This document shows, piece after piece, positions 1-50,906 of a stretch of 50,906 bases of DNA. A program made the position numbers and the translations under genes. Numbering within the stretch: the first letter of the stretch is position 1; every line of letters begins with the position of its first letter. This DNA comes from Acidobacteriota bacterium (lineage in GTDB: Bacteria; Acidobacteriota; Terriglobia; Versatilivoradales; Versatilivoraceae): positions 1 to 50,906 of the forward strand of contig JAPPDF010000086.1 of the NCBI GenBank assembly GCA_028875575.1, read 5' to 3'. Below the pieces are notes generated by a model that saw only the letters and a list, made by a program, of their open reading frames with translations, did not search any database and was not told the DNA's origin.

Positions 1-54
1 GATCGTCCCGATGTTGATGTGCGGCTTGCTTCGATCGAATTTCTCCTTCGCCAT
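1..54 (-). CDS. tuf: Elongation factor Tu, N-terminal fragment (runs off the window)
   Basis: Only the first 18 codons lie in the window. They read MAKEKFDRSKPHINIGTI, the near-invariant N terminus of bacterial EF-Tu, the GTPase that delivers aminoacyl-tRNA to the ribosome. The ATG at 54-52 is preceded by AAGGAG at 68-63. It is the last gene of the tRNA-Thr/Tyr/Gly/Thr-tuf transcription unit, the arrangement of the E. coli tufB locus, so it is probably co-transcribed with the four tRNAs. The rest of the gene lies beyond base 1. Confidence 0.96.
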   Translation of the reverse strand, partial: MAKEKFDRSKPHINIGTI

Positions 55-159
55 CTCTTACTCTCCTTGCATGCACGGGACAAGCCTCAGGAGCCATCCC
101 AACATGAACGTGAAATCGGACCTCTTTCGGGTGTAGACGGAATGTTCAACGGAAGGCAG

Positions 160-233
160 AGCCCACGACCAGGCTTGAACTGGTGACCTCGTCCTTACCA
201 AGGACGCGCTCGTACCATCTGAGCTACGTGGGC
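160..233 (-). tRNA. tRNA-Thr (anticodon GGT)
   Basis: A full cloverleaf reads on the minus strand. The acceptor stem is GCCCACG (233-227) with CGTGGGC (167-161), the anticodon stem CGTCC/GGACG encloses TTGGTAA, and the T arm carries the usual TTCAAGC loop. The anticodon GGT decodes ACC/ACT. No CCA is encoded. It is the fourth tRNA of the cluster, about 105 nt upstream of tuf. Confidence 0.95.
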
Positions 234-243
234 ATAACTCTGG

Positions 244-315
244 AGCGGGAGACGGGGCTCGAACCCGCGACCAACAGCTTGGAAGGCTGTGACTCTACCA
301 CTGAGTTACTCCCGC
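244..315 (-). tRNA. tRNA-Gly (anticodon TCC)
   Basis: The acceptor stem pairs GCGGGAG (315-309) with CTCCCGC (251-245). The anticodon stem ACAGC/GCTGT encloses CTTCCAA, giving anticodon TCC for GGA/GGG. The discriminator is U, as expected for tRNA-Gly. CCA is not encoded. It is the third tRNA of the tuf operon, 10 nt from the next tRNA. Confidence 0.95.
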
Positions 316-333
316 CTCTAGCTTCAATCAATG

Positions 334-422
334 TGGTGGAGAGAGGAGGATTCGAACCTCCGTAGCTCGCAAGGAGCGGCAGATTTACAGTCTGCTGCCA
401 TTAACCACTCGGCCATCTCTCC
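334..422 (-). tRNA. tRNA-Tyr (anticodon GTA), class II with long variable arm
   Basis: The acceptor stem pairs GGAGAGA (422-416) with TCTCTCC (344-338). The anticodon loop CTGTAAA gives GTA (Tyr), and a long variable arm (CCGCTCCTTGCGAGCTACGG region) is present as in all bacterial tRNA-Tyr. Discriminator A is followed by an encoded CCA at 336-334; this is the only tRNA of the four with a templated CCA. Confidence 0.95.
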
Positions 423-441
423 CAACGAACCCAATCGCTGG

Positions 442-514
442 AGCTGGCGAAGGGACTTGAACCCCCGACCCTCTGATTACAAATCAGATGCTCTACCAAC
501 TGAGCTACGCCAGC
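442..514 (-). tRNA. tRNA-Thr (anticodon TGT)
   Basis: The acceptor stem pairs GCTGGCG (514-508) with CGCCAGC (449-443). The anticodon loop TTTGTAA between CTGA and TCAG gives TGT (ACA/ACG codons). No CCA is encoded. It is the promoter-proximal tRNA of the tuf operon; the predicted transcription start is about 10 nt upstream of its 5' end. Confidence 0.95.
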
Positions 515-531
515 CCGTTGGCAAACACCCA

Positions 532-560
532 AACATAGCAAAAAGACACTCCCCGCGCAA
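532..560 (-). promoter_or_regulatory. Sigma-70-type promoter of the tRNA-tuf operon
   Basis: On the minus strand, TTGCGC (560-555), a 17-bp spacer and TATGTT (537-532) lie just upstream of tRNA-Thr(TGT), placing transcription start near 525. Position and spacing fit a housekeeping promoter for a highly expressed operon. The same two hexamers and spacing recur at 49135-49163 ahead of the symporter gene. Confidence 0.65.
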
Positions 561-626
561 GAACAAATACCGGAGGCGCTTGCAAATTTCGGCAGCGGGA
601 TCGTTGCCCGGAATGGCCACAATAGG

Positions 627-663
627 CACAAAAACACAAATGGTGCCATTTGTGCTTTTTGTG
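627..663 (-). terminator. Terminator-like hairpin downstream of rlmB
   Basis: A long inverted repeat: CACAAAAA + CACAAATGG pairs with CCATTTGTG + TTTTTGTG, about 17 bp with one bulged base. Read on the minus strand, an 8-bp stem CACAAATG/CATTTGTG is followed directly by TTTTT, as in an intrinsic terminator. It sits 120 nt past the rlmB stop and before the tRNA operon promoter, the right place to end the gltX-rlmB transcript. The stem is AT-rich, so termination strength is uncertain. Confidence 0.45.
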
Positions 664-783
664 TTTAGACAGCATTTTTTAACCAGGTCGAACCCAATAT
701 TGAGAAAGGCAGAACATCACGTTTACCGGCAAGATGAGCTGCCCCGCTGCCAATATTGCAATAAGCTCACCGGGCTATCCGTT

Positions 784-1524
784 TCAATTGCTTTGGCTGC
801 GCCTTCGCTGACGGATGGCCTCGTAAAGCACAATACCGGCAGCAACCGACACGTTTAGCGACCGGATGGGCCCCGGGGTGGGAATCGAAGCCAGAAAATC
901 GCATTTTTCCCGCACCAGCCGCCTCAACCCCGCTCCTTCGTTCCCCAGAACCAGTGCTGTGGCCACGGTTAAATCCAGATCCTGACAGCCGAGAGGCTGA
1001 CCCGTTTCCACGCCTGCAACCCATATTCCTTTCGTCTTGAGTCGATCGATGGCTCTGGCGAGATTGCTCACGCGAGCGATGGACAGGTATTCCAGTCCAC
1101 CCGCTGCCGCTTTGGAGACGGTGGCCGACACTCCAGCGGCATGGTCCTTGGTGACAATCACCCCATCCACCCCGGCGGCCGCGCAGCACCTCAAGACGGC
1201 GCCCAGGTTTCGCGGATCCTCGACCGAATCCAATGCGACCACCAGAGGCGCCGCCCCCAAACCGTCCAGGAGATCTTCCAACTCGACGTAGGGCCGGGCG
1301 GCACAGACCGCCACCACTCCCTGGTGGTTGGCCCCGCCCACGCGCTGATCCAGAAGGTTACGCGGTTCAAACCGGATGGCGTATCCCCGGCGCCTGGCAA
1401 GCTGGAGGATGGCCTTGAGTCCCGGACTGCCGGCATCCCGCGCCACAAAGAGGCACGAAACCGGTCTGGCGCCGGATCTCAGACACTCTCTCACCGGATG
1501 GATGCCGTAGATCAGTTGCTCCAT
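784..1524 (-). CDS. rlmB: 23S rRNA (guanosine-2'-O)-methyltransferase RlmB (SpoU family)
   Basis: 246 residues, the usual RlmB length. An N-terminal substrate-binding domain starts YGIHPVRECLRSG, followed by the SPOUT knot domain with all three SpoU motifs: SVEDPRNLGAVLRCC (motif 1), ALVLGNEGAGL (motif 2) and IPTPGPIRSLNVSVAAGIVLYE (motif 3, split here only for description). The family methylates the 2'-O of G2251 in the peptidyl-transferase P loop using SAM. The ATG at 1524 overlaps the gltX stop by one base (TGATG), so the two are translationally coupled; a TTG one codon upstream is an alternative start. A distant gltX-rlmB association is also seen in Firmicutes, which supports the assignment over other SpoU enzymes such as TrmH. 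Confidence 0.88.
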   Translation of the reverse strand: MEQLIYGIHPVRECLRSGARPVSCLFVARDAGSPGLKAILQLARRRGYAIRFEPRNLLDQRVGGANHQGVVAVCAARPYVELEDLLDGLGAAPLVVALDSVEDPRNLGAVLRCCAAAGVDGVIVTKDHAAGVSATVSKAAAGGLEYLSIARVSNLARAIDRLKTKGIWVAGVETGQPLGCQDLDLTVATALVLGNEGAGLRRLVREKCDFLASIPTPGPIRSLNVSVAAGIVLYEAIRQRRRSQSN

Positions 1525-3038
1525 CAAACAGTCGGTATCAGTCCCTGGGAAAGCATGGCGCTATGAAACTCGTCGACCCTGGCCCGACAGTCTTTGACTC
1601 GATGGGGCAACTCGAGCTGACTGCCCCCCTCGAATATGGGCACCAGCTTGTCCAGCTCCGGCCCTGAATCCTTGCCCGTCAGCGCCACCCGAATGGGATG
1701 AAAAAGCTTTCTCCCTTTTTGACCGCTGGCCGCCTTCACGCTCCGCACGATGGACGACCACTCCCGGACCACGTCGCACTCCTCATGAGAAAGCTGATTT
1801 CGGAGTTCGTCAACGACTCTTGCGGCCCCGGGCAGGGACAGCACCTGGCGTACTCCCTCATCCCGAACGGCCTTTTCCGCCTCAAAAGACCATAACTGGG
1901 GAGCCTTTTGGGAAATCTGGCTCAAGTGGTCCAGCCCGGGCAGAAAGGCCTCGACCACCAGTCCTACCCATTGGCGTACCGCGGAATCCACCTCTTTCAA
2001 CAGTCCCTCCTGCCTCAGACAGGCAATGGCCCACTCGACAGCACGGGAGGGCTCGTATTCTTTCAGGTAGTGCCGGTTGAAAAAATACAGCTTTTGGATG
2101 TCGAAAACGGCCGAACTCTTCGACACTCGCTCGATGTCGAAGCTTGCAACCAGCTCTTCCGGCGAGAGGATTTCATCCTGGTCTTCTCCGGGCGCCCATC
2201 CCAGAAGGGTCAGGTAGTTTAGCAAGGCCTCCGGAAGAACTCCCAGATCCAGAAAATGTTGCAGCGAAGTTGCCCCGTGTCTCTTCGAAAGACGGTTTCG
2301 GTCGGGACCGAGAATGGTCGACAAATGAGCGAAGACCGGCAGGGGCCATCCCAGGGCCTCGTATATCAGAACCTGTCGAGGGGTGTTGGACAGGTGGTCG
2401 TCGCCCCGCACGACATGGCTGATCTTCATCGAGCCATCGTCCACAACCACCGCGTAGTTATAGGTGGGCATTCCGTTGGACCGGACCAGAATGGGGTCTC
2501 CCAAGACGGCGCTGTCGAACTTCATCTCGCCATGGACCAGATCCTGAAAGAAAACGCTGCCGGAACGGACCCTCAGGCGAATCACCGACGGATGCGAATC
2601 CTTCAGCCGTTGAGCCACCTCCCCGGCAGAAAGATTCCGGCAGGTTCCAGGATACTTCCAGGCGACTCCCGCCCGCCGTGCCTCCCGGGCCTGCCGCCCC
2701 AATTCCTCCTCACTGCAAAAACAGCGGTAGGCGGACCCGTTCTCCAACAGGGACTCGGAATGACGTGCATAAATTGCCGTGCGGCTGCTTTGACGATAGG
2801 GGCCGAACGGCCCGCCGCAATCCGGCCCCTCCTGCCAATCCAGGCCCAGCCACTTCAGATTTCGGCAAATAAGATCCTCAAAACGACTATCGGAACGAGC
2901 CCGGTCGGTGTCTTCGATTCGAATGACAAGGGTGCCTCCATACTTTTTCGCGAACAGCCAGTTGAAGACGGCGGTCCGGGCGTTTCCGACGTGCAGTTCA
3001 CCGGTCGGGCTCGGAGCAAAGCGTAGACGATTGGGCAT
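1524..3038 (-). CDS. gltX: Glutamyl-tRNA synthetase
   Basis: 504 residues, full length for a class I GluRS. The start MPNRLRFAPSPTGELHVGN carries the HIGH-type signature (HVGN); the editing-free Rossmann core continues with GGTLVIRIEDTDRARS, and the KMSKS-equivalent is LSKRHGATS near residue 256. The C-terminal alpha-helical anticodon-binding region follows. It charges tRNA-Glu with glutamate; whether it also charges tRNA-Gln (non-discriminating) cannot be read from the sequence, and no gat genes are in the window. It lies 126 nt after ispD and is coupled to rlmB by a 1-nt overlap. Confidence 0.95.
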   Translation of the reverse strand: MPNRLRFAPSPTGELHVGNARTAVFNWLFAKKYGGTLVIRIEDTDRARSDSRFEDLICRNLKWLGLDWQEGPDCGGPFGPYRQSSRTAIYARHSESLLENGSAYRCFCSEEELGRQAREARRAGVAWKYPGTCRNLSAGEVAQRLKDSHPSVIRLRVRSGSVFFQDLVHGEMKFDSAVLGDPILVRSNGMPTYNYAVVVDDGSMKISHVVRGDDHLSNTPRQVLIYEALGWPLPVFAHLSTILGPDRNRLSKRHGATSLQHFLDLGVLPEALLNYLTLLGWAPGEDQDEILSPEELVASFDIERVSKSSAVFDIQKLYFFNRHYLKEYEPSRAVEWAIACLRQEGLLKEVDSAVRQWVGLVVEAFLPGLDHLSQISQKAPQLWSFEAEKAVRDEGVRQVLSLPGAARVVDELRNQLSHEECDVVREWSSIVRSVKAASGQKGRKLFHPIRVALTGKDSGPELDKLVPIFEGGSQLELPHRVKDCRARVDEFHSAMLSQGLIPTV

Positions 3039-3164
3039 TATTGACCCACCCGCTGGAAAGCCGACAGGTTGGAAGTTTCGGGATCAGGAAGCGCCACGGA
3101 TGGTTGGAATGTCGCAAGCTTCCCATGGGCTAACGCCCACGGCAAGCTGCTGCTGCCTCGCTGC

Positions 3165-3866
3165 TCAACTCCCAGCTCCCGGGCTGGCAGACTGCCGGAC
3201 GAAGAGCTCGGCCAGCGGCAGATCGGCAGGTTTGGTGATCTTGATGTTCCGCTCGCTACCCAGCAGCACCGTTACCGGATAACCCAGACGCTCTACGAGA
3301 CAGGACTCGTCGCTTGCGTAATAGTGGTCGGCACGGGCCCTTTCGAACGCTTCCTCGAGTATGTGGTAGCGAAAGGCTTGCGGAGTCTGAACCATGACAA
3401 TTTTTTCACGCGGCAAAGTGGCCACCACCTGCTGTCGTTCAACTTGCTTGACCGTATCGATGCAGGGGAGGGCCACGATGGCGCTGCCCTTCTCAGCCGC
3501 CGCATCAATGACGGCCTCAATCATGTCCACCTCCACAAAGGGCCTGACACCGTCGTGAACCACCACGATATCGGTGCCGGAATCAAGAGCCCTGAAGGCG
3601 TTGTAGACCGATTCCTGGCGATGAGCTCCGCCCGCCACCAAGTGGGCAAACTCCGACAGACCCCGCTGCTCCAACTCCTGGCGGAATACGGGCATGTCCG
3701 ACTCTCGGAGCGAGACGCAGGCATTCAGCACCCGGGTGCAGGCCGCGAACTTTTCCAGTGTATGGATGAGGACCGAACCGTCCCCCAGCGGAATGAACTG
3801 TTTGGGGCTGGGCGACTTCATCCGCGTCCCCACTCCCGCCGCCGGAATGATGGCAGCCACATTCAT
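3165..3866 (-). CDS. ispD: 2-C-methyl-D-erythritol 4-phosphate cytidylyltransferase IspD
   Basis: 233 residues, typical of IspD. The nucleotide-binding start is AAIIPAAGVGTRMKSPSPKQ, followed by VVVHDGVRPFV, the CTP/MEP site signature, and MVQTPQAFRY. It makes CDP-methylerythritol from MEP and CTP in the non-mevalonate isoprenoid pathway. The start overlaps the stop of the upstream PIN/TRAM gene in an ATGA junction (3866-3863). In many bacteria ispF follows ispD; here gltX follows after a 126-nt gap with no ispF, so the next pathway steps must be encoded elsewhere. Confidence 0.93.
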   Translation of the reverse strand: MNVAAIIPAAGVGTRMKSPSPKQFIPLGDGSVLIHTLEKFAACTRVLNACVSLRESDMPVFRQELEQRGLSEFAHLVAGGAHRQESVYNAFRALDSGTDIVVVHDGVRPFVEVDMIEAVIDAAAEKGSAIVALPCIDTVKQVERQQVVATLPREKIVMVQTPQAFRYHILEEAFERARADHYYASDESCLVERLGYPVTVLLGSERNIKITKPADLPLAELFVRQSASPGAGS

Positions 3867-4879
3867 GGTCCAACGGCTTCCATCTTGTGAGAACGGTCGT
3901 GGTAGCGACCGAATATCATCTTGCCGGCCGTGGTCTGCAGGACGCTGGTGACCGAGGTGTCAATGGTCTTTCCGATCATCTTTCTGGCGTTGTCCACCAC
4001 CACCATGGTGCCGTCGTCGAGGTAGGCCACCCCCTGGTTGTACTCCTTGCCCTCCTTGAGAATGAATACCTTCATGACCTCGCCGGGCAGGACGACCGGC
4101 TTGAGCGAGTTGGCCAGCTCATTGATGTTCAACACGGGAACATCTTGCAATTGAGCTATCTTGTTGAGGTTGAAGTCGTTGGTAACAATCTTGGCTTCCA
4201 GTTCCTTGGCCAGCTCGATGAGCTTCAAATCCACTTCCCGAATCTGGGGAAAGTCCTTCTCCAGGATCTGCACCTCAATCCCGGCCATTTTCTGTATCCG
4301 CTGGAGAATATCCAGACCGCGCCGTCCCCGATTCCGCTTCAGGGAATCCGCGGAATCGGCTACCTGCTGGAGCTCTCGCAGCACGAACTGGGGAATGAGC
4401 AGAATCCCGTCTATGAAGCCGGTCTCACAGACGTCAGCCACGCGTCCGTCGATGATCACGCTGGTATCCAGGATCTTGTAGTTCTTCCCGCTGCGTCTCT
4501 CTCCGGCAAAAAACCCGCCCAAAGCCGACAGGTTGAGGAGATCTCCCTTGTTGGCTCCCATCACCAGGCCGACGTAGCCCATGAAGAGGAACAGTCCAAT
4601 TTGAAGAAACGACTTGGTTTGAGGGTCAATGGTAGTCTCGACCAGCATGATGCCGATCATGGCGGCTCCGCCGATGCCCATAATGGACCCGATGGCTGCA
4701 CCGATGAGCTGCTTCAACGAGGTCTTTCTCAGGCGGACCTCGAAAATGATGATCGCCGCGGAAGTCACCGCACCGACGACCGCCGCCAGAGGCTTGGTCA
4801 AATCAAAAGGCTGGAAGTAGTAACAACTGAAAATGAAAACCGCACAAAACACTACCCGAATAAAGGTTGTCTCCAACAA
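3863..4879 (-). CDS. Membrane-anchored PIN/TRAM-domain protein (YacL family)
   Basis: 338 residues. The first about 115 residues hold four hydrophobic segments; then a PIN nuclease domain begins at ILDTSVIIDGRVADV, with later acidic residues in VLRELQQVADSAD and IVTNDFNLNKIA; a C-terminal TRAM-like segment (LKPVVLPGEVMKVFILKEG...YLDDGTMVVVDNA) follows. This is the domain order of Bacillus YacL. PIN acidic residues suggest RNase activity; a cellular role is not established here. The start is TTG at 4879-4877, preceded by GGGGGTGAG eight bases upstream; no in-frame ATG lies near. It leads the ispD-gltX-rlmB run and overlaps ispD by 4 nt. Confidence 0.88.
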   Translation of the reverse strand: MLETTFIRVVFCAVFIFSCYYFQPFDLTKPLAAVVGAVTSAAIIIFEVRLRKTSLKQLIGAAIGSIMGIGGAAMIGIMLVETTIDPQTKSFLQIGLFLFMGYVGLVMGANKGDLLNLSALGGFFAGERRSGKNYKILDTSVIIDGRVADVCETGFIDGILLIPQFVLRELQQVADSADSLKRNRGRRGLDILQRIQKMAGIEVQILEKDFPQIREVDLKLIELAKELEAKIVTNDFNLNKIAQLQDVPVLNINELANSLKPVVLPGEVMKVFILKEGKEYNQGVAYLDDGTMVVVDNARKMIGKTIDTSVTSVLQTTAGKMIFGRYHDRSHKMEAVGP

Positions 4880-5195
4880 ATGGTCTCACCCCCTTCGAAT
4901 CAGGACAGAACGCCCGCAACTTGGCTGGGAAAAGCCTTGATACTTGAAACGACAAATGACAAGGGAGTCACTGGCACAGGCAGGCTTTCGGCGAGAAGAA
5001 GCTCGGAGGAAACATCAACAGGCTGCCTGCCGACGTTGGTCATTTTGGAACCCCATTTCATTCGCGGCGACACCGAATCAGCTTGCCGAATCGACGAATG
5101 CCATGGGCGTTGCAGGAAGCCACATCCTGCACGGGTGCAGTATACCACTGTCCCTTTGCCTCATTCAACCGCAGCGACGTTTCGCCGGGAAGGTC
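4880..5195. other. Intergenic region between divergent genes
   Basis: About 370 bases separate the PIN/TRAM gene (minus) from the DUF1592 gene (plus). I see a plausible plus-strand promoter at its right edge (listed separately) and the GGGGGTGAG ribosome site of the PIN gene at the left edge. The long plus-strand open frame running through here from 3887 is antisense to the PIN gene and has no family signature. Nothing else is supported. Confidence 0.5.
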
Positions 5196-5224
5196 TTGTC
5201 CCAGCAAGCTCAAACACTTATACT
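5196..5224 (+). promoter_or_regulatory. Probable promoter of the DUF1592-DUF1552 operon
   Basis: TTGTCC (5196-5201), 17-bp spacer, TATACT (5219-5224). Transcription would start near 5231, about 20 bases before the ATG at 5250. Hexamers are close to the sigma-70 consensus; no experimental support. Confidence 0.5.
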
Positions 5225-5249
5225 CGATGCGATCTGATTCTAGTTGAGC

Positions 5250-7687
5250 ATGCTCGCGGTGACCCTCACCCTCTTTAGCCCCGAAGTTCGTCTCAAGGCG
5301 ATTCCGGCGGCAGCCGGTCTTGGACGGCGTCCTGGGTGCCTGCCGTTTCTACTGGCGTTTCTGGCCCTTGTCGGATCCCCTTCCCTTCAGGCTTCCACCT
5401 TCGAGGGGGAGGTGAAACCCTTCCTGGCCGAACACTGCCTGCAATGCCACAACGCCAACCTCAGTACCGCCGAAATCAACCTGAGCGGCTTCGACCCCGA
5501 GCATCCGGTCCGCGATCGGCAGGACCTGTGGCAGTCCGTGTTGCGGGAGCTTCGCACCGGTCGCATGCCTCCGCCGGGAAATCCACGTCCGACCGTCGCG
5601 CAATTGAGGGAAGTGGAACGGTGGATCGAAGCCCGGCTCGAGGAAGAGGCTGCCAGCGTGGCTCCCAGCCCCGGAAGGGTTACGGCCCGGCGGCTCAACC
5701 GCAGTGAGTACGACAATACGATTCGGGACTGGTTGGGCCTCGATCTCGGTTTGTCGGAGGACTTTCCAATCGATGATACCGGTTACGGCTTCGACAACAT
5801 CGGGGATGTGCTCTCGCTCTCTCCGCTGCTGATGGAAAAATACCTGGCGGCTGCCGAAGAGATTGCCGGTCGGGCCGTGGTGGTTCGGCGAAAAATCAAG
5901 CCGGTGCTGGCCCGTTACCTGGCCTCCCGAAGCCAGGCTCCCCCCTCTATCCCGGAAGGCACCCACACCGTTCCTTACTCGCTCGAAGGCAGGCTTCTCG
6001 CCCAACATTCCTTCCCCTCTCCGGGAGAGTACGAACTGCGGGTGCGGGTTGTGGACAGAAGGAGATCGCCGCCGGCCGAAGCCGGACAGTGGATACCTGC
6101 CGAGCTGCCTTCGGCCACCCTGTCCCTCCTGCTTGACGACAGGCCCCTTCAGACCTTTCACATTGCAACCGACGCATACCACAGGGGCACCTTCGACATT
6201 CGCATCAGGGTCGACTCGGGCGCGCATCGGCTGGAGGCGTCGCCCCGGTTGGATTCCGAGTCACTGGGCACCGCGCTCAACCACGCGGTTTTCGAGCACA
6301 GGGTGGAGCCCCCCCCGGAACGCCTGGTCTATGCCGATTCCATGGAAATCCTGGGTCCGTTCCAGGTGAAGCCAAAGCCCCTGACCGACAGCCATCGCCG
6401 GGTCCTGATCTGCGGGCATGACCCGGGGAAACACCTGGCGGGCTGCACCGATTCGATTCTGCGGAACCTGGCGCTGCGAGCCTACCGCCGGCCGGCAACC
6501 GAGCAGGAGATCGACCGATTGCGGGGGCTGGCAGCCTCGGCTCAAAGGCAAGGGGAACCCCTGGAACGCGGAATCCAGATGGCTCTCCAGGCCGTCCTGG
6601 TGTCACCCCATTTCCTCTTCCGACTTGAATTCGATCCGGAGGACGACCCTGCCGGCTCGGCCCACCCCCTGGGGCCCTATGAGCTCGCCTCTCGTCTTTC
6701 CTACTTTCTCTGGAGCAGCCTTCCGGACGACGAGCTGTTCGGTTTGGCCCAAAGAGCCGAACTTGACGATCCTCGAGTCCTGAGACAACAGGTGGAACGG
6801 ATGCTCAAGGATCCCAGGTCCGAGGCCCTGGTGGAAAACTTTGCCGGGCAATGGCTGCAACTACGGAATCTGGAGAGCGCCCAACCCGACCCTGACCGGT
6901 TTCCTGACTTTGATGAACCGTTGCGGGAGGCCATGCGTCGCGAAACGGAGCTCTTCTTCCGTTCGATCCTGGAGGAAGACCGCAGCCTGATCGATTTTCT
7001 GGACGCCGACTACACCTTCCTCAACCAGCGACTGGCTCGACACTACGGGCATTCAGGCGTCGAAGGCCCGCACTTCCGGAGGATTGAGATTGCCGGTGAA
7101 CAGCGTGGAGGACTGATTGCTCAAGCCAGCATATTGACGGTTTCCTCCTACCCGACTCGTACTTCCCCGGTCTTGCGAGGCAAATGGATCCTGGAAACCC
7201 TGCTGGGCACCCCACCTCCGCCGCCCCCCGAGATGGAGACACTCGAGGAGGAACCAAACGGTGCGCACATGACACTCCGGGAGCGGCTGGAGAAGCACCG
7301 GAGCCAGCCGGCCTGCGCCGCCTGCCACCTGAAGATGGACGCCCTGGGCTTCGGATTGGAAAACTATGATGCTGTGGGAGCCTGGCGGACGGATGACGGC
7401 GGGGTTCCGGTGGACACCGCCGGAGAGTTGCCGGGTGGACGCTCCTTTCAGGGACCGAAGGATCTCAAGGCGCTGCTGGCCGACACGGAGCGCGATGCAT
7501 TCGTTCGCTGTCTCACCGAAAAAATGTTAACCTACGCCCTGGGAAGAGGCCTGGAACCCTACGACAAGCCTGCGGTGGACCGGATCTGCCTGGAGTTGGA
7601 AAACAACGGCTTCAGATTCAGCCAACTGGTCCAATCGATCGTCGAGAGCCTGCCGTTCCAAATGAGGACCACCAACGGAGGAGGATC

Positions 7688-7691
<4 letters not shown>
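5250..7691 (+). CDS. Exported DUF1587/DUF1592/DUF1595/DUF1588/DUF1585 cytochrome-like protein
   Basis: 813 residues from the ATG at 5250 (a TTG at 5244 is in frame). After a signal peptide (LPFLLAFLALVGSPSLQA) comes a planctomycete-type cytochrome c segment with CLQCH at about residues 63-67. Then in order: DUF1587 (TARRLNRSEYDNTIRDWLG), DUF1595 (LRAYRRPATEQEIDRLRG), DUF1592 (MALQAVLVSPHFLFRLE), DUF1588 (TSPVLRGKWILETLLG) and C-terminal DUF1585 (LTEKMLTYALGRGLEPYD). A second heme-type motif, CAACH, lies just before DUF1585. These multi-domain proteins are abundant in Acidobacteria and Planctomycetes; their substrate is unknown, and an extracytoplasmic redox role is inferred from the heme motifs. 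It overlaps the DUF1552 gene by 4 nt (ATGA at 7688), the usual pairing. Confidence 0.9.
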
Positions 7692-9031
<1,340 letters not shown>

Positions 9032-9044
9032 TCCTGGTCCACCG

Positions 9045-10172
9045 GTGGCGAATTCCGCACTCAACAGATTCCGAGCCGTGACCGGGAGCGCCGTGGTTAT
9101 CACGCTCCTGGCCGTCAGCGCGCCAATGCACGCCGAAACCCTCTTCAACGGCCGTCCTTCCCTGATTCTGGAGGGCCGGGCCGCTCGGTTGGTGGTGGAT
9201 CTCGGGGGAGGTTCATTGGTGGACTTCCGCCTGAGCGGTCACTCCGTCAACCCTCTCCAGTGGGACCCGGGGGAATCGGTGGTCTTGAAGCCCCTGGGCC
9301 ACTTTCTCTGCCTGGATCGCTGGGGCGCGCCCTCGGAAGCCGAAGAACGCAACGGAATGTTCTTTCACGGGGAGGCCAGCCGCGTGGAGTGGACGGTTCT
9401 GGAGGGACCGGCTCGCAAGGGTGGCGCCGTGGAAGCGACTATGTCGGCCCTGCTTCCCATGGCTGGACTCGAGGTCTTGCGGACCGTTCGCCTGTCCGAC
9501 TCGTCGGCGAGCTGCATCGTCTCCGAAAGCGTCACCAACAGAAACAAGCTGGGTCGTATCTACAACATGGTCCAGCACCCGACGATCGGCCCCCCGTTCC
9601 TGGACGAGGGCACTCTGGTCGACAGCAACGCACGCAAGGGCTTCATGCAGACCAGCCCCCTGCCCAATCCGGAGGAGCCGGCGGTTTATTGGCCCCAGGC
9701 GCTCAAGCAGGGCCAACCCCTGTCGCTGCGCCGACTGGCGGACGACTCCGACCCCAACGTGGTCTCTTTCGTCTTTGACGAGGACCTTGGCTGGATCACC
9801 GCCAGCAGCCCCTCGCAAGGGTTGCTGATCGGGTACCTGTGGAGCACTGCGGAATACCCCTGGCTCAACATCTGGCGCCACTCGGAGAACGGCAAACCGC
9901 AAGCGCGGGGCCTGGAGTTCGGAACCAGCGGACTGCACCACCCCTTCCCCATCCTGGTCGAGAAGGGCAGGATCTTCGGTCGACCGCTCTACGTCCACCT
10001 GGACGCCGGTCAGACCACGGTGCGGTCTTATCTGGCCTTCCTGTTCAAGATCCCCGAAGATTACCGGGGGGTCGCCGGCCTGACCTGGCGGGACCGTCGC
10101 CTGGTCATCCGTGAGCTGGGAGGAAACAGTGACCGGGACCTGAGCATGACGACCGGAGATTTCGCTCCCTGA
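9045..10172 (+). CDS. Secreted hypothetical protein, galactose-mutarotase-like
   Basis: 375 residues from a GTG at 9045, 13 nt after the DUF1552 stop. The N terminus (RFRAVTGSAVVITLLAVSAPMHA) looks like a cleavable signal peptide. The body is beta-rich with features seen in aldose-1-epimerase-like sandwich folds: LVVDLGGGSLVDFRLSG at the start, VTNRNKLGRIYNMVQHPTIG in the middle and a late FGTSGLHHPFPILVEKGR. No catalytic residue can be assigned, so the fold call is an inference. It probably belongs to the same transcript as the two upstream genes. Weak ribosome site. Confidence 0.7.
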   Translation: MANSALNRFRAVTGSAVVITLLAVSAPMHAETLFNGRPSLILEGRAARLVVDLGGGSLVDFRLSGHSVNPLQWDPGESVVLKPLGHFLCLDRWGAPSEAEERNGMFFHGEASRVEWTVLEGPARKGGAVEATMSALLPMAGLEVLRTVRLSDSSASCIVSESVTNRNKLGRIYNMVQHPTIGPPFLDEGTLVDSNARKGFMQTSPLPNPEEPAVYWPQALKQGQPLSLRRLADDSDPNVVSFVFDEDLGWITASSPSQGLLIGYLWSTAEYPWLNIWRHSENGKPQARGLEFGTSGLHHPFPILVEKGRIFGRPLYVHLDAGQTTVRSYLAFLFKIPEDYRGVAGLTWRDRRLVIRELGGNSDRDLSMTTGDFAP

Positions 10173-10334
10173 AGAGGTGCCGGCCCGTTCTCGCGGACTC
10201 GGCAATCCCACCGGCCAACCTGTTTCCTCAAAAAGGCCGTCTGAATACCTGGGCGGATGCCGAAGGCGGGCCCGATGAGCCGTTGGTCCGCCCCTGTCCT
10301 CTTCTCCGGCCAGACCACTTCCGCCGGCGGGATC

Positions 10335-11789
10335 ATGAGCGCACCCTGGAAAACCAAAATCCCCGAGAGAACTCAGTGCTGCCCCGGGAAAACCCGTAGG
10401 CTGCTGTCCTGCCTGCCGGGGCCGGCCCTTGTTCTGGCGGCTCTCACCCTGATACCGAGCCAGGCCGCGCCGCCCCAGGACGACACCGATGACTATCCTC
10501 CCCTGGAGTTATTCTTTCAGGCGGGAGCCGTCGAGGACGCCGATGCCAAACCCGCCCTGGAGGCCATCAGCCGCTCCTGGCGAGACACCTATACCGCCAT
10601 GCTGGTCGAACTGAGCGGTCCCACCTATCCGGAAATCAAGAGTCGGCTCTTTCGCTTCCTCACCAAGCAGACCGGCCAATTCTTCGGACAGGACAGCCAG
10701 CGCTGGTTGAGGTGGGTCTGGAAGCAACCCTACGCACCCCATCCTGAATACCTCATCTTCAAGCGATCCTTCTACAAGATCATCGATCCCCGCATGGTCA
10801 AGTTCTTCCCGCCGGCTGCCCGCTCCCTGGTCCGGCTGGACGAGGTGCAGTGGGGAGGGGTGAAGGTCAACGGCATTCCTCCCCTGGACCACCCCGAGAA
10901 TATTCCGGCCAGTGAGGCCGACTACCTCAAGGACAGCCACGTCGTTTTCGGTCTATCGGTGGGGGGCAGTGCTCGGGCCTACCCCAAGCGGATTCTGGCC
11001 TGGCACGAGATGGCGCTGGACAAATTGGGCGGCACCGGGATTACCCTGGTCTACTGCACGCTCTGCGGCACCGCCATTCCCTACAAGAGCGTCGTCGGGG
11101 GGCGGCACCGGACCTTCGGCACCAGCGGACTGGTCTATCGGGCCAACAAGCTGATGTTCGACCACGAGTCCAACAGTCTGTGGTCCACCCTGCTGGGAAC
11201 GCCCGTGATCGGCAAACTGGCGGGATCCGGTCTCAAGCTGGAGTCGCTTCCCATCGTGACCACCCGCTGGGGAGAATGGCGGAAAAAACACCCCGACACC
11301 ACCGTCCTGTCTCTGGACACGGGGCATGAGCGTGACTACAGGGAGGGTCAAGCCTACAAGCAATATTTTTCCACCGATTCGCTGATGTTCCAGGTGGCCG
11401 AGAGGGACAAGCGCCTGAGAAACAAGGCTGAAATCCTGGGGATCGTGCTCTCCCCCTATTCCCCCGACGGCAAGGAGCAGCCACTGGCGGTCAGCTCGAG
11501 ATTCCTGAAGAAGAATCGGGTGTTCCGGACCGGGCTGGCCGGTCACTCACTGACCATCCTGACGACCCGGGCCGGCGCCAACCGTGTCTTCAAGACCGGA
11601 AAGGAAAGGTTCCAGCGGCTGTTGCGGGATGACCGGGTGGTCGACGACAGCGGAAAAACCTGGAAAATGAAGGAAGACGGCCTGATTTCCGAGGAAAACC
11701 CCGACCGGGTATTGCCTCGAGTCCCGGCCTTTCGCGCCTTTTGGTTCGGCTGGTTCGCCCAATACCCCGAGACCCGGCTGATCAAGTAA
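10335..11789 (+). CDS. DUF3179 domain-containing exported protein
   Basis: 484 residues from the ATG at 10335; an upstream ATG at 10257 would add 26 residues without homology. The leader is basic then hydrophobic (RRLLSCLPGPALVLAALTLIPSQA). The DUF3179 core includes PLDHPENIPASEADYLKDSHVVFGL, ITLVYCTLCGTAIPYK with its CxxC, FGTSGLVYRANKLMFDHESNSLWS, and the closing LGTPVIGKLAGSGLKLESLP. Family function is not known; the CxxC suggests metal or redox chemistry. The gene lies 160 nt after the mutarotase-like gene and may have its own promoter. It ends 3 nt before a large inverted-repeat element. Confidence 0.88.
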   Translation: MSAPWKTKIPERTQCCPGKTRRLLSCLPGPALVLAALTLIPSQAAPPQDDTDDYPPLELFFQAGAVEDADAKPALEAISRSWRDTYTAMLVELSGPTYPEIKSRLFRFLTKQTGQFFGQDSQRWLRWVWKQPYAPHPEYLIFKRSFYKIIDPRMVKFFPPAARSLVRLDEVQWGGVKVNGIPPLDHPENIPASEADYLKDSHVVFGLSVGGSARAYPKRILAWHEMALDKLGGTGITLVYCTLCGTAIPYKSVVGGRHRTFGTSGLVYRANKLMFDHESNSLWSTLLGTPVIGKLAGSGLKLESLPIVTTRWGEWRKKHPDTTVLSLDTGHERDYREGQAYKQYFSTDSLMFQVAERDKRLRNKAEILGIVLSPYSPDGKEQPLAVSSRFLKKNRVFRTGLAGHSLTILTTRAGANRVFKTGKERFQRLLRDDRVVDDSGKTWKMKEDGLISEENPDRVLPRVPAFRAFWFGWFAQYPETRLIK

Positions 11790-11791
11790 AC

Positions 11792-12038
11792 TAGCCCGCA
11801 TTTCTCACCAGGCCGCTGAGCCTACGGTAGTTACGTATTCGTGTTTAACATCCTGCGGCGCTTTGTATGGAGTCTTCAGCCTACACACGGTGCTGGGCGC
11901 GCCCTGGCTTGTCCTTTTCCCCTCAGCGCATCCATGCTCGCTCGACCGTAGTGACCGCTACGCTCTTCGCTCCCGAGCACGCGCTGAGGGGAAAATGCCT
12001 GCGCCATGATCACGCCCCCTGGTGAGAAACGCGGGCTA
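11792..12038. repeat. Nested inverted-repeat element between convergent genes
   Basis: Outer arms of 21 bp match at 20 of 21 positions: 11792-11812 (TAGCCCGCATTTC..., ending CACCAGG) and the inverted copy at 12018-12038. A perfect 15-bp inner inverted repeat lies at 11915-11929 and 11981-11995 (TTTTCCCCTCAGCGC and its complement). The inner loop contains a further small hairpin, CGTAG-TGACCG-CTACG. The left arm begins 3 nt after the DUF3179 stop, and the outermost TAG of the right arm is the stop codon of the amidohydrolase. It carries no ORF with a family signature. It may be a MITE-like element or a structured bidirectional terminator. Confidence 0.75.
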
Positions 12039-13286
12039 ATCGGGGGGATGTGGGTCTCGCACCTCCAGGAGGTCCCAGGCCGCTCTCTGCCTGGCGATGG
12101 CCGACGAATTGGGCCATTGGGCCGGCGAGGTGATTCGTCCCGGCACTCCCGCTCGCCACACGGCCCGAGCACGGAGGCGCTGTCGGACTCGACGCAGTTG
12201 CGATTGGCAGTCCTCCAATTCGGTGTCGACCCCATCCAGCGAGAGCACCGTCACATCCGCCTCCCTCCCGACTGCCAGGCTTCCGATGCGGTCCTCCCAG
12301 CCGATGGCCCTGGCCGGCTCGATGGTGGTCCGGCCAATGACTTCCGCCAGCGGCAGACCCAGGTGAAGCAGCTTGGTCATGACGGTCGGCAAGTCGTAGG
12401 CCGGGCCTTCGCAGGTTCCGCTGTGGAGGTCGCTGCTGATGGTGTCGGGCCAAAAGCCCTGCTGAAAGCTCAGCTCGGCAACCGTCCAGTTGAAGGATCC
12501 CTGCCCAAAACCCACGTCGAATAACACGCCCCTTTCCCGCGCCGCTCGCACCGCGGGATCCAAATGCCCGTCCGAGCGGACGATGGTGCTGCGAAATCCA
12601 TGGTAGGTGTGGGTATAGATGTCACCCGCGGCCATCTTGCCCGGGCAGTCCGCCAGGCTCACCGTAGAGAGAGTGTGGTGAACCATCAGCGGAAGCCGGA
12701 CCGCACGAGCCGCGGCCAAGGCCCGGCGATAGGCTTCGGCTTCGTTGCGCCCCTCATCGGCCAGCGAGGCCGAGAGACGGACCTTGACTCCCGCAATCAG
12801 GTCTCGATTGGCGTTCACGCAGTCGATGCAGCCCTGAAGGTCGGCCAGGTCCAGCAGATCCAGCTCTCCCGGCGTGGCCTTGTCACCGCCCAGCTTGGCG
12901 AATGCCAGCCCGGCGCAGGAGATGTTGAGCAGCGCCAGCAGGCGTGTCCGGCTGGGCCGGCAGGCATAGATTCGAAAGCCTTCAAAAGTGCTGCAGCCGG
13001 CACTGCCGGTATCGAGTGCGGTCGTCACCCCTCGACCCAGGCAGTAGTGGTCCACGTCGATGCCCAGCGGGGTGACGTGCTCGTAACCATGCATGTGCAG
13101 ATCGATCAGGCCGGGAACCACCAGCAAACCCCCGGCATCGAATCGCTGGTCGGAGGTTTCCGCCCGTGCCGACCGCGTCAACAGGGAAATGCGGCCATCC
13201 CGGATACACAGGTCCAATTGAGCGTCCACCCGATTGGCCGGGTCCACCACCCGGCCTCCGGCGATGATCCAGTCGTGATGCGCCAT
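12036..13286 (-). CDS. Metal-dependent amidohydrolase (dihydroorotase/deacetylase-like)
   Basis: 416 residues. Amidohydrolase signatures: VVPGLIDLHMHGYEH with the HxH metal pair at 64 and 66, a lysine in AGVKVRLSAS (K168) positioned to be the carboxylated bridge, MVHHT (H203/H204), YTHTYHGF (H226) and the catalytic aspartate in TISSDLHSG (D286), followed by the C-terminal return to the small beta domain (GRTTIEPARAIGWEDRIGSLAVGREADVTVL). This resembles the 'amidohydrolase/deacetylase' group formerly annotated as dihydroorotase; the substrate is not known. The stop codon lies inside the right arm of the 11.8-12.0 kb repeat. It is divergent from the dioxygenase gene, with a 165-nt gap. Confidence 0.85.
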   Translation of the reverse strand: MAHHDWIIAGGRVVDPANRVDAQLDLCIRDGRISLLTRSARAETSDQRFDAGGLLVVPGLIDLHMHGYEHVTPLGIDVDHYCLGRGVTTALDTGSAGCSTFEGFRIYACRPSRTRLLALLNISCAGLAFAKLGGDKATPGELDLLDLADLQGCIDCVNANRDLIAGVKVRLSASLADEGRNEAEAYRRALAAARAVRLPLMVHHTLSTVSLADCPGKMAAGDIYTHTYHGFRSTIVRSDGHLDPAVRAARERGVLFDVGFGQGSFNWTVAELSFQQGFWPDTISSDLHSGTCEGPAYDLPTVMTKLLHLGLPLAEVIGRTTIEPARAIGWEDRIGSLAVGREADVTVLSLDGVDTELEDCQSQLRRVRQRLRARAVWRAGVPGRITSPAQWPNSSAIARQRAAWDLLEVRDPHPPD

Positions 13287-13451
13287 GGGAACTCCCTCGG
13301 AGAAAACCCGAGGCCCACCTGGAATAGGTGTTTTCCCCGGGTGGAATTAACAGTAAGATTCGACTGGGTTCAGGGGATCCCGGGCTCCCCTGGCCGTGCA
13401 TCCGGCAATGAGAGCATCCCGGCTCGCATTCCTGACCCATTCGGCGGCGAC

Positions 13452-14390
13452 ATGAAAAAAGCGATCGATCTCGAGGCGGCCATCAGACATCTCGACCAGG
13501 AGGGATACGTGGTGCTCGAAGGTGTCCTGGACCGAAAGCGGCTGCAGCGGATTCGAGGGGAAGTCGACCGGCTCTTCGAGCAGGAACAGCGGCAGCCATT
13601 CGACCCGGGTGACGGTCCCGGGGGATCCGACGACGACGCCATCGAAGCCTTCATCTCGGAGAGCTACACCGCCTCCGAGGCCGAAGTGGCTCGAATCATG
13701 AAGAGGATTCGCCACACGCGCGCGCTCAACGGGAACACCTCCTGGCCGGTGCCCCCCAACCAGGTCATGAAGCTCTTCTTTCACCTCCCGCTGCTCTTCG
13801 ATCAGGATCGGTCTCAACGCATCATGAATCTGCCGGCCAAGTCGAATACGGCACTGCAGTTGGTTGAAGAACCCCATGTCCTGAAACTGGTCCGGGGGGT
13901 CCTGGGCGAGGACTGCGTGCTCTCGGATCTGAGCGCCACCAGCATCGGCGCCCATGCCACCGAGGGGGGAGCCTGGCACGTGGATGTGCCCCTGGGTCAA
14001 CTGGCCGAACCCCTGCCCGATTTCCCCTTGACCGTCCAGAATGCCTGGATGCTGGACGATTTCACCGCCGAAAACGGCGCCACCCGGGTCGTGCCTCGAA
14101 GCCACAAGTTGAGGAAGAAGCCCGTCTGGGCCCCCCAACAGGAACAGCAGGAAGCGATCCTGACCGCGCCCGCGGGGTCGGTGGCCGTTTGGCTGTCCAA
14201 TACCTGGCACCGCTCGGGTCCCAACACCACCGACCGTCCCCGCCGGGCATTGCTCGGCTACTATTCCCGTTCCTGGGTCAAACCCTTCAGCGACTACCGC
14301 ACCTGTTTTTCCAAGCGGAAACTGGATGAACTCTCCCCTACCCTGAGATACCTGCTGGGCTTCTCCGCCAACGGGATCGTGCGGGGATGA
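13452..14390 (+). CDS. Phytanoyl-CoA dioxygenase (PhyH) family protein
   Basis: 312 residues from the ATG at 13452; the open frame extends far upstream but that part is antisense to the amidohydrolase. The N terminus EGYVVLEGVLDRKRLQRIRGEVDRLF is typical of PhyH proteins. The Fe(II) facial triad is visible as H176 and D178 (AWHVDVPLG) and H253 (SNTWHRSGPN), with the 2-oxoglutarate-binding arginine in the RPRRALLGYYS stretch; VPRSHK is a further family hallmark. These enzymes hydroxylate small molecules using 2-oxoglutarate; the substrate is unknown. Its stop is followed closely by a partial copy of the convergent-junction repeat. Confidence 0.88.
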   Translation: MKKAIDLEAAIRHLDQEGYVVLEGVLDRKRLQRIRGEVDRLFEQEQRQPFDPGDGPGGSDDDAIEAFISESYTASEAEVARIMKRIRHTRALNGNTSWPVPPNQVMKLFFHLPLLFDQDRSQRIMNLPAKSNTALQLVEEPHVLKLVRGVLGEDCVLSDLSATSIGAHATEGGAWHVDVPLGQLAEPLPDFPLTVQNAWMLDDFTAENGATRVVPRSHKLRKKPVWAPQQEQQEAILTAPAGSVAVWLSNTWHRSGPNTTDRPRRALLGYYSRSWVKPFSDYRTCFSKRKLDELSPTLRYLLGFSANGIVRG

Positions 14391-14398
14391 CCGGGTTG

Positions 14399-14410
14399 AG
14401 CCCGCATTTC
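14399..14410. repeat. Partial third copy of the inverted-repeat arm
   Basis: AGCCCGCATTTC here matches 12 of 12 bases of the left arm at 11793-11804, and the following TCA also matches with one inserted base. It lies between the convergent stops of the PhyH gene (14390) and the DUF6817 gene (14412), the same kind of place as the full element. No partner arm was found nearby. Confidence 0.4.
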
Positions 14411-14411
14411 C

Positions 14412-14963
14412 TCAATTCCGGCTCTCGGCCGGTTCCATCGCGAAAACACGGTCGTAGGATTTCAGGGCGACTCCACCAAGCCTTTCCGCCATGCGCCGGA
14501 AGGCCTGCCTGCGAAGACCCCAGCGATCATCCCGCGCCACCTGCTCCAGCCAGTCGCACAGGTGGACTCGGCACAGGTCGTCAAAGTCCTCTTTGGAGAG
14601 CTCGATCTCCTGCTGCAGGAAACGATCCTTGAGAATGTAGGGCTCCTGTCCCCGCGCGACGCTCTCGTCCAGGGATTGCCGCAACAGGCAACAGTTGAGA
14701 TAGACCAGTCTCTCGGCCCGTTCTCCGATGAGGTCACGCACCTCACCCCGGCGTTCCAGGGGCAAGGTGAAATCCTGGAACAGCTCGGTGCCGTAGATCG
14801 AATGAAACATGCCGGCATCGCACAGTTCCTGGCTGCAACCCCAGGACTGCAGGTCCCGGTAGACCCCGGCGCCATGCGCCAGATAGGTATTTTCGGAATG
14901 CCCGATTTCCGCGGCTCCCAGTTCCTTGAAATAGTCGGCAAACCTCCTCATCCTCTCACTCAT
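14412..14963 (-). CDS. DUF6817-type (HD-like) protein
   Basis: 183 residues, cytosolic, no signal peptide. The His-rich opening GHSENTYLAHGAGVYRDLQSWG and CDAGMFHSIYGTELF match the pattern H-x6-H...AGxFHSxYGT of the DUF6817 group, which looks like a small HD-type helical metalloprotein; function unknown. The start ATG follows GAGGAGGGTTTCC, a good ribosome site. It is convergent with the PhyH gene, with a 21-nt gap between the stops. Some family members are fused to other domains, but here it is a stand-alone gene. Confidence 0.7.
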   Translation of the reverse strand: MSERMRRFADYFKELGAAEIGHSENTYLAHGAGVYRDLQSWGCSQELCDAGMFHSIYGTELFQDFTLPLERRGEVRDLIGERAERLVYLNCCLLRQSLDESVARGQEPYILKDRFLQQEIELSKEDFDDLCRVHLCDWLEQVARDDRWGLRRQAFRRMAERLGGVALKSYDRVFAMEPAESRN

Positions 14964-15244
14964 GGAAACCCTCCTCGGATCGATGGGAAAAAGCGCGCCA
15001 CCAAGTTTGCAACCAGCCTACTTTACACCAGAGAGACCGGCCGACCCACATCCTTGTCTGCAACACCGCTGTTTCGCCCCTTATGAGTCGCCCCGACGTG
15101 TGGGACGGCGGCGTGGATAGGTGATCGTTGAATAGTGGGTAGTGGATGGTTATTTGATCGACACGTTAAGCATATTTGAAACAAACGACTGCGCCTAGTG
15201 GCTGGAAACCGATTCAAAGTCGAGCATGTGCAGATTTTTTATTC
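14964..15244. other. Non-coding stretch, left part of a 700-bp gap
   Basis: Between the DUF6817 start and the repeat array. It is locally AT-rich around 15120-15200. I see no conserved ORF, tRNA or clear promoter. Confidence 0.4.
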
Positions 15245-15406
15245 ACATCGATGCACAGGATATACAGGATTCTTTTCAGGAAACGGCCAGCTTTTCATGC
15301 CGGGAATCCACAAAACCGCACCGGATCATCGCCTGAGCTGGCTTCTCGTGCTGGAAGCTCTCGTCGGGCTAGTCCTGTTAATCCTGTGCATCCTGTGCAT
15401 CGATGT
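15245..15406. repeat. Inverted repeat built from 9-bp tandem units
   Basis: Left arm 15245-15271 and right arm 15380-15406 are inverted copies (24 of 27 positions) around a 108-bp centre. The arms are made of 9-bp units: TCCTGTTAA, TCCTGTGCA, TCCTGTGCA at 15373-15399, ending in ATCGATG; the left arm carries the complementary TGCACAGGA and TATACAGGA at 15252-15269. The palindromic end ATCGAT closes each arm. No ORF with family similarity lies between the arms. It resembles the short-period palindromic repeats found between genes in many genomes. Confidence 0.7.
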
Positions 15407-15662
15407 TCATCAGGTAGAAAATCGTGCCAACGGAACAGGGTCCTTGTTCCCGGCAGGCTATGAAGATTCGTTGTTCAACCCTCGAATGATCTCCACGGCA
15501 GGGCAGGGACGGCACTTTCCTGAATCACCTCTGGTGTCACCCTGTATGATCCGCACGGCAGAGCGGGGCGTGATCCTCAGGCTCCGCGCCGGCCCTGGCC
15601 GAGGTTGGGAATTGGCACTATGTCCTTGAAGTAGCACGCACCCTCAAAGTAGCATCGGTCCC
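15407..15662. other. Non-coding stretch upstream of the Nramp-like gene
   Basis: Contains two small imperfect direct duplications: ATGATCTCCACGGCAG near 15487 with ATGATCCGCACGGCAG near 15547, and CCTTGAAGTAGCAC near 15624 with CCTCAAAGTAGCAT near 15643, the second ending just before the transporter ATG. No clear promoter or gene is seen. Confidence 0.4.
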
Positions 15663-17027
15663 ATGGCTGACGATCCACGCAATCCCTATCGACTGCATCC
15701 CGATTCCGTTCTGAAGCCTCCCAAACGCTTTTTTTCCATTCTCAGCCACATCGGTCCCGGGCTGATTCTGACCAGCACTATCGTGGGATCGGGGGAGCTG
15801 ATCGCAACCACCGTTCTGGGCGCCGAGAACGGGTACACCCTGCTCTGGCTGATCCTGGTGAGCTGCGTCGTCAAGATCGTGGTCCAGAACGAGTTGGGAC
15901 GCTACGCCATCGGGACGGGCGAGACCACCCTGGAGGCCTTCGACAAGCTTCCCGGACCTCGATGGCGGGTTTCCTGGGTGGTCTGGCTCTGGTTCCTGGT
16001 GGTGCTGCTGGGACTGTTCTCCATCGGAGGCATGCTGGGAGGCATCTCCGAGGTCCTCAACACGCTGATTCCCGGTGTCTCCTTCAACACCTGGTTGTGG
16101 TTCCTCAACCTCTTCACCATCGGATTGCTGGTCGTCGGCCGCTACTCGCTGATCGAACGGGTGGCGGTAGCCATGGTGGTGACCTTTACGCTACTGACCG
16201 TCGGCTGCGCCTACCTGCTTTCCAAGGACCCGCAATACTTTTCCTGGGCCAGAGTTCTGGAGGGCCTCTCCTTTCAACCCCCGCAAGGGGGCATGAGCAC
16301 GGCGGTTACCGTCTTCGGTGCCACCGGCGTGGGAGCCATCGAACTGATCGCCTACCCCTACTGGTGTATCGAGAAGGGCTACGCCCGCTTCACCGGAATT
16401 CGGGAGAGGTCCCAGGCCTGGAAAGCCAGGGCCGACGGTTGGATCAAGGTAATGGGAACCGACGTTCTCAGCGCCTGTGTGATCTACACCTTTGCCACCG
16501 TGGCCTTTTATTTCCTGGGCGCGGGCGTCCTTTCCGGGATGGGCCTGGTGCCCCAGGGTCTCGACATGGTCAGAACCCTCTCTCACATGTTCACTCAGAC
16601 CCTGGGAAACTGGTCCTTCTACCTCTTCCTGATAGGCTCGATGGCCGTACTCTACTCGACCGTCTTCTCCGGAATCGCCGCACTGAGTCGCATGCTGGCC
16701 GACTTTGCGGGCATGCTGGGCCTCTACCGCAAAGACGACTATGCCGCCAGGTTAAGGGTCATTCGACTCCTGGTGGTGGGGCTGCCGCTGATTCCCACCC
16801 TGCTGTTCCTGTACCTGCAGGAGCCGGTGCTCATGATCAAGGTCAGCGGAATCAGCCAGGCCCTGCTGCTGCCCGGCATCGGCTTTGCCATGCTCTACCT
16901 CGGCAAGACCTATCTGCCGCGCGAGATTGCACCCAAGAACTGGGTCACCGCCGCCCTCTGGGCAACCACGCTGGTCATGGCCCTCCTGATGGGCTACTCG
17001 GTGGTCCTGGCCGTGCTCCGCTGGTGA
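15663..17027 (+). CDS. Nramp-related membrane transporter with non-canonical motifs
   Basis: 454 residues with about eleven hydrophobic segments, all inner membrane. The opening GPGLILTSTIVGSGELIATT aligns with Nramp TM1 (GPGFL...DPGN), but the metal-binding DPGN is replaced by GSGE. The TM6 region GVGAIELIAYPYWCIEKG replaces the usual MPH motif with AYPYW. Nramp proteins move Mn2+/Fe2+ with protons using the Asp/Asn of DPGN and the Met of MPH, so this member probably does not have the same site, and the substrate is open (another metal ion or no metal). No good ribosome site precedes the ATG. Neighbours give no clue. Confidence 0.8.
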   Translation: MADDPRNPYRLHPDSVLKPPKRFFSILSHIGPGLILTSTIVGSGELIATTVLGAENGYTLLWLILVSCVVKIVVQNELGRYAIGTGETTLEAFDKLPGPRWRVSWVVWLWFLVVLLGLFSIGGMLGGISEVLNTLIPGVSFNTWLWFLNLFTIGLLVVGRYSLIERVAVAMVVTFTLLTVGCAYLLSKDPQYFSWARVLEGLSFQPPQGGMSTAVTVFGATGVGAIELIAYPYWCIEKGYARFTGIRERSQAWKARADGWIKVMGTDVLSACVIYTFATVAFYFLGAGVLSGMGLVPQGLDMVRTLSHMFTQTLGNWSFYLFLIGSMAVLYSTVFSGIAALSRMLADFAGMLGLYRKDDYAARLRVIRLLVVGLPLIPTLLFLYLQEPVLMIKVSGISQALLLPGIGFAMLYLGKTYLPREIAPKNWVTAALWATTLVMALLMGYSVVLAVLRW

Positions 17028-17154
17028 AAATCTCTGACGTGAGATTGCGACACCGCTCGGATGCGGCGGCAATGTTGCAGACACGGGCCCACAAGTCGTC
17101 CGATCCGGTAAGAAGTCCGCCGGCCTTGCGAGAGTTGACGATTGGTCAAGCCGG

Positions 17155-17200
17155 TTGCGTCTCTCCTGATCCAACTGTTAATATACGTGCATCATACGTG
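17155..17200 (+). promoter_or_regulatory. Promoter and probable operator of the MazEF-like module
   Basis: TTGCGT (17155-17160), 17-bp spacer, TTAATA (17178-17183). Overlapping the expected start point are two direct copies of ATACGTG at 17183-17189 and 17194-17200, exactly 11 bp apart, i.e. on one DNA face. Ribbon-helix-helix antitoxins typically bind such repeats and repress their own operon, so this is a likely autoregulatory site. Confidence 0.55.
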
Positions 17201-17212
17201 TAGGAAATGAAT

Positions 17213-17443
17213 ATGCAAAAGAAATTGACAATCACCATAGACGAAGACGTGTACGCAGGTCTCTACCAGGTCGTGGGCAAACGCAAGATCAGCCGGTTCA
17301 TCGAGTCGTTGGTCAGGCCTCACGTCATGTATGGCGATATTCGGGAAGGTTATCGTCAAATGGCTGCGGACACCGAACGAGAAACCGAAGCGATGGAGTG
17401 GATGGAGGGTACGGCTGAGGACGTTAGCGATGAAGCGAGGTGA
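17213..17443 (+). CDS. Ribbon-helix-helix antitoxin of a MazF-type module
   Basis: 76 residues from the ATG at 17213, which is 6 nt after AGGAA; the ATG at 17207 is too close to that site and would add only MN. The N-terminal KKLTITIDEDVYAGLYQVVG followed by KRKISRFIESLVRPHV is a beta strand plus two helices typical of RHH/CopG-like antitoxins, and the acidic tail (DTERETEAMEWMEGTAEDVSDEA) would wrap and inhibit the toxin. The gene overlaps the toxin by 14 nt, so both are translated from one message. Named by partner and structure, not by a specific subfamily. Confidence 0.8.
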   Translation: MQKKLTITIDEDVYAGLYQVVGKRKISRFIESLVRPHVMYGDIREGYRQMAADTERETEAMEWMEGTAEDVSDEAR

Positions 17444-17750
17444 AGCCTGGTGGGTGAGATTCGGACCATCCGTTGGCGGAGAAATCCGCAAGCGGAGGCC
17501 TGCCGTTGTCGTGACCAACGACGTGGCTATCTCCTACCTGAACAGGGTTCAGGTTGTACCCTTGACGACCCAAGTAAGCAGGGTCTACCCCGGCGAGGCC
17601 CTCGTTGTCATCAACGATAGACCGCATAAAGCCATGGCCGATCAGTTGACTACCGTGAGCAAGGCACGAATCGGAGCTTTCTTTGGAGAATTATCCGACG
17701 GCGACGTTGAAAATTTGGACGCGGCCGTGAGGCTCCATTTGGGCCTGTAA
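17430..17750 (+). CDS. mazF: PemK/MazF-family endoribonuclease toxin
   Basis: 106 residues from the ATG at 17430, inside the antitoxin's 3' end. The family start RGEAWWVRFGPSVGGEIRK is followed by RPAVVVTND, VQVVPLTTQVSRVYPGEALV and the C-terminal MADQLTTVSKARIG, all hallmarks of PemK/MazF. These toxins cut single-stranded mRNA at short motifs; the catalytic Arg in the first loop (EIRKRRP) and Thr in PLTTQ are present, so the protein appears intact. Overlap with the antitoxin indicates a functional type II module, unlike the damaged vapB next to it. Confidence 0.9.
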   Translation: MKRGEAWWVRFGPSVGGEIRKRRPAVVVTNDVAISYLNRVQVVPLTTQVSRVYPGEALVVINDRPHKAMADQLTTVSKARIGAFFGELSDGDVENLDAAVRLHLGL

Positions 17751-17761
17751 TTCATCAGCAC

Positions 17762-17989
17762 ATGAGAATCACACTCGAAATCGACGACCCGATCCTCCGG
17801 AAACTGGAGCAACTCAAGTAGAAGGAAGGCAAATCCATGGGGCGGCTCGTGTCTGATCTGCTGGCGCAGGCCTTGCGGGACAACGCGAGGCCTGCCGCAG
17901 GACCTCCTCCCGTTTGGATCTCAAGGCCAATGGGCGCCAGCGTCGACCTCTCCGACAAAGTGGCGCTGAACCGGGATTTGGTTCGATGA
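17762..17989 (+). pseudogene. vapB: VapB-type antitoxin interrupted by an amber codon, no VapC
   Basis: The frame reads MRITLEIDDPILRKLEQLK, then TAG, then KEGKSMGRLVSDLLAQAL and a tail PVWISRPMGASVDLSDKVAL. That is the familiar VapB layout (strand, KEGKSLGRLVSELLAQAL helix, W.S.PMGARVDL linker) with one nonsense codon at position 20; a C-to-T change of CAG would explain it. The frame is otherwise open for 76 codons. No PIN-domain VapC follows, so the toxin is lost or never was adjacent. Reinitiation at the internal ATG (GGAAGGCAAATCC precedes it) could make a shorter protein. Confidence 0.7.
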
Positions 17990-18335
17990 CTTCAGAGAAC
18001 AACCGTTTGCAGGCAAAATGACCACGAGCTACTCCCTCGACGTCAATAGATTTGACTATCTCGACAATCAGCCCCCCCTGCATGACCACTGACCGGCAAG
18101 AGACTGGAATCTACGAAGACTCCTTCCCTGGATAATCGGTGCGGCATTGCAGTTGCCTCCAAGAGCCGGCCCGGGAAACATCTCTTCAAGTGAACCGCTC
18201 TGGAATGTGCGGAATTCCAGGTCGTAGGCATCGTTCCTAATCCATCGAAAATCCTGTATCCTTTCCTCGCTACCGATCGGGCTAAATGCCACTGGGAATC
18301 TCTATCACGGTTGCCAGTTCTGAAGTCTACTTCCG
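17990..18335. other. Intergenic stretch after the vapB remnant
   Basis: About 346 bases. A short plus frame (DDFREQPFAGKMTTSYSLDVNRFDYLDN) and a 74-codon minus frame are open here, but neither matches a family I recognise. This is where a vapC would be expected; no PIN motif is visible in any frame. It may be decayed DNA. Confidence 0.4.
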
Positions 18336-20072
18336 ATGCTCACCAAGCTCACCATCCGCAACTTCAAGCGTTTTGGCGAGGTAGAGATCGAACTGGGCAA
18401 TCCAGTGGTCTTTATCGGCCCCAACAACTCAGGGAAAACCTCCGCCATGCAGGCCTTGGCCTTATGGGACGTTGGGCTCAGGCGTTGGAACGAAAAACGG
18501 TCAGGCAAGACCACACCGGAGAAGCGCCCGGGAGTAACGATCAACCGCCGAGATCTGATTGCGGTACCCGTACCGGGCGCAAATCTCTTGTGGCGGGACC
18601 TGCACGTGCGGGAGGGTCGCAGGGACCGCGACCGACTCCAAACCCTGAACGTGCGAATCGATATTGTAGTCGAGGGGGTTACCGAGGACAGATCCTGGAC
18701 CTGTGGCCTGGAATTCGACTTTGCCAATGAAGAATCCTTCTATTGCAGGCCCTTGCGACGTACAACTGGAAAGAATCCCGAACGCATGCCGGTTCCTGAG
18801 GAAGCGGGAACCGTTCAGATTGCATTCCTACCCCCAATGTCCGGGCTTGCCGCCACCGAGACTCGGCTTGACCAGGGAGCGATAAATGTGCGGATCGGTG
18901 AGGGACGCACAGCCGAAGTGCTGCGCAATCTGTGCTATCAGGTTGAAACTGATAAGCCCGAGTTGTGGCAAGAGATTGTCACGCACATCCACGATCTATT
19001 CGGTTCCAAATTGGCTTCCCCGAAACACATTGCAGCACGTGGCGAGATTGTAATGACGTATCAGGAGAATGACGTACAGCTGGACCTGTCGTCGTCGGGG
19101 CGCGGGCTGCAGCAGACCCTCCTCCTGCTTGCCTACATGTACGCAAACCCTGGTTCGGTCCTCCTCTTGGATGAGCCCGATGCCCACCTGGAGATCCTTC
19201 GCCAACGCCAAATCTACGGTTTGCTCATTGATGTCGCTGGAACCACAGGAAGCCAGATCATTGCCGCCAGTCACTCGGAGGTGCTGCTTACAGAGGCGGC
19301 AGGGAAACATATGGTTGTTGCCTTCGTCGGGCAACCGCATCGAATCGACGACCGCGGGAGTCAGGTCTTGAAAGCACTCAGAGAGATTGGGTACGAGCAA
19401 TATACCCAAGCTGAACAAACGGGTTGGGTGCTATACCTCGAGGGTCCGACCGATCTTTCGATCCTGCAAGCATTCGCTGACCGGTTGAAGCATGAAGCGG
19501 CCATCCGTGCACTGAAACGGCCGTTTGTGTATTACGTCGGCAACAATCCAACAAGGGCTCAGCATCACTTCCACGGACTGCGAGAAGCAATTCCCGATCT
19601 TCGAGGGGTAGTGCTCTTCGACCGTTTCCAACCCTCAGCGCCTGACGTCGCCCCCGTTGAGTGCTTGATGTGGAACCGACGGGAAATCGACAACTATCTG
19701 TGCTCCCAGTCTGCTCTGGAAATCTATGCACGGGCATCGACGCCAGGCAAAGTGGGTCCCTTGTTTACAATGGCGGAAGCCGACAGACGGCTCAAAGCGA
19801 TGAACGAAGCCATTCGGGAAATCGAAGGAGCACTGAAAAAATTAGGCAGAGAGTCTCCCTGGTCTCCTGAACTCAAAACGAGCGACGAGTTCCTGAGGCC
19901 CTTGTTTGACGCCTATTTTCAGAAGCTTGAACTTCCCAACCTGATGGCTAAGAGGGACTATTATGAATTAGCCGACCATGTTCCCGACAACGAGATTGAT
20001 CCCGAGATATCCGAGAAATTGGACGTCATCGCGCAAGTTGCGCAGAGCGCGGAAGCCGCCCAAGTGAATTGA
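18336..20072 (+). CDS. OLD-like AAA ATPase with degenerate TOPRIM/DUF4435-like C-terminal region
   Basis: 578 residues. RecF/SMC-like ATPase: start LTKLTIRNFKRFGEVEIELG, Walker A GPNNSGKT (28-35), signature-like LSSSGRGLQQT, Walker B LLLDEPDAHLE (D279), and the switch histidine in AASHSEVLL. The C-terminal part has LYLEGPTDLSIL (E369), the TOPRIM glutamate motif, and VVLFDRF (D429), but the usual DxD is reduced to DRF. A later WNRREIDNYL resembles the conserved helix of DUF4435 proteins. Such ATPases include phage-defence nucleases (OLD, GajA); no GajB-like helicase is nearby, so a role in defence is inferred only from the type of protein and the adjacent toxin-antitoxin genes. The gene looks lower in GC by eye than its neighbours. 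Confidence 0.75.
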   Translation: MLTKLTIRNFKRFGEVEIELGNPVVFIGPNNSGKTSAMQALALWDVGLRRWNEKRSGKTTPEKRPGVTINRRDLIAVPVPGANLLWRDLHVREGRRDRDRLQTLNVRIDIVVEGVTEDRSWTCGLEFDFANEESFYCRPLRRTTGKNPERMPVPEEAGTVQIAFLPPMSGLAATETRLDQGAINVRIGEGRTAEVLRNLCYQVETDKPELWQEIVTHIHDLFGSKLASPKHIAARGEIVMTYQENDVQLDLSSSGRGLQQTLLLLAYMYANPGSVLLLDEPDAHLEILRQRQIYGLLIDVAGTTGSQIIAASHSEVLLTEAAGKHMVVAFVGQPHRIDDRGSQVLKALREIGYEQYTQAEQTGWVLYLEGPTDLSILQAFADRLKHEAAIRALKRPFVYYVGNNPTRAQHHFHGLREAIPDLRGVVLFDRFQPSAPDVAPVECLMWNRREIDNYLCSQSALEIYARASTPGKVGPLFTMAEADRRLKAMNEAIREIEGALKKLGRESPWSPELKTSDEFLRPLFDAYFQKLELPNLMAKRDYYELADHVPDNEIDPEISEKLDVIAQVAQSAEAAQVN

Positions 20073-20083
20073 GGAGGCAAACC

Positions 20084-21007
20084 ATGAAAATCCTAGTTTC
20101 AGGTTCCAGCGGGCTGGTCGGCTCGGCCCTGTTGCCGGTACTGAGATCGGCTGGACACGAAGTCATCAGGTTGGTGCGGAGTTCGTCGGCACCGTCAGGT
20201 CCAGGGGATTCCACGGTTCAATGGAATCCTGAAACGGGAGAGTTGGATGGCAGTCGGCTCGAGGGTATCGAAGCCGTGGTGCACCTGGCGGGCGAGAACA
20301 TCGCCGCCCGGCGCTGGACGGCGGCGCAGAAAGCCAGGATCCGGGACAGCCGTGTCCAGGGAACGGCGCTGCTGAGCGACCGATTGGCCAACCTCGCCCA
20401 GCCTCCGGCAACCCTGGTGGCCGCCTCGGCCATCGGTTTTTACGGGGACCGCGGAGACGAGCTGCTCAACGAAGACAGCTCTTCCGGCAACGACTTTCTG
20501 TCGGAGGTCTGCCGCCAATGGGAGGCTGCCTCCCTCCCCGCGGCGGAAAAGGGTATTCGGGTCGTCCGGTTGCGGCTGGGTATCGTGCTGTCTCCTCGCG
20601 GCGGCGCACTGGCCAAGATGTTGCCGCCCTACAAGCTTGGTGCCGGCGGCAAGATCGGCGCCGGTCAACAGTACATGAGCTGGATCGCCCTGGATGACGC
20701 CGTCGGAGCTCTTTGCCAGGCGCTGACGGACTCGAACCTCAGCGGACCCGTCAACGCAGTCGCCCCAAACGCCGCCACCAACCTGGAATTCACCAAGACC
20801 CTGGGAAAGGTGTTGTCTCGCCCCACCCTGTTTCCCATGCCTGCCTTTGCGGCTCGCATCGCCTTTGGGGAGATGGCCGAGGCCCTGCTGTTGTCCAGCA
20901 CGAGGGTGGAACCGCAACGGCTGGCGGGCACCGGCTACGCCTTCCAATACCCGACCCTGGAGGCCGCCCTGCGCCACCTCCTGGACAAGCCCGCCCGAGG
21001 CGGCTGA
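20084..21007 (+). CDS. TIGR01777-family SDR epimerase
   Basis: 307 residues from the ATG at 20084, preceded by GAGGAGG six bases upstream. The Rossmann start is KILVSGSSGLVGSALLPVL with GxxGxxG, then GIEAVVHLAGENIAARRWT and VAASAIGFYGDRGDE, which match the TIGR01777/YfcH family of extended SDR proteins; a late GEMAEALLLSSTRVEPQRL is typical too. It binds NAD(P); the substrate of this family is not established. It follows the ATPase by 11 nt but is a common core gene, so co-transcription is probably incidental. Confidence 0.88.
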   Translation: MKILVSGSSGLVGSALLPVLRSAGHEVIRLVRSSSAPSGPGDSTVQWNPETGELDGSRLEGIEAVVHLAGENIAARRWTAAQKARIRDSRVQGTALLSDRLANLAQPPATLVAASAIGFYGDRGDELLNEDSSSGNDFLSEVCRQWEAASLPAAEKGIRVVRLRLGIVLSPRGGALAKMLPPYKLGAGGKIGAGQQYMSWIALDDAVGALCQALTDSNLSGPVNAVAPNAATNLEFTKTLGKVLSRPTLFPMPAFAARIAFGEMAEALLLSSTRVEPQRLAGTGYAFQYPTLEAALRHLLDKPARGG

Positions 21008-21020
21008 GTCAAACTCATCC

Positions 21021-22217
21021 TCAGGAATCCTGCCGCCTTTTCCATTCCTGGATCCCCTCGCAGAGCGCCTTCAGGGACCGGTCCAGCAACTCGTGTTGCA
21101 GGGCGAAGGTCAGGACCAGGTGGGCCGGGGCCATGTCGTAGAAATAACCGGGATGCACCAGGACACCCGACTCCCGGAGAAGATCGATACAGAGGGCCTC
21201 CTCGTCGACCTCCGCCCCTCCCACCTTCAGGGTGAGATGGAATCCGCCCCGCGGCAAGGTGAAGTCAACGCCCGGACATTGGGAAAGCACGTTGCCGGCA
21301 ATGTGGCGACTGCGCTGAAGCCACCCCCGACAGTCTGACGTAAATGCCTCCCGGCTCTCAAGGATGCCGCTGACCATGTGCTGGACGAGGTCGTTGACCG
21401 GCAGAAAGGTGTCCGAGATGAGTTCCATCACTTCCAGGGACCTTCGAACCCGGGCTTGACGGCCGCTCGGCAATACCCATCCCAGCTTGAGTCCAGGCAG
21501 ACCCACCATCTTGGAAAATCCATTGAGGGTGAACACCAGCGGGGAGGGAGTGGCCGCGGGGCGCGGCAAGGCTTCCAGGTCGTAGAGAAACTCGCTGAAA
21601 ACCTCGTCGGCGAGGATCGGCAAGTCGTGCCTGCAGGCGATGGCCGCCAGCTCTTCCAGGGACTGCATGCCCGCTACCATGCCAGTGGGGTTGTGGGGTG
21701 AGATCAGTACCAGCGCACGGGTTCGAGTACTGATCTGAGACTCCAGGTGGTCGAGATCGATCTCCCATCCCCGCGATTCCTGCAGCCGGTAATACCTCAA
21801 CTGGAGTCCCGCCAACTGGGCGATGGACTCGAACAGAGGGTAGGACGGACGGGGGCAGAGGATCTCCTCTCCCGGATTTGCCAGCAGCTTGAAGCAGTAG
21901 AAATAGGAAAGGCTGGTCCCGGGCGTGATGAGGACCTGCTCGGCCGTGGCAGGAATGCCGGCCGCCCGATAGAAGTCGGCAATGGCCTCCCGGGCGGATG
22001 GCAGTCCCAGGGGATCGGGACGATAGATCCGCGCCTGAGGGGCCGCGTCTGCCAGGATGGCTTGCAGCCGCTCTGGGGGAAAGACCCAACCCTGTTCGGC
22101 CAGGTTGGTGGAAATCAGGTCAAGGATGGTTTGTCCGGAGGCGGCGGCCTTCTCGTACTCCGTGTAGAGGCGATTGGGTTTTGCCGCCAAATGGTCGGCC
22201 AGGTTGGAGAACCGCAT
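21021..22217 (-). CDS. Pyridoxal-phosphate aminotransferase class I/II (AspC/AlaA-like)
   Basis: 398 residues, the usual size. PLP-fold hallmarks include the N-terminal arm (LADHLAAKPNRLYTEYEKA), LISPHNPTGMV with the conserved N-P-T-G, ILADEVFSEFLYD with the PLP-contacting Asp-Glu, and the Schiff-base lysine in LNGFSKMVGLPGLKLGW. The C-terminal GGFHLTLKVGG fits subgroup I enzymes similar to alanine or aspartate transaminases. Substrate specificity cannot be read directly. It is convergent with the SDR gene (13-nt gap) and lies downstream of the peroxiredoxin with a 198-nt gap, so it probably has its own promoter. Confidence 0.88.
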   Translation of the reverse strand: MRFSNLADHLAAKPNRLYTEYEKAAASGQTILDLISTNLAEQGWVFPPERLQAILADAAPQARIYRPDPLGLPSAREAIADFYRAAGIPATAEQVLITPGTSLSYFYCFKLLANPGEEILCPRPSYPLFESIAQLAGLQLRYYRLQESRGWEIDLDHLESQISTRTRALVLISPHNPTGMVAGMQSLEELAAIACRHDLPILADEVFSEFLYDLEALPRPAATPSPLVFTLNGFSKMVGLPGLKLGWVLPSGRQARVRRSLEVMELISDTFLPVNDLVQHMVSGILESREAFTSDCRGWLQRSRHIAGNVLSQCPGVDFTLPRGGFHLTLKVGGAEVDEEALCIDLLRESGVLVHPGYFYDMAPAHLVLTFALQHELLDRSLKALCEGIQEWKRRQDS

Positions 22218-22415
22218 GGGCAGGTTTGGCGGGAGGGCCCGCGGTTACCGGGAAGGCCCGCCCTGCCGCGACTCGGAAAAATCACCTCGGTCCCTGCCCG
22301 ATGGAGCTGCTGGCTCTGCCTCAGCCTGCAGGCCTTGTTTCAGCCCGCACCCGGTCGGGCGCTTTGGGACGTGGCGGCGGGCCCATCGGAAACCCTTGTC
22401 GCCACCCAGAGGCAG

Positions 22416-22940
22416 CTACTGGACTTTCAGCTCCTTGAGCTTGGCAACCGCGTCCTCGGCGGCCGTGGACGCCCTGACCTGACGATCCACGTAAAGGATC
22501 TTCCCGTCCTTTCCGATGTAGAAGGTCCATCGTTCCGGCAGGTTCCGGTTTTCGTGGACGACGCCGTAAGCCCGGGCTGTCTCTTTGCCGGAATCGCTCA
22601 ATATGGGATAGTCCGCCTTGAGAGATTCGGCGAACCGGCGGTTTTCGTCAGCGGTGTCGCAGCTTGCAGTGAAGTAGGCAACGTTCAGGGATCGCAAGGC
22701 TTGGCCATTCTCACGGAATGACCGGCACTCGGCCGTTCACCCCCCTGTGAAGGCCTTGGGAAACCAGGCCAGCACCACCACCTGCTTGCCCTTGAACTGC
22801 TTCAGACTGTATGTCTTCCCGTCCGACCCCGGAAGCGAAAAATCGGGCGCTACATCTCCGGGCTTCAGGTCGGCCGCCAGGGACTGGCCCCAGGTGAGAG
22901 CCAACAACAATACCAGCACCATGGAGATCTTCATCGACAT
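22416..22940 (-). CDS. Selenocysteine-containing peroxiredoxin (in-frame UGA at the peroxidatic position)
   Basis: Reading 22940-22416 in one frame gives 174 residues with a single internal TGA at 22739-22737, residue 68. The first 22 residues form a signal peptide (MKISMVLVLLLALTWGQSLA). The next part is a peroxiredoxin AhpC/TSA fold: GDVAPDFSLPGSDGKTYSLKQFKGK, then VVVLAWFPKAFTGG-U-TAEC. The PxxxTxx-C motif is P61, T65 and position 68, so the TGA stands exactly where the peroxidatic cysteine should be; C72 is a candidate resolving residue. After it the same frame continues without further stop through ENGQALRSLNVAYFTAS, DYPILSDSGKETARAYGVV and RWTFYIGKDGKI to the normal end. A bSECIS hairpin lies just downstream. 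It should reduce peroxides outside the cytoplasm. A plain nonsense pseudogene is much less likely. Confidence 0.88.
22703..22723 (-). promoter_or_regulatory. Bacterial SECIS element of the peroxiredoxin mRNA
   Basis: On the coding strand, 13 nt after the UGA, GGTCATTC pairs with GAATGGCC (8 bp, one G-U) around the loop CGTGA. A G lies at the second loop position, and the loop begins about 22 nt from the UGA. Both fit the bacterial SECIS consensus (short stem, G in the first two loop bases, 16-37 nt from the codon), which SelB binds to insert selenocysteine. Confidence 0.8.
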
Positions 22941-23078
22941 TGGAGTCTCTCCTTATTCAACGGTTTGGAACTTTCCATCAAGACCCGACCGGGCTTGAGG
23001 CTAAACCAGACTGTCTTCAGGTTCATCGTCATGCATCCTGGACTCGGCCCCATGCGGCGATGCAGCGGGATTTTCGGG

Positions 23079-23450
23079 CTAGGCTCCGGTGATCGGATTC
23101 CCCGAGGCCACCCACTCCTTGTAGCCTCCCGCCAGGGAAAACACGTTTCGGTAACCCATGCGCTGCAAGGCATCAGCGGACAACGCCGATCGGTACCCCC
23201 CGCCACAATAGAGAACGATCTCTTCGTCGGCGTCCGGCACCAGCGCTTCGATGTCCCTTTCGATAATCCCCTTCCCCAGATGGACGGCGCCCTCCGCACG
23301 GCCCCGGGTCCACTCGTGATCTTCGCGGATGTCGATAAAGTGGAAGGAATGCCCCTTTTGCAGCTTCTCCCGAACCGAGGCCACCGTAACCTCTCGAATC
23401 CGGGACTTGGAATCGTTGACGAGCTGCAAGAAACCGTTTGAGTGCTGCAT
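23079..23450 (-). CDS. Single-domain rhodanese-like sulfurtransferase
   Basis: 123 residues, one rhodanese domain: FHFIDIREDHEWTRGRAEGAVHLGKG, then the active-site loop LYCGGGYRSA with the catalytic cysteine, and GYRNVFSLAGGYKEWVASGNP at the end. It transfers sulfane sulfur from thiosulfate or persulfides to a thiol acceptor in the cytoplasm; no signal peptide. It lies between ttcA and the selenocysteine peroxiredoxin on the same strand, with gaps of 90 and 138 nt; sulfur donation for tRNA thiolation by TtcA is a possible role but is inference. The alternative open frame over the same stretch is a shadow. Confidence 0.88.
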   Translation of the reverse strand: MQHSNGFLQLVNDSKSRIREVTVASVREKLQKGHSFHFIDIREDHEWTRGRAEGAVHLGKGIIERDIEALVPDADEEIVLYCGGGYRSALSADALQRMGYRNVFSLAGGYKEWVASGNPITGA

Positions 23451-23540
23451 TTCGCTTTTCCCTCGTAACAGTGCCCGTAAACCGGGGGCAGAAGTCCCTT
23501 CAAAAGCGGGCCCTGTTCCCGTCTCACCGGGATCTTGCCC

Positions 23541-24408
<868 letters not shown>

Positions 24409-24422
<14 letters not shown>

Positions 24423-25488
24423 CGGTCTCCTCCAAGCGCACGTAGTCCGCCCTTCGCTTTACCGGCTGGAACCCCTCAGCCAGGATGGCCTCACGCAATA
24501 TGTCTTCCGTAGCCCGGTGATGGGCGCCGGCCGGGGTGATCACGTTCTCTTCGATCATGATGCTGCCCATGTCGTTGGCTCCATGGTGGAGCCCCTGTCT
24601 GCCCACCTCAACCCCTTGGGTCAACCACGAAACCTGGATATTGGGGACATTGGACAGACAAATCCTGGCCAGCGCCAACCAGCGCAGATACTCCTCGCTC
24701 GACTCCCGATCGGGGACCTTGCGACTGATCTTGGTGTTGTCGGGCTGCAGTGTCCAGGGAATGAAGGCCACAAAGCCCCCGGTCCGCCGCTGCAGCTCGT
24801 AGATGCGCTCCAGGTGCTCGATGCGGTGCTCCAGGGTTTCCCCCATGCCGAACATCATGGTGGCCGTGCTCGGCAGTCCCAGACCGTGGGCTACCTCCAT
24901 CACCTCCAGCCACTCGCCGGTGTTGCACTTGTTGGTGTTCTTTTTCCTGACCTCATCCACCAGGATCTCTGCCCCGCCCCCCGGAATCGAATCCAGTCCA
25001 GCGGCCTTCAGCCTGAGCAGCACTTCCCGGGTATCCATGTGGAAGATCCGGGTAAAGGCATGGATCTCCGGCGGAGAGAAGCAGTGGAGGTGGATCCGGT
25101 ACCTCCGCTTCAGCTCACTCAGGAGCCGCTCGTACCACTCCAGCGGCAGATCTGGATGGAGCCCTCCCTGCATGAGAATGCCGCTGCCGCCAAGCTCGAG
25201 GGTCTCCTCGACTTTTTCAAAAATCTGCTGGTGGCTCAGCACGTAACCTTCGCTGGAACCGGGCGGTCGATAAAAGGCGCAAAAGGTGCAGACAGCCGAG
25301 CAGATGTTGCTGTAGTTGATGTTGCGATCCACGATGTAAGTGACGATGTTGTCGGAATGCAACTGCCGACGGATGCGATCTGCCACCTCCTGCAATTGTT
25401 CGAGGGAAGCCCGCTTGGCCAATAGGGCATAAGCCCCTGGACTCAGCCGTTCTTCCTGAGCCCGGCTCAGGGTTTCCTGCACGTTCAT
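24409..25488 (-). CDS. mqnC: Cyclic dehypoxanthinyl futalosine synthase MqnC
   Basis: 359 residues from the ATG at 25488; an in-frame GTG at 25506 would add MDHFTT. Radical SAM cluster motif [12 protein letters not shown] (CxxxCxxC) after DRNINYSNI, then [48 protein letters not shown] and [31 protein letters not shown]. These features match MqnC, the SAM enzyme that cyclises dehypoxanthine futalosine in the futalosine route to menaquinone, rather than MqnE. It overlaps ttcA by 14 nt and lies just after the M28 protease. No other mqn gene is in the window. Confidence 0.88.
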
Positions 25489-25514
25489 GGTCGTAAAATG
25501 GTCCACTACTGAGG

Positions 25515-27374
25515 TTACCGTCCTTCCAGAGTGGCCGTGAATTGCAGTTTCTCGCCCTCACGCACCACTGAAATCTCTACTTCATCCCCCGGCCGATGTT
25601 CCTGCAGGAGGTAGGTCAGATCGTAAATGTTGGTGATCTTTTTCCCCGACCACCCCACCATGAGATCGCCGGATCGCAATCCGCACTTGGCCGCCGGGCT
25701 TCCCTCTCTCACGCCGGTAAGCCGTACCCCCTCGACCTCCTCGCCATAGTCGGGAATGATTCCCAGCGTAACTCTGAATCCCGTTCTACCCGATTCCGGT
25801 TGGGCGCCGGCAGTTTTCTGGAAGGCAGGCGGCTGGTCCATACTGCAGATGGACCGGGCGGTCTGAAGGATGAACTCTACGACCCGGGCGGTCGCGGCCG
25901 CCTCGATTTTATCATAGTCATCACTGGGCTTATGGTAGTCCCCATGGACTCCAGTGAAGAAAAAGAGCACCGGAATATCCCGGCTGTAAAAAGAGGAGTG
26001 ATCGCTGGGTCCGAACCCTCCGTCACGAAATTTGAGCTCCAGGTTCGCATCCTGGTTCAGTTGAGTCAGCAGGTCCTTCCAGCCCGGCGAACTCCCGGTG
26101 CCGCCGACGATCAATCGCTTGCCCTCCATGCGTCCGATCATGTCCATGTTGATCATGGCAATGGTCTTGTCCAGGGGCACGACCGGATGGTTGACGTAAT
26201 GCCGAGAACCGAGCAGGCCCTGCTCTTCGGCGCTGAAGGCCAGAAACAGGAGGCTGCGGCTTGGTTGGTCCTTGCGGTAGGACAGCGCCCCTGCCAGTTC
26301 CAGCAGTCCGGCCGTCCCCGAAGCGTTGTCGTCGGCGCCGTTGTGGACCTCGCTTCCCGGCTTGGCCGCCAGCGAGCTCACTTCGCCCATTCCAAGATGG
26401 TCGAAGTGAGCCCCGATCGCCAGCACTTCCTCCGCCAGTTCACCGGCGCCTTTCAGGAACCCCACCACGTTGCGGGCTGAACGGGTCTCCTTGACCAGGT
26501 CGGCATGGAATTTCAGGCGGACACCCGGCATTTCCACGGCATTGCCCTTTCGGCTTCGGGCGGCCCGTTCCAGGTCCTCCAGTTTCAATCCGGCTTTGGC
26601 CAGGATACGGCGGGCAGCGGGACGACTGATGGCCAGGGCGGCGATCCCCGAATCGGCGAAAGAGCGGTCGAACCTGAGCTTGGAGAGCGAACTCTTGGAA
26701 AAATCTTCCGAGTCATCCACGAAGACGATGCCCGTGGCGCCCTGCTCCCTGGCCGTTCTGGCCTTGAACCTCAAGGCATGGTAGCGCCCGAATTGACCGT
26801 GGGGATCATCTCCCTCGGGTCCGTAGCGCGACACGAAGACGAATTTCCCCTTCACATCCGATTTACGATAGTCGTCGTACTGGAGCGACTGCGCGGAAAT
26901 GCCGAAGCCCGCAAAGTGGGCCGCGCCCTCGAACTCCCCGCTCAACGAGAACGAAACCGGTGTGAAGTCGCTGCCCGGCTCCAGAACGCTCCTTCCAACC
27001 GTCTGACTCGAGGAGCCAGCCGTCCCCCATGCCACCTCCAGGGAATTTGCGGAGCCCAACCGCACCCCGGAGACGAAGGAGAACTCCTGAAAGTAGCTCC
27101 CCTCGTCACCCAGGGGCGACAGGTTCCGCCGGGAAAACTGCTCCGCAATGTAATGCGCTGCTTTCTCCGCTCCCGGGCTTCCGGCAAGTCGTCCTTCCAG
27201 CTCATCGGAGGCCAGATATCGGATGTGCGGCATCAGTCCTTCGGAGCTGATGGCGCCGGAGGCCGTTGCCGGTATGGCGGAACGGAAATGCCAGTTGCCG
27301 ATCGGCACCAGAATGGCAGGTACCAGCAAAATGGCCCACACGAGACAGTTTTTTCGGTCGAATGATATTTTCAT
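25515..27374 (-). CDS. M28-family metallopeptidase with PA and PDZ domains
   Basis: 619 residues with an N-terminal membrane anchor or signal ([16 protein letters not shown]). A PA-like insert lies near residues 130-280. The M28 core follows: [48 protein letters not shown] and IGRMEGKRL, with the final ligand in [19 protein letters not shown]. The last about 100 residues form a PDZ domain ([27 protein letters not shown]). It should be an extracytoplasmic aminopeptidase binding two zinc ions. It lies 26 nt upstream of mqnC on the same strand. Confidence 0.9.
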
Positions 27375-27449
27375 CGTCGGTTTCGGAAATCGATCTCGCC
27401 GCGTATAGCGGCAACCATGGAGGACTCCCGGATGGCCCTGGATCCGAAC

Positions 27450-28499
27450 TCAGTCGGTGGACTCGGACGTCTGAGCCGGGGGAACTGACAGCATTTTCCA
27501 GCCTTTCTTCTTCAGGGGCAGGAAGTAGTAGGCTTGAACCCGGGGAAATCTCTTCAGGTAGCCTTGAGCTTTCTTCGGGCCCATTACAAAAAGCGCATTG
27601 TCCAGGGCATCCCCCTCCGTCCCGGTTCCTGCCACCACGGCCACGCTGAGCAGGCCCTGGACGGGACGTCCGCTTCTGGGGTCCATGATATGGGAATAGG
27701 TCACGCCCTCGAAACTAAAGGAATTCTCATAGCTGCCTGAAATTGACAAGCACTGATTCTCGAGTGGGACGGTGAGGGCGCTCCTTCGGGGGTCGCGCGG
27801 AAAGGCCGGGTCCCGGACCTTGATTTTCCAGGCGGTCTTTCCGGGAGGAGTGCCCAACCCGAAAACCGTGCTGCCGCCCGCGCTCACCAGAGCGCTTTCG
27901 ATTCGGTTTTCTCTCAGGAGGCTCACTACCCGGTCCACCGCATACCCCTTGGCAATGCCTCCCAGGTCGAGAGCCATACCGTCCCGGCTGAACCGGACGG
28001 TACGCCGGTCGGGATCGAGGCTGAGCTTGCGGTAACCCACCTTCTGCAGCGCCCTGCGAAGCTCGGTCTCGGGCGGCAGGCGACCCTGGCCTCCGAAAAA
28101 TCCCCAAGCCCTCATCAACGGCTGCACGGTTACGTCGAAGGTCCCCTGGGATTGCCGGCTGAACGCCAGGCACCTTTGCAGGAAGTCAAACAGTTCCGGC
28201 TCCACCCGGACCGGTTCCCGACCCGCCCGCCGGTTGATGAATGAGACGGCGCTGTGCCGCTTGTAGACACTCATCAGGCGGTCGATGCGGTCCACCTCAG
28301 CGAAGGCGCTCTCCGCCACCAGCGGCAGGTCCTCCCGGCCGGCTCCGTAAAGCTGAATCCTGTAAGTGGTGCCCATGGAGGCATGACTGCCGCGGTAGAG
28401 GGCCACTGCCGGATCCGAACCGGGGGCGCCGAGGCTGCATAAAAGGGTCGGTGTCCCCACCAGGAACACCAGTATCTGCGCCAGGCATTTTGTCGCCAT
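27450..28499 (-). CDS. apbE: FAD:protein FMN transferase (ApbE)
   Basis: 349 residues with a signal peptide-like N terminus (LAQILVFLVGTPTLLCSLG). ApbE landmarks: MGTTYRIQLYGAG, EVDRIDRLMSVYKRHSAVSF, DLGGIAKGYAVDRVV, ALVSAGGSTVFGLG, the SHIMDPRSGRPVQ loop and GTEGDALDNALFVMG, where Asp/Thr hold Mg2+. It attaches FMN to threonine of periplasmic-side flavoproteins such as NqrB/NqrC or RnfG. No target gene is in the window. The 9-nt gap to the Gfo/Idh gene upstream suggests a shared transcript. Confidence 0.9.
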   Translation of the reverse strand: MATKCLAQILVFLVGTPTLLCSLGAPGSDPAVALYRGSHASMGTTYRIQLYGAGREDLPLVAESAFAEVDRIDRLMSVYKRHSAVSFINRRAGREPVRVEPELFDFLQRCLAFSRQSQGTFDVTVQPLMRAWGFFGGQGRLPPETELRRALQKVGYRKLSLDPDRRTVRFSRDGMALDLGGIAKGYAVDRVVSLLRENRIESALVSAGGSTVFGLGTPPGKTAWKIKVRDPAFPRDPRRSALTVPLENQCLSISGSYENSFSFEGVTYSHIMDPRSGRPVQGLLSVAVVAGTGTEGDALDNALFVMGPKKAQGYLKRFPRVQAYYFLPLKKKGWKMLSVPPAQTSESTD

Positions 28500-28508
28500 T
28501 GCGGGGCA

Positions 28509-29888
28509 CTAAACCTTTTGGGTGATCAGCTTCTGTTCCGGCTCACCGGGATGAGACTCCGGCCAGGTCACCCTTTCCTTGCGGTCCATGGCCCGATTGG
28601 CATAGATCACCGCCCGGGAGTCGGCGGCGCCCACGTCCAGATCGGCCAGCGGCTTCCTGCCCTGGCGGATGCACTCGAAGAAATGCTCATCCTCGGCCTG
28701 AATGGGATTGCGCTCGCGCTCGACCTCGATCACGCCCAGCTCGAGCAGCCAGCGGCGGGCATGCTCGACTTCGCGAGCCACGAATCCCCGGGACTCGACA
28801 GGAGGCTCCGACGTTATGGGAACCCCTCTGGCCTTCTCAAGGATGGTGGCTCCCGCCATCCAGTCCAGCTCCTTCGGAATGCTCGAGGACCCTTCGGCGG
28901 CAGGAGCCCCCCGAGCCAGTTTCTGAGGATAGAAGGTGGCTCTGGGATCGTTGCGTCCCAGTGTAATTTCTATGGTCCCCCGATCTCCCAAAATGGTTTC
29001 CGAAAATTCCAGGTGCCGGTTATGACCGATGGCGCTGAATAGAAACTTTTGTCCCCGGGGATACCCGTAAATCACGGCCACGTTGTCGTAGATCTCGCGG
29101 CCATCCTTCCAGTAGTCGTTGCCGCCGACCCCGGTGACGCTGACCGGCTCCGACTCGAAGGCCCAATTGGCGACGTCCGCCATGTGTGACCCCAGTTCCG
29201 CCATCAGGCCTCCCGAGTACTCCCGGTACATCCTCCAGTTGATGCTTCGTTCCAGCTCGGGATCGGGAACGGGTCGGCGCCAACTGGTATTTCGGTGCCA
29301 CTGGGCCCGGATGGTCATCACCCGACCCAGCACCCCGGTGTGAATCATGCGCATGGCATTGCGGTAGACCCCGCTGTAGCGCCGCTGAAGCCCTACCTGC
29401 AAAACCAGTTCGGGGTGGCGGCGTTTGGCCTCGTAGACCTTCGGAATCTCCTCTTCCTCTTTCATCAGGCACTTCTCAACGAAGACGTGCTTTCCGGCGC
29501 TCAAGGCCTCCAGCAGCATGGGAACGTGCAGATGGTAGGGGGTGGTGATGAACACCGCCTCGACGTCCTTGCGCTCCAGCACGCGCCGGTAGTCGCCCGC
29601 CTCGGTATCGGGCCGACCGCCAATCTCCTGGACCCCCTTGGCCAGGTTGGGTGGGTAGGTGTCGCACAGGACGGCGCACCTCCCGGACTTCAGGGTGCTC
29701 AGGTTCCTCAAGTGGTTTCTCCCCTGAGAGCCGGTGCCGATCAGGGCGTAAACCACGGGCGAATCCAGGTTCCGGGCTGAAATAAACGCAGGAGCCGCGG
29801 TCTGAGAGGCCGTTGCGGCCGCGGCGGCCATGGAGTTCTTCAGAAAGCGGCGGCGGTCGATGGACGAATGATGCCGGCGGTCAGACAT
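28509..29888 (-). CDS. Gfo/Idh/MocA-family oxidoreductase with Tat leader
   Basis: 459 residues. The N terminus RRRFLKNSMAAAAATASQTAAPAFI is a twin-arginine leader, so it is probably exported folded. The dinucleotide fold follows as YALIGTGSQGRNHLRNL, with VEKCLMKEEEEIPKVYEAKRRHP containing the catalytic EKP-like motif changed to EKC, then a GFO_IDH C-terminal domain (ELGSHMADVANWAF). These exported members are common in Planctomycetes and Acidobacteria and usually act on sugars. The cofactor and substrate are unknown. It probably shares a transcript with apbE. Confidence 0.88.
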   Translation of the reverse strand: MSDRRHHSSIDRRRFLKNSMAAAAATASQTAAPAFISARNLDSPVVYALIGTGSQGRNHLRNLSTLKSGRCAVLCDTYPPNLAKGVQEIGGRPDTEAGDYRRVLERKDVEAVFITTPYHLHVPMLLEALSAGKHVFVEKCLMKEEEEIPKVYEAKRRHPELVLQVGLQRRYSGVYRNAMRMIHTGVLGRVMTIRAQWHRNTSWRRPVPDPELERSINWRMYREYSGGLMAELGSHMADVANWAFESEPVSVTGVGGNDYWKDGREIYDNVAVIYGYPRGQKFLFSAIGHNRHLEFSETILGDRGTIEITLGRNDPRATFYPQKLARGAPAAEGSSSIPKELDWMAGATILEKARGVPITSEPPVESRGFVAREVEHARRWLLELGVIEVERERNPIQAEDEHFFECIRQGRKPLADLDVGAADSRAVIYANRAMDRKERVTWPESHPGEPEQKLITQKV

Positions 29889-30021
29889 TCAATTCCCCCT
29901 TTTGAGTGCAGGCCCGGAGCGATCGAGCCGATCGAGGAAGCACCGTGGCGCCACCCTGACTTACCTGCAACACGGGCAATCACAGTGTATTCCCTTTCAC
30001 ACCGAAACCAAAGCATAGCCG

Positions 30022-30027
30022 GTATAA
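30022..30027 (+). promoter_or_regulatory. TATAAT -10 box, suggesting leaderless transcription
   Basis: A perfect TATAAT ends 7 bases before the GTG start of the M20 peptidase at 30035, so transcription would start at or next to the start codon. No ribosome-binding site lies in between. The -35 region is poor, with no TTGACA-like hexamer at the usual distance. Confidence 0.5.
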
Positions 30028-30034
30028 TCGCACC

Positions 30035-31210
30035 GTGACTTCACTGCAACAGACCTTCAATCGTTCGCTGGACATACTCTTCGAACTGATCCGGATTGAA
30101 TCGGTCAACCCTACCCTGGTGTCCGGAGGGGCCGGAGAGCAAGCCATCGCCGAACATCTTTCCGGCCTGCTGAAAAGCGAGGGCATCCGTAGCGAACTGC
30201 AGCCGGTCGCCCCGGGCCGATTCAACGTGTTGGCCACGGTGCAAGGGTCGAGCCCCGGACCCAGAGTGCTCCTCAACGGACACCTGGACACGGTGAGCAT
30301 TGCCGGGATGAAACAACCCCTGGTGCCGGTTCTCAACGAGGGGCGAGTCTATGGACGGGGGGCGCAGGACATGAAGGGCGGGCTGGCCGCAGCGGTCGCG
30401 GCCCTGTTGGCGTTGTCCCGGCACAGGCAAGACTGGAAGGGCGAGGTCGTGCTGGCAGCCGTGGCCGACGAGGAGGACTTGAGCCTGGGAACCATCCGGT
30501 TTCTGGAGCGTTGGCCGCGGGACAGACCCTTCGATTTCGCGCTGGTGCTGGAACCGACCGATCTTCAGGTGGCCACGGCCCACAAGGGGTTTGCCTGGGT
30601 TGAAGTCACGACTTACGGGAAGGCAGCCCACGGCAGCCGGCCGGCCGACGGCGTGGATGCCATCCGCCTGATGGGCCAGGTCCTGGGCCACCTGGACCGA
30701 CTGGACCGAGATCTGCAGAGCCATCCCCTTCACCGTCTCTTGGGATCGGGCTCGCTGCACGCCTCTCTGATCCAGGGCGGCCGTCAATGGAGCAGCTACC
30801 CAGACCGCTGCCGATTGAAATACGAGCGAAGGACCGTTCCGCCTGAAACCCGGGAGACGGTCGAAACCGAATTTCGACACATCCTTCAGACTTGCCGCCA
30901 GCAGGATCCTCACTTCCGCGGGGAGGCCTCGCTGGTCTGCGCGCGAGAACCCTTTGAAGCCGACCCCGAACAGGTGGTCCTGCAGCGTTTCTATCGCACC
31001 GCCCAATCCCAAAGGCCCCGGGAGGTTGGGTGGGGCAGCGTTTCATTCTGGACCGACGCTGCCCTGTTGGCGGCCGCCGCGATCCCGACTCTGGTCTTCG
31101 GTCCTCGAGGGGCCGGGCTGCATTCCCTGGAAGAATACGTGGAAGCTGAGGACCTCGGCGACTGCGCCGAGATCATCTATCGTTTCGTGACCCAAGCCCA
31201 TGCCAACTAG
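30035..31210 (+). CDS. M20-family peptidase/deacylase (ArgE/DapE-like)
   Basis: 391 residues from a GTG start. Zinc-site signatures: LLNGHLDTVSIAG (His and Asp), GRGAQDMKGGLAAAVA (Asp of the bridging pair), AVADEEDLSLG (the Glu-Glu catalytic pair), LEPTDLQVATAHKG and the C-terminal GPRGAGLHSLEEYVE (His). These fit ArgE/DapE/ACY1 hydrolases that cleave N-acyl amino acids; the exact substrate is not evident. A TATAAT seven bases upstream and no ribosome site suggest a leaderless message. The stop codon overlaps the stop of the convergent prenyl synthase in a CTAG (31207-31210). Confidence 0.88.
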   Translation: MTSLQQTFNRSLDILFELIRIESVNPTLVSGGAGEQAIAEHLSGLLKSEGIRSELQPVAPGRFNVLATVQGSSPGPRVLLNGHLDTVSIAGMKQPLVPVLNEGRVYGRGAQDMKGGLAAAVAALLALSRHRQDWKGEVVLAAVADEEDLSLGTIRFLERWPRDRPFDFALVLEPTDLQVATAHKGFAWVEVTTYGKAAHGSRPADGVDAIRLMGQVLGHLDRLDRDLQSHPLHRLLGSGSLHASLIQGGRQWSSYPDRCRLKYERRTVPPETRETVETEFRHILQTCRQQDPHFRGEASLVCAREPFEADPEQVVLQRFYRTAQSQRPREVGWGSVSFWTDAALLAAAAIPTLVFGPRGAGLHSLEEYVEAEDLGDCAEIIYRFVTQAHAN

Positions 31211-32181
31211 CGGTCGCGGTCCAGAATCATTCGGGGGATGGCCTGCAGTGCCTGCCGGTAGGGGGAGGCGGGGAAACATTCCATGGCTGATTCAGCTCTC
31301 GCGGCGAACTCCTCTGCACGTTTCCGAGCTTTCTCCAGGACACGGTACCGTGTCACGATGGCAAGGATTTCCTCCTTGGAGACCGAGCGAAACGCCTTCT
31401 CCCGAAGGACCGTCTCGATCTTGCGGGACTCAGCCCGATCGCAGGTCTGAAGGGCGTACACCAGCGGCAACGTCATTTTGCCCTCCTTCAGGTCGCTTCC
31501 CACCGGCTTGCCCAGAACCCGTTGGGAAGAGCTCAAGTCGAGGATGTCGTCGGTGACCTGGAAGACCAGCCCCAGACTCAGGCCAAATTCACCCAATGCC
31601 CGTTCCTGCTCATCGCTCACTTTACCCAGCAACCCTCCGATTCTGGCGCAGCCGGAAAACAGATGAGCTGTCTTGCGCCGGGCGATATCCAGCACCTGCT
31701 GCTCGCTGACCTTGGGACTTCCATCCAGGGAAAGCTGAATCAATTCCCCCTCCACCATTCTTTGGGTCAAGTCGATCAGGATGTCCAGAATGCGAAAGTT
31801 ACGTTCCTGCAGCGCCACGTAGAAGGACTGCATGTAGAGCCAATCGCCGACAAGCACCGTGACTTGATTGCCCCATTTGTGGTTGGCGCTGGAGCGCCCC
31901 CGGCGAACCCTTGCCCCATCGATGATGTCGTCATGAACCAGAGTGGCAGTGTGAATGAACTCGACGACGGCAGCCAGCTTGATGGCCGACCGGTTGACCT
32001 GGCCGCAGAGCTTGGTGCAGAGCAGCAGCAGGCTGGGACGAATGCGCTTTCCGCCACCTTCCTGCAGGTATTTGCCGATCTCCTCGATGGTGCCAACCGA
32101 AGAATGGCGCTGGCGCGCAAACTCCCCCTCGACCTGCCGCAATTCGTCTTTGACCAGTTGGAAAATCTCTCGAGGCTGCAC
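31207..32181 (-). CDS. Long-chain polyprenyl diphosphate synthase
   Basis: 324 residues. First aspartate-rich motif in VHDDIIDGARVRRG (DDxxD) and second in FQVTDDILDLSS (DDxxD), with GGGKRIRPSLLLL and KTAHLFSGC as family hallmarks. This is the trans-prenyltransferase type that makes the C35-C45 tail of menaquinone or similar quinones; the exact chain length cannot be read. The start is GTG, directly after the tatD stop (TGAGTG). It is the last gene of the kdsB-to-prenyl synthase run, and its stop overlaps the convergent M20 gene by 4 nt. Confidence 0.9.
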   Translation of the reverse strand: MQPREIFQLVKDELRQVEGEFARQRHSSVGTIEEIGKYLQEGGGKRIRPSLLLLCTKLCGQVNRSAIKLAAVVEFIHTATLVHDDIIDGARVRRGRSSANHKWGNQVTVLVGDWLYMQSFYVALQERNFRILDILIDLTQRMVEGELIQLSLDGSPKVSEQQVLDIARRKTAHLFSGCARIGGLLGKVSDEQERALGEFGLSLGLVFQVTDDILDLSSSQRVLGKPVGSDLKEGKMTLPLVYALQTCDRAESRKIETVLREKAFRSVSKEEILAIVTRYRVLEKARKRAEEFAARAESAMECFPASPYRQALQAIPRMILDRDR

Positions 32182-33009
32182 TCAAACCCTTCCGGTAACT
32201 GATTTGGATAGGCCTTGATCGGACCGGGACCCGGACGCCGGGTGGAATAGCCGCTGATAGTTCTCCGTCGTACACTTGGCGACGGTATCCAGGCTGACCT
32301 GCTTGACCTCTGCCAAGACCCTGGCCGTTTCCACCACAAAGGCCGGTTCGCTGCGTCTTCCGCGGAAAGGAACCGGAGCCAGATAGGGAGCATCCGTCTC
32401 GATCAATAGCCGGTCCATGGGCACGGCCTGGGCCACCTGGCGGATGTCCTGGGCCTTGGGAAAGGTCAACAGTCCCGAAAACGAGATGTGAAATCCCATC
32501 TCCAGACAGTTTCGGGCCATGGCCAGGCTGCCGCTGAAACAGTGCATCACACCAGCCGAACCGCCACTTGCGTAGTGCTCGCCCAGAATCTCCAGTGTCC
32601 GGGCTTCGGCCTCCCTGGTGTGAATCACGACCGGTAGACCCACCTCCCGAGCCAGAGCCAGTTGGCGGGAAAATACCTCCTCCTGCTCTTCTGGTGGGGA
32701 ATTGTGATAGTGGAAGTCCAATCCGATTTCTCCCCACGCAACCAGTCTGCCCGACTGCGCCAGACGGACGAGATAGTCCAGACTCAGCTCCGAGGCCAGG
32801 CGCGCCTCGTGCGGATGTATGCCCGCAGCCACATCCAGGTCATTCTCACGTTCTCCCAGCAGAACCGCCTTCTCGGTTTTGACCGGATCCACCCCGTCCC
32901 CGATGACCAGCACGCGTTCTATCAAAGCTGCACGGGCTCGATCCAGAACCGAGGGGAGGTCCGATTGAAACTCGGCTTCCGCCAGATGGGCATGGGAATC
33001 AATGAACAT
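32182..33009 (-). CDS. tatD: TatD-family metal-dependent DNase/hydrolase
   Basis: 275 residues from the ATG at 33009, where the family N terminus MFIDSHAHLAEAEF begins; the longer frame to 33060 is inside dedA. Metal ligands are seen in SHAHL, GIHPHEA, GEIGLDFHYH, VIHTREA, MHCFSG and LIETDAPYLAP. TatD proteins are 3'-5' exonucleases or deacylase-like phosphodiesterases; the family name does not imply Tat export. The start shares one base with the dedA stop (TGATG), and its stop abuts the GTG start of the prenyl synthase, so the three are tightly coupled. Confidence 0.9.
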   Translation of the reverse strand: MFIDSHAHLAEAEFQSDLPSVLDRARAALIERVLVIGDGVDPVKTEKAVLLGERENDLDVAAGIHPHEARLASELSLDYLVRLAQSGRLVAWGEIGLDFHYHNSPPEEQEEVFSRQLALAREVGLPVVIHTREAEARTLEILGEHYASGGSAGVMHCFSGSLAMARNCLEMGFHISFSGLLTFPKAQDIRQVAQAVPMDRLLIETDAPYLAPVPFRGRRSEPAFVVETARVLAEVKQVSLDTVAKCTTENYQRLFHPASGSRSDQGLSKSVTGRV

Positions 33010-33659
33010 CAGCTTGGTGGCGATTTCCCGGCTCTTTCCCTGATCCGGTGTCGCGCCCATTCAAAGAGAATAGGCGTAATCGACAGGAAAACGATCAGCA
33101 GGACCACCTTTTCCAGGTTGTCGCGAATCCAGGCCACCTGACCCAGGTAATAGCCGGCCAGGACCATCGACACCACCCAAAAGATACCACCAAACACATT
33201 GAAGGCGGCAAAGCGAGGGTAGGACATCTGTCCAATGCCCGCCACAACCGGCGCAAAGGTTCGGGCGAAGGGCACGAAGCGGGCCAGAACGATCGCCTTG
33301 CCTCCGTGCTTCTCGTAGAACTCCCGGGCGTAATGGAGGTGCTTCCTGCGAAACCAGAAGCTGTCTTCCCTCTTGTAGAGAGCCACCCCGGTTCGGTGGC
33401 CGATGGCATAACCCACGGCATCACCGACGATGGCCATCACACTCAGCAGAATCATCAGTTTGGTGACGTCGAAGAATCCTCTTGCGGCCACCAGGCCCGC
33501 CAGGAACAGCAGGGAGTCTCCTGGCAGGAAAAAACCGATAAACAAGCCGGTTTCGGCAAACACGATGGCCGCCAGCACCAGGTAACCACCCGATCGAATC
33601 AGGTCGGTCAGCTTGTCCGGGTTGTAGAGACTTTCGAAAAACTCGAGTATCGCTTCCAA
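33009..33659 (-). CDS. DedA-family membrane protein
   Basis: 216 residues with about five hydrophobic segments. Family hallmarks: IVFAETGLFIGFFLPGDSLLFLAG, GDAVGYAIGHRTG, YEKHGGKAIVLARFVPFARTFAPVVAGIGQM and FNVFGGIFWV. DedA proteins act in membrane homeostasis, probably as lipid-carrier or lipid transporters driven by the proton gradient. It lies 13 nt after metG and overlaps tatD by one base. The charged motif in ARFVPFARTFAP is intact, so it looks functional. Confidence 0.9.
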   Translation of the reverse strand: MEAILEFFESLYNPDKLTDLIRSGGYLVLAAIVFAETGLFIGFFLPGDSLLFLAGLVAARGFFDVTKLMILLSVMAIVGDAVGYAIGHRTGVALYKREDSFWFRRKHLHYAREFYEKHGGKAIVLARFVPFARTFAPVVAGIGQMSYPRFAAFNVFGGIFWVVSMVLAGYYLGQVAWIRDNLEKVVLLIVFLSITPILFEWARHRIRERAGKSPPS

Positions 33660-33672
33660 GAAACCCCTAGCC

Positions 33673-35682
33673 CTATTTCAGGCGAGCCCCGTTGGGAACC
33701 TCCTCCAGAAAGGTTGCCAACACCGGTCTGTCTTCCTTTCCTACCGACGCCGCCAGCAGCATTCCGTTGGATTCCAGTCCCCGCAGCTTGCGCGGCTGCA
33801 GGTTGGCCACCACTATGATCTTCTTTCCAACCAGACTCTCGGCGGGATAGGCGTGGGCGATTCCAGCCACAATCTGACGGGTTTCCCGTCCCAGATCCAC
33901 GCTCAGCCGCAGGAGGCGGTCGGCGCCCTTGACCTTTTCGGCCTCAACCACCTGGCCCACCCGCAGATCGACCTTGACAAAGTCTTCAATGGAGATGGTC
34001 TTGCCGTCGGCGGGTGACGGAGCCGAAGTCTTGGCGGAAGCCGGCCCCTGTGCGGCCTCCTTTCGGACCGGCGAAGGCTTTTTCTTGTCCCGGCTGACAG
34101 TGGACTGCTTCTGCCCGCCGCCGGAGTCGAAAAGCGAGTCCAGCACAGCCTTCCTGTCCAGGCGCGGGAAAACGGCCGTGATTTCACCCAACTTGTTTCC
34201 CGACAACTCCCGGCTCCATTGCAACCGGTCCAGCCGTTGAAGGTTCAACGCTTCCCGTTGCCCCAACTGTTTCCAGACCTTGAGGCAACTGGCCGGCAAC
34301 ACCGGAGCCAGCAGGACAGTGACGATCCGGACCACTTCGGCACAGGTATGGAGAATGGTCGCCAGGCGGGGCCGCTGGGCCTCGTCTCCCGCCAAGGTCC
34401 AGGGAGCGCACACATTGATGTACTTGTTGGTGCGGGAAAGCAATTCCCAAACCGCCTCCAGGGCTCTGCTGAAGGCCAACCGGTCCATATGGCCTTGATA
34501 GGCCTCAATGGTGGCCACGGCATGTTTCTTCAGTTCGTCCTCCAGCGACGAAGGCTCAGCAGAGGGGGGCGGAACGGTGTCGCCGAAATTCCTGGAGATC
34601 AGAGCCAAGGTCCGGGAGACCAGGTTGCCCAAATCGTTGGCCAGATCGCTGTTGGTCCTCTGAATCATGGCCTGGTAGGAAAAGTTGCCGTCAGCTCCAA
34701 AGGGGATCTCTCGCAGCAGAAAATACCGGACCGCATCCGGACCGAAATGATTGAGCAGCAGATGGGGATTGATGACGTTGCCGCGAGACTTGGACATCTT
34801 CGCTTCGTCCTTGAGCCACCAGCCGTGGGCATGGACACGTTCGGGAAGCGGGAGGCCGGCTGCCGACAGGAAGGCCGGCCAATAGACGGTGTGAAAGCGA
34901 ATGATGTCCTTTCCTACCAATTGAACCTGGGCCGGCCAGTACTTGCGGAACTGGTCCTGCTCCTTGCTGTTCCCGAATCCGATTCCCGAGAGGTACCCCA
35001 CCAGGGCGTCAAACCAGACGTAGATCACGTGGTTGTCGGCGACGGGAACGGGAATGCCCCACTTGACCGAGGTCCGACTGACGGACAGGTCCTTGAGGCC
35101 ATCGCTGACGAAGCGAATCACTTCGTTGCGACGAGAGGGCGGGTTGATGAACTCGGGGTGTTTTTCGTAGTGATCCAGAAGCTGCTTCTGAAAGGCAGAC
35201 AGCTTGAAGAAATAGCTCTCCTCGGTGACGCGCTCGGTAGGGCGCTGGCAGACGTCGCAGTCGGGAGCCGATTCCGCTTCGGGGGCAAACAGGTTGCAGG
35301 GAATGCAGTACCAGCCCGAATACTCGCCCTTGTAAATGAAACCGTTGTCGAAGGCGCGCTGAAACACCTCGGTTGCCGCAGCGTAGTGGCTCTTGCTGGT
35401 GGTCCGAATGAAACAATCGTAATCCACCCCGAATCGCGACCACAACTTTCGATAGGCTCCCGCGTTGCGATCGGCCAGCACCTCAGGCGACACCCGGTGG
35501 GTTGCGGCGGCTCGCTCGATGTTCTGGCCATGCTCATCGGTGCCGGTGAGAAAGCACACGTCACAGCCTTGCATTCGCTTGTAGCGGCTCAAGCAATCGG
35601 CCACCAGGGTGGTATAGGTGTGTCCCAGATGCGGTCGGGCATTCACGTAGTAGAGAGGGGTGGTGATGTAGAAGGTATCCAT
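33673..35682 (-). CDS. metG: Methionyl-tRNA synthetase
   Basis: 669 residues from the ATG at 35682; the open frame reaches back into larC but that extension is a shadow. Class I core with HLGH (18-21) as HIGH motif, a zinc knuckle with cysteine pairs in WYCIPCNLF and DCDVCQRP, and KMSKSRGN as the KMSKS loop. The C terminus carries a tRNA-binding EMAP/Trbp111 domain (VKVDLRVGQVVEAEKVKGADRLL) reached through a Lys/Pro-rich linker. It charges initiator and elongator tRNA-Met. It lies 34 nt after larC and 13 nt before dedA, in one apparent operon. Confidence 0.95.
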   Translation of the reverse strand: MDTFYITTPLYYVNARPHLGHTYTTLVADCLSRYKRMQGCDVCFLTGTDEHGQNIERAAATHRVSPEVLADRNAGAYRKLWSRFGVDYDCFIRTTSKSHYAAATEVFQRAFDNGFIYKGEYSGWYCIPCNLFAPEAESAPDCDVCQRPTERVTEESYFFKLSAFQKQLLDHYEKHPEFINPPSRRNEVIRFVSDGLKDLSVSRTSVKWGIPVPVADNHVIYVWFDALVGYLSGIGFGNSKEQDQFRKYWPAQVQLVGKDIIRFHTVYWPAFLSAAGLPLPERVHAHGWWLKDEAKMSKSRGNVINPHLLLNHFGPDAVRYFLLREIPFGADGNFSYQAMIQRTNSDLANDLGNLVSRTLALISRNFGDTVPPPSAEPSSLEDELKKHAVATIEAYQGHMDRLAFSRALEAVWELLSRTNKYINVCAPWTLAGDEAQRPRLATILHTCAEVVRIVTVLLAPVLPASCLKVWKQLGQREALNLQRLDRLQWSRELSGNKLGEITAVFPRLDRKAVLDSLFDSGGGQKQSTVSRDKKKPSPVRKEAAQGPASAKTSAPSPADGKTISIEDFVKVDLRVGQVVEAEKVKGADRLLRLSVDLGRETRQIVAGIAHAYPAESLVGKKIIVVANLQPRKLRGLESNGMLLAASVGKEDRPVLATFLEEVPNGARLK

Positions 35683-35716
35683 TGAAGTCGCGGGCCGCAG
35701 GCTGCTGACGTCCTTT

Positions 35717-36925
35717 CTAACCCATCTGTTTTCCCTGCTGCTTGAGGAACTCTTGAACCACCTGCCGCTGCACCCTCTTGAAGGGCACCTTGTGGCGATG
35801 GGCCAGGACCTTGCATTCCTCATACTCGGGAGAAAAACTGACGATTCTGCCGTCCATGCGGGCCACTTTGACAGACACCTTGCCCAGTGGACCTTCCACC
35901 GGCTCAACCGTTCTCTCCAACACCTGTCGATGGCATTGATGATAGCGAAGGCCCAGGGTGGTGGTTTCCTCGAACAGCACCTTGCAGACTCCATCCAGAA
36001 GCTCCGATGGAAGGATTACGGTCAGAAGGATTCCCGGACGGTTTTTTTTCATCTGGACTGGGCAGGTGAACACGTCATGCACTCCCAGTTCAAACAGCTT
36101 CCCTTGAACATATCCGATAATCTCGGGGCTCATGTCGTCGATGTTGGCTTCCAGAACCCACACCTTGGAGTCCGAGGAAGCTGAATCGGCATCGAACCCA
36201 CGGCCGCTCGACACTCTGAGCACGTTGGCCCCTTCCTTGTGATCCCGACTGCCGGCCCCGTACCCGATTCTCTCCACCCGAAAGCCCGGCAATTCCCCGA
36301 AACTCCGGCAAATGGTGGTCAGGATAGCCGCTCCCGTCGGCGTGACCAGTTCCCCTTCGATCCGGTTGGTGTAGACGGGAACTCCCTTGAGCAGCTCCGC
36401 CGTAGCCGGTGCGGGAACGGGCATGGTCCCGTGGGCGCAGTCTACCGTCCCCCAGCCCACGTTGAGCGCGGAGGCCAGACACCGGGGCGCGCCCAACCAG
36501 TGCAATCCGACAAAGGCCCCAACAATATCGACGATGGCATCCACGGCTCCCACTTCGTGAAAGTGAACCTTTTCCACGGTGGTGCCGTGCACCTTGGCCT
36601 CGGCTTCGGCAAGCCGGAGAAAGGCCCGGCAGGCATTGCCCTGGACCCAGGCATCCAGAGTGCTGCTGCGGATGATCTTCTCGATGGTCGAGTAGTGTCG
36701 GTGATGATGCTCTTCGCCGGTTACCACGTCGTATTTGGTCGCCAGCACCCCCGCCTTTTTGACGCGGTACGATTTGAGCTGGAAGTTCCTGACGTTCAAC
36801 TTTTCCAACTCGCCGGCGAGATGCTCCGGCGGGAGTCCCAGATCCACCAGCGCTCCCAGAATCATGTCTCCGCTGATTCCCGAGAAGCAGTCGAAATAAA
36901 GAGTGTCGCTACTTTGAATTCCCAC
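35717..36925 (-). CDS. larC: Nickel-pincer cofactor nickel insertase LarC (single ORF)
   Basis: 402 residues from a GTG at 36925 that has GGAGG eight bases upstream; a GTG at 36940 is in frame but poorly placed. Signatures: LYFDCFSGISGDMILGALVDLG, His-rich GEEHHHRHYSTIEKII, VHFHEVGAVDAIVDIVG, GTVDCAHGTMPVPAPATAELL and LVTPTGAAIL. LarC inserts nickel into the pyridinium-dithiocarboxylate cofactor using CTP (lactate racemase maturation). In Lactobacillus the protein arises by frameshifting between two ORFs, but here it is one continuous frame. No larA, larB or larE is nearby, so the nickel enzyme it serves lies elsewhere. Confidence 0.88.
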   Translation of the reverse strand: MGIQSSDTLYFDCFSGISGDMILGALVDLGLPPEHLAGELEKLNVRNFQLKSYRVKKAGVLATKYDVVTGEEHHHRHYSTIEKIIRSSTLDAWVQGNACRAFLRLAEAEAKVHGTTVEKVHFHEVGAVDAIVDIVGAFVGLHWLGAPRCLASALNVGWGTVDCAHGTMPVPAPATAELLKGVPVYTNRIEGELVTPTGAAILTTICRSFGELPGFRVERIGYGAGSRDHKEGANVLRVSSGRGFDADSASSDSKVWVLEANIDDMSPEIIGYVQGKLFELGVHDVFTCPVQMKKNRPGILLTVILPSELLDGVCKVLFEETTTLGLRYHQCHRQVLERTVEPVEGPLGKVSVKVARMDGRIVSFSPEYEECKVLAHRHKVPFKRVQRQVVQEFLKQQGKQMG

Positions 36926-37169
36926 CTGTCTTGCCTCCACCGACCTGTCCGGCGCCTCTTTCCCGGCCGGTCAATCTGTCGCACGGACCATGGCGCTGCC
37001 ACACTCAGGAATGGCGGCAACCCAAATTCTGAGACAGAACACTAGGCCCGGATTTGGCCGTTTGTCAAGGTGAACCCTCCCGCCTTCAGGTCACCGATGA
37101 ATCATCCTGTAATGCGGGCTCGGGAAGCGACCGGTTCGACATGGAAGTCTTTGGAGTTGAGTCCTGTTC

Positions 37170-38339
37170 CTACTGCATGAACTGGACAAAGACTTCGTTG
37201 GAAAACAGCCGCCCTCTGGCGGTCAGCCTCAAACGGTCTCCTTTGATTTCGATCAGCTCCCCCTGGGCCAACTGGCTCAATTCCCGGCCGAAACGCTCCC
37301 GCAGGTCAAACCCGAATTTTCGGCGACAGCGCCACAGATCCAGGCCGGCATTCAGCCGCAGACCCAGAAAGATCACCTCCTCCAGATGCTGCCTGGGAGT
37401 GATCTCGGATCGAAATGTCGTGGCAGGTTTTCCACCCTCCAGCAGCTCGACGTAGCGGACGGGGTCCCGCTCATTGCCCCAGCGCTCCCCTGCCCAGTAG
37501 GAATGGGCGCCACATCCGAAACCGATGAAGGGTTGATCGGTCCAGTACTTCAGATTGTGTCGCGACTGCCTGCCCGGCTTGCAGAAGTTCGAGATTTCAT
37601 ACTGCTTCCAGCCGGCGCTTCCCAGCCGTTCCACCGATTCCTGGTACCAATCGGCAACCGCTTCCTCGTCCGGCAAGGAGGCACCGGCCAATCCCTCTCT
37701 CTTCCCCAGGTGTGCATCTTCGTGGATCTCCAGCAGATACAGGGAGAGGTGCTCCGGCGAGAGAGCAACCACCCGGATCAGGTTCTCCTGCCAATCGTCC
37801 CCCGTCTGGTCCGGCAGACCGGCAATCAGGTCGACGCTCAAGTTGTCAATCCCTTTGCGGCGACACATCTCCACGGTTGAGATCGAATCCACCACACTGT
37901 GAGACCGGCCGACCTTCTTCAGCAGGTGGTCCTGGAAAGTCTGGACTCCAAGGCTGATGCGATTGACACCTGCTTCCCGGTAGCAGTCCAGCTTGTCCTC
38001 CGTCACGGTGCCGGGATTGACCTCCAGGGTAATCTCGGGGAAAGCAGCGAGCGAGAAGGTATTCCGAATCCACTCCAGGGTTTTCACAATCTCTTGCCCA
38101 TCCACCAGGGACGGGGTGCCGCCACCCACGAATATGGTATCGATCACCCGATCGGAGACACCGTTTCCGTTTGCATTCATCCTCTGCAAGAGCCGCGCCT
38201 GCGCTTCCATTTCCCGCCGCAGCGCCCCGAAATAGGGCCTGACCAAACTCCCGGAGAATACTCCCGAAGCGAAATGGCAGTAGCTGCACTTTGACAGGCA
38301 GAAGGGAACATGGATGTAGAGTCCCAGGCCATTCGACAT
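37170..38339 (-). CDS. hemW: Radical SAM heme chaperone HemW (coproporphyrinogen oxidase-like)
   Basis: 389 residues from the ATG at 38339 (TTG one codon upstream is also open). Radical SAM motif CLSKCSYCHF after GLYIHVPF, then FVGGGTPSLVDGQEIVKTL, LEVNPGTVTEDKL, RISLGVQTFQDHLLKKVGRSHS and a C-terminal HemN-like winged-helix region (GLRLNAGLDL). The short CxxxCxxC spacing and lack of the fourth residue typical of HemN favour HemW, which delivers heme to respiratory enzymes. It lies 10 nt after bshC and 244 nt before larC, so larC may have an extra promoter. Confidence 0.85.
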   Translation of the reverse strand: MSNGLGLYIHVPFCLSKCSYCHFASGVFSGSLVRPYFGALRREMEAQARLLQRMNANGNGVSDRVIDTIFVGGGTPSLVDGQEIVKTLEWIRNTFSLAAFPEITLEVNPGTVTEDKLDCYREAGVNRISLGVQTFQDHLLKKVGRSHSVVDSISTVEMCRRKGIDNLSVDLIAGLPDQTGDDWQENLIRVVALSPEHLSLYLLEIHEDAHLGKREGLAGASLPDEEAVADWYQESVERLGSAGWKQYEISNFCKPGRQSRHNLKYWTDQPFIGFGCGAHSYWAGERWGNERDPVRYVELLEGGKPATTFRSEITPRQHLEEVIFLGLRLNAGLDLWRCRRKFGFDLRERFGRELSQLAQGELIEIKGDRLRLTARGRLFSNEVFVQFMQ

Positions 38340-38349
38340 CAAGCAACTC

Positions 38350-39975
38350 TCACAAATAAAGCAATTTGTGGTCCGGATTGGAAGGGTCGACGGAGTCGTG
38401 CAGCTCTTCCAGGAATTCCGGTCCGTAGCGCGACAGAAAGTAGAAAATATTGATATGACGTTCCTGAAGTCCCCCCGAGGGACAGAGCGTGCTCAAAAGG
38501 CTGTCGACCTGTCGAGTCAGAATCTCCTGCTGGCGGGACTCGGCTCCCACGAACTTGGCTCGAAGGTTCTCCAACTGGTAATGGATTTTCTTGCGCACGG
38601 TCCCCAGTGCGCCAACCAGTGTGGGATCTACCGACTTCAGGGGCTCTTCCATCTCACCGAGGCGACTGTCGATGGCTCTTTCGAGCCGATCGAACCTGTT
38701 GCCGACCTCCTGGTTGACGGTCCTTTCCACGATCAGTTGCAGCAGTGCCTGGCTCCCTCGAAACAAGTCGCAGAATTCCAGCCGGTATTTGGCCAGCAAC
38801 TTTTGCATTTTTTTTTCTACCACCGTAAAGCTGGCACGCGGAACCACCGGGGGCATGACTCTTCCCAGGGCATGATAGAGCGGAGACACCTGGGCATAGT
38901 AGGCGACCTCGGATGGTCCGGCAACGTAGGCCAGCGTCGGAAGCAGGAAATCCTGTACAACGGGTCTGAAGAGTACGTTGGGACTTACCTGCTCCGGCGC
39001 CCGCTCGATGAGGCCCCGGAGATCCGGCAGCACCTCGGAGCTCCTCCTTAGCGAAAAACCTTCGCGGGTCCCCACCACTCCCCGGCGTTTCCCGTCCTGT
39101 TCCCAAAAGAGAAAGCTTGTCCCTGCTTCCCTGCTGACTTGCGGGGGATAGCCGGCGGCGGCCAGTTGTCGGTTGCGGTCTTCAAGCAACTCATCCAGTT
39201 TCTCCCAGGTCTCGGCAGCCTGTAGAAAAACCGGCTTGGCCATTTTCTTGAGAGTTGGGTCCCGCGGATCCAGCAGGATGAGTCCATACTCGGAAAGGAG
39301 AAAGGAAACCACCTCCGCGAACGCCTCCCCAAAGGTATTCCCCTCCCGATAGATCCGTTTCAATCGGGCGACCAGTACCGGCTTGAATTCGGAATCCGGA
39401 AGGCCCTGCAGAAACCGGTCCAGGTAGCCTGCGATCGAAGGACCGAAGGAAATGGGTCCCACCGGCTGTCGATTGCCTTCCGATTCTTGAGCATATTGGA
39501 CCGATTTCAGAGTCGAGTCAGCCGCCAGGATCCAGGTGCGACCCACTTCCTCGAGATCGTGGTCCTCGGTGGCCATCCAAAATACGGGGACCGCTTCCAC
39601 GCCCCGGCGTCGATAGGCTTCGACCAGTTTCACGGCGGTCAGGGCTTTGTAAACGGTATAGGCCGGACCGGCAAACAAGCCGACCTGTTGACCGGTAACC
39701 ACTGCCCGGCAGCGGTCCTCTGTCAAGCGGTCCAGGTTCTCCATGGTTTTGGCGGAAGCGCCCCAGAGCCGATTCTGGCGCTTCAGGCATTCCACCAGGG
39801 CCGCGCGATGGGCCAGGCGAGGCCAGGGACCATCAGGTTCGGGCAATCCGAGGAACTCACTGCCGGGAAAACCCGGAAAGAAGGGCCGAACCTTCTCGGG
39901 GTGGTATAGGTAATCCGACAGCAGGGCCGGCGCTTTCGGAATCTTCTCGAAACTCAGACCCACCGACTTGGCCAT
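38350..39975 (-). CDS. bshC: Bacillithiol synthase, cysteine-adding enzyme BshC
   Basis: 541 residues from the ATG at 39975, where the family N terminus (SVGLSFEKIPKAPALLSDYL) begins. Landmarks include VVTGQQVGLFAGPAYTVYKALTAVKL, VPVFWMATEDHDLEEVGRTW and SPNVLFRPVVQDFLLPTLAYVAGPSEVAYYAQ, all conserved in BshC. It joins cysteine to glucosaminyl-malate to complete bacillithiol, the low-molecular-weight thiol of Firmicutes that is also found in Acidobacteria and Bacteroidetes. bshA and bshB are not in the window. It lies 22 nt after pyrG and 10 nt before hemW, within the same run of genes. Confidence 0.9.
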   Translation of the reverse strand: MAKSVGLSFEKIPKAPALLSDYLYHPEKVRPFFPGFPGSEFLGLPEPDGPWPRLAHRAALVECLKRQNRLWGASAKTMENLDRLTEDRCRAVVTGQQVGLFAGPAYTVYKALTAVKLVEAYRRRGVEAVPVFWMATEDHDLEEVGRTWILAADSTLKSVQYAQESEGNRQPVGPISFGPSIAGYLDRFLQGLPDSEFKPVLVARLKRIYREGNTFGEAFAEVVSFLLSEYGLILLDPRDPTLKKMAKPVFLQAAETWEKLDELLEDRNRQLAAAGYPPQVSREAGTSFLFWEQDGKRRGVVGTREGFSLRRSSEVLPDLRGLIERAPEQVSPNVLFRPVVQDFLLPTLAYVAGPSEVAYYAQVSPLYHALGRVMPPVVPRASFTVVEKKMQKLLAKYRLEFCDLFRGSQALLQLIVERTVNQEVGNRFDRLERAIDSRLGEMEEPLKSVDPTLVGALGTVRKKIHYQLENLRAKFVGAESRQQEILTRQVDSLLSTLCPSGGLQERHINIFYFLSRYGPEFLEELHDSVDPSNPDHKLLYL

Positions 39976-39997
39976 CGTGTGTCCCAGGCAGCTCAGG

Positions 39998-41713
<1,716 letters not shown>

Positions 41714-42490
41714 TCAGTCTGCCCTGCTCCCCGGGAGCTTGCCTTGAACGGCAAGCTCATTGATTCGAACCAGGTCTTCAGGCGTGTCCACCGCGACCCC
41801 ATGGTATTCGTACGGCACCACTCTTATCCGATATCCGTTATACAGGAAACGGAGTTGCTCCAGATCCTCCACGTCCTCCAGCCAGCAATCCGACAGATCG
41901 GGCAGGATTTCGAGGAATTTCCTGCGGTAGGCGTAGATTCCCACATGCTTGAATACGGCCGCCTGTTCCCCTTCGCTACGTCCTTGCCGCCTCAAATGGG
42001 GAATGGAAGACCGAGAAAAGTAAAGGGCGTCCCCATTGCGATCCGTGACCACCTTGACTACGTTGGGATCGGATATCTCCTCAGCTTCGGCGGGACATTT
42101 CAGTGTCGAGATCATCAGGCTCGGATCGGAGCGGAAGGGATCGATGACGGCTTCGATACAACCGGGATCCATCATGGGCTCGTCCCCCTGAAGGTTGACG
42201 ACCACGTCGACCTCCAGATTCCCTCCTACCTCCGCCACCCTCTCGGTTCCCGACCGGTGCGTCGCGGAAGTCATGCAAACCGTGCCCCCAAAGACCTCAA
42301 CCGCCTTTACGATGCGCTCGTCATCGGTGGCCACGATGACCTCGGTAATCCCCCGAGTGGCCGAAGCCCGCTCGTAGACGTGCTGAATCATGGGTTTTCG
42401 GGCAATTTTTGCGAGGGGTTTTCCGGGAAACCGTATCGACTGAAAACGGGCGGGAATGACTACGACAGCCTTCAGATCATTTTTGGTCAA
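41714..42490 (-). CDS. kdsB: CMP-KDO synthetase (3-deoxy-manno-octulosonate cytidylyltransferase)
   Basis: 258 residues if translation begins at the TTG at 42490; the frame is open to 42583 (TTG) but the extra 31 residues have no family similarity and cover a GGCCTGG/CCAGGCC hairpin (42517-42536). The body starts LKAVVVIPARFQSIRFPGKPL, the CMP-KDO synthetase signature, then VATDDERIV, VVVNLQGDEPMM, FKHVGIYAYRR and GVAVDTPEDLVRI. It activates KDO with CTP for lipopolysaccharide inner-core synthesis. It heads the minus-strand run kdsB-pyrG-bshC-hemW-larC-metG-dedA-tatD. The exact start is uncertain. Confidence 0.9.
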   Translation of the reverse strand: MTKNDLKAVVVIPARFQSIRFPGKPLAKIARKPMIQHVYERASATRGITEVIVATDDERIVKAVEVFGGTVCMTSATHRSGTERVAEVGGNLEVDVVVNLQGDEPMMDPGCIEAVIDPFRSDPSLMISTLKCPAEAEEISDPNVVKVVTDRNGDALYFSRSSIPHLRRQGRSEGEQAAVFKHVGIYAYRRKFLEILPDLSDCWLEDVEDLEQLRFLYNGYRIRVVPYEYHGVAVDTPEDLVRINELAVQGKLPGSRAD

Positions 42491-42839
42491 AGCCTGATCG
42501 GAGTCTGACGATGAGGGGCCTGGCCGCAACCAGGCCGTTAGAAGGATTCCCCGTATCTTTGTTGAAAACCGGGCAGAGATCAAGTCCTAAATTGGGGGAT
42601 CCCCCGCTTGAGTGGATCGCCGTCCGCAGGCCAATACAGCCGGCCGACATTCGAGGCAAGGCCACCTCCGGGAAAGTACGGCAGCGCTCGATTCCGTTCC
42701 ACCCCCGGATTCGAGCCGGACAGGGCTCCGCCGTCCTTCACTGGTCCTTTACTTTTCCCCGGGCTTGGGGCACACTGACACCGGGCTTCATGTAGACAGA
42801 TAACCTACCCAAAGCCTTCATGAGCCGGAGCAGTGCTCC
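42491..42839. other. Divergent intergenic region between kdsB and the first VWA gene
   Basis: About 350 bases. A perfect 12-bp palindrome GGGGGATCCCCC lies at 42594-42605, and a 7-bp hairpin (GGCCTGG/CCAGGCC) at 42517-42536 upstream of kdsB. A GGAGC-AGT-GCTCC hairpin ends at the ATG of the VWA gene. No convincing promoter hexamers or further gene are visible. Confidence 0.4.
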
Positions 42840-43817
42840 ATGAAAGGACGAGGCTTTCCCGTGGCTGCTCTCTTCCGCACAACCGCCGGATTGATCGGTC
42901 TTGGACTTTTTCTCGCCTGTTCCTCATTGTGCTTGGCACAAGGCAGATTGTCGGGAGACTCTTCTTCGGAGAACGGATTTTCCTCGCTGAAGATCGACGT
43001 GGATCTTGTTCTGGTCAGCGCCACCGTCACCGATCACAGCCGCCGCTTCGTTACCGGATTGGAAAGGCAGCACTTCCGCATCTTCGAAGACAAGATCGAG
43101 CAGGAGATCAAGCACTTCAGCAACGAGGATGTGCCGACCTCCATCGGGCTGTTATTCGATGTCAGCAGCAGCATGGGAGACAAGATTGCCCGTGCCAGAG
43201 ACGCGGCCGTGGCCTTCCTCAAGACCAGCAATCCGGCCGACGAGTACCTGTTGATCGCCTTCGCCGACCGGCCCTCGGTGGAGGAGGATTTCACTTCCGA
43301 CATCAGCGAGATTCAAAACCGCCTGGTTCACAAGAGAGCCAAGGGTTCGACAACGCTTTACGACGCCATCTACCTGGCCCTGGAAAAGATGAAGCAGGCC
43401 AACCACTCCAAGAAGGCTATCCTGCTCATTACCGACGGCGAGGACACCCGCAGCCGCTATTCCCTCATCAATGTGCGAAATGCCGTCAAGGAAGCCGACG
43501 TGCAAATTTTCGCGATCGGCATTGTCAATTCCTATTATTCCGACTTGGCCCGTGGCCGCTCCGGACGGGGAATCTTGGAACAGATCACGGAGATTACCGG
43601 GGGGCGAGCCTACTTCCCCAATTCCGTTTACGAGCTCGAGGACATCTGCACCAAGATTGCCATCGAGCTCAAGAACCAGTACATCCTGGGCTATTCCTCC
43701 ACCAATCGGGCCAAGGACGGCCGCTGGCGCAAAATCAAAGTCAAGATGAAGACGCCCAAAGGGCTCCATTCGCTATCGGTCCGGACCAAGACCGGTTACT
43801 ACGGTCCCCAGGGATGA
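42840..43817 (+). CDS. Secreted VWFA-related protein, Acidobacterial type (copy 1)
   Basis: 325 residues with a signal peptide (TAGLIGLGLFLACSSLCLAQ). Preceding the VWA domain is the typical beta segment IDVDLVLVSATVTDHSRRFVTGLERQHFRIFEDK. The MIDAS is intact: D107, S109 and S111 (LFDVSSSMGDK), with later GSTTLYDAI and LLITDGEDTRSRYS. The end, KTPKGLHSLSVRTKTGYYGP, is the conserved family tail. This is the 'VWFA-related Acidobacterial domain' family; it binds a divalent metal and presumably a protein partner outside the cytoplasm. It lies 4 nt upstream of a paralogue. A small hairpin overlapping the ribosome-site region precedes the ATG. Confidence 0.9.
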   Translation: MKGRGFPVAALFRTTAGLIGLGLFLACSSLCLAQGRLSGDSSSENGFSSLKIDVDLVLVSATVTDHSRRFVTGLERQHFRIFEDKIEQEIKHFSNEDVPTSIGLLFDVSSSMGDKIARARDAAVAFLKTSNPADEYLLIAFADRPSVEEDFTSDISEIQNRLVHKRAKGSTTLYDAIYLALEKMKQANHSKKAILLITDGEDTRSRYSLINVRNAVKEADVQIFAIGIVNSYYSDLARGRSGRGILEQITEITGGRAYFPNSVYELEDICTKIAIELKNQYILGYSSTNRAKDGRWRKIKVKMKTPKGLHSLSVRTKTGYYGPQG

Positions 43818-43821
43818 TCCG

Positions 43822-44769
43822 ATGAATTCGGCCTTTGGAAGAATCCTTCTGGCGGCGCTGCTGCTTCTGCTGAGTACCCAGATCATGGCTCAGCGGCAAA
43901 CCCGGAAAGCCAGGGGCGACTTTACGCTCAAGGTGGACGTGGATCTGAGACTGCTCCACGTCACCGTCTTCGACTGGAAGGAACAGTTGGTAAAAGGGCT
44001 GAAGCAGGACAATTTCGAAGTCTACGAAGACAAGATTCAACAGGAGATTTCCCTCTTCAAGGTAGAGGACATACCGGTATCGCTGGGCCTGGTGATCGAC
44101 AACAGCGGAAGCATGCGGGGCAAACGCAACCGGGTCAATGAAGCCGCCATCACCTTCGCCAAGACCAGCAACCCGGAAGACGAAATCTTCCTCATCAACT
44201 TCAACGACCAGGTCTTCCTGGACCAGGACTTCACCCAGAACCTCGATGATCTGACGGATGCTCTGGATCACATCGATGCCCGGGGCGGCACTGCCCTCTA
44301 TGACGCCATCTACCTGGCCTTGGAGCACATTCGGGAAGGACAGGAAGAAAAGAAGGCCGTACTGGTCATAACCGATGGCCTGGACCGCGACAGCCGCTAC
44401 CGGTTCGACTCGGTGTTGGAATTTGCCCGGGAGTCCTACGCCAGCATTTACCTGATTGGACTGTTCGACAAACTATCGGAGCGGCCCCGGAGAGCGAGAA
44501 AAGCCGCCAAGCTCCTGCAAGAGCTCTCCGTGGAAACGGGGGGAAAGTACTTCTTTCCTGAATCGGTGGACGAGGTGCATGCCATCTGCACCGAGGTGGC
44601 CCACGAAATCCGCAATCAGTACACCTTGGGCTACAAGCCCACCAACCTGAACCGGGATGGAACCTGGAGAGACGTTACCGTAAGGGTGCTGGGATCCCCT
44701 AAACCCAAGGGCAAACGAAAGTGGATCGCCAGGACCAAACGGGGCTACTACGCCCCTACCGAGAGTTAG
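43822..44769 (+). CDS. Secreted VWFA-related protein, Acidobacterial type (copy 2)
   Basis: 315 residues with a signal peptide (GRILLAALLLLLSTQIMAQ). Same build as the neighbour: VDVDLRLLHVTVFDWKEQLVKGLKQDNFEVYEDK, MIDAS D93, S95 and S97 (VIDNSGSMRGK), GGTALYDAI and VLVITDGLDRDSRY, and the tail RKWIARTKRGYYAP. It starts 4 nt after copy 1 and is clearly a tandem paralogue, though diverged. It runs into the tiny cytochrome with a 20-nt gap, so all three are probably one transcript. Confidence 0.9.
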   Translation: MNSAFGRILLAALLLLLSTQIMAQRQTRKARGDFTLKVDVDLRLLHVTVFDWKEQLVKGLKQDNFEVYEDKIQQEISLFKVEDIPVSLGLVIDNSGSMRGKRNRVNEAAITFAKTSNPEDEIFLINFNDQVFLDQDFTQNLDDLTDALDHIDARGGTALYDAIYLALEHIREGQEEKKAVLVITDGLDRDSRYRFDSVLEFARESYASIYLIGLFDKLSERPRRARKAAKLLQELSVETGGKYFFPESVDEVHAICTEVAHEIRNQYTLGYKPTNLNRDGTWRDVTVRVLGSPKPKGKRKWIARTKRGYYAPTES

Positions 44770-44789
44770 ATTTCAGCGTGAGGGTTTCC

Positions 44790-45020
44790 ATGCCGTCCGG
44801 CTTGCGTCAGATGAGACTGATCGAGGTCCTGGTTGTGGCGCTGGTGGCGGTCTGCTCCGCCATTGTCTTTGACACCTCCAACTTCTCCAAACCGGCCGAC
44901 ACCAAAAAGACCAACAAGTCCTGCGTCTATTGTCACACCCAATCCGGTTCCAAGGATTTGACCGAAGCCGGCAAATACTACCGCGACAAGGGCACCCTGG
45001 ACGGCTACAACAAGAAATAG
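44790..45020 (+). CDS. Small exported mono-heme c-type protein
   Basis: 76 residues from the ATG at 44790, which has GAGGG five bases upstream. A hydrophobic leader (RLIEVLVVALVAVCSAIVF) precedes one heme c motif, CVYCH, near residues 45-49, in the context KKTNKSCVYCHTQSGSKDLTEAGKYYRDKGTLDGY. A minimal cytochrome-like protein, possibly membrane-tethered by an uncleaved leader. The heme axial ligand other than the CxxCH histidine cannot be assigned. It is the third gene of the VWA-VWA-cytochrome group; no function known. Confidence 0.75.
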   Translation: MPSGLRQMRLIEVLVVALVAVCSAIVFDTSNFSKPADTKKTNKSCVYCHTQSGSKDLTEAGKYYRDKGTLDGYNKK

Positions 45021-45093
45021 GGGGAGAAGCCTGCGAGCCCAGACCTCTTGAATCGAATCAGCCTCGACGGATTGCCCAAGTATCGTAGTTTCC

Positions 45094-45179
45094 GATTGCA
45101 GATTGTGGATTGTAGACCTTGGATCTGAAGTGAGATCAGCAGTTACAACCCCCCAATCGACGATCAGCAATCCGCAATC
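45094..45179. repeat. Inverted array of 7-bp GATTGNN units
   Basis: The left half, 45094-45128, is five 7-bp steps: GATTGCA, GATTGTG, GATTGTA, GACCTTG, GATCTGA. The right half, 45152-45179, read on the other strand, is GATTGCG, GATTGCT, GATCGTC, GATTGGG. The two halves face each other across about 23 bases. It lies in the 196-base gap between the small cytochrome and dtd (convergent ends), where a terminator could sit. Nothing coding is seen. Confidence 0.65.
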
Positions 45180-45216
45180 GACGATTCATTGCTTGTCGGC
45201 TTGAGGCACGGCCTGA

Positions 45217-45666
45217 TTAGAAGCTCTTGGAACTGTCCAGCAGGAGTGTCACCGGGCCGTCGTTGATGGACCGAATCCTCATCGTTTCCCGGAATACTCC
45301 TGTCTGGACCGTGATCCGATGCTGCCGGCAGCGTTCCACGAAGGATTGGTAGAGGCGATTGGCGGCTTCCGGGGGCGCCGCCATTGAGAACGAAGGTCGG
45401 CGGCCCCTACGGCAATCGCCATAGAGCGTGAACTGCGAGACAATCAAGAGCGCCCCACCGACCTCTTTCAGGGACCGGTTCATTTTGCCGCTGTCATCCT
45501 CGAAGATCCTCAACCCCAACACTTTGTCCACCAGGTATTCGGTGTCGGCCGGACCGTCTCCGTCCTTCACGGCAAGGTAGAGCAGCAATCCCCTGCCGAT
45601 CTGTCCGACCATCTCCTCACCCACCGTCACCGACGCCTCAAGTACTCGTTGCACCACGACACGCAT
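45217..45666 (-). CDS. dtd: D-aminoacyl-tRNA deacylase
   Basis: 149 residues from the ATG at 45666, preceded by AAGGAG and a 6-nt spacer; the longer frame has no matching N terminus. The family signature is present: VVVQRVLEASVTVGEE, IGRGLLLYLAVKDGDG, LLIVSQFTLYGDCRRGRRPSF and the C-terminal INDGPVTLLLD with the Gly-cisPro edge. It removes D-amino acids (and glycine from tRNA-Ala) from mischarged tRNAs. It is convergent with the small cytochrome and divergent from the methylmalonyl-CoA mutase gene (113-nt gap). Confidence 0.92.
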   Translation of the reverse strand: MRVVVQRVLEASVTVGEEMVGQIGRGLLLYLAVKDGDGPADTEYLVDKVLGLRIFEDDSGKMNRSLKEVGGALLIVSQFTLYGDCRRGRRPSFSMAAPPEAANRLYQSFVERCRQHRITVQTGVFRETMRIRSINDGPVTLLLDSSKSF

Positions 45667-45779
45667 CGGTTTCTCCTTCTCCTTGGGATTACGAAAACGG
45701 AGCCAGGCGAAATCGTTGACACCTTCGGGGGCCTCTTTTACTATCACGCAATCTCGTTCCAGGCAAACGGGGCAACCTC

Positions 45780-47459
45780 ATGGGCAGGACACCGACCGGT
45801 CAGACCCGGCTCAACAAATCGAAGCGTCGCTGGGTGGAGGAGACGCTCGCCCCTTCATGGAAGCGGTTCCCTCCGAGGCTGCCTGAGTTCACCAGCATCT
45901 CGGGACACCCCATCCAGCCTCTCTACGGTCCCGACGACCTGGAGGACTTCGACCCCGAACAGGAGTTGGGGTTCCCCGGAGAACCGCCCTACACCCGGGG
46001 CATTCATCCCAGCATGTACCGCGGCCGGCTCTGGACCATGCGGCAATTCAGCGGCTTCGGCACGGCCCAGGACACCAACAGGCGCTTTCTTTACCTGCTC
46101 CGGCAAGGACAAACCGGACTTTCGGTTGCTTTCGACCTGCCCACTCTCATGGGTCTCGACTCGGACCACCCGACGGCTTCGGGTGAGATCGGCAAATGCG
46201 GCGTGGCCGTCGATACGCTGGCGGACATGGAAGTTCTCTTCCGGGACATCGACCTGGAAACCATCAGCACGTCCATGACCATCAATTGCCCGGCTGCCGT
46301 CATCTGGGCCATGTTTCTGGCTCATGCCGAGAAAAGCGGCTTCAGTTGGGCCAAGCTGCGGGGCACCCTGCAGAACGACATCCTGAAGGAATACATTGCT
46401 CAGAAGGAGTGGATCTATCCGCCTCACCCTTCCATGCGGTTGGTTACCGACACCATTGCTTTCGCAACCCGAAGCGTCCCCCAGTGGAACAGCGTCTCGA
46501 TCAGCGGCTATCACATACGGGAAGCCGGTTCCACGGCCCTGCAGGAGTTGGCCTTCACCCTGCGCGACGGCATCGAGTACGTGGAAGCAGCCGTTCGGGC
46601 TGGACTTGAGGTCGACGACTTCGCGCCGCGGTTGTCCTTCTTTTTCAATGCCCACAACGATTTCTTCGAAGAAATCGCCAAATATCGAGCAGCTCGCAAG
46701 GTGTGGTGCCGGGTGATGAAGGAGCGCTTTGGCTGTAGAGACCCGCGATCCAGCATGCTCCGATTCCATGCCCAGACCGCGGGGTGTTCCCTGACAGCCC
46801 AACAGCCCCACAACAACATTGTTCGCACCGCCATCCAGGCCTTGGCTGCCATCCTGGGCGGAACTCAGTCCCTGCACACCAACTCCATGGATGAAACCTA
46901 CGCCTTGCCCACCGAGCAGGCCGCCACCATCGCTCTCAGAAGCCAGCAGATCCTGGCCACGGAAAGCGAAGTGGCAAACACCGTCGACCCCATGGCCGGA
47001 TCCTATTTCGTCGAAAAGCTGACCCTTGAATTGGAAAAAGGGTGCTGGGACTATTTCGAGAAAATTGACGCCATGGGCGGAATGGTAGCGGCCATTGAGC
47101 GCTGCTATCCCCAGAAAGAAATTCTGGACGCCGCCTACCGCTATCAGCAGGCGGTGGAACGGGGTGAGAAGGTTATCGTGGGCGTGAACCGATTCGCCGT
47201 CGATGAGGAACAGCCGATCGACACTCTCGCCATCGAATCCGGGGTAGCCGACAAGCAGTTGGACAGCCTCCACCGTGTCAAGGCCAGCCGCGACGAGAGG
47301 GCTGTGCGACGGTCGCTGGCGGAGCTGCGCCGGGCTGCTGCCACCGATGAGAACCTCATGCCCTTCCTTCTGTCTTGTGTCAAGGCTTACGCGACCCTGG
47401 GAGAAGTCTGCGAGGAGATGAAACAGGTGTTCGGTACTTACGAGGAGCCTGTCTTTTAG
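45780..47459 (+). CDS. Methylmalonyl-CoA mutase, large (catalytic) subunit
   Basis: 559 residues, the catalytic TIM-barrel half only, without the B12 domain. Signatures: [86 protein letters not shown] and [27 protein letters not shown], and the late [14 protein letters not shown]. It interconverts (R)-methylmalonyl-CoA and succinyl-CoA with coenzyme B12 supplied by the small subunit 34 nt downstream. The split architecture is common in Archaea and some bacteria. No epimerase or MeaB/ArgK chaperone is adjacent. Confidence 0.93.
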
Positions 47460-47493
47460 GTCGAAACGGTAGCCGCCGACATGTGGGAGCCCG

Positions 47494-47922
47494 ATGTCGA
47501 GCCCAATCCCAGCCATGAGTGAGAAGCCCATACGGGTCCTGGTGGCCAAGCCCGGCCTGGACGGCCACGACCGCGGGGCCAAGATCATCGCCCGGGCGCT
47601 TCGAGACGCCGGGATGGAAGTGATCTACAGCGGTCTTCGCCAGTCTCCCGAGCAGATCGTCAACGCAGCCCTGCAGGAAGACGTGCACTGCATCGGACTC
47701 TCCATACTCTCGGGTGCCCACAATGTGATTCTTCCCCGCATCACCGGACTGTTGCGGGAAAAGAAGCTGGACGACGTGCTGGTGGTCGCCGGAGGCATTA
47801 TCCCCGATCAGGACATCCCCAAGCTGAAGGCGGGAGGGATCTCTGAAATCTTCCTGCCCGGAACCTCTACTCAGACGATCATCAAGTACATCAAGGAAAA
47901 CTGCGGGGCAGCGTCGGATTAG
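47494..47922 (+). CDS. Methylmalonyl-CoA mutase, small (cobalamin-binding) subunit
   Basis: 142 residues from the ATG at 47494, with GGGAG just upstream; an ATG at 47515 is possible. B12-binding fold with DxHxxG (D23, H25, G28 in [10 protein letters not shown]), then [21 protein letters not shown], the SxL motif in GLSILSGAH and [11 protein letters not shown]. The histidine replaces the dimethylbenzimidazole as lower cobalt ligand (base-off binding). It pairs with the upstream catalytic subunit to form the mutase; both are on one transcript. Confidence 0.93.
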
Positions 47923-48046
47923 CCGGTGAATTTCTCAGCAAAACAGCAACTTTCCTTCAAACCCTGCCATCACACCCCAAGGGTTGACCCTCGGAATTCC
48001 GGTCGGTAGAATCGCGGCTAAGGCATCAGGCAGGAGGTTTCCAGCG

Positions 48047-49030
48047 ATGAAGATGGATGGGCATGCGGGCAGGTTTCTGTTTTTCATGGGAGTGTTTCTC
48101 TTGGGCGCGTCCGTCACTGCGGATCAGATCCGCGCTCAGAGTCTCCCCGTCAATCCCACGCTCAAGAAGAAGATCAGGGACGACGTCGACAACCTGGTGG
48201 TAAACGTTGAACTCGTCAACGTCCTGTTCACCGTCACCGATCGCAAGGGACGCCTGATCACCGATCTGCAAAGGCCCAACTTCAAGTTGTACGAAGACAA
48301 CAAACTGCAGGAAATTACCAATTTTTCTCGCGAAACCGATCTCCCACTGACCATTGCCGTTCTGATTGACACCAGCACGAGCATCACCGACCGATTCAAG
48401 TTCGAGCAGGAGGCGGCAATCGAGTTTCTTTTTCAGACCCTGAGGCCCCGCAAGGACAAGGCTCTGCTGATTACGTTCGACTCTGCCATTGAGCTGGTTC
48501 AGGATTTCACCGACGACCCCCAATTGCTGGCGCGGTCCATCCGGCGCATACGACCCGGTGGAGGAACCAAGCTACTGGACAGCATCTTCCTCACTTGCCA
48601 GGAAAAGCTGAAAGCCGAACCGGGCAGCACCAGAAAGATCATCATTCTCATCAGCGATGGAGACGACAATCTCAGCATACAAAACCTGGCCTCAACCTTG
48701 GAGATGGTCCACCGTTCAGATGTCTCGATCTACGCCGTCAGCACCAACTCCAGCGGTTTCTTCAGCATCAAGGCGCCCAAGTCGGACAAGCTCCTCCGGC
48801 GCCTGGCGCGGGAAACGGGAGGGCGAGCCTTCTTCCCCTTCAAATCGGAGGAATTAAGCGAAAGCTTCGCCAATATCGGCACCGAACTTCGCAGCCAGTA
48901 CTCTCTCGCCTATCGATCCTCGAATACCGCACGAGACGGTTCTTTTCGCTCCATCAAGATCAAGACCAACCGCAAGAGGCTGAAGGTGAAATCCCGCAAG
49001 GGATACTACGCCTCCCGGAGTTCCGGCTAG
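48047..49030 (+). CDS. Secreted VWFA-related protein, Acidobacterial type (copy 3)
   Basis: 327 residues from the ATG at 48047, which follows AGGAGG at a 9-nt distance. Signal peptide RFLFFMGVFLLGASVTA. Family segment VVNVELVNVLFTVTDRKGRLITDLQRPNFKLYED, MIDAS D108, S110 and S112 (LIDTSTSITD), GGTKLLDSIF, and the closing RKRLKVKSRKGYYASR. It is more diverged from copies 1 and 2 and stands apart, 124 nt after the mutase small subunit. Partners are unknown. Confidence 0.88.
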   Translation: MKMDGHAGRFLFFMGVFLLGASVTADQIRAQSLPVNPTLKKKIRDDVDNLVVNVELVNVLFTVTDRKGRLITDLQRPNFKLYEDNKLQEITNFSRETDLPLTIAVLIDTSTSITDRFKFEQEAAIEFLFQTLRPRKDKALLITFDSAIELVQDFTDDPQLLARSIRRIRPGGGTKLLDSIFLTCQEKLKAEPGSTRKIIILISDGDDNLSIQNLASTLEMVHRSDVSIYAVSTNSSGFFSIKAPKSDKLLRRLARETGGRAFFPFKSEELSESFANIGTELRSQYSLAYRSSNTARDGSFRSIKIKTNRKRLKVKSRKGYYASRSSG

Positions 49031-49134
49031 GTTGGAATCCTGCCCGAATCTCATCCGCTTCCCTTCCCTTTCTCCCCACCGGATCGACTGCGGGCCAGCG
49101 GTGCATTCCGAAGGCTTGGGTTGACCCGGGCTGC

Positions 49135-49163
49135 TTGCGCCTGTCCCGGGAACCTGCTATGTT
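49135..49163 (+). promoter_or_regulatory. Promoter of the sodium:solute symporter gene
   Basis: TTGCGC (49135-49140), 17-bp spacer, TATGTT (49158-49163), the same hexamers and spacing as the tRNA-tuf promoter at 532-560. Transcription would start near 49170, leaving a leader of about 84 nt before the ATG at 49254. Confidence 0.55.
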
Positions 49164-49253
49164 GGAATCCCCTGTCAACTCATCCTGCTCTCCCTCGAAC
49201 AGGTGCTTGAGACCGAGTTCCGGTTTCGATCTCACTCAGAATACAAAGGACCC

Positions 49254-50765
49254 ATGATCGGTTTCAGCCTGGTGGATTGGAGCATCATCCTTGCCTACCT
49301 GGGCGCCACCATGGCTGCCGGCCTGGCCGTGCGGCGTTACGTCGGCAGAGTGGAGGATTTCATCCTGGCCGGTCGCGGCATGGATGTCTACCTGGGAGTA
49401 GCCTCCCTGGCGGCAACCGAGTTCGGAATTATCACTGCCATGTACACGGCCGAGCTTGGATACAAGAACGGATTTGCGGGCGCCACCCCCGGGATTCTGA
49501 TGGCTGCCGCAATGCTGGTGGTAGGTCTCACGGGTTTCGTCATCAAGCCTTTGCGGGACTCGGAAGCCTACACCATTCCAGAATTGCTGGACCGACGGTT
49601 TGGCCCGCGGGTCCGCTGGCTGGCCGGCCTGGTGATCGTGCTGGGGGGAGTTCTCAACATGGGGGTCTTTTTTCGAGCCGGAGGCGAGTTTCTGGTGATC
49701 ATGACCGGAATCCCCCAAGGCTATCTGGAAATCACCATGACGGTTCTGGTAATTCTGGTTCTGATCTACACGGTGCTTGGGGGAATGATCTCGGTCCTGA
49801 TCACGGACTATCTGCAGTTTCTGGTGATGGGGATAGGACTGGTCACCGTTTCCTTATTGGTGGTGATCCAGGTGGGATGGGAGCAGGTGGTGTCGGCCGT
49901 TGAAAGAGAGCACGGGGCGGGAGGGTTCAACCCCTTTACCAGCGAGGGTATGGGCCCAGCCTACGTTGCCTGGCAGGCCCTCAATCAACTGGCTGTCGTC
50001 GTCACTTGGCAAACCGTGATTCAGCGTGTCCTCTCGGCCCGAGACAGTCGGACTGCCCGACGGGTGTATACGCGGACCAGCTTCTACTTCGTGGGGCGCT
50101 TCCTGATCCCTGCCTTTTGGGGTATGGCCGCCCTGGCCGCGCTGGGAGCCGACTATCCTCCGTCGGCTTCGCTGCAAGCCATGCCCACCTTTCTGTCCTC
50201 TCTGCTCCCTTCGGGATTGGTGGGACTGGTAATCGCCGCCATGCTGGCGGCCGAGATGTCGACCGATTCCAGCTATCTGTTGACCTGGAGCAGCATTCTC
50301 TACAACGACCTGATCTGTTCTGTCCGCCGCCAACCCTTCAGCGAGAAATCGGGACTTTTCCTGAACCGTTGCATCGTGCTGGGTATCGCCGGATTCCTGC
50401 TGCTCTATGGACTCTGGTATCAAGCTCCCGGAAGAGTTTGGGACTACTTGTCCATCACGGCCAACATCTATCTGTCCAGCATCTTCGTGCTGCTGGTGGC
50501 CTGCTGTTACTGGAAGGGCGCGCGCGCCGCGGGCGGAATCGGAGCCATCGTAGGCGGGGCGCTTCCCCCTCTGGCATTCCTGCTGCTCAGCCAAGTCCAG
50601 CTTCCGGCGGTTGAAGGCAGCCATCCCTTCGCTCCTTGGTCAACGGTCGCGCAGTGGCTGAGCCGAAGCGAGGTCAGCGGATTGCTCTCCTTTGCTCTTG
50701 CCGCCAGCGGCATGATTCTGGGGTCTTGGATGGCACGCAGAAGGGAGGAGAAGCAACTTGCCTGA
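49254..50765 (+). CDS. Sodium:solute symporter (SSF family)
   Basis: 503 residues from the ATG at 49254 (AAAGGA a few bases upstream); the open frame extends further without similarity. About thirteen hydrophobic segments. SSF landmarks: VEDFILAGRGMDVYLGVASLAATEFG near the start, YTIPELLDRRFGPRVRWLAG, VLIYTVLGGMISVLITDYLQFLVMG and LVGLVIAAMLAAEMSTDSSYLLTWSSILYNDL, the last including residues of the Na2 site. It couples Na+ to uptake of a solute that cannot be named. A sigma-70-like promoter precedes it. No operon partner is visible. Confidence 0.9.
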   Translation: MIGFSLVDWSIILAYLGATMAAGLAVRRYVGRVEDFILAGRGMDVYLGVASLAATEFGIITAMYTAELGYKNGFAGATPGILMAAAMLVVGLTGFVIKPLRDSEAYTIPELLDRRFGPRVRWLAGLVIVLGGVLNMGVFFRAGGEFLVIMTGIPQGYLEITMTVLVILVLIYTVLGGMISVLITDYLQFLVMGIGLVTVSLLVVIQVGWEQVVSAVEREHGAGGFNPFTSEGMGPAYVAWQALNQLAVVVTWQTVIQRVLSARDSRTARRVYTRTSFYFVGRFLIPAFWGMAALAALGADYPPSASLQAMPTFLSSLLPSGLVGLVIAAMLAAEMSTDSSYLLTWSSILYNDLICSVRRQPFSEKSGLFLNRCIVLGIAGFLLLYGLWYQAPGRVWDYLSITANIYLSSIFVLLVACCYWKGARAAGGIGAIVGGALPPLAFLLLSQVQLPAVEGSHPFAPWSTVAQWLSRSEVSGLLSFALAASGMILGSWMARRREEKQLA

Positions 50766-50867
50766 AACACGGCTGTTTCGCCCTGTATCAGCCGCGCCGT
50801 CGCACGGTCAGGAGTCGAGCCTTGCCCCCCACCGCATCAGCCTTCGCCATCCGGCTCGGCTTCTGCG

Positions 50868-50888
50868 ACTCCCCCTCAAGGGGGGAGT
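50868..50888. repeat. Short hairpin near the window end
   Basis: ACTCCCCC (50868-50875) and GGGGGAGT (50881-50888) form an 8-bp perfect stem around TCAAG. No T-run follows, so an intrinsic terminator is not clear; it may be a dispersed palindromic repeat or the end of the symporter transcript. Confidence 0.4.
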
Positions 50889-50906
50889 GATAGAGTTCTA
50901 CTGGAA

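Follow-up and report, generated by a model that had tools for sequence, protein, structure and literature searches.

A gene on the minus strand of a 50,906-nucleotide stretch of DNA from an Acidobacteriota bacterium (the whole stretch is henceforth referred to as the window) almost certainly encodes a peroxiredoxin in which selenocysteine (Sec) is the peroxide-reacting residue. The computational evidence comprises the reading frame, the codon pattern among relatives, an RNA hairpin, the Sec decoding genes and the predicted fold; selenium would be incorporated at residue 68 (U68), where the frame is interrupted by TGA. The coordinates of the features are collected in Table 1. As an earlier note on this DNA had claimed, the frame, whose ATG start follows AAGGAGA, by inspection a good Shine-Dalgarno sequence, contains exactly one internal stop codon, and residues 61-72 read PKAFTGG-U-TAEC. 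Translation with table 11 breaks the gene into two fragments of 67 and 93 amino acids, the second from an internal TTG, and the match of the read-through product to Pfam AhpC-TSA (1.3e-32, residues 27-150) spans the TGA. When the window was surveyed for further frames read through a TGA, 53 loose candidates emerged; of the 25 listed, none but the peroxiredoxin showed a convincing redox motif. Near the gene we found no promoter-like site and a single terminator-like match, on the opposite strand and no more than in shuffled sequences; at gathering thresholds, Rfam returned four tRNAs and no other match across the whole window.

Table 1. Features of the putative Sec-peroxiredoxin locus, in window positions
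Feature	Position	Strand	Basis
Peroxiredoxin gene (PrxQ/BCP-AhpE-like), 174 residues, one in-frame TGA, stop TAG	22416..22940	minus	Translation, Pfam, AlphaFold, PDB fold matches
TGA codon, putative Sec codon U68, peroxidatic residue of PxxxTxxU	22737..22739	minus	Translation and codons of 109 copies
Cys72 codon (U+4), candidate resolving Cys (UxxxC)	22725..22727	minus	Cys in all 109 copies
SECIS-like hairpin GGTCATTC-CGTGA-GAATGGCC, 8 pairs	22703..22723	minus	Apical GU at 22714-22713
Putative Sec-type signal peptide, residues 1-23 (MSMKISMVLVLLLALTWGQSLAA)	22872..22940	minus	Inspection, low pLDDT, alignment A1
Upstream neighbour, single rhodanese domain protein	23079..23450	minus	Pfam PF00581, 2.4e-19

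To place the gene among its relatives we scanned 84,980 species genomes, which yielded 327 stretches encoding relatives; by title, the best 80 loci come from Acidobacteria, Planctomycetes and Verrucomicrobia, with a few naming another phylum or none. The codon at residue 68 was then recorded in the 109 relative copies that carried the motif in the fetched loci (the window's own copy, L106, was left out, as were L119 and L134, which contain relatives that do not fit the motif pattern). At residue 68 the pattern accepted nothing but Cys or a stop codon, with no preference for TGA over TAA or TAG, and the codon was TGA in 78 copies, TGC in 26 and TGT in 5. The family thus combines an in-frame UGA with Cys homologues at the same site, as bacterial selenoproteins do, and the earlier proposal that the TGA replaces the peroxidatic Cys of PxxxTxxC holds, U68 being aligned with Cys in the 31 Cys-form copies. 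Position U+4 is Cys in 109/109 copies, although the pattern did not demand Cys there. The nearest relatives (L001-L005, 89-94% identity, one of them titled Candidatus Versatilivorator vitaminiformans) have TGA in all five cases. Compared with these five, the window copy has a dN of 0-0.03 upstream of the TGA and 0.01-0.03 downstream of it, against a dS of 0.10-0.58 (crude NG86 estimates, resting on L001-L005 since dS is saturated and not computable for L006). The low dN relative to dS downstream of the TGA indicates that this half is conserved as protein, and because the same TGA recurs in five close relatives from other assemblies with dN well below dS on both sides of it, its presence is far beyond chance. 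A parsimony tree of 92 rows requires no fewer than 10 switches of the Sec/Cys label (mean after shuffling, 23.6), two of them forced by well-supported branches; gains and losses of Sec are indistinguishable on this tree, as its root is not known. In two loci of group-11 Acidobacteria (L007:3001-4400 and L008:3001-4500), two TGA-form peroxiredoxin genes stand in tandem, ~0.8-0.9 kb apart.

The predicted fold is PrxQ/BCP-AhpE-like. The AlphaFold model, built with 37 sequences, has a pLDDT of 91, and among PDB entries it most closely resembles BCP/PrxQ and AhpE proteins (Z 22-23 over ~150 residues, 1.8-2.2 A). The PxxxT(S)xxC/U motif, here PKAFTGGU, thus lies within a peroxiredoxin fold with an AhpC-TSA match, and U68 occupies the peroxidatic position of that fold. 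P61, T65, position 68 and R137 are invariant in alignment A1, and R137 may correspond to the Arg that peroxiredoxins conserve in their active site. These residues make it very likely that the product is a functional enzyme of peroxide detoxification, in which U68 would attack the peroxide and become a selenenic acid. In the predicted structure, the helix formed by residues 66-77 contains both U68 and C72, and we lean towards Cys72 as the residue that would resolve oxidised U68, probably as a U-x-x-x-C selenenylsulfide within one helix that a thioredoxin-like partner would then reduce. Residues 1-23 are hydrophobic on inspection and poorly conserved in alignment A1, and pLDDT is low over residues 1-20; this N-terminus suggests that the protein is probably exported by a signal peptide. 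A different role for the Sec protein, mainly as a thiol-disulfide oxidoreductase of the cell envelope and not as a peroxidase, is unlikely, given the complete PxxxTxxU peroxide site, the invariance of R137 (perhaps the active-site Arg) and the fact that the top structural matches are peroxiredoxins. What speaks for such a role is the invariant UxxxC, a set of weak ResA-like NCBIfam matches and the existence of thioredoxin-fold selenoproteins with UxxC (PMC13188914, PMC1088965).

Bacterial SECIS elements have a characteristic shape and position and carry G or GU in the apical loop. A hairpin with GU in its apical loop begins 13 nt 3' of the TGA, and its structure and placement agree with such elements; it may be bound by SelB. 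The hairpin was first noticed in the window sequence, and its seven-pair core was then tested on other genes. All seven pairs are intact in 47 of 57 TGA genes (window included), with a mean of 6.77 pairs, whereas 500 draws of synonymous codons for the TGA genes gave a mean of 3.41 pairs and, on average, 1.28 complete genes (maximum 5). In marked contrast, the complete hairpin occurs in 0/24 Cys genes (mean 3.79 pairs). The loop codon is CGT in 54/57 TGA genes, compared with 30/240 Arg codons elsewhere in the same genes. In a 30-row alignment, 95.6% of hairpin cells pair, against 34-63% in slid controls, and 21 cells are altered on both sides in a compensatory manner, against 0-4 in slid controls and with 0/500 shuffles as high. 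Among genomes found later, the hairpin is complete in 16/21 TGA genes and 0/6 Cys genes, a set of which a few members may sit near the first (L067 and L112 encode identical proteins). The 54 nt that follow the TGA, taken as a whole, did not differ in this way in their folding energy relative to synonymous shuffles (mean z of -0.93 for TGA genes and -0.54 for Cys genes, p 0.18); hence it is the specific hairpin alone, and not the stability of the whole region, that separates TGA from Cys genes. These results bear directly on the possibility of a pseudogene or a sequencing error, in which the TGA would stem from a nonsense mutation or a misread base and just a 67-residue fragment would be made. 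The splitting of the gene into two ORFs under table 11 would fit such an origin, but it is highly improbable given that 78 copies, drawn from many assemblies, share the TGA, that the downstream half is under purifying selection and that the hairpin is specific to TGA genes; decay of the downstream half, which the earlier note had named as a sign to look for, is not what the relatives display, since they keep both the TGA and that half.

The genome from which the window derives (4.49 Mb, 100% complete) contains selA (526 bits), selB (331 bits), selD (344 bits) and selC, the last being one RF01852 match that ARAGORN identifies as tRNA-SeC with anticodon TCA; the remaining RF01852 matches above cut-off are tRNA-Ser. 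All four decoding genes, whose presence the earlier note had proposed to check, are therefore in one genome, where tRNA-Sec would read the UGA at residue 68 while SelB occupies the downstream hairpin. The selD gene (L100, G000:C52:502-1428) itself carries one in-frame TGA, in SCAG-U-ASK, so that the selenophosphate synthetase of this organism is likely a selenoprotein as well. To assess co-occurrence we used a sample of 297 genomes of the phylum, 45 of which contain the peroxiredoxin family at E 1e-40. A selB gene is present in 34 of the 35 genomes with a TGA form and in 5 of the 10 with only a non-TGA form (Fisher p 0.001, related genomes being counted as independent); in one of these ten, G090, the peroxiredoxin copy is a fragment at the end of a contig. 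Where the TGA form and selB are both lacking, in five genomes, the best RF01852 match is a tRNA-Ser. One genome, G277 (L121, L139; 97% complete), has TGA-form peroxiredoxin and tRNA-SeC but no full selB match, which may reflect an assembly gap. Near-cognate readthrough of stop codons is a known phenomenon, and relatives have Cys at site 68; even so, leaky insertion of Cys or Trp by a near-cognate tRNA, at low yield and without selenium, is scarcely credible here, as it predicts neither a SECIS-like hairpin confined to TGA genes nor the link to selB. That TGA is a regular sense codon in this organism, for example for Trp or Gly, under which code the frame is indeed open, has a negligible likelihood when TGA terminates 7 of 11 genes checked in a nearby stretch of the window, 13 TGA-form peroxiredoxin genes themselves end in TGA, homologues have Cys at site 68 and the genome holds the full Sec machinery. 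Overall, the codon pattern, the sel genes, the relatives, the TGA-specific hairpin and the co-occurrence with selB support the selenoprotein reading put forward at the outset.

The window protein would belong to an already established class of bacterial selenoproteins, the Sec-peroxiredoxins. The earlier description of Sec at this site as a recurrent bacterial solution was correct: the PxxxTxxU motif is highly conserved in Sec-peroxiredoxins (PMC13188914), TxxU members have been known since 2001 with PrxU of Eubacterium acidaminophilum (Sohling et al. 2001, as cited in PMC13188914), and they are common in marine metagenomes. We take COG1225 to be the BCP-type peroxiredoxin group. Sec-peroxiredoxin genes numbered 43 in the Sargasso Sea, where they were filed under COG1225 (PMC1088965), and 253 in the GOS set (PMC2398784), and further surveys list 91 Sec-peroxiredoxins (PMC5029168) and 12 with five Cys-to-Sec events (PMC1794560); the Sargasso and GOS sets may well include the clade of the window protein. 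Like PrxU and its family, it falls into AhpC/TSA (PF00578) and would carry Sec as the peroxidatic residue of PxxxTxxU, but it differs from them in being probably exported, and its score of 39.9 bits to NCBIfam peroxi_PrxU (NF040737), against a cut-off of 270, places it outside that subfamily. Its top sequence and fold matches are PrxQ/BCP proteins (3drn, 3ixr, 5epf; Z ~23, ~150 residues, 26-32% identity), from which it differs by Sec in place of the peroxidatic Cys, by a score to PRK09437 of 76.2 bits that does not reach the cut-off of 140, and by the second Cys, which is at +4 throughout its family and typically at +5 in PrxQ. The fold match to AhpE of Mycobacterium tuberculosis (1xxu, 4x0x; Z 22-23) is equally good; AhpE, however, is a 1-Cys peroxiredoxin by PDB title, whereas the second Cys is invariant here. 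No NCBIfam model matched by the window protein reaches its cut-off, and a literature search for exported Sec-peroxiredoxins or Sec-peroxiredoxins in sponge symbionts gave nothing matching all terms.

In the window (21021-25506) the gene order is CofH/MqnC-like radical SAM, PP-loop (TtcA-like), rhodanese, Sec-peroxiredoxin and aminotransferase, and the same five-gene order occurs in L001-L006 and, in part, in L008. The rhodanese gene is near the peroxiredoxin gene in L001-L006 and at a greater distance in L008. Beyond L001-L006 and L008, the synteny search recovered neither rhodanese nor PP-loop matches near the peroxiredoxin gene, and beyond L001-L008 it recovered no aminotransferase matches, indicating that the context holds only among near relatives.

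What distinguishes the window peroxiredoxin is modest, namely its likely export, the invariant UxxxC and the want of an NCBIfam model at cut-off. The last of these makes it plausible that gene finders overlook the TGA form, so that databases may list this and comparable genes, among them many relatives, as two fragments. Whether, in full, these genes form a clade of exported Sec-peroxiredoxins that is widely distributed across Acidobacteriota, Planctomycetota and Verrucomicrobiota, with a one-helix U-x-x-x-C selenenylsulfide, repeated Sec/Cys switches and systematic truncation in public annotation, is to us an evenly balanced question. The gene is a clean example of finding selenoproteins in raw sequence, because codon pattern, SECIS-type hairpin, decoding genes and Cys homologues agree, and with some ten Sec/Cys changes on the tree and a hairpin absent from the Cys forms, the family could be used for studying the gain and loss of Sec.

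Follow-up and report, generated by a model that had tools for sequence, protein, structure and literature searches.

An RNA hairpin at positions 22723..22703 on the minus strand of the window (the whole 50,906-nucleotide stretch of Acidobacteriota DNA analyzed here) is almost certainly a bSECIS element, lying in the coding sequence of a selenocysteine (Sec)-containing PrxQ/BCP-like peroxiredoxin and directing Sec insertion at residue 68. Judged from its sequence and that of its relatives, the hairpin very probably signals the ribosome to decode a stop codon as selenocysteine. Each computational criterion that we tried (the constraints of the bSECIS model, the catalytic position of the UGA, covariation, and the presence of Sec machinery) supports this reading.

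The gene spans 22416..22940 on the minus strand and, when read through its in-frame TGA (codon 68, 22739..22737), encodes 174 amino acids. Under translation table 11 the gene breaks at the TGA, leaving ORFs 22737-22940 and 22416-22697, and the Sec reading rescues it as a single peroxiredoxin gene. With TGA taken as Sec, the translation around codon 68 is ...WFPKAFTGGUTAECRSFRENGQALRSLNVAYFTASCDT.... The protein matches Pfam AhpC-TSA (112.7 bits) and Redoxin, and U68 aligns with a Cys in the stretch FxxAFTxxCTxE of the best solved relative (2ywn/4g2e). Codon 68 is the peroxidatic Cys position, within a TxxU motif, in agreement with an earlier note on this DNA that called the UGA catalytic and placed the stem inside coding sequence. 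The N-terminus has the appearance of a signal peptide, in which case the enzyme would be exported. A single-sequence AlphaFold2 model had a mean pLDDT of 48 and was set aside. Just upstream, in the same orientation, is a 123-aa ORF (23079-23450, minus strand), which we take from its motif to resemble rhodanese.

The hairpin begins after a 13-nt spacer (22736..22724) and consists of the 5′ arm GGTCATTC (22723..22716), the 5-nt loop CGTGA (22715..22711) and the 3′ arm GAATGGCC (22710..22703), all on the minus strand. All eight pairs of GGTCATTC-CGTGA-GAATGGCC are standard, including one U-G. The earlier note had located this 8-bp stem, its loop and its distance of 13 nt from the UGA correctly, with exact coordinates, but left the strand unstated; its G at loop position 2 is likewise present, while the distance from UGA to loop, put at about 22 nt, measures 21 nt.

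These features can be compared with the consensus bSECIS model, which calls for an apical loop of 3-9 nt on an upper stem of 4-16 bp (PMC13188914, section 5), a G at loop position 1 or 2, with G or U as its usual next base, a UGA-to-loop distance of 16-37 nt, and a minimum free energy at or below -7.5 kcal/mol (PMC13188914). The hairpin resembles the model in its 5-nt loop, in the G and U at loop positions 2-3 (CGUGA), in its stem (8 bp here, 7 bp in the homologue consensus), in its 21-nt distance, and in the fold energy of the isolated 21-nt hairpin (-9.1 kcal/mol). It has nothing beyond the model, and its sequence is particular to the present peroxiredoxin group. Four pieces that start at the UGA or further downstream are predicted to fold with the hairpin included, whereas a 53-nt piece starting 3 nt before the TGA favours an alternative fold (z = -0.36). 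Because this wider piece folds differently, free folding is not decisive for the hairpin. An Rfam search of the whole window at gathering level returned four tRNAs only.

Taken alone, such a hairpin is only mildly unusual. Among the 1474 TGAs of the window, counting both strands, 53 (3.6%) precede a bSECIS-like hairpin with 8 bp or more and 119 (8.1%) one with 7 bp or more. A hairpin of at least 8 bp also arises in 6.7% of 100,000 synonymous recodings of the 20 codons after the TGA. Since 3.6% of window TGAs and 6.7% of recodings match by chance, a lone hairpin is weak evidence; what makes this one significant is its conservation and covariation across homologues.

We assembled 110 homologous loci, comprising the locus of the window itself, 29 loci of further genomes in a phylum sample, and 80 from named records. 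These were chosen by similarity (30 loci fetched of 386 matching phylum-sample genomes, and the best 80 of 327 named records), and second tblastn matches were left out in five loci (L052, L053, L094, L101, L106). The peptide patterns used in the named-record search exclude the hairpin codons. Acidobacteria, Planctomycetota and Verrucomicrobia are among the groups that appear in the named-record titles. In this best-match selection, codon 68 is TGA in 80 loci, TGC in 25 and TGT in 5. Identical 48-nt rows were counted once, reducing the TGA set from 80 to 70 and the Cys set from 30 to 29. More distant peroxiredoxins (∼35-42% identity) of groups f49 and f23, e.g. G310:C23:47370-47852, have one TGA inside the match, and some of these may be further Sec peroxiredoxins.

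In the set of 70 distinct TGA sequences, 68 or 69 form each of pairs 3-8, 60 form pair 2, and only 12 form pair 1. Hence the inner 7 bp of the stem described earlier are general, and its outermost pair is not. All of the inner six pairs form in 65 of the 70 distinct TGA sequences, compared to 1 of the 29 distinct Cys sequences (p = 1.8e-18), and the loop has the form xGU in 69/70 and 2/29, respectively. RNAalifold, run on the 80 TGA rows, independently gives a 7-bp stem with a 5-nt loop. The hairpin is kept together with the Sec codon, with covariation. Two-sided changes occur in five of the eight pairs, amounting to 47 cells compared to a mean of 14.6 in shuffles that keep the relatedness among sequences; none of 500 shuffles reached 47, and slid registers gave 1 to 13. 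The 29 distinct Cys sequences show 51.3% pairing, the same as in shuffles, and their two-sided changes do not rise above shuffles. The earlier note had proposed looking for compensatory changes in homologues, with a lack of covariation and of a stem in TGA-containing orthologues counting against it; compensatory changes are present in the TGA homologues and absent from the Cys homologues, and the contrary outcome did not occur. Five of the 70 TGA sequences have one or more broken inner pairs (L023, L037, L090, L107, L123), and in a simple scan four of these showed a different bSECIS-like hairpin, 6 or 7 bp long, and L123 one of 5 bp.

One caveat here is the relatedness of the sequences, which is best answered by local evidence, namely the unpaired Cys homologues and stepwise changes at pair 5. 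Among relatives 89-94% identical, the window has A-U at this pair, four loci (L046-L049) have G-U and another (L050) has G-C, with synonymous Ser and Asn codons. On the best tree, an independent-pairs test counted at least 8 pair-6 state changes and at least 13 Sec/Cys changes, though well-supported branches were too scarce to permit a sign test.

Could the hairpin simply result from codon conservation within a protein helix, with Sec insertion relying on something else nearby? The codons do lie in a conserved stretch, and several pairs hardly vary (pair 4 is C-G in 68/70). However, neither pairing nor loop is kept in Cys homologues of the same family, and pair 5 shows, in close relatives, a compensatory change that is synonymous. 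Pair 6, which is held by the codons of residues 75 and 78, also argues against this idea. These residues are Leu-Ser in 43 and Phe-Asn in 24 of the 70 distinct TGA sequences, together 67/70, compared to 6/29 distinct Cys sequences with either combination (Fisher p = 5e-14, uncorrected for relatedness). We regard the by-product explanation as very unlikely.

A mid-gene in-frame stop in a draft assembly also brings to mind a pseudogene or a sequencing error, in which case the TGA would be a genuine stop and the hairpin, of a kind found by chance after 3.6% of TGAs, coincidental. Against this, TGA recurs at the same codon in 80/110 loci, on many contigs and in several phyla, and the nearest relatives maintain 89-94% protein identity over their full length, on both sides of the TGA. 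Moreover, among 201 window TGAs with 40 open codons on each side, the present one ranks first for coding-like codon usage, as scored by the weaker flank. Given the conservation of TGA at codon 68, we rejected a pseudogene or sequencing error, the probability of which is negligible. Just as improbable, in our estimation, is decoding of the UGA as another amino acid, by Trp insertion or near-cognate read-through. UGA read-through does occur in bacteria, yet the alternative residue at codon 68 is Cys in 30 of 30 cases and the genome carries the machinery for Sec.

The genome to which the window belongs (101 contigs totalling 4.49 Mb, with a listed completeness of 100%) encodes the full Sec-decoding trait, consisting of tRNA-Sec (contig C54, 69.4 bits, ARAGORN anticodon tca), SelA (526 bits), SelB (331 bits, with SelB-wing_2 and SelB-wing_3) and SelD (344 bits), the last with a TGA of its own inside. 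In selD (L130, G000:C52:502-1428), this TGA is at 532-534 of the locus, in the context CAG-U-ASK..., and a 10-bp hairpin whose loop is GUG is predicted 33 nt after it; selD is a probable second selenoprotein gene of the genome. Three matches to RF01852 exceeded the cut-off in this genome, two of which are tRNA-Ser according to ARAGORN, and for this reason only matches with E < 1e-10 were counted as tRNA-Sec.

Among 396 genomes of the phylum sample, 47 contain a close match with TGA, and 43 of these 47 have tRNA-Sec (E < 1e-10). In this tally, TGA status means a stop inside a match of at least about 129 bits, codon 68 itself having been read only in the 30 fetched loci. The other four genomes (G005, G185, G253, G116) have SelA over the cut-off and no tRNA-Sec above the tRNA-Ser background of RF01852, for which missing contigs are the simplest reading and a divergent tRNA-Sec is another. 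In one of them (G116), the TGA-containing peroxiredoxin fragment (C60:5-370) lies ∼10 kb from selA (C60:10331-11311) on the same contig. Of 14 genomes with stop-free close matches only, 7 have tRNA-Sec, and one of the other 7 has SelA (G090).

The mechanism suggested by these elements is textbook. The winged-helix end of SelB, with Sec-tRNA(Sec) and GTP, would bind the hairpin in the mRNA, and with SelB bound while the UGA enters the A site, Sec rather than termination would result at residue 68. What the sequences show is the hairpin, the covariation, the active-site position and the machinery genes, whereas SelB binding, Sec insertion, peroxidase activity and the role of Cys72 are inferred. 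Sec68 would attack peroxide and be recycled, probably via a selenenylsulfide with the invariant Cys72. The Cys72 codon (22725..22727, minus strand) encodes Cys in 70/70 distinct TGA and 29/29 distinct Cys sequences, which is consistent with a resolving role. The resulting arrangement is U-x3-C, compared to C-x4-C in E. coli BCP.

Based on domain and motif, namely an AhpC-TSA domain whose peroxidatic Cys position is occupied by U, we assign the protein to the Sec peroxiredoxins (COG1225, TxxU). It scores below the cut-offs of two NCBIfam models, PrxU (NF040737; 39.9 bits versus a curated cut-off of 270) and PRK09437 thiol peroxidase (76.2 bits versus 140). In the excerpts available of the papers cited here, the family is listed among selenoproteins (PMC9312934, as COG1225 Bcp; PMC13188914) with a PxxxTxxU motif (PMC13188914), accounts for 43 genes of the Sargasso Sea set (PMC1088965), and occurs in several organisms (PMC1794560); three selenoprotein families were counted for Acidobacteria (PMC1794560). 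As far as these excerpts describe it, the known COG1225/Bcp group shares with the present protein the AhpC-TSA family, the PxxxTxxU motif (here P-K-A-F-T-G-G-U) and the existence of Cys homologues. Prx-like thiol:disulfide oxidoreductase selenoproteins, as described in the same excerpts, belong to the same Pfam family (PF00578), but have UxxC, unlike the TxxU and U-x3-C seen here. Sec peroxiredoxin with TxxU has thus already been described, and the present gene is a well-supported further member. In the open literature searched, to the extent of the excerpts available, we found no report of this peroxiredoxin group in Acidobacteriota, Planctomycetota or Verrucomicrobiota.

We lean, by a small degree, towards a broader proposal in two parts taken jointly. 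One part is that the bSECIS constrains its own protein, such that residues 75 and 78 would be locked to Leu-Ser or Phe-Asn in Sec forms, because their codons must pair, and freed in Cys relatives, being set by the RNA signal and not by the enzyme. The other is that the group may represent a widespread U-x3-C Sec-peroxiredoxin lineage in Acidobacteriota, Planctomycetota and Verrucomicrobiota, unnamed by the family models searched. The analysis also provides a set of matched Sec and Cys homologues whose codons serve both a stretch of protein and an RNA decoding signal, which makes it possible to measure what the signal costs the protein.
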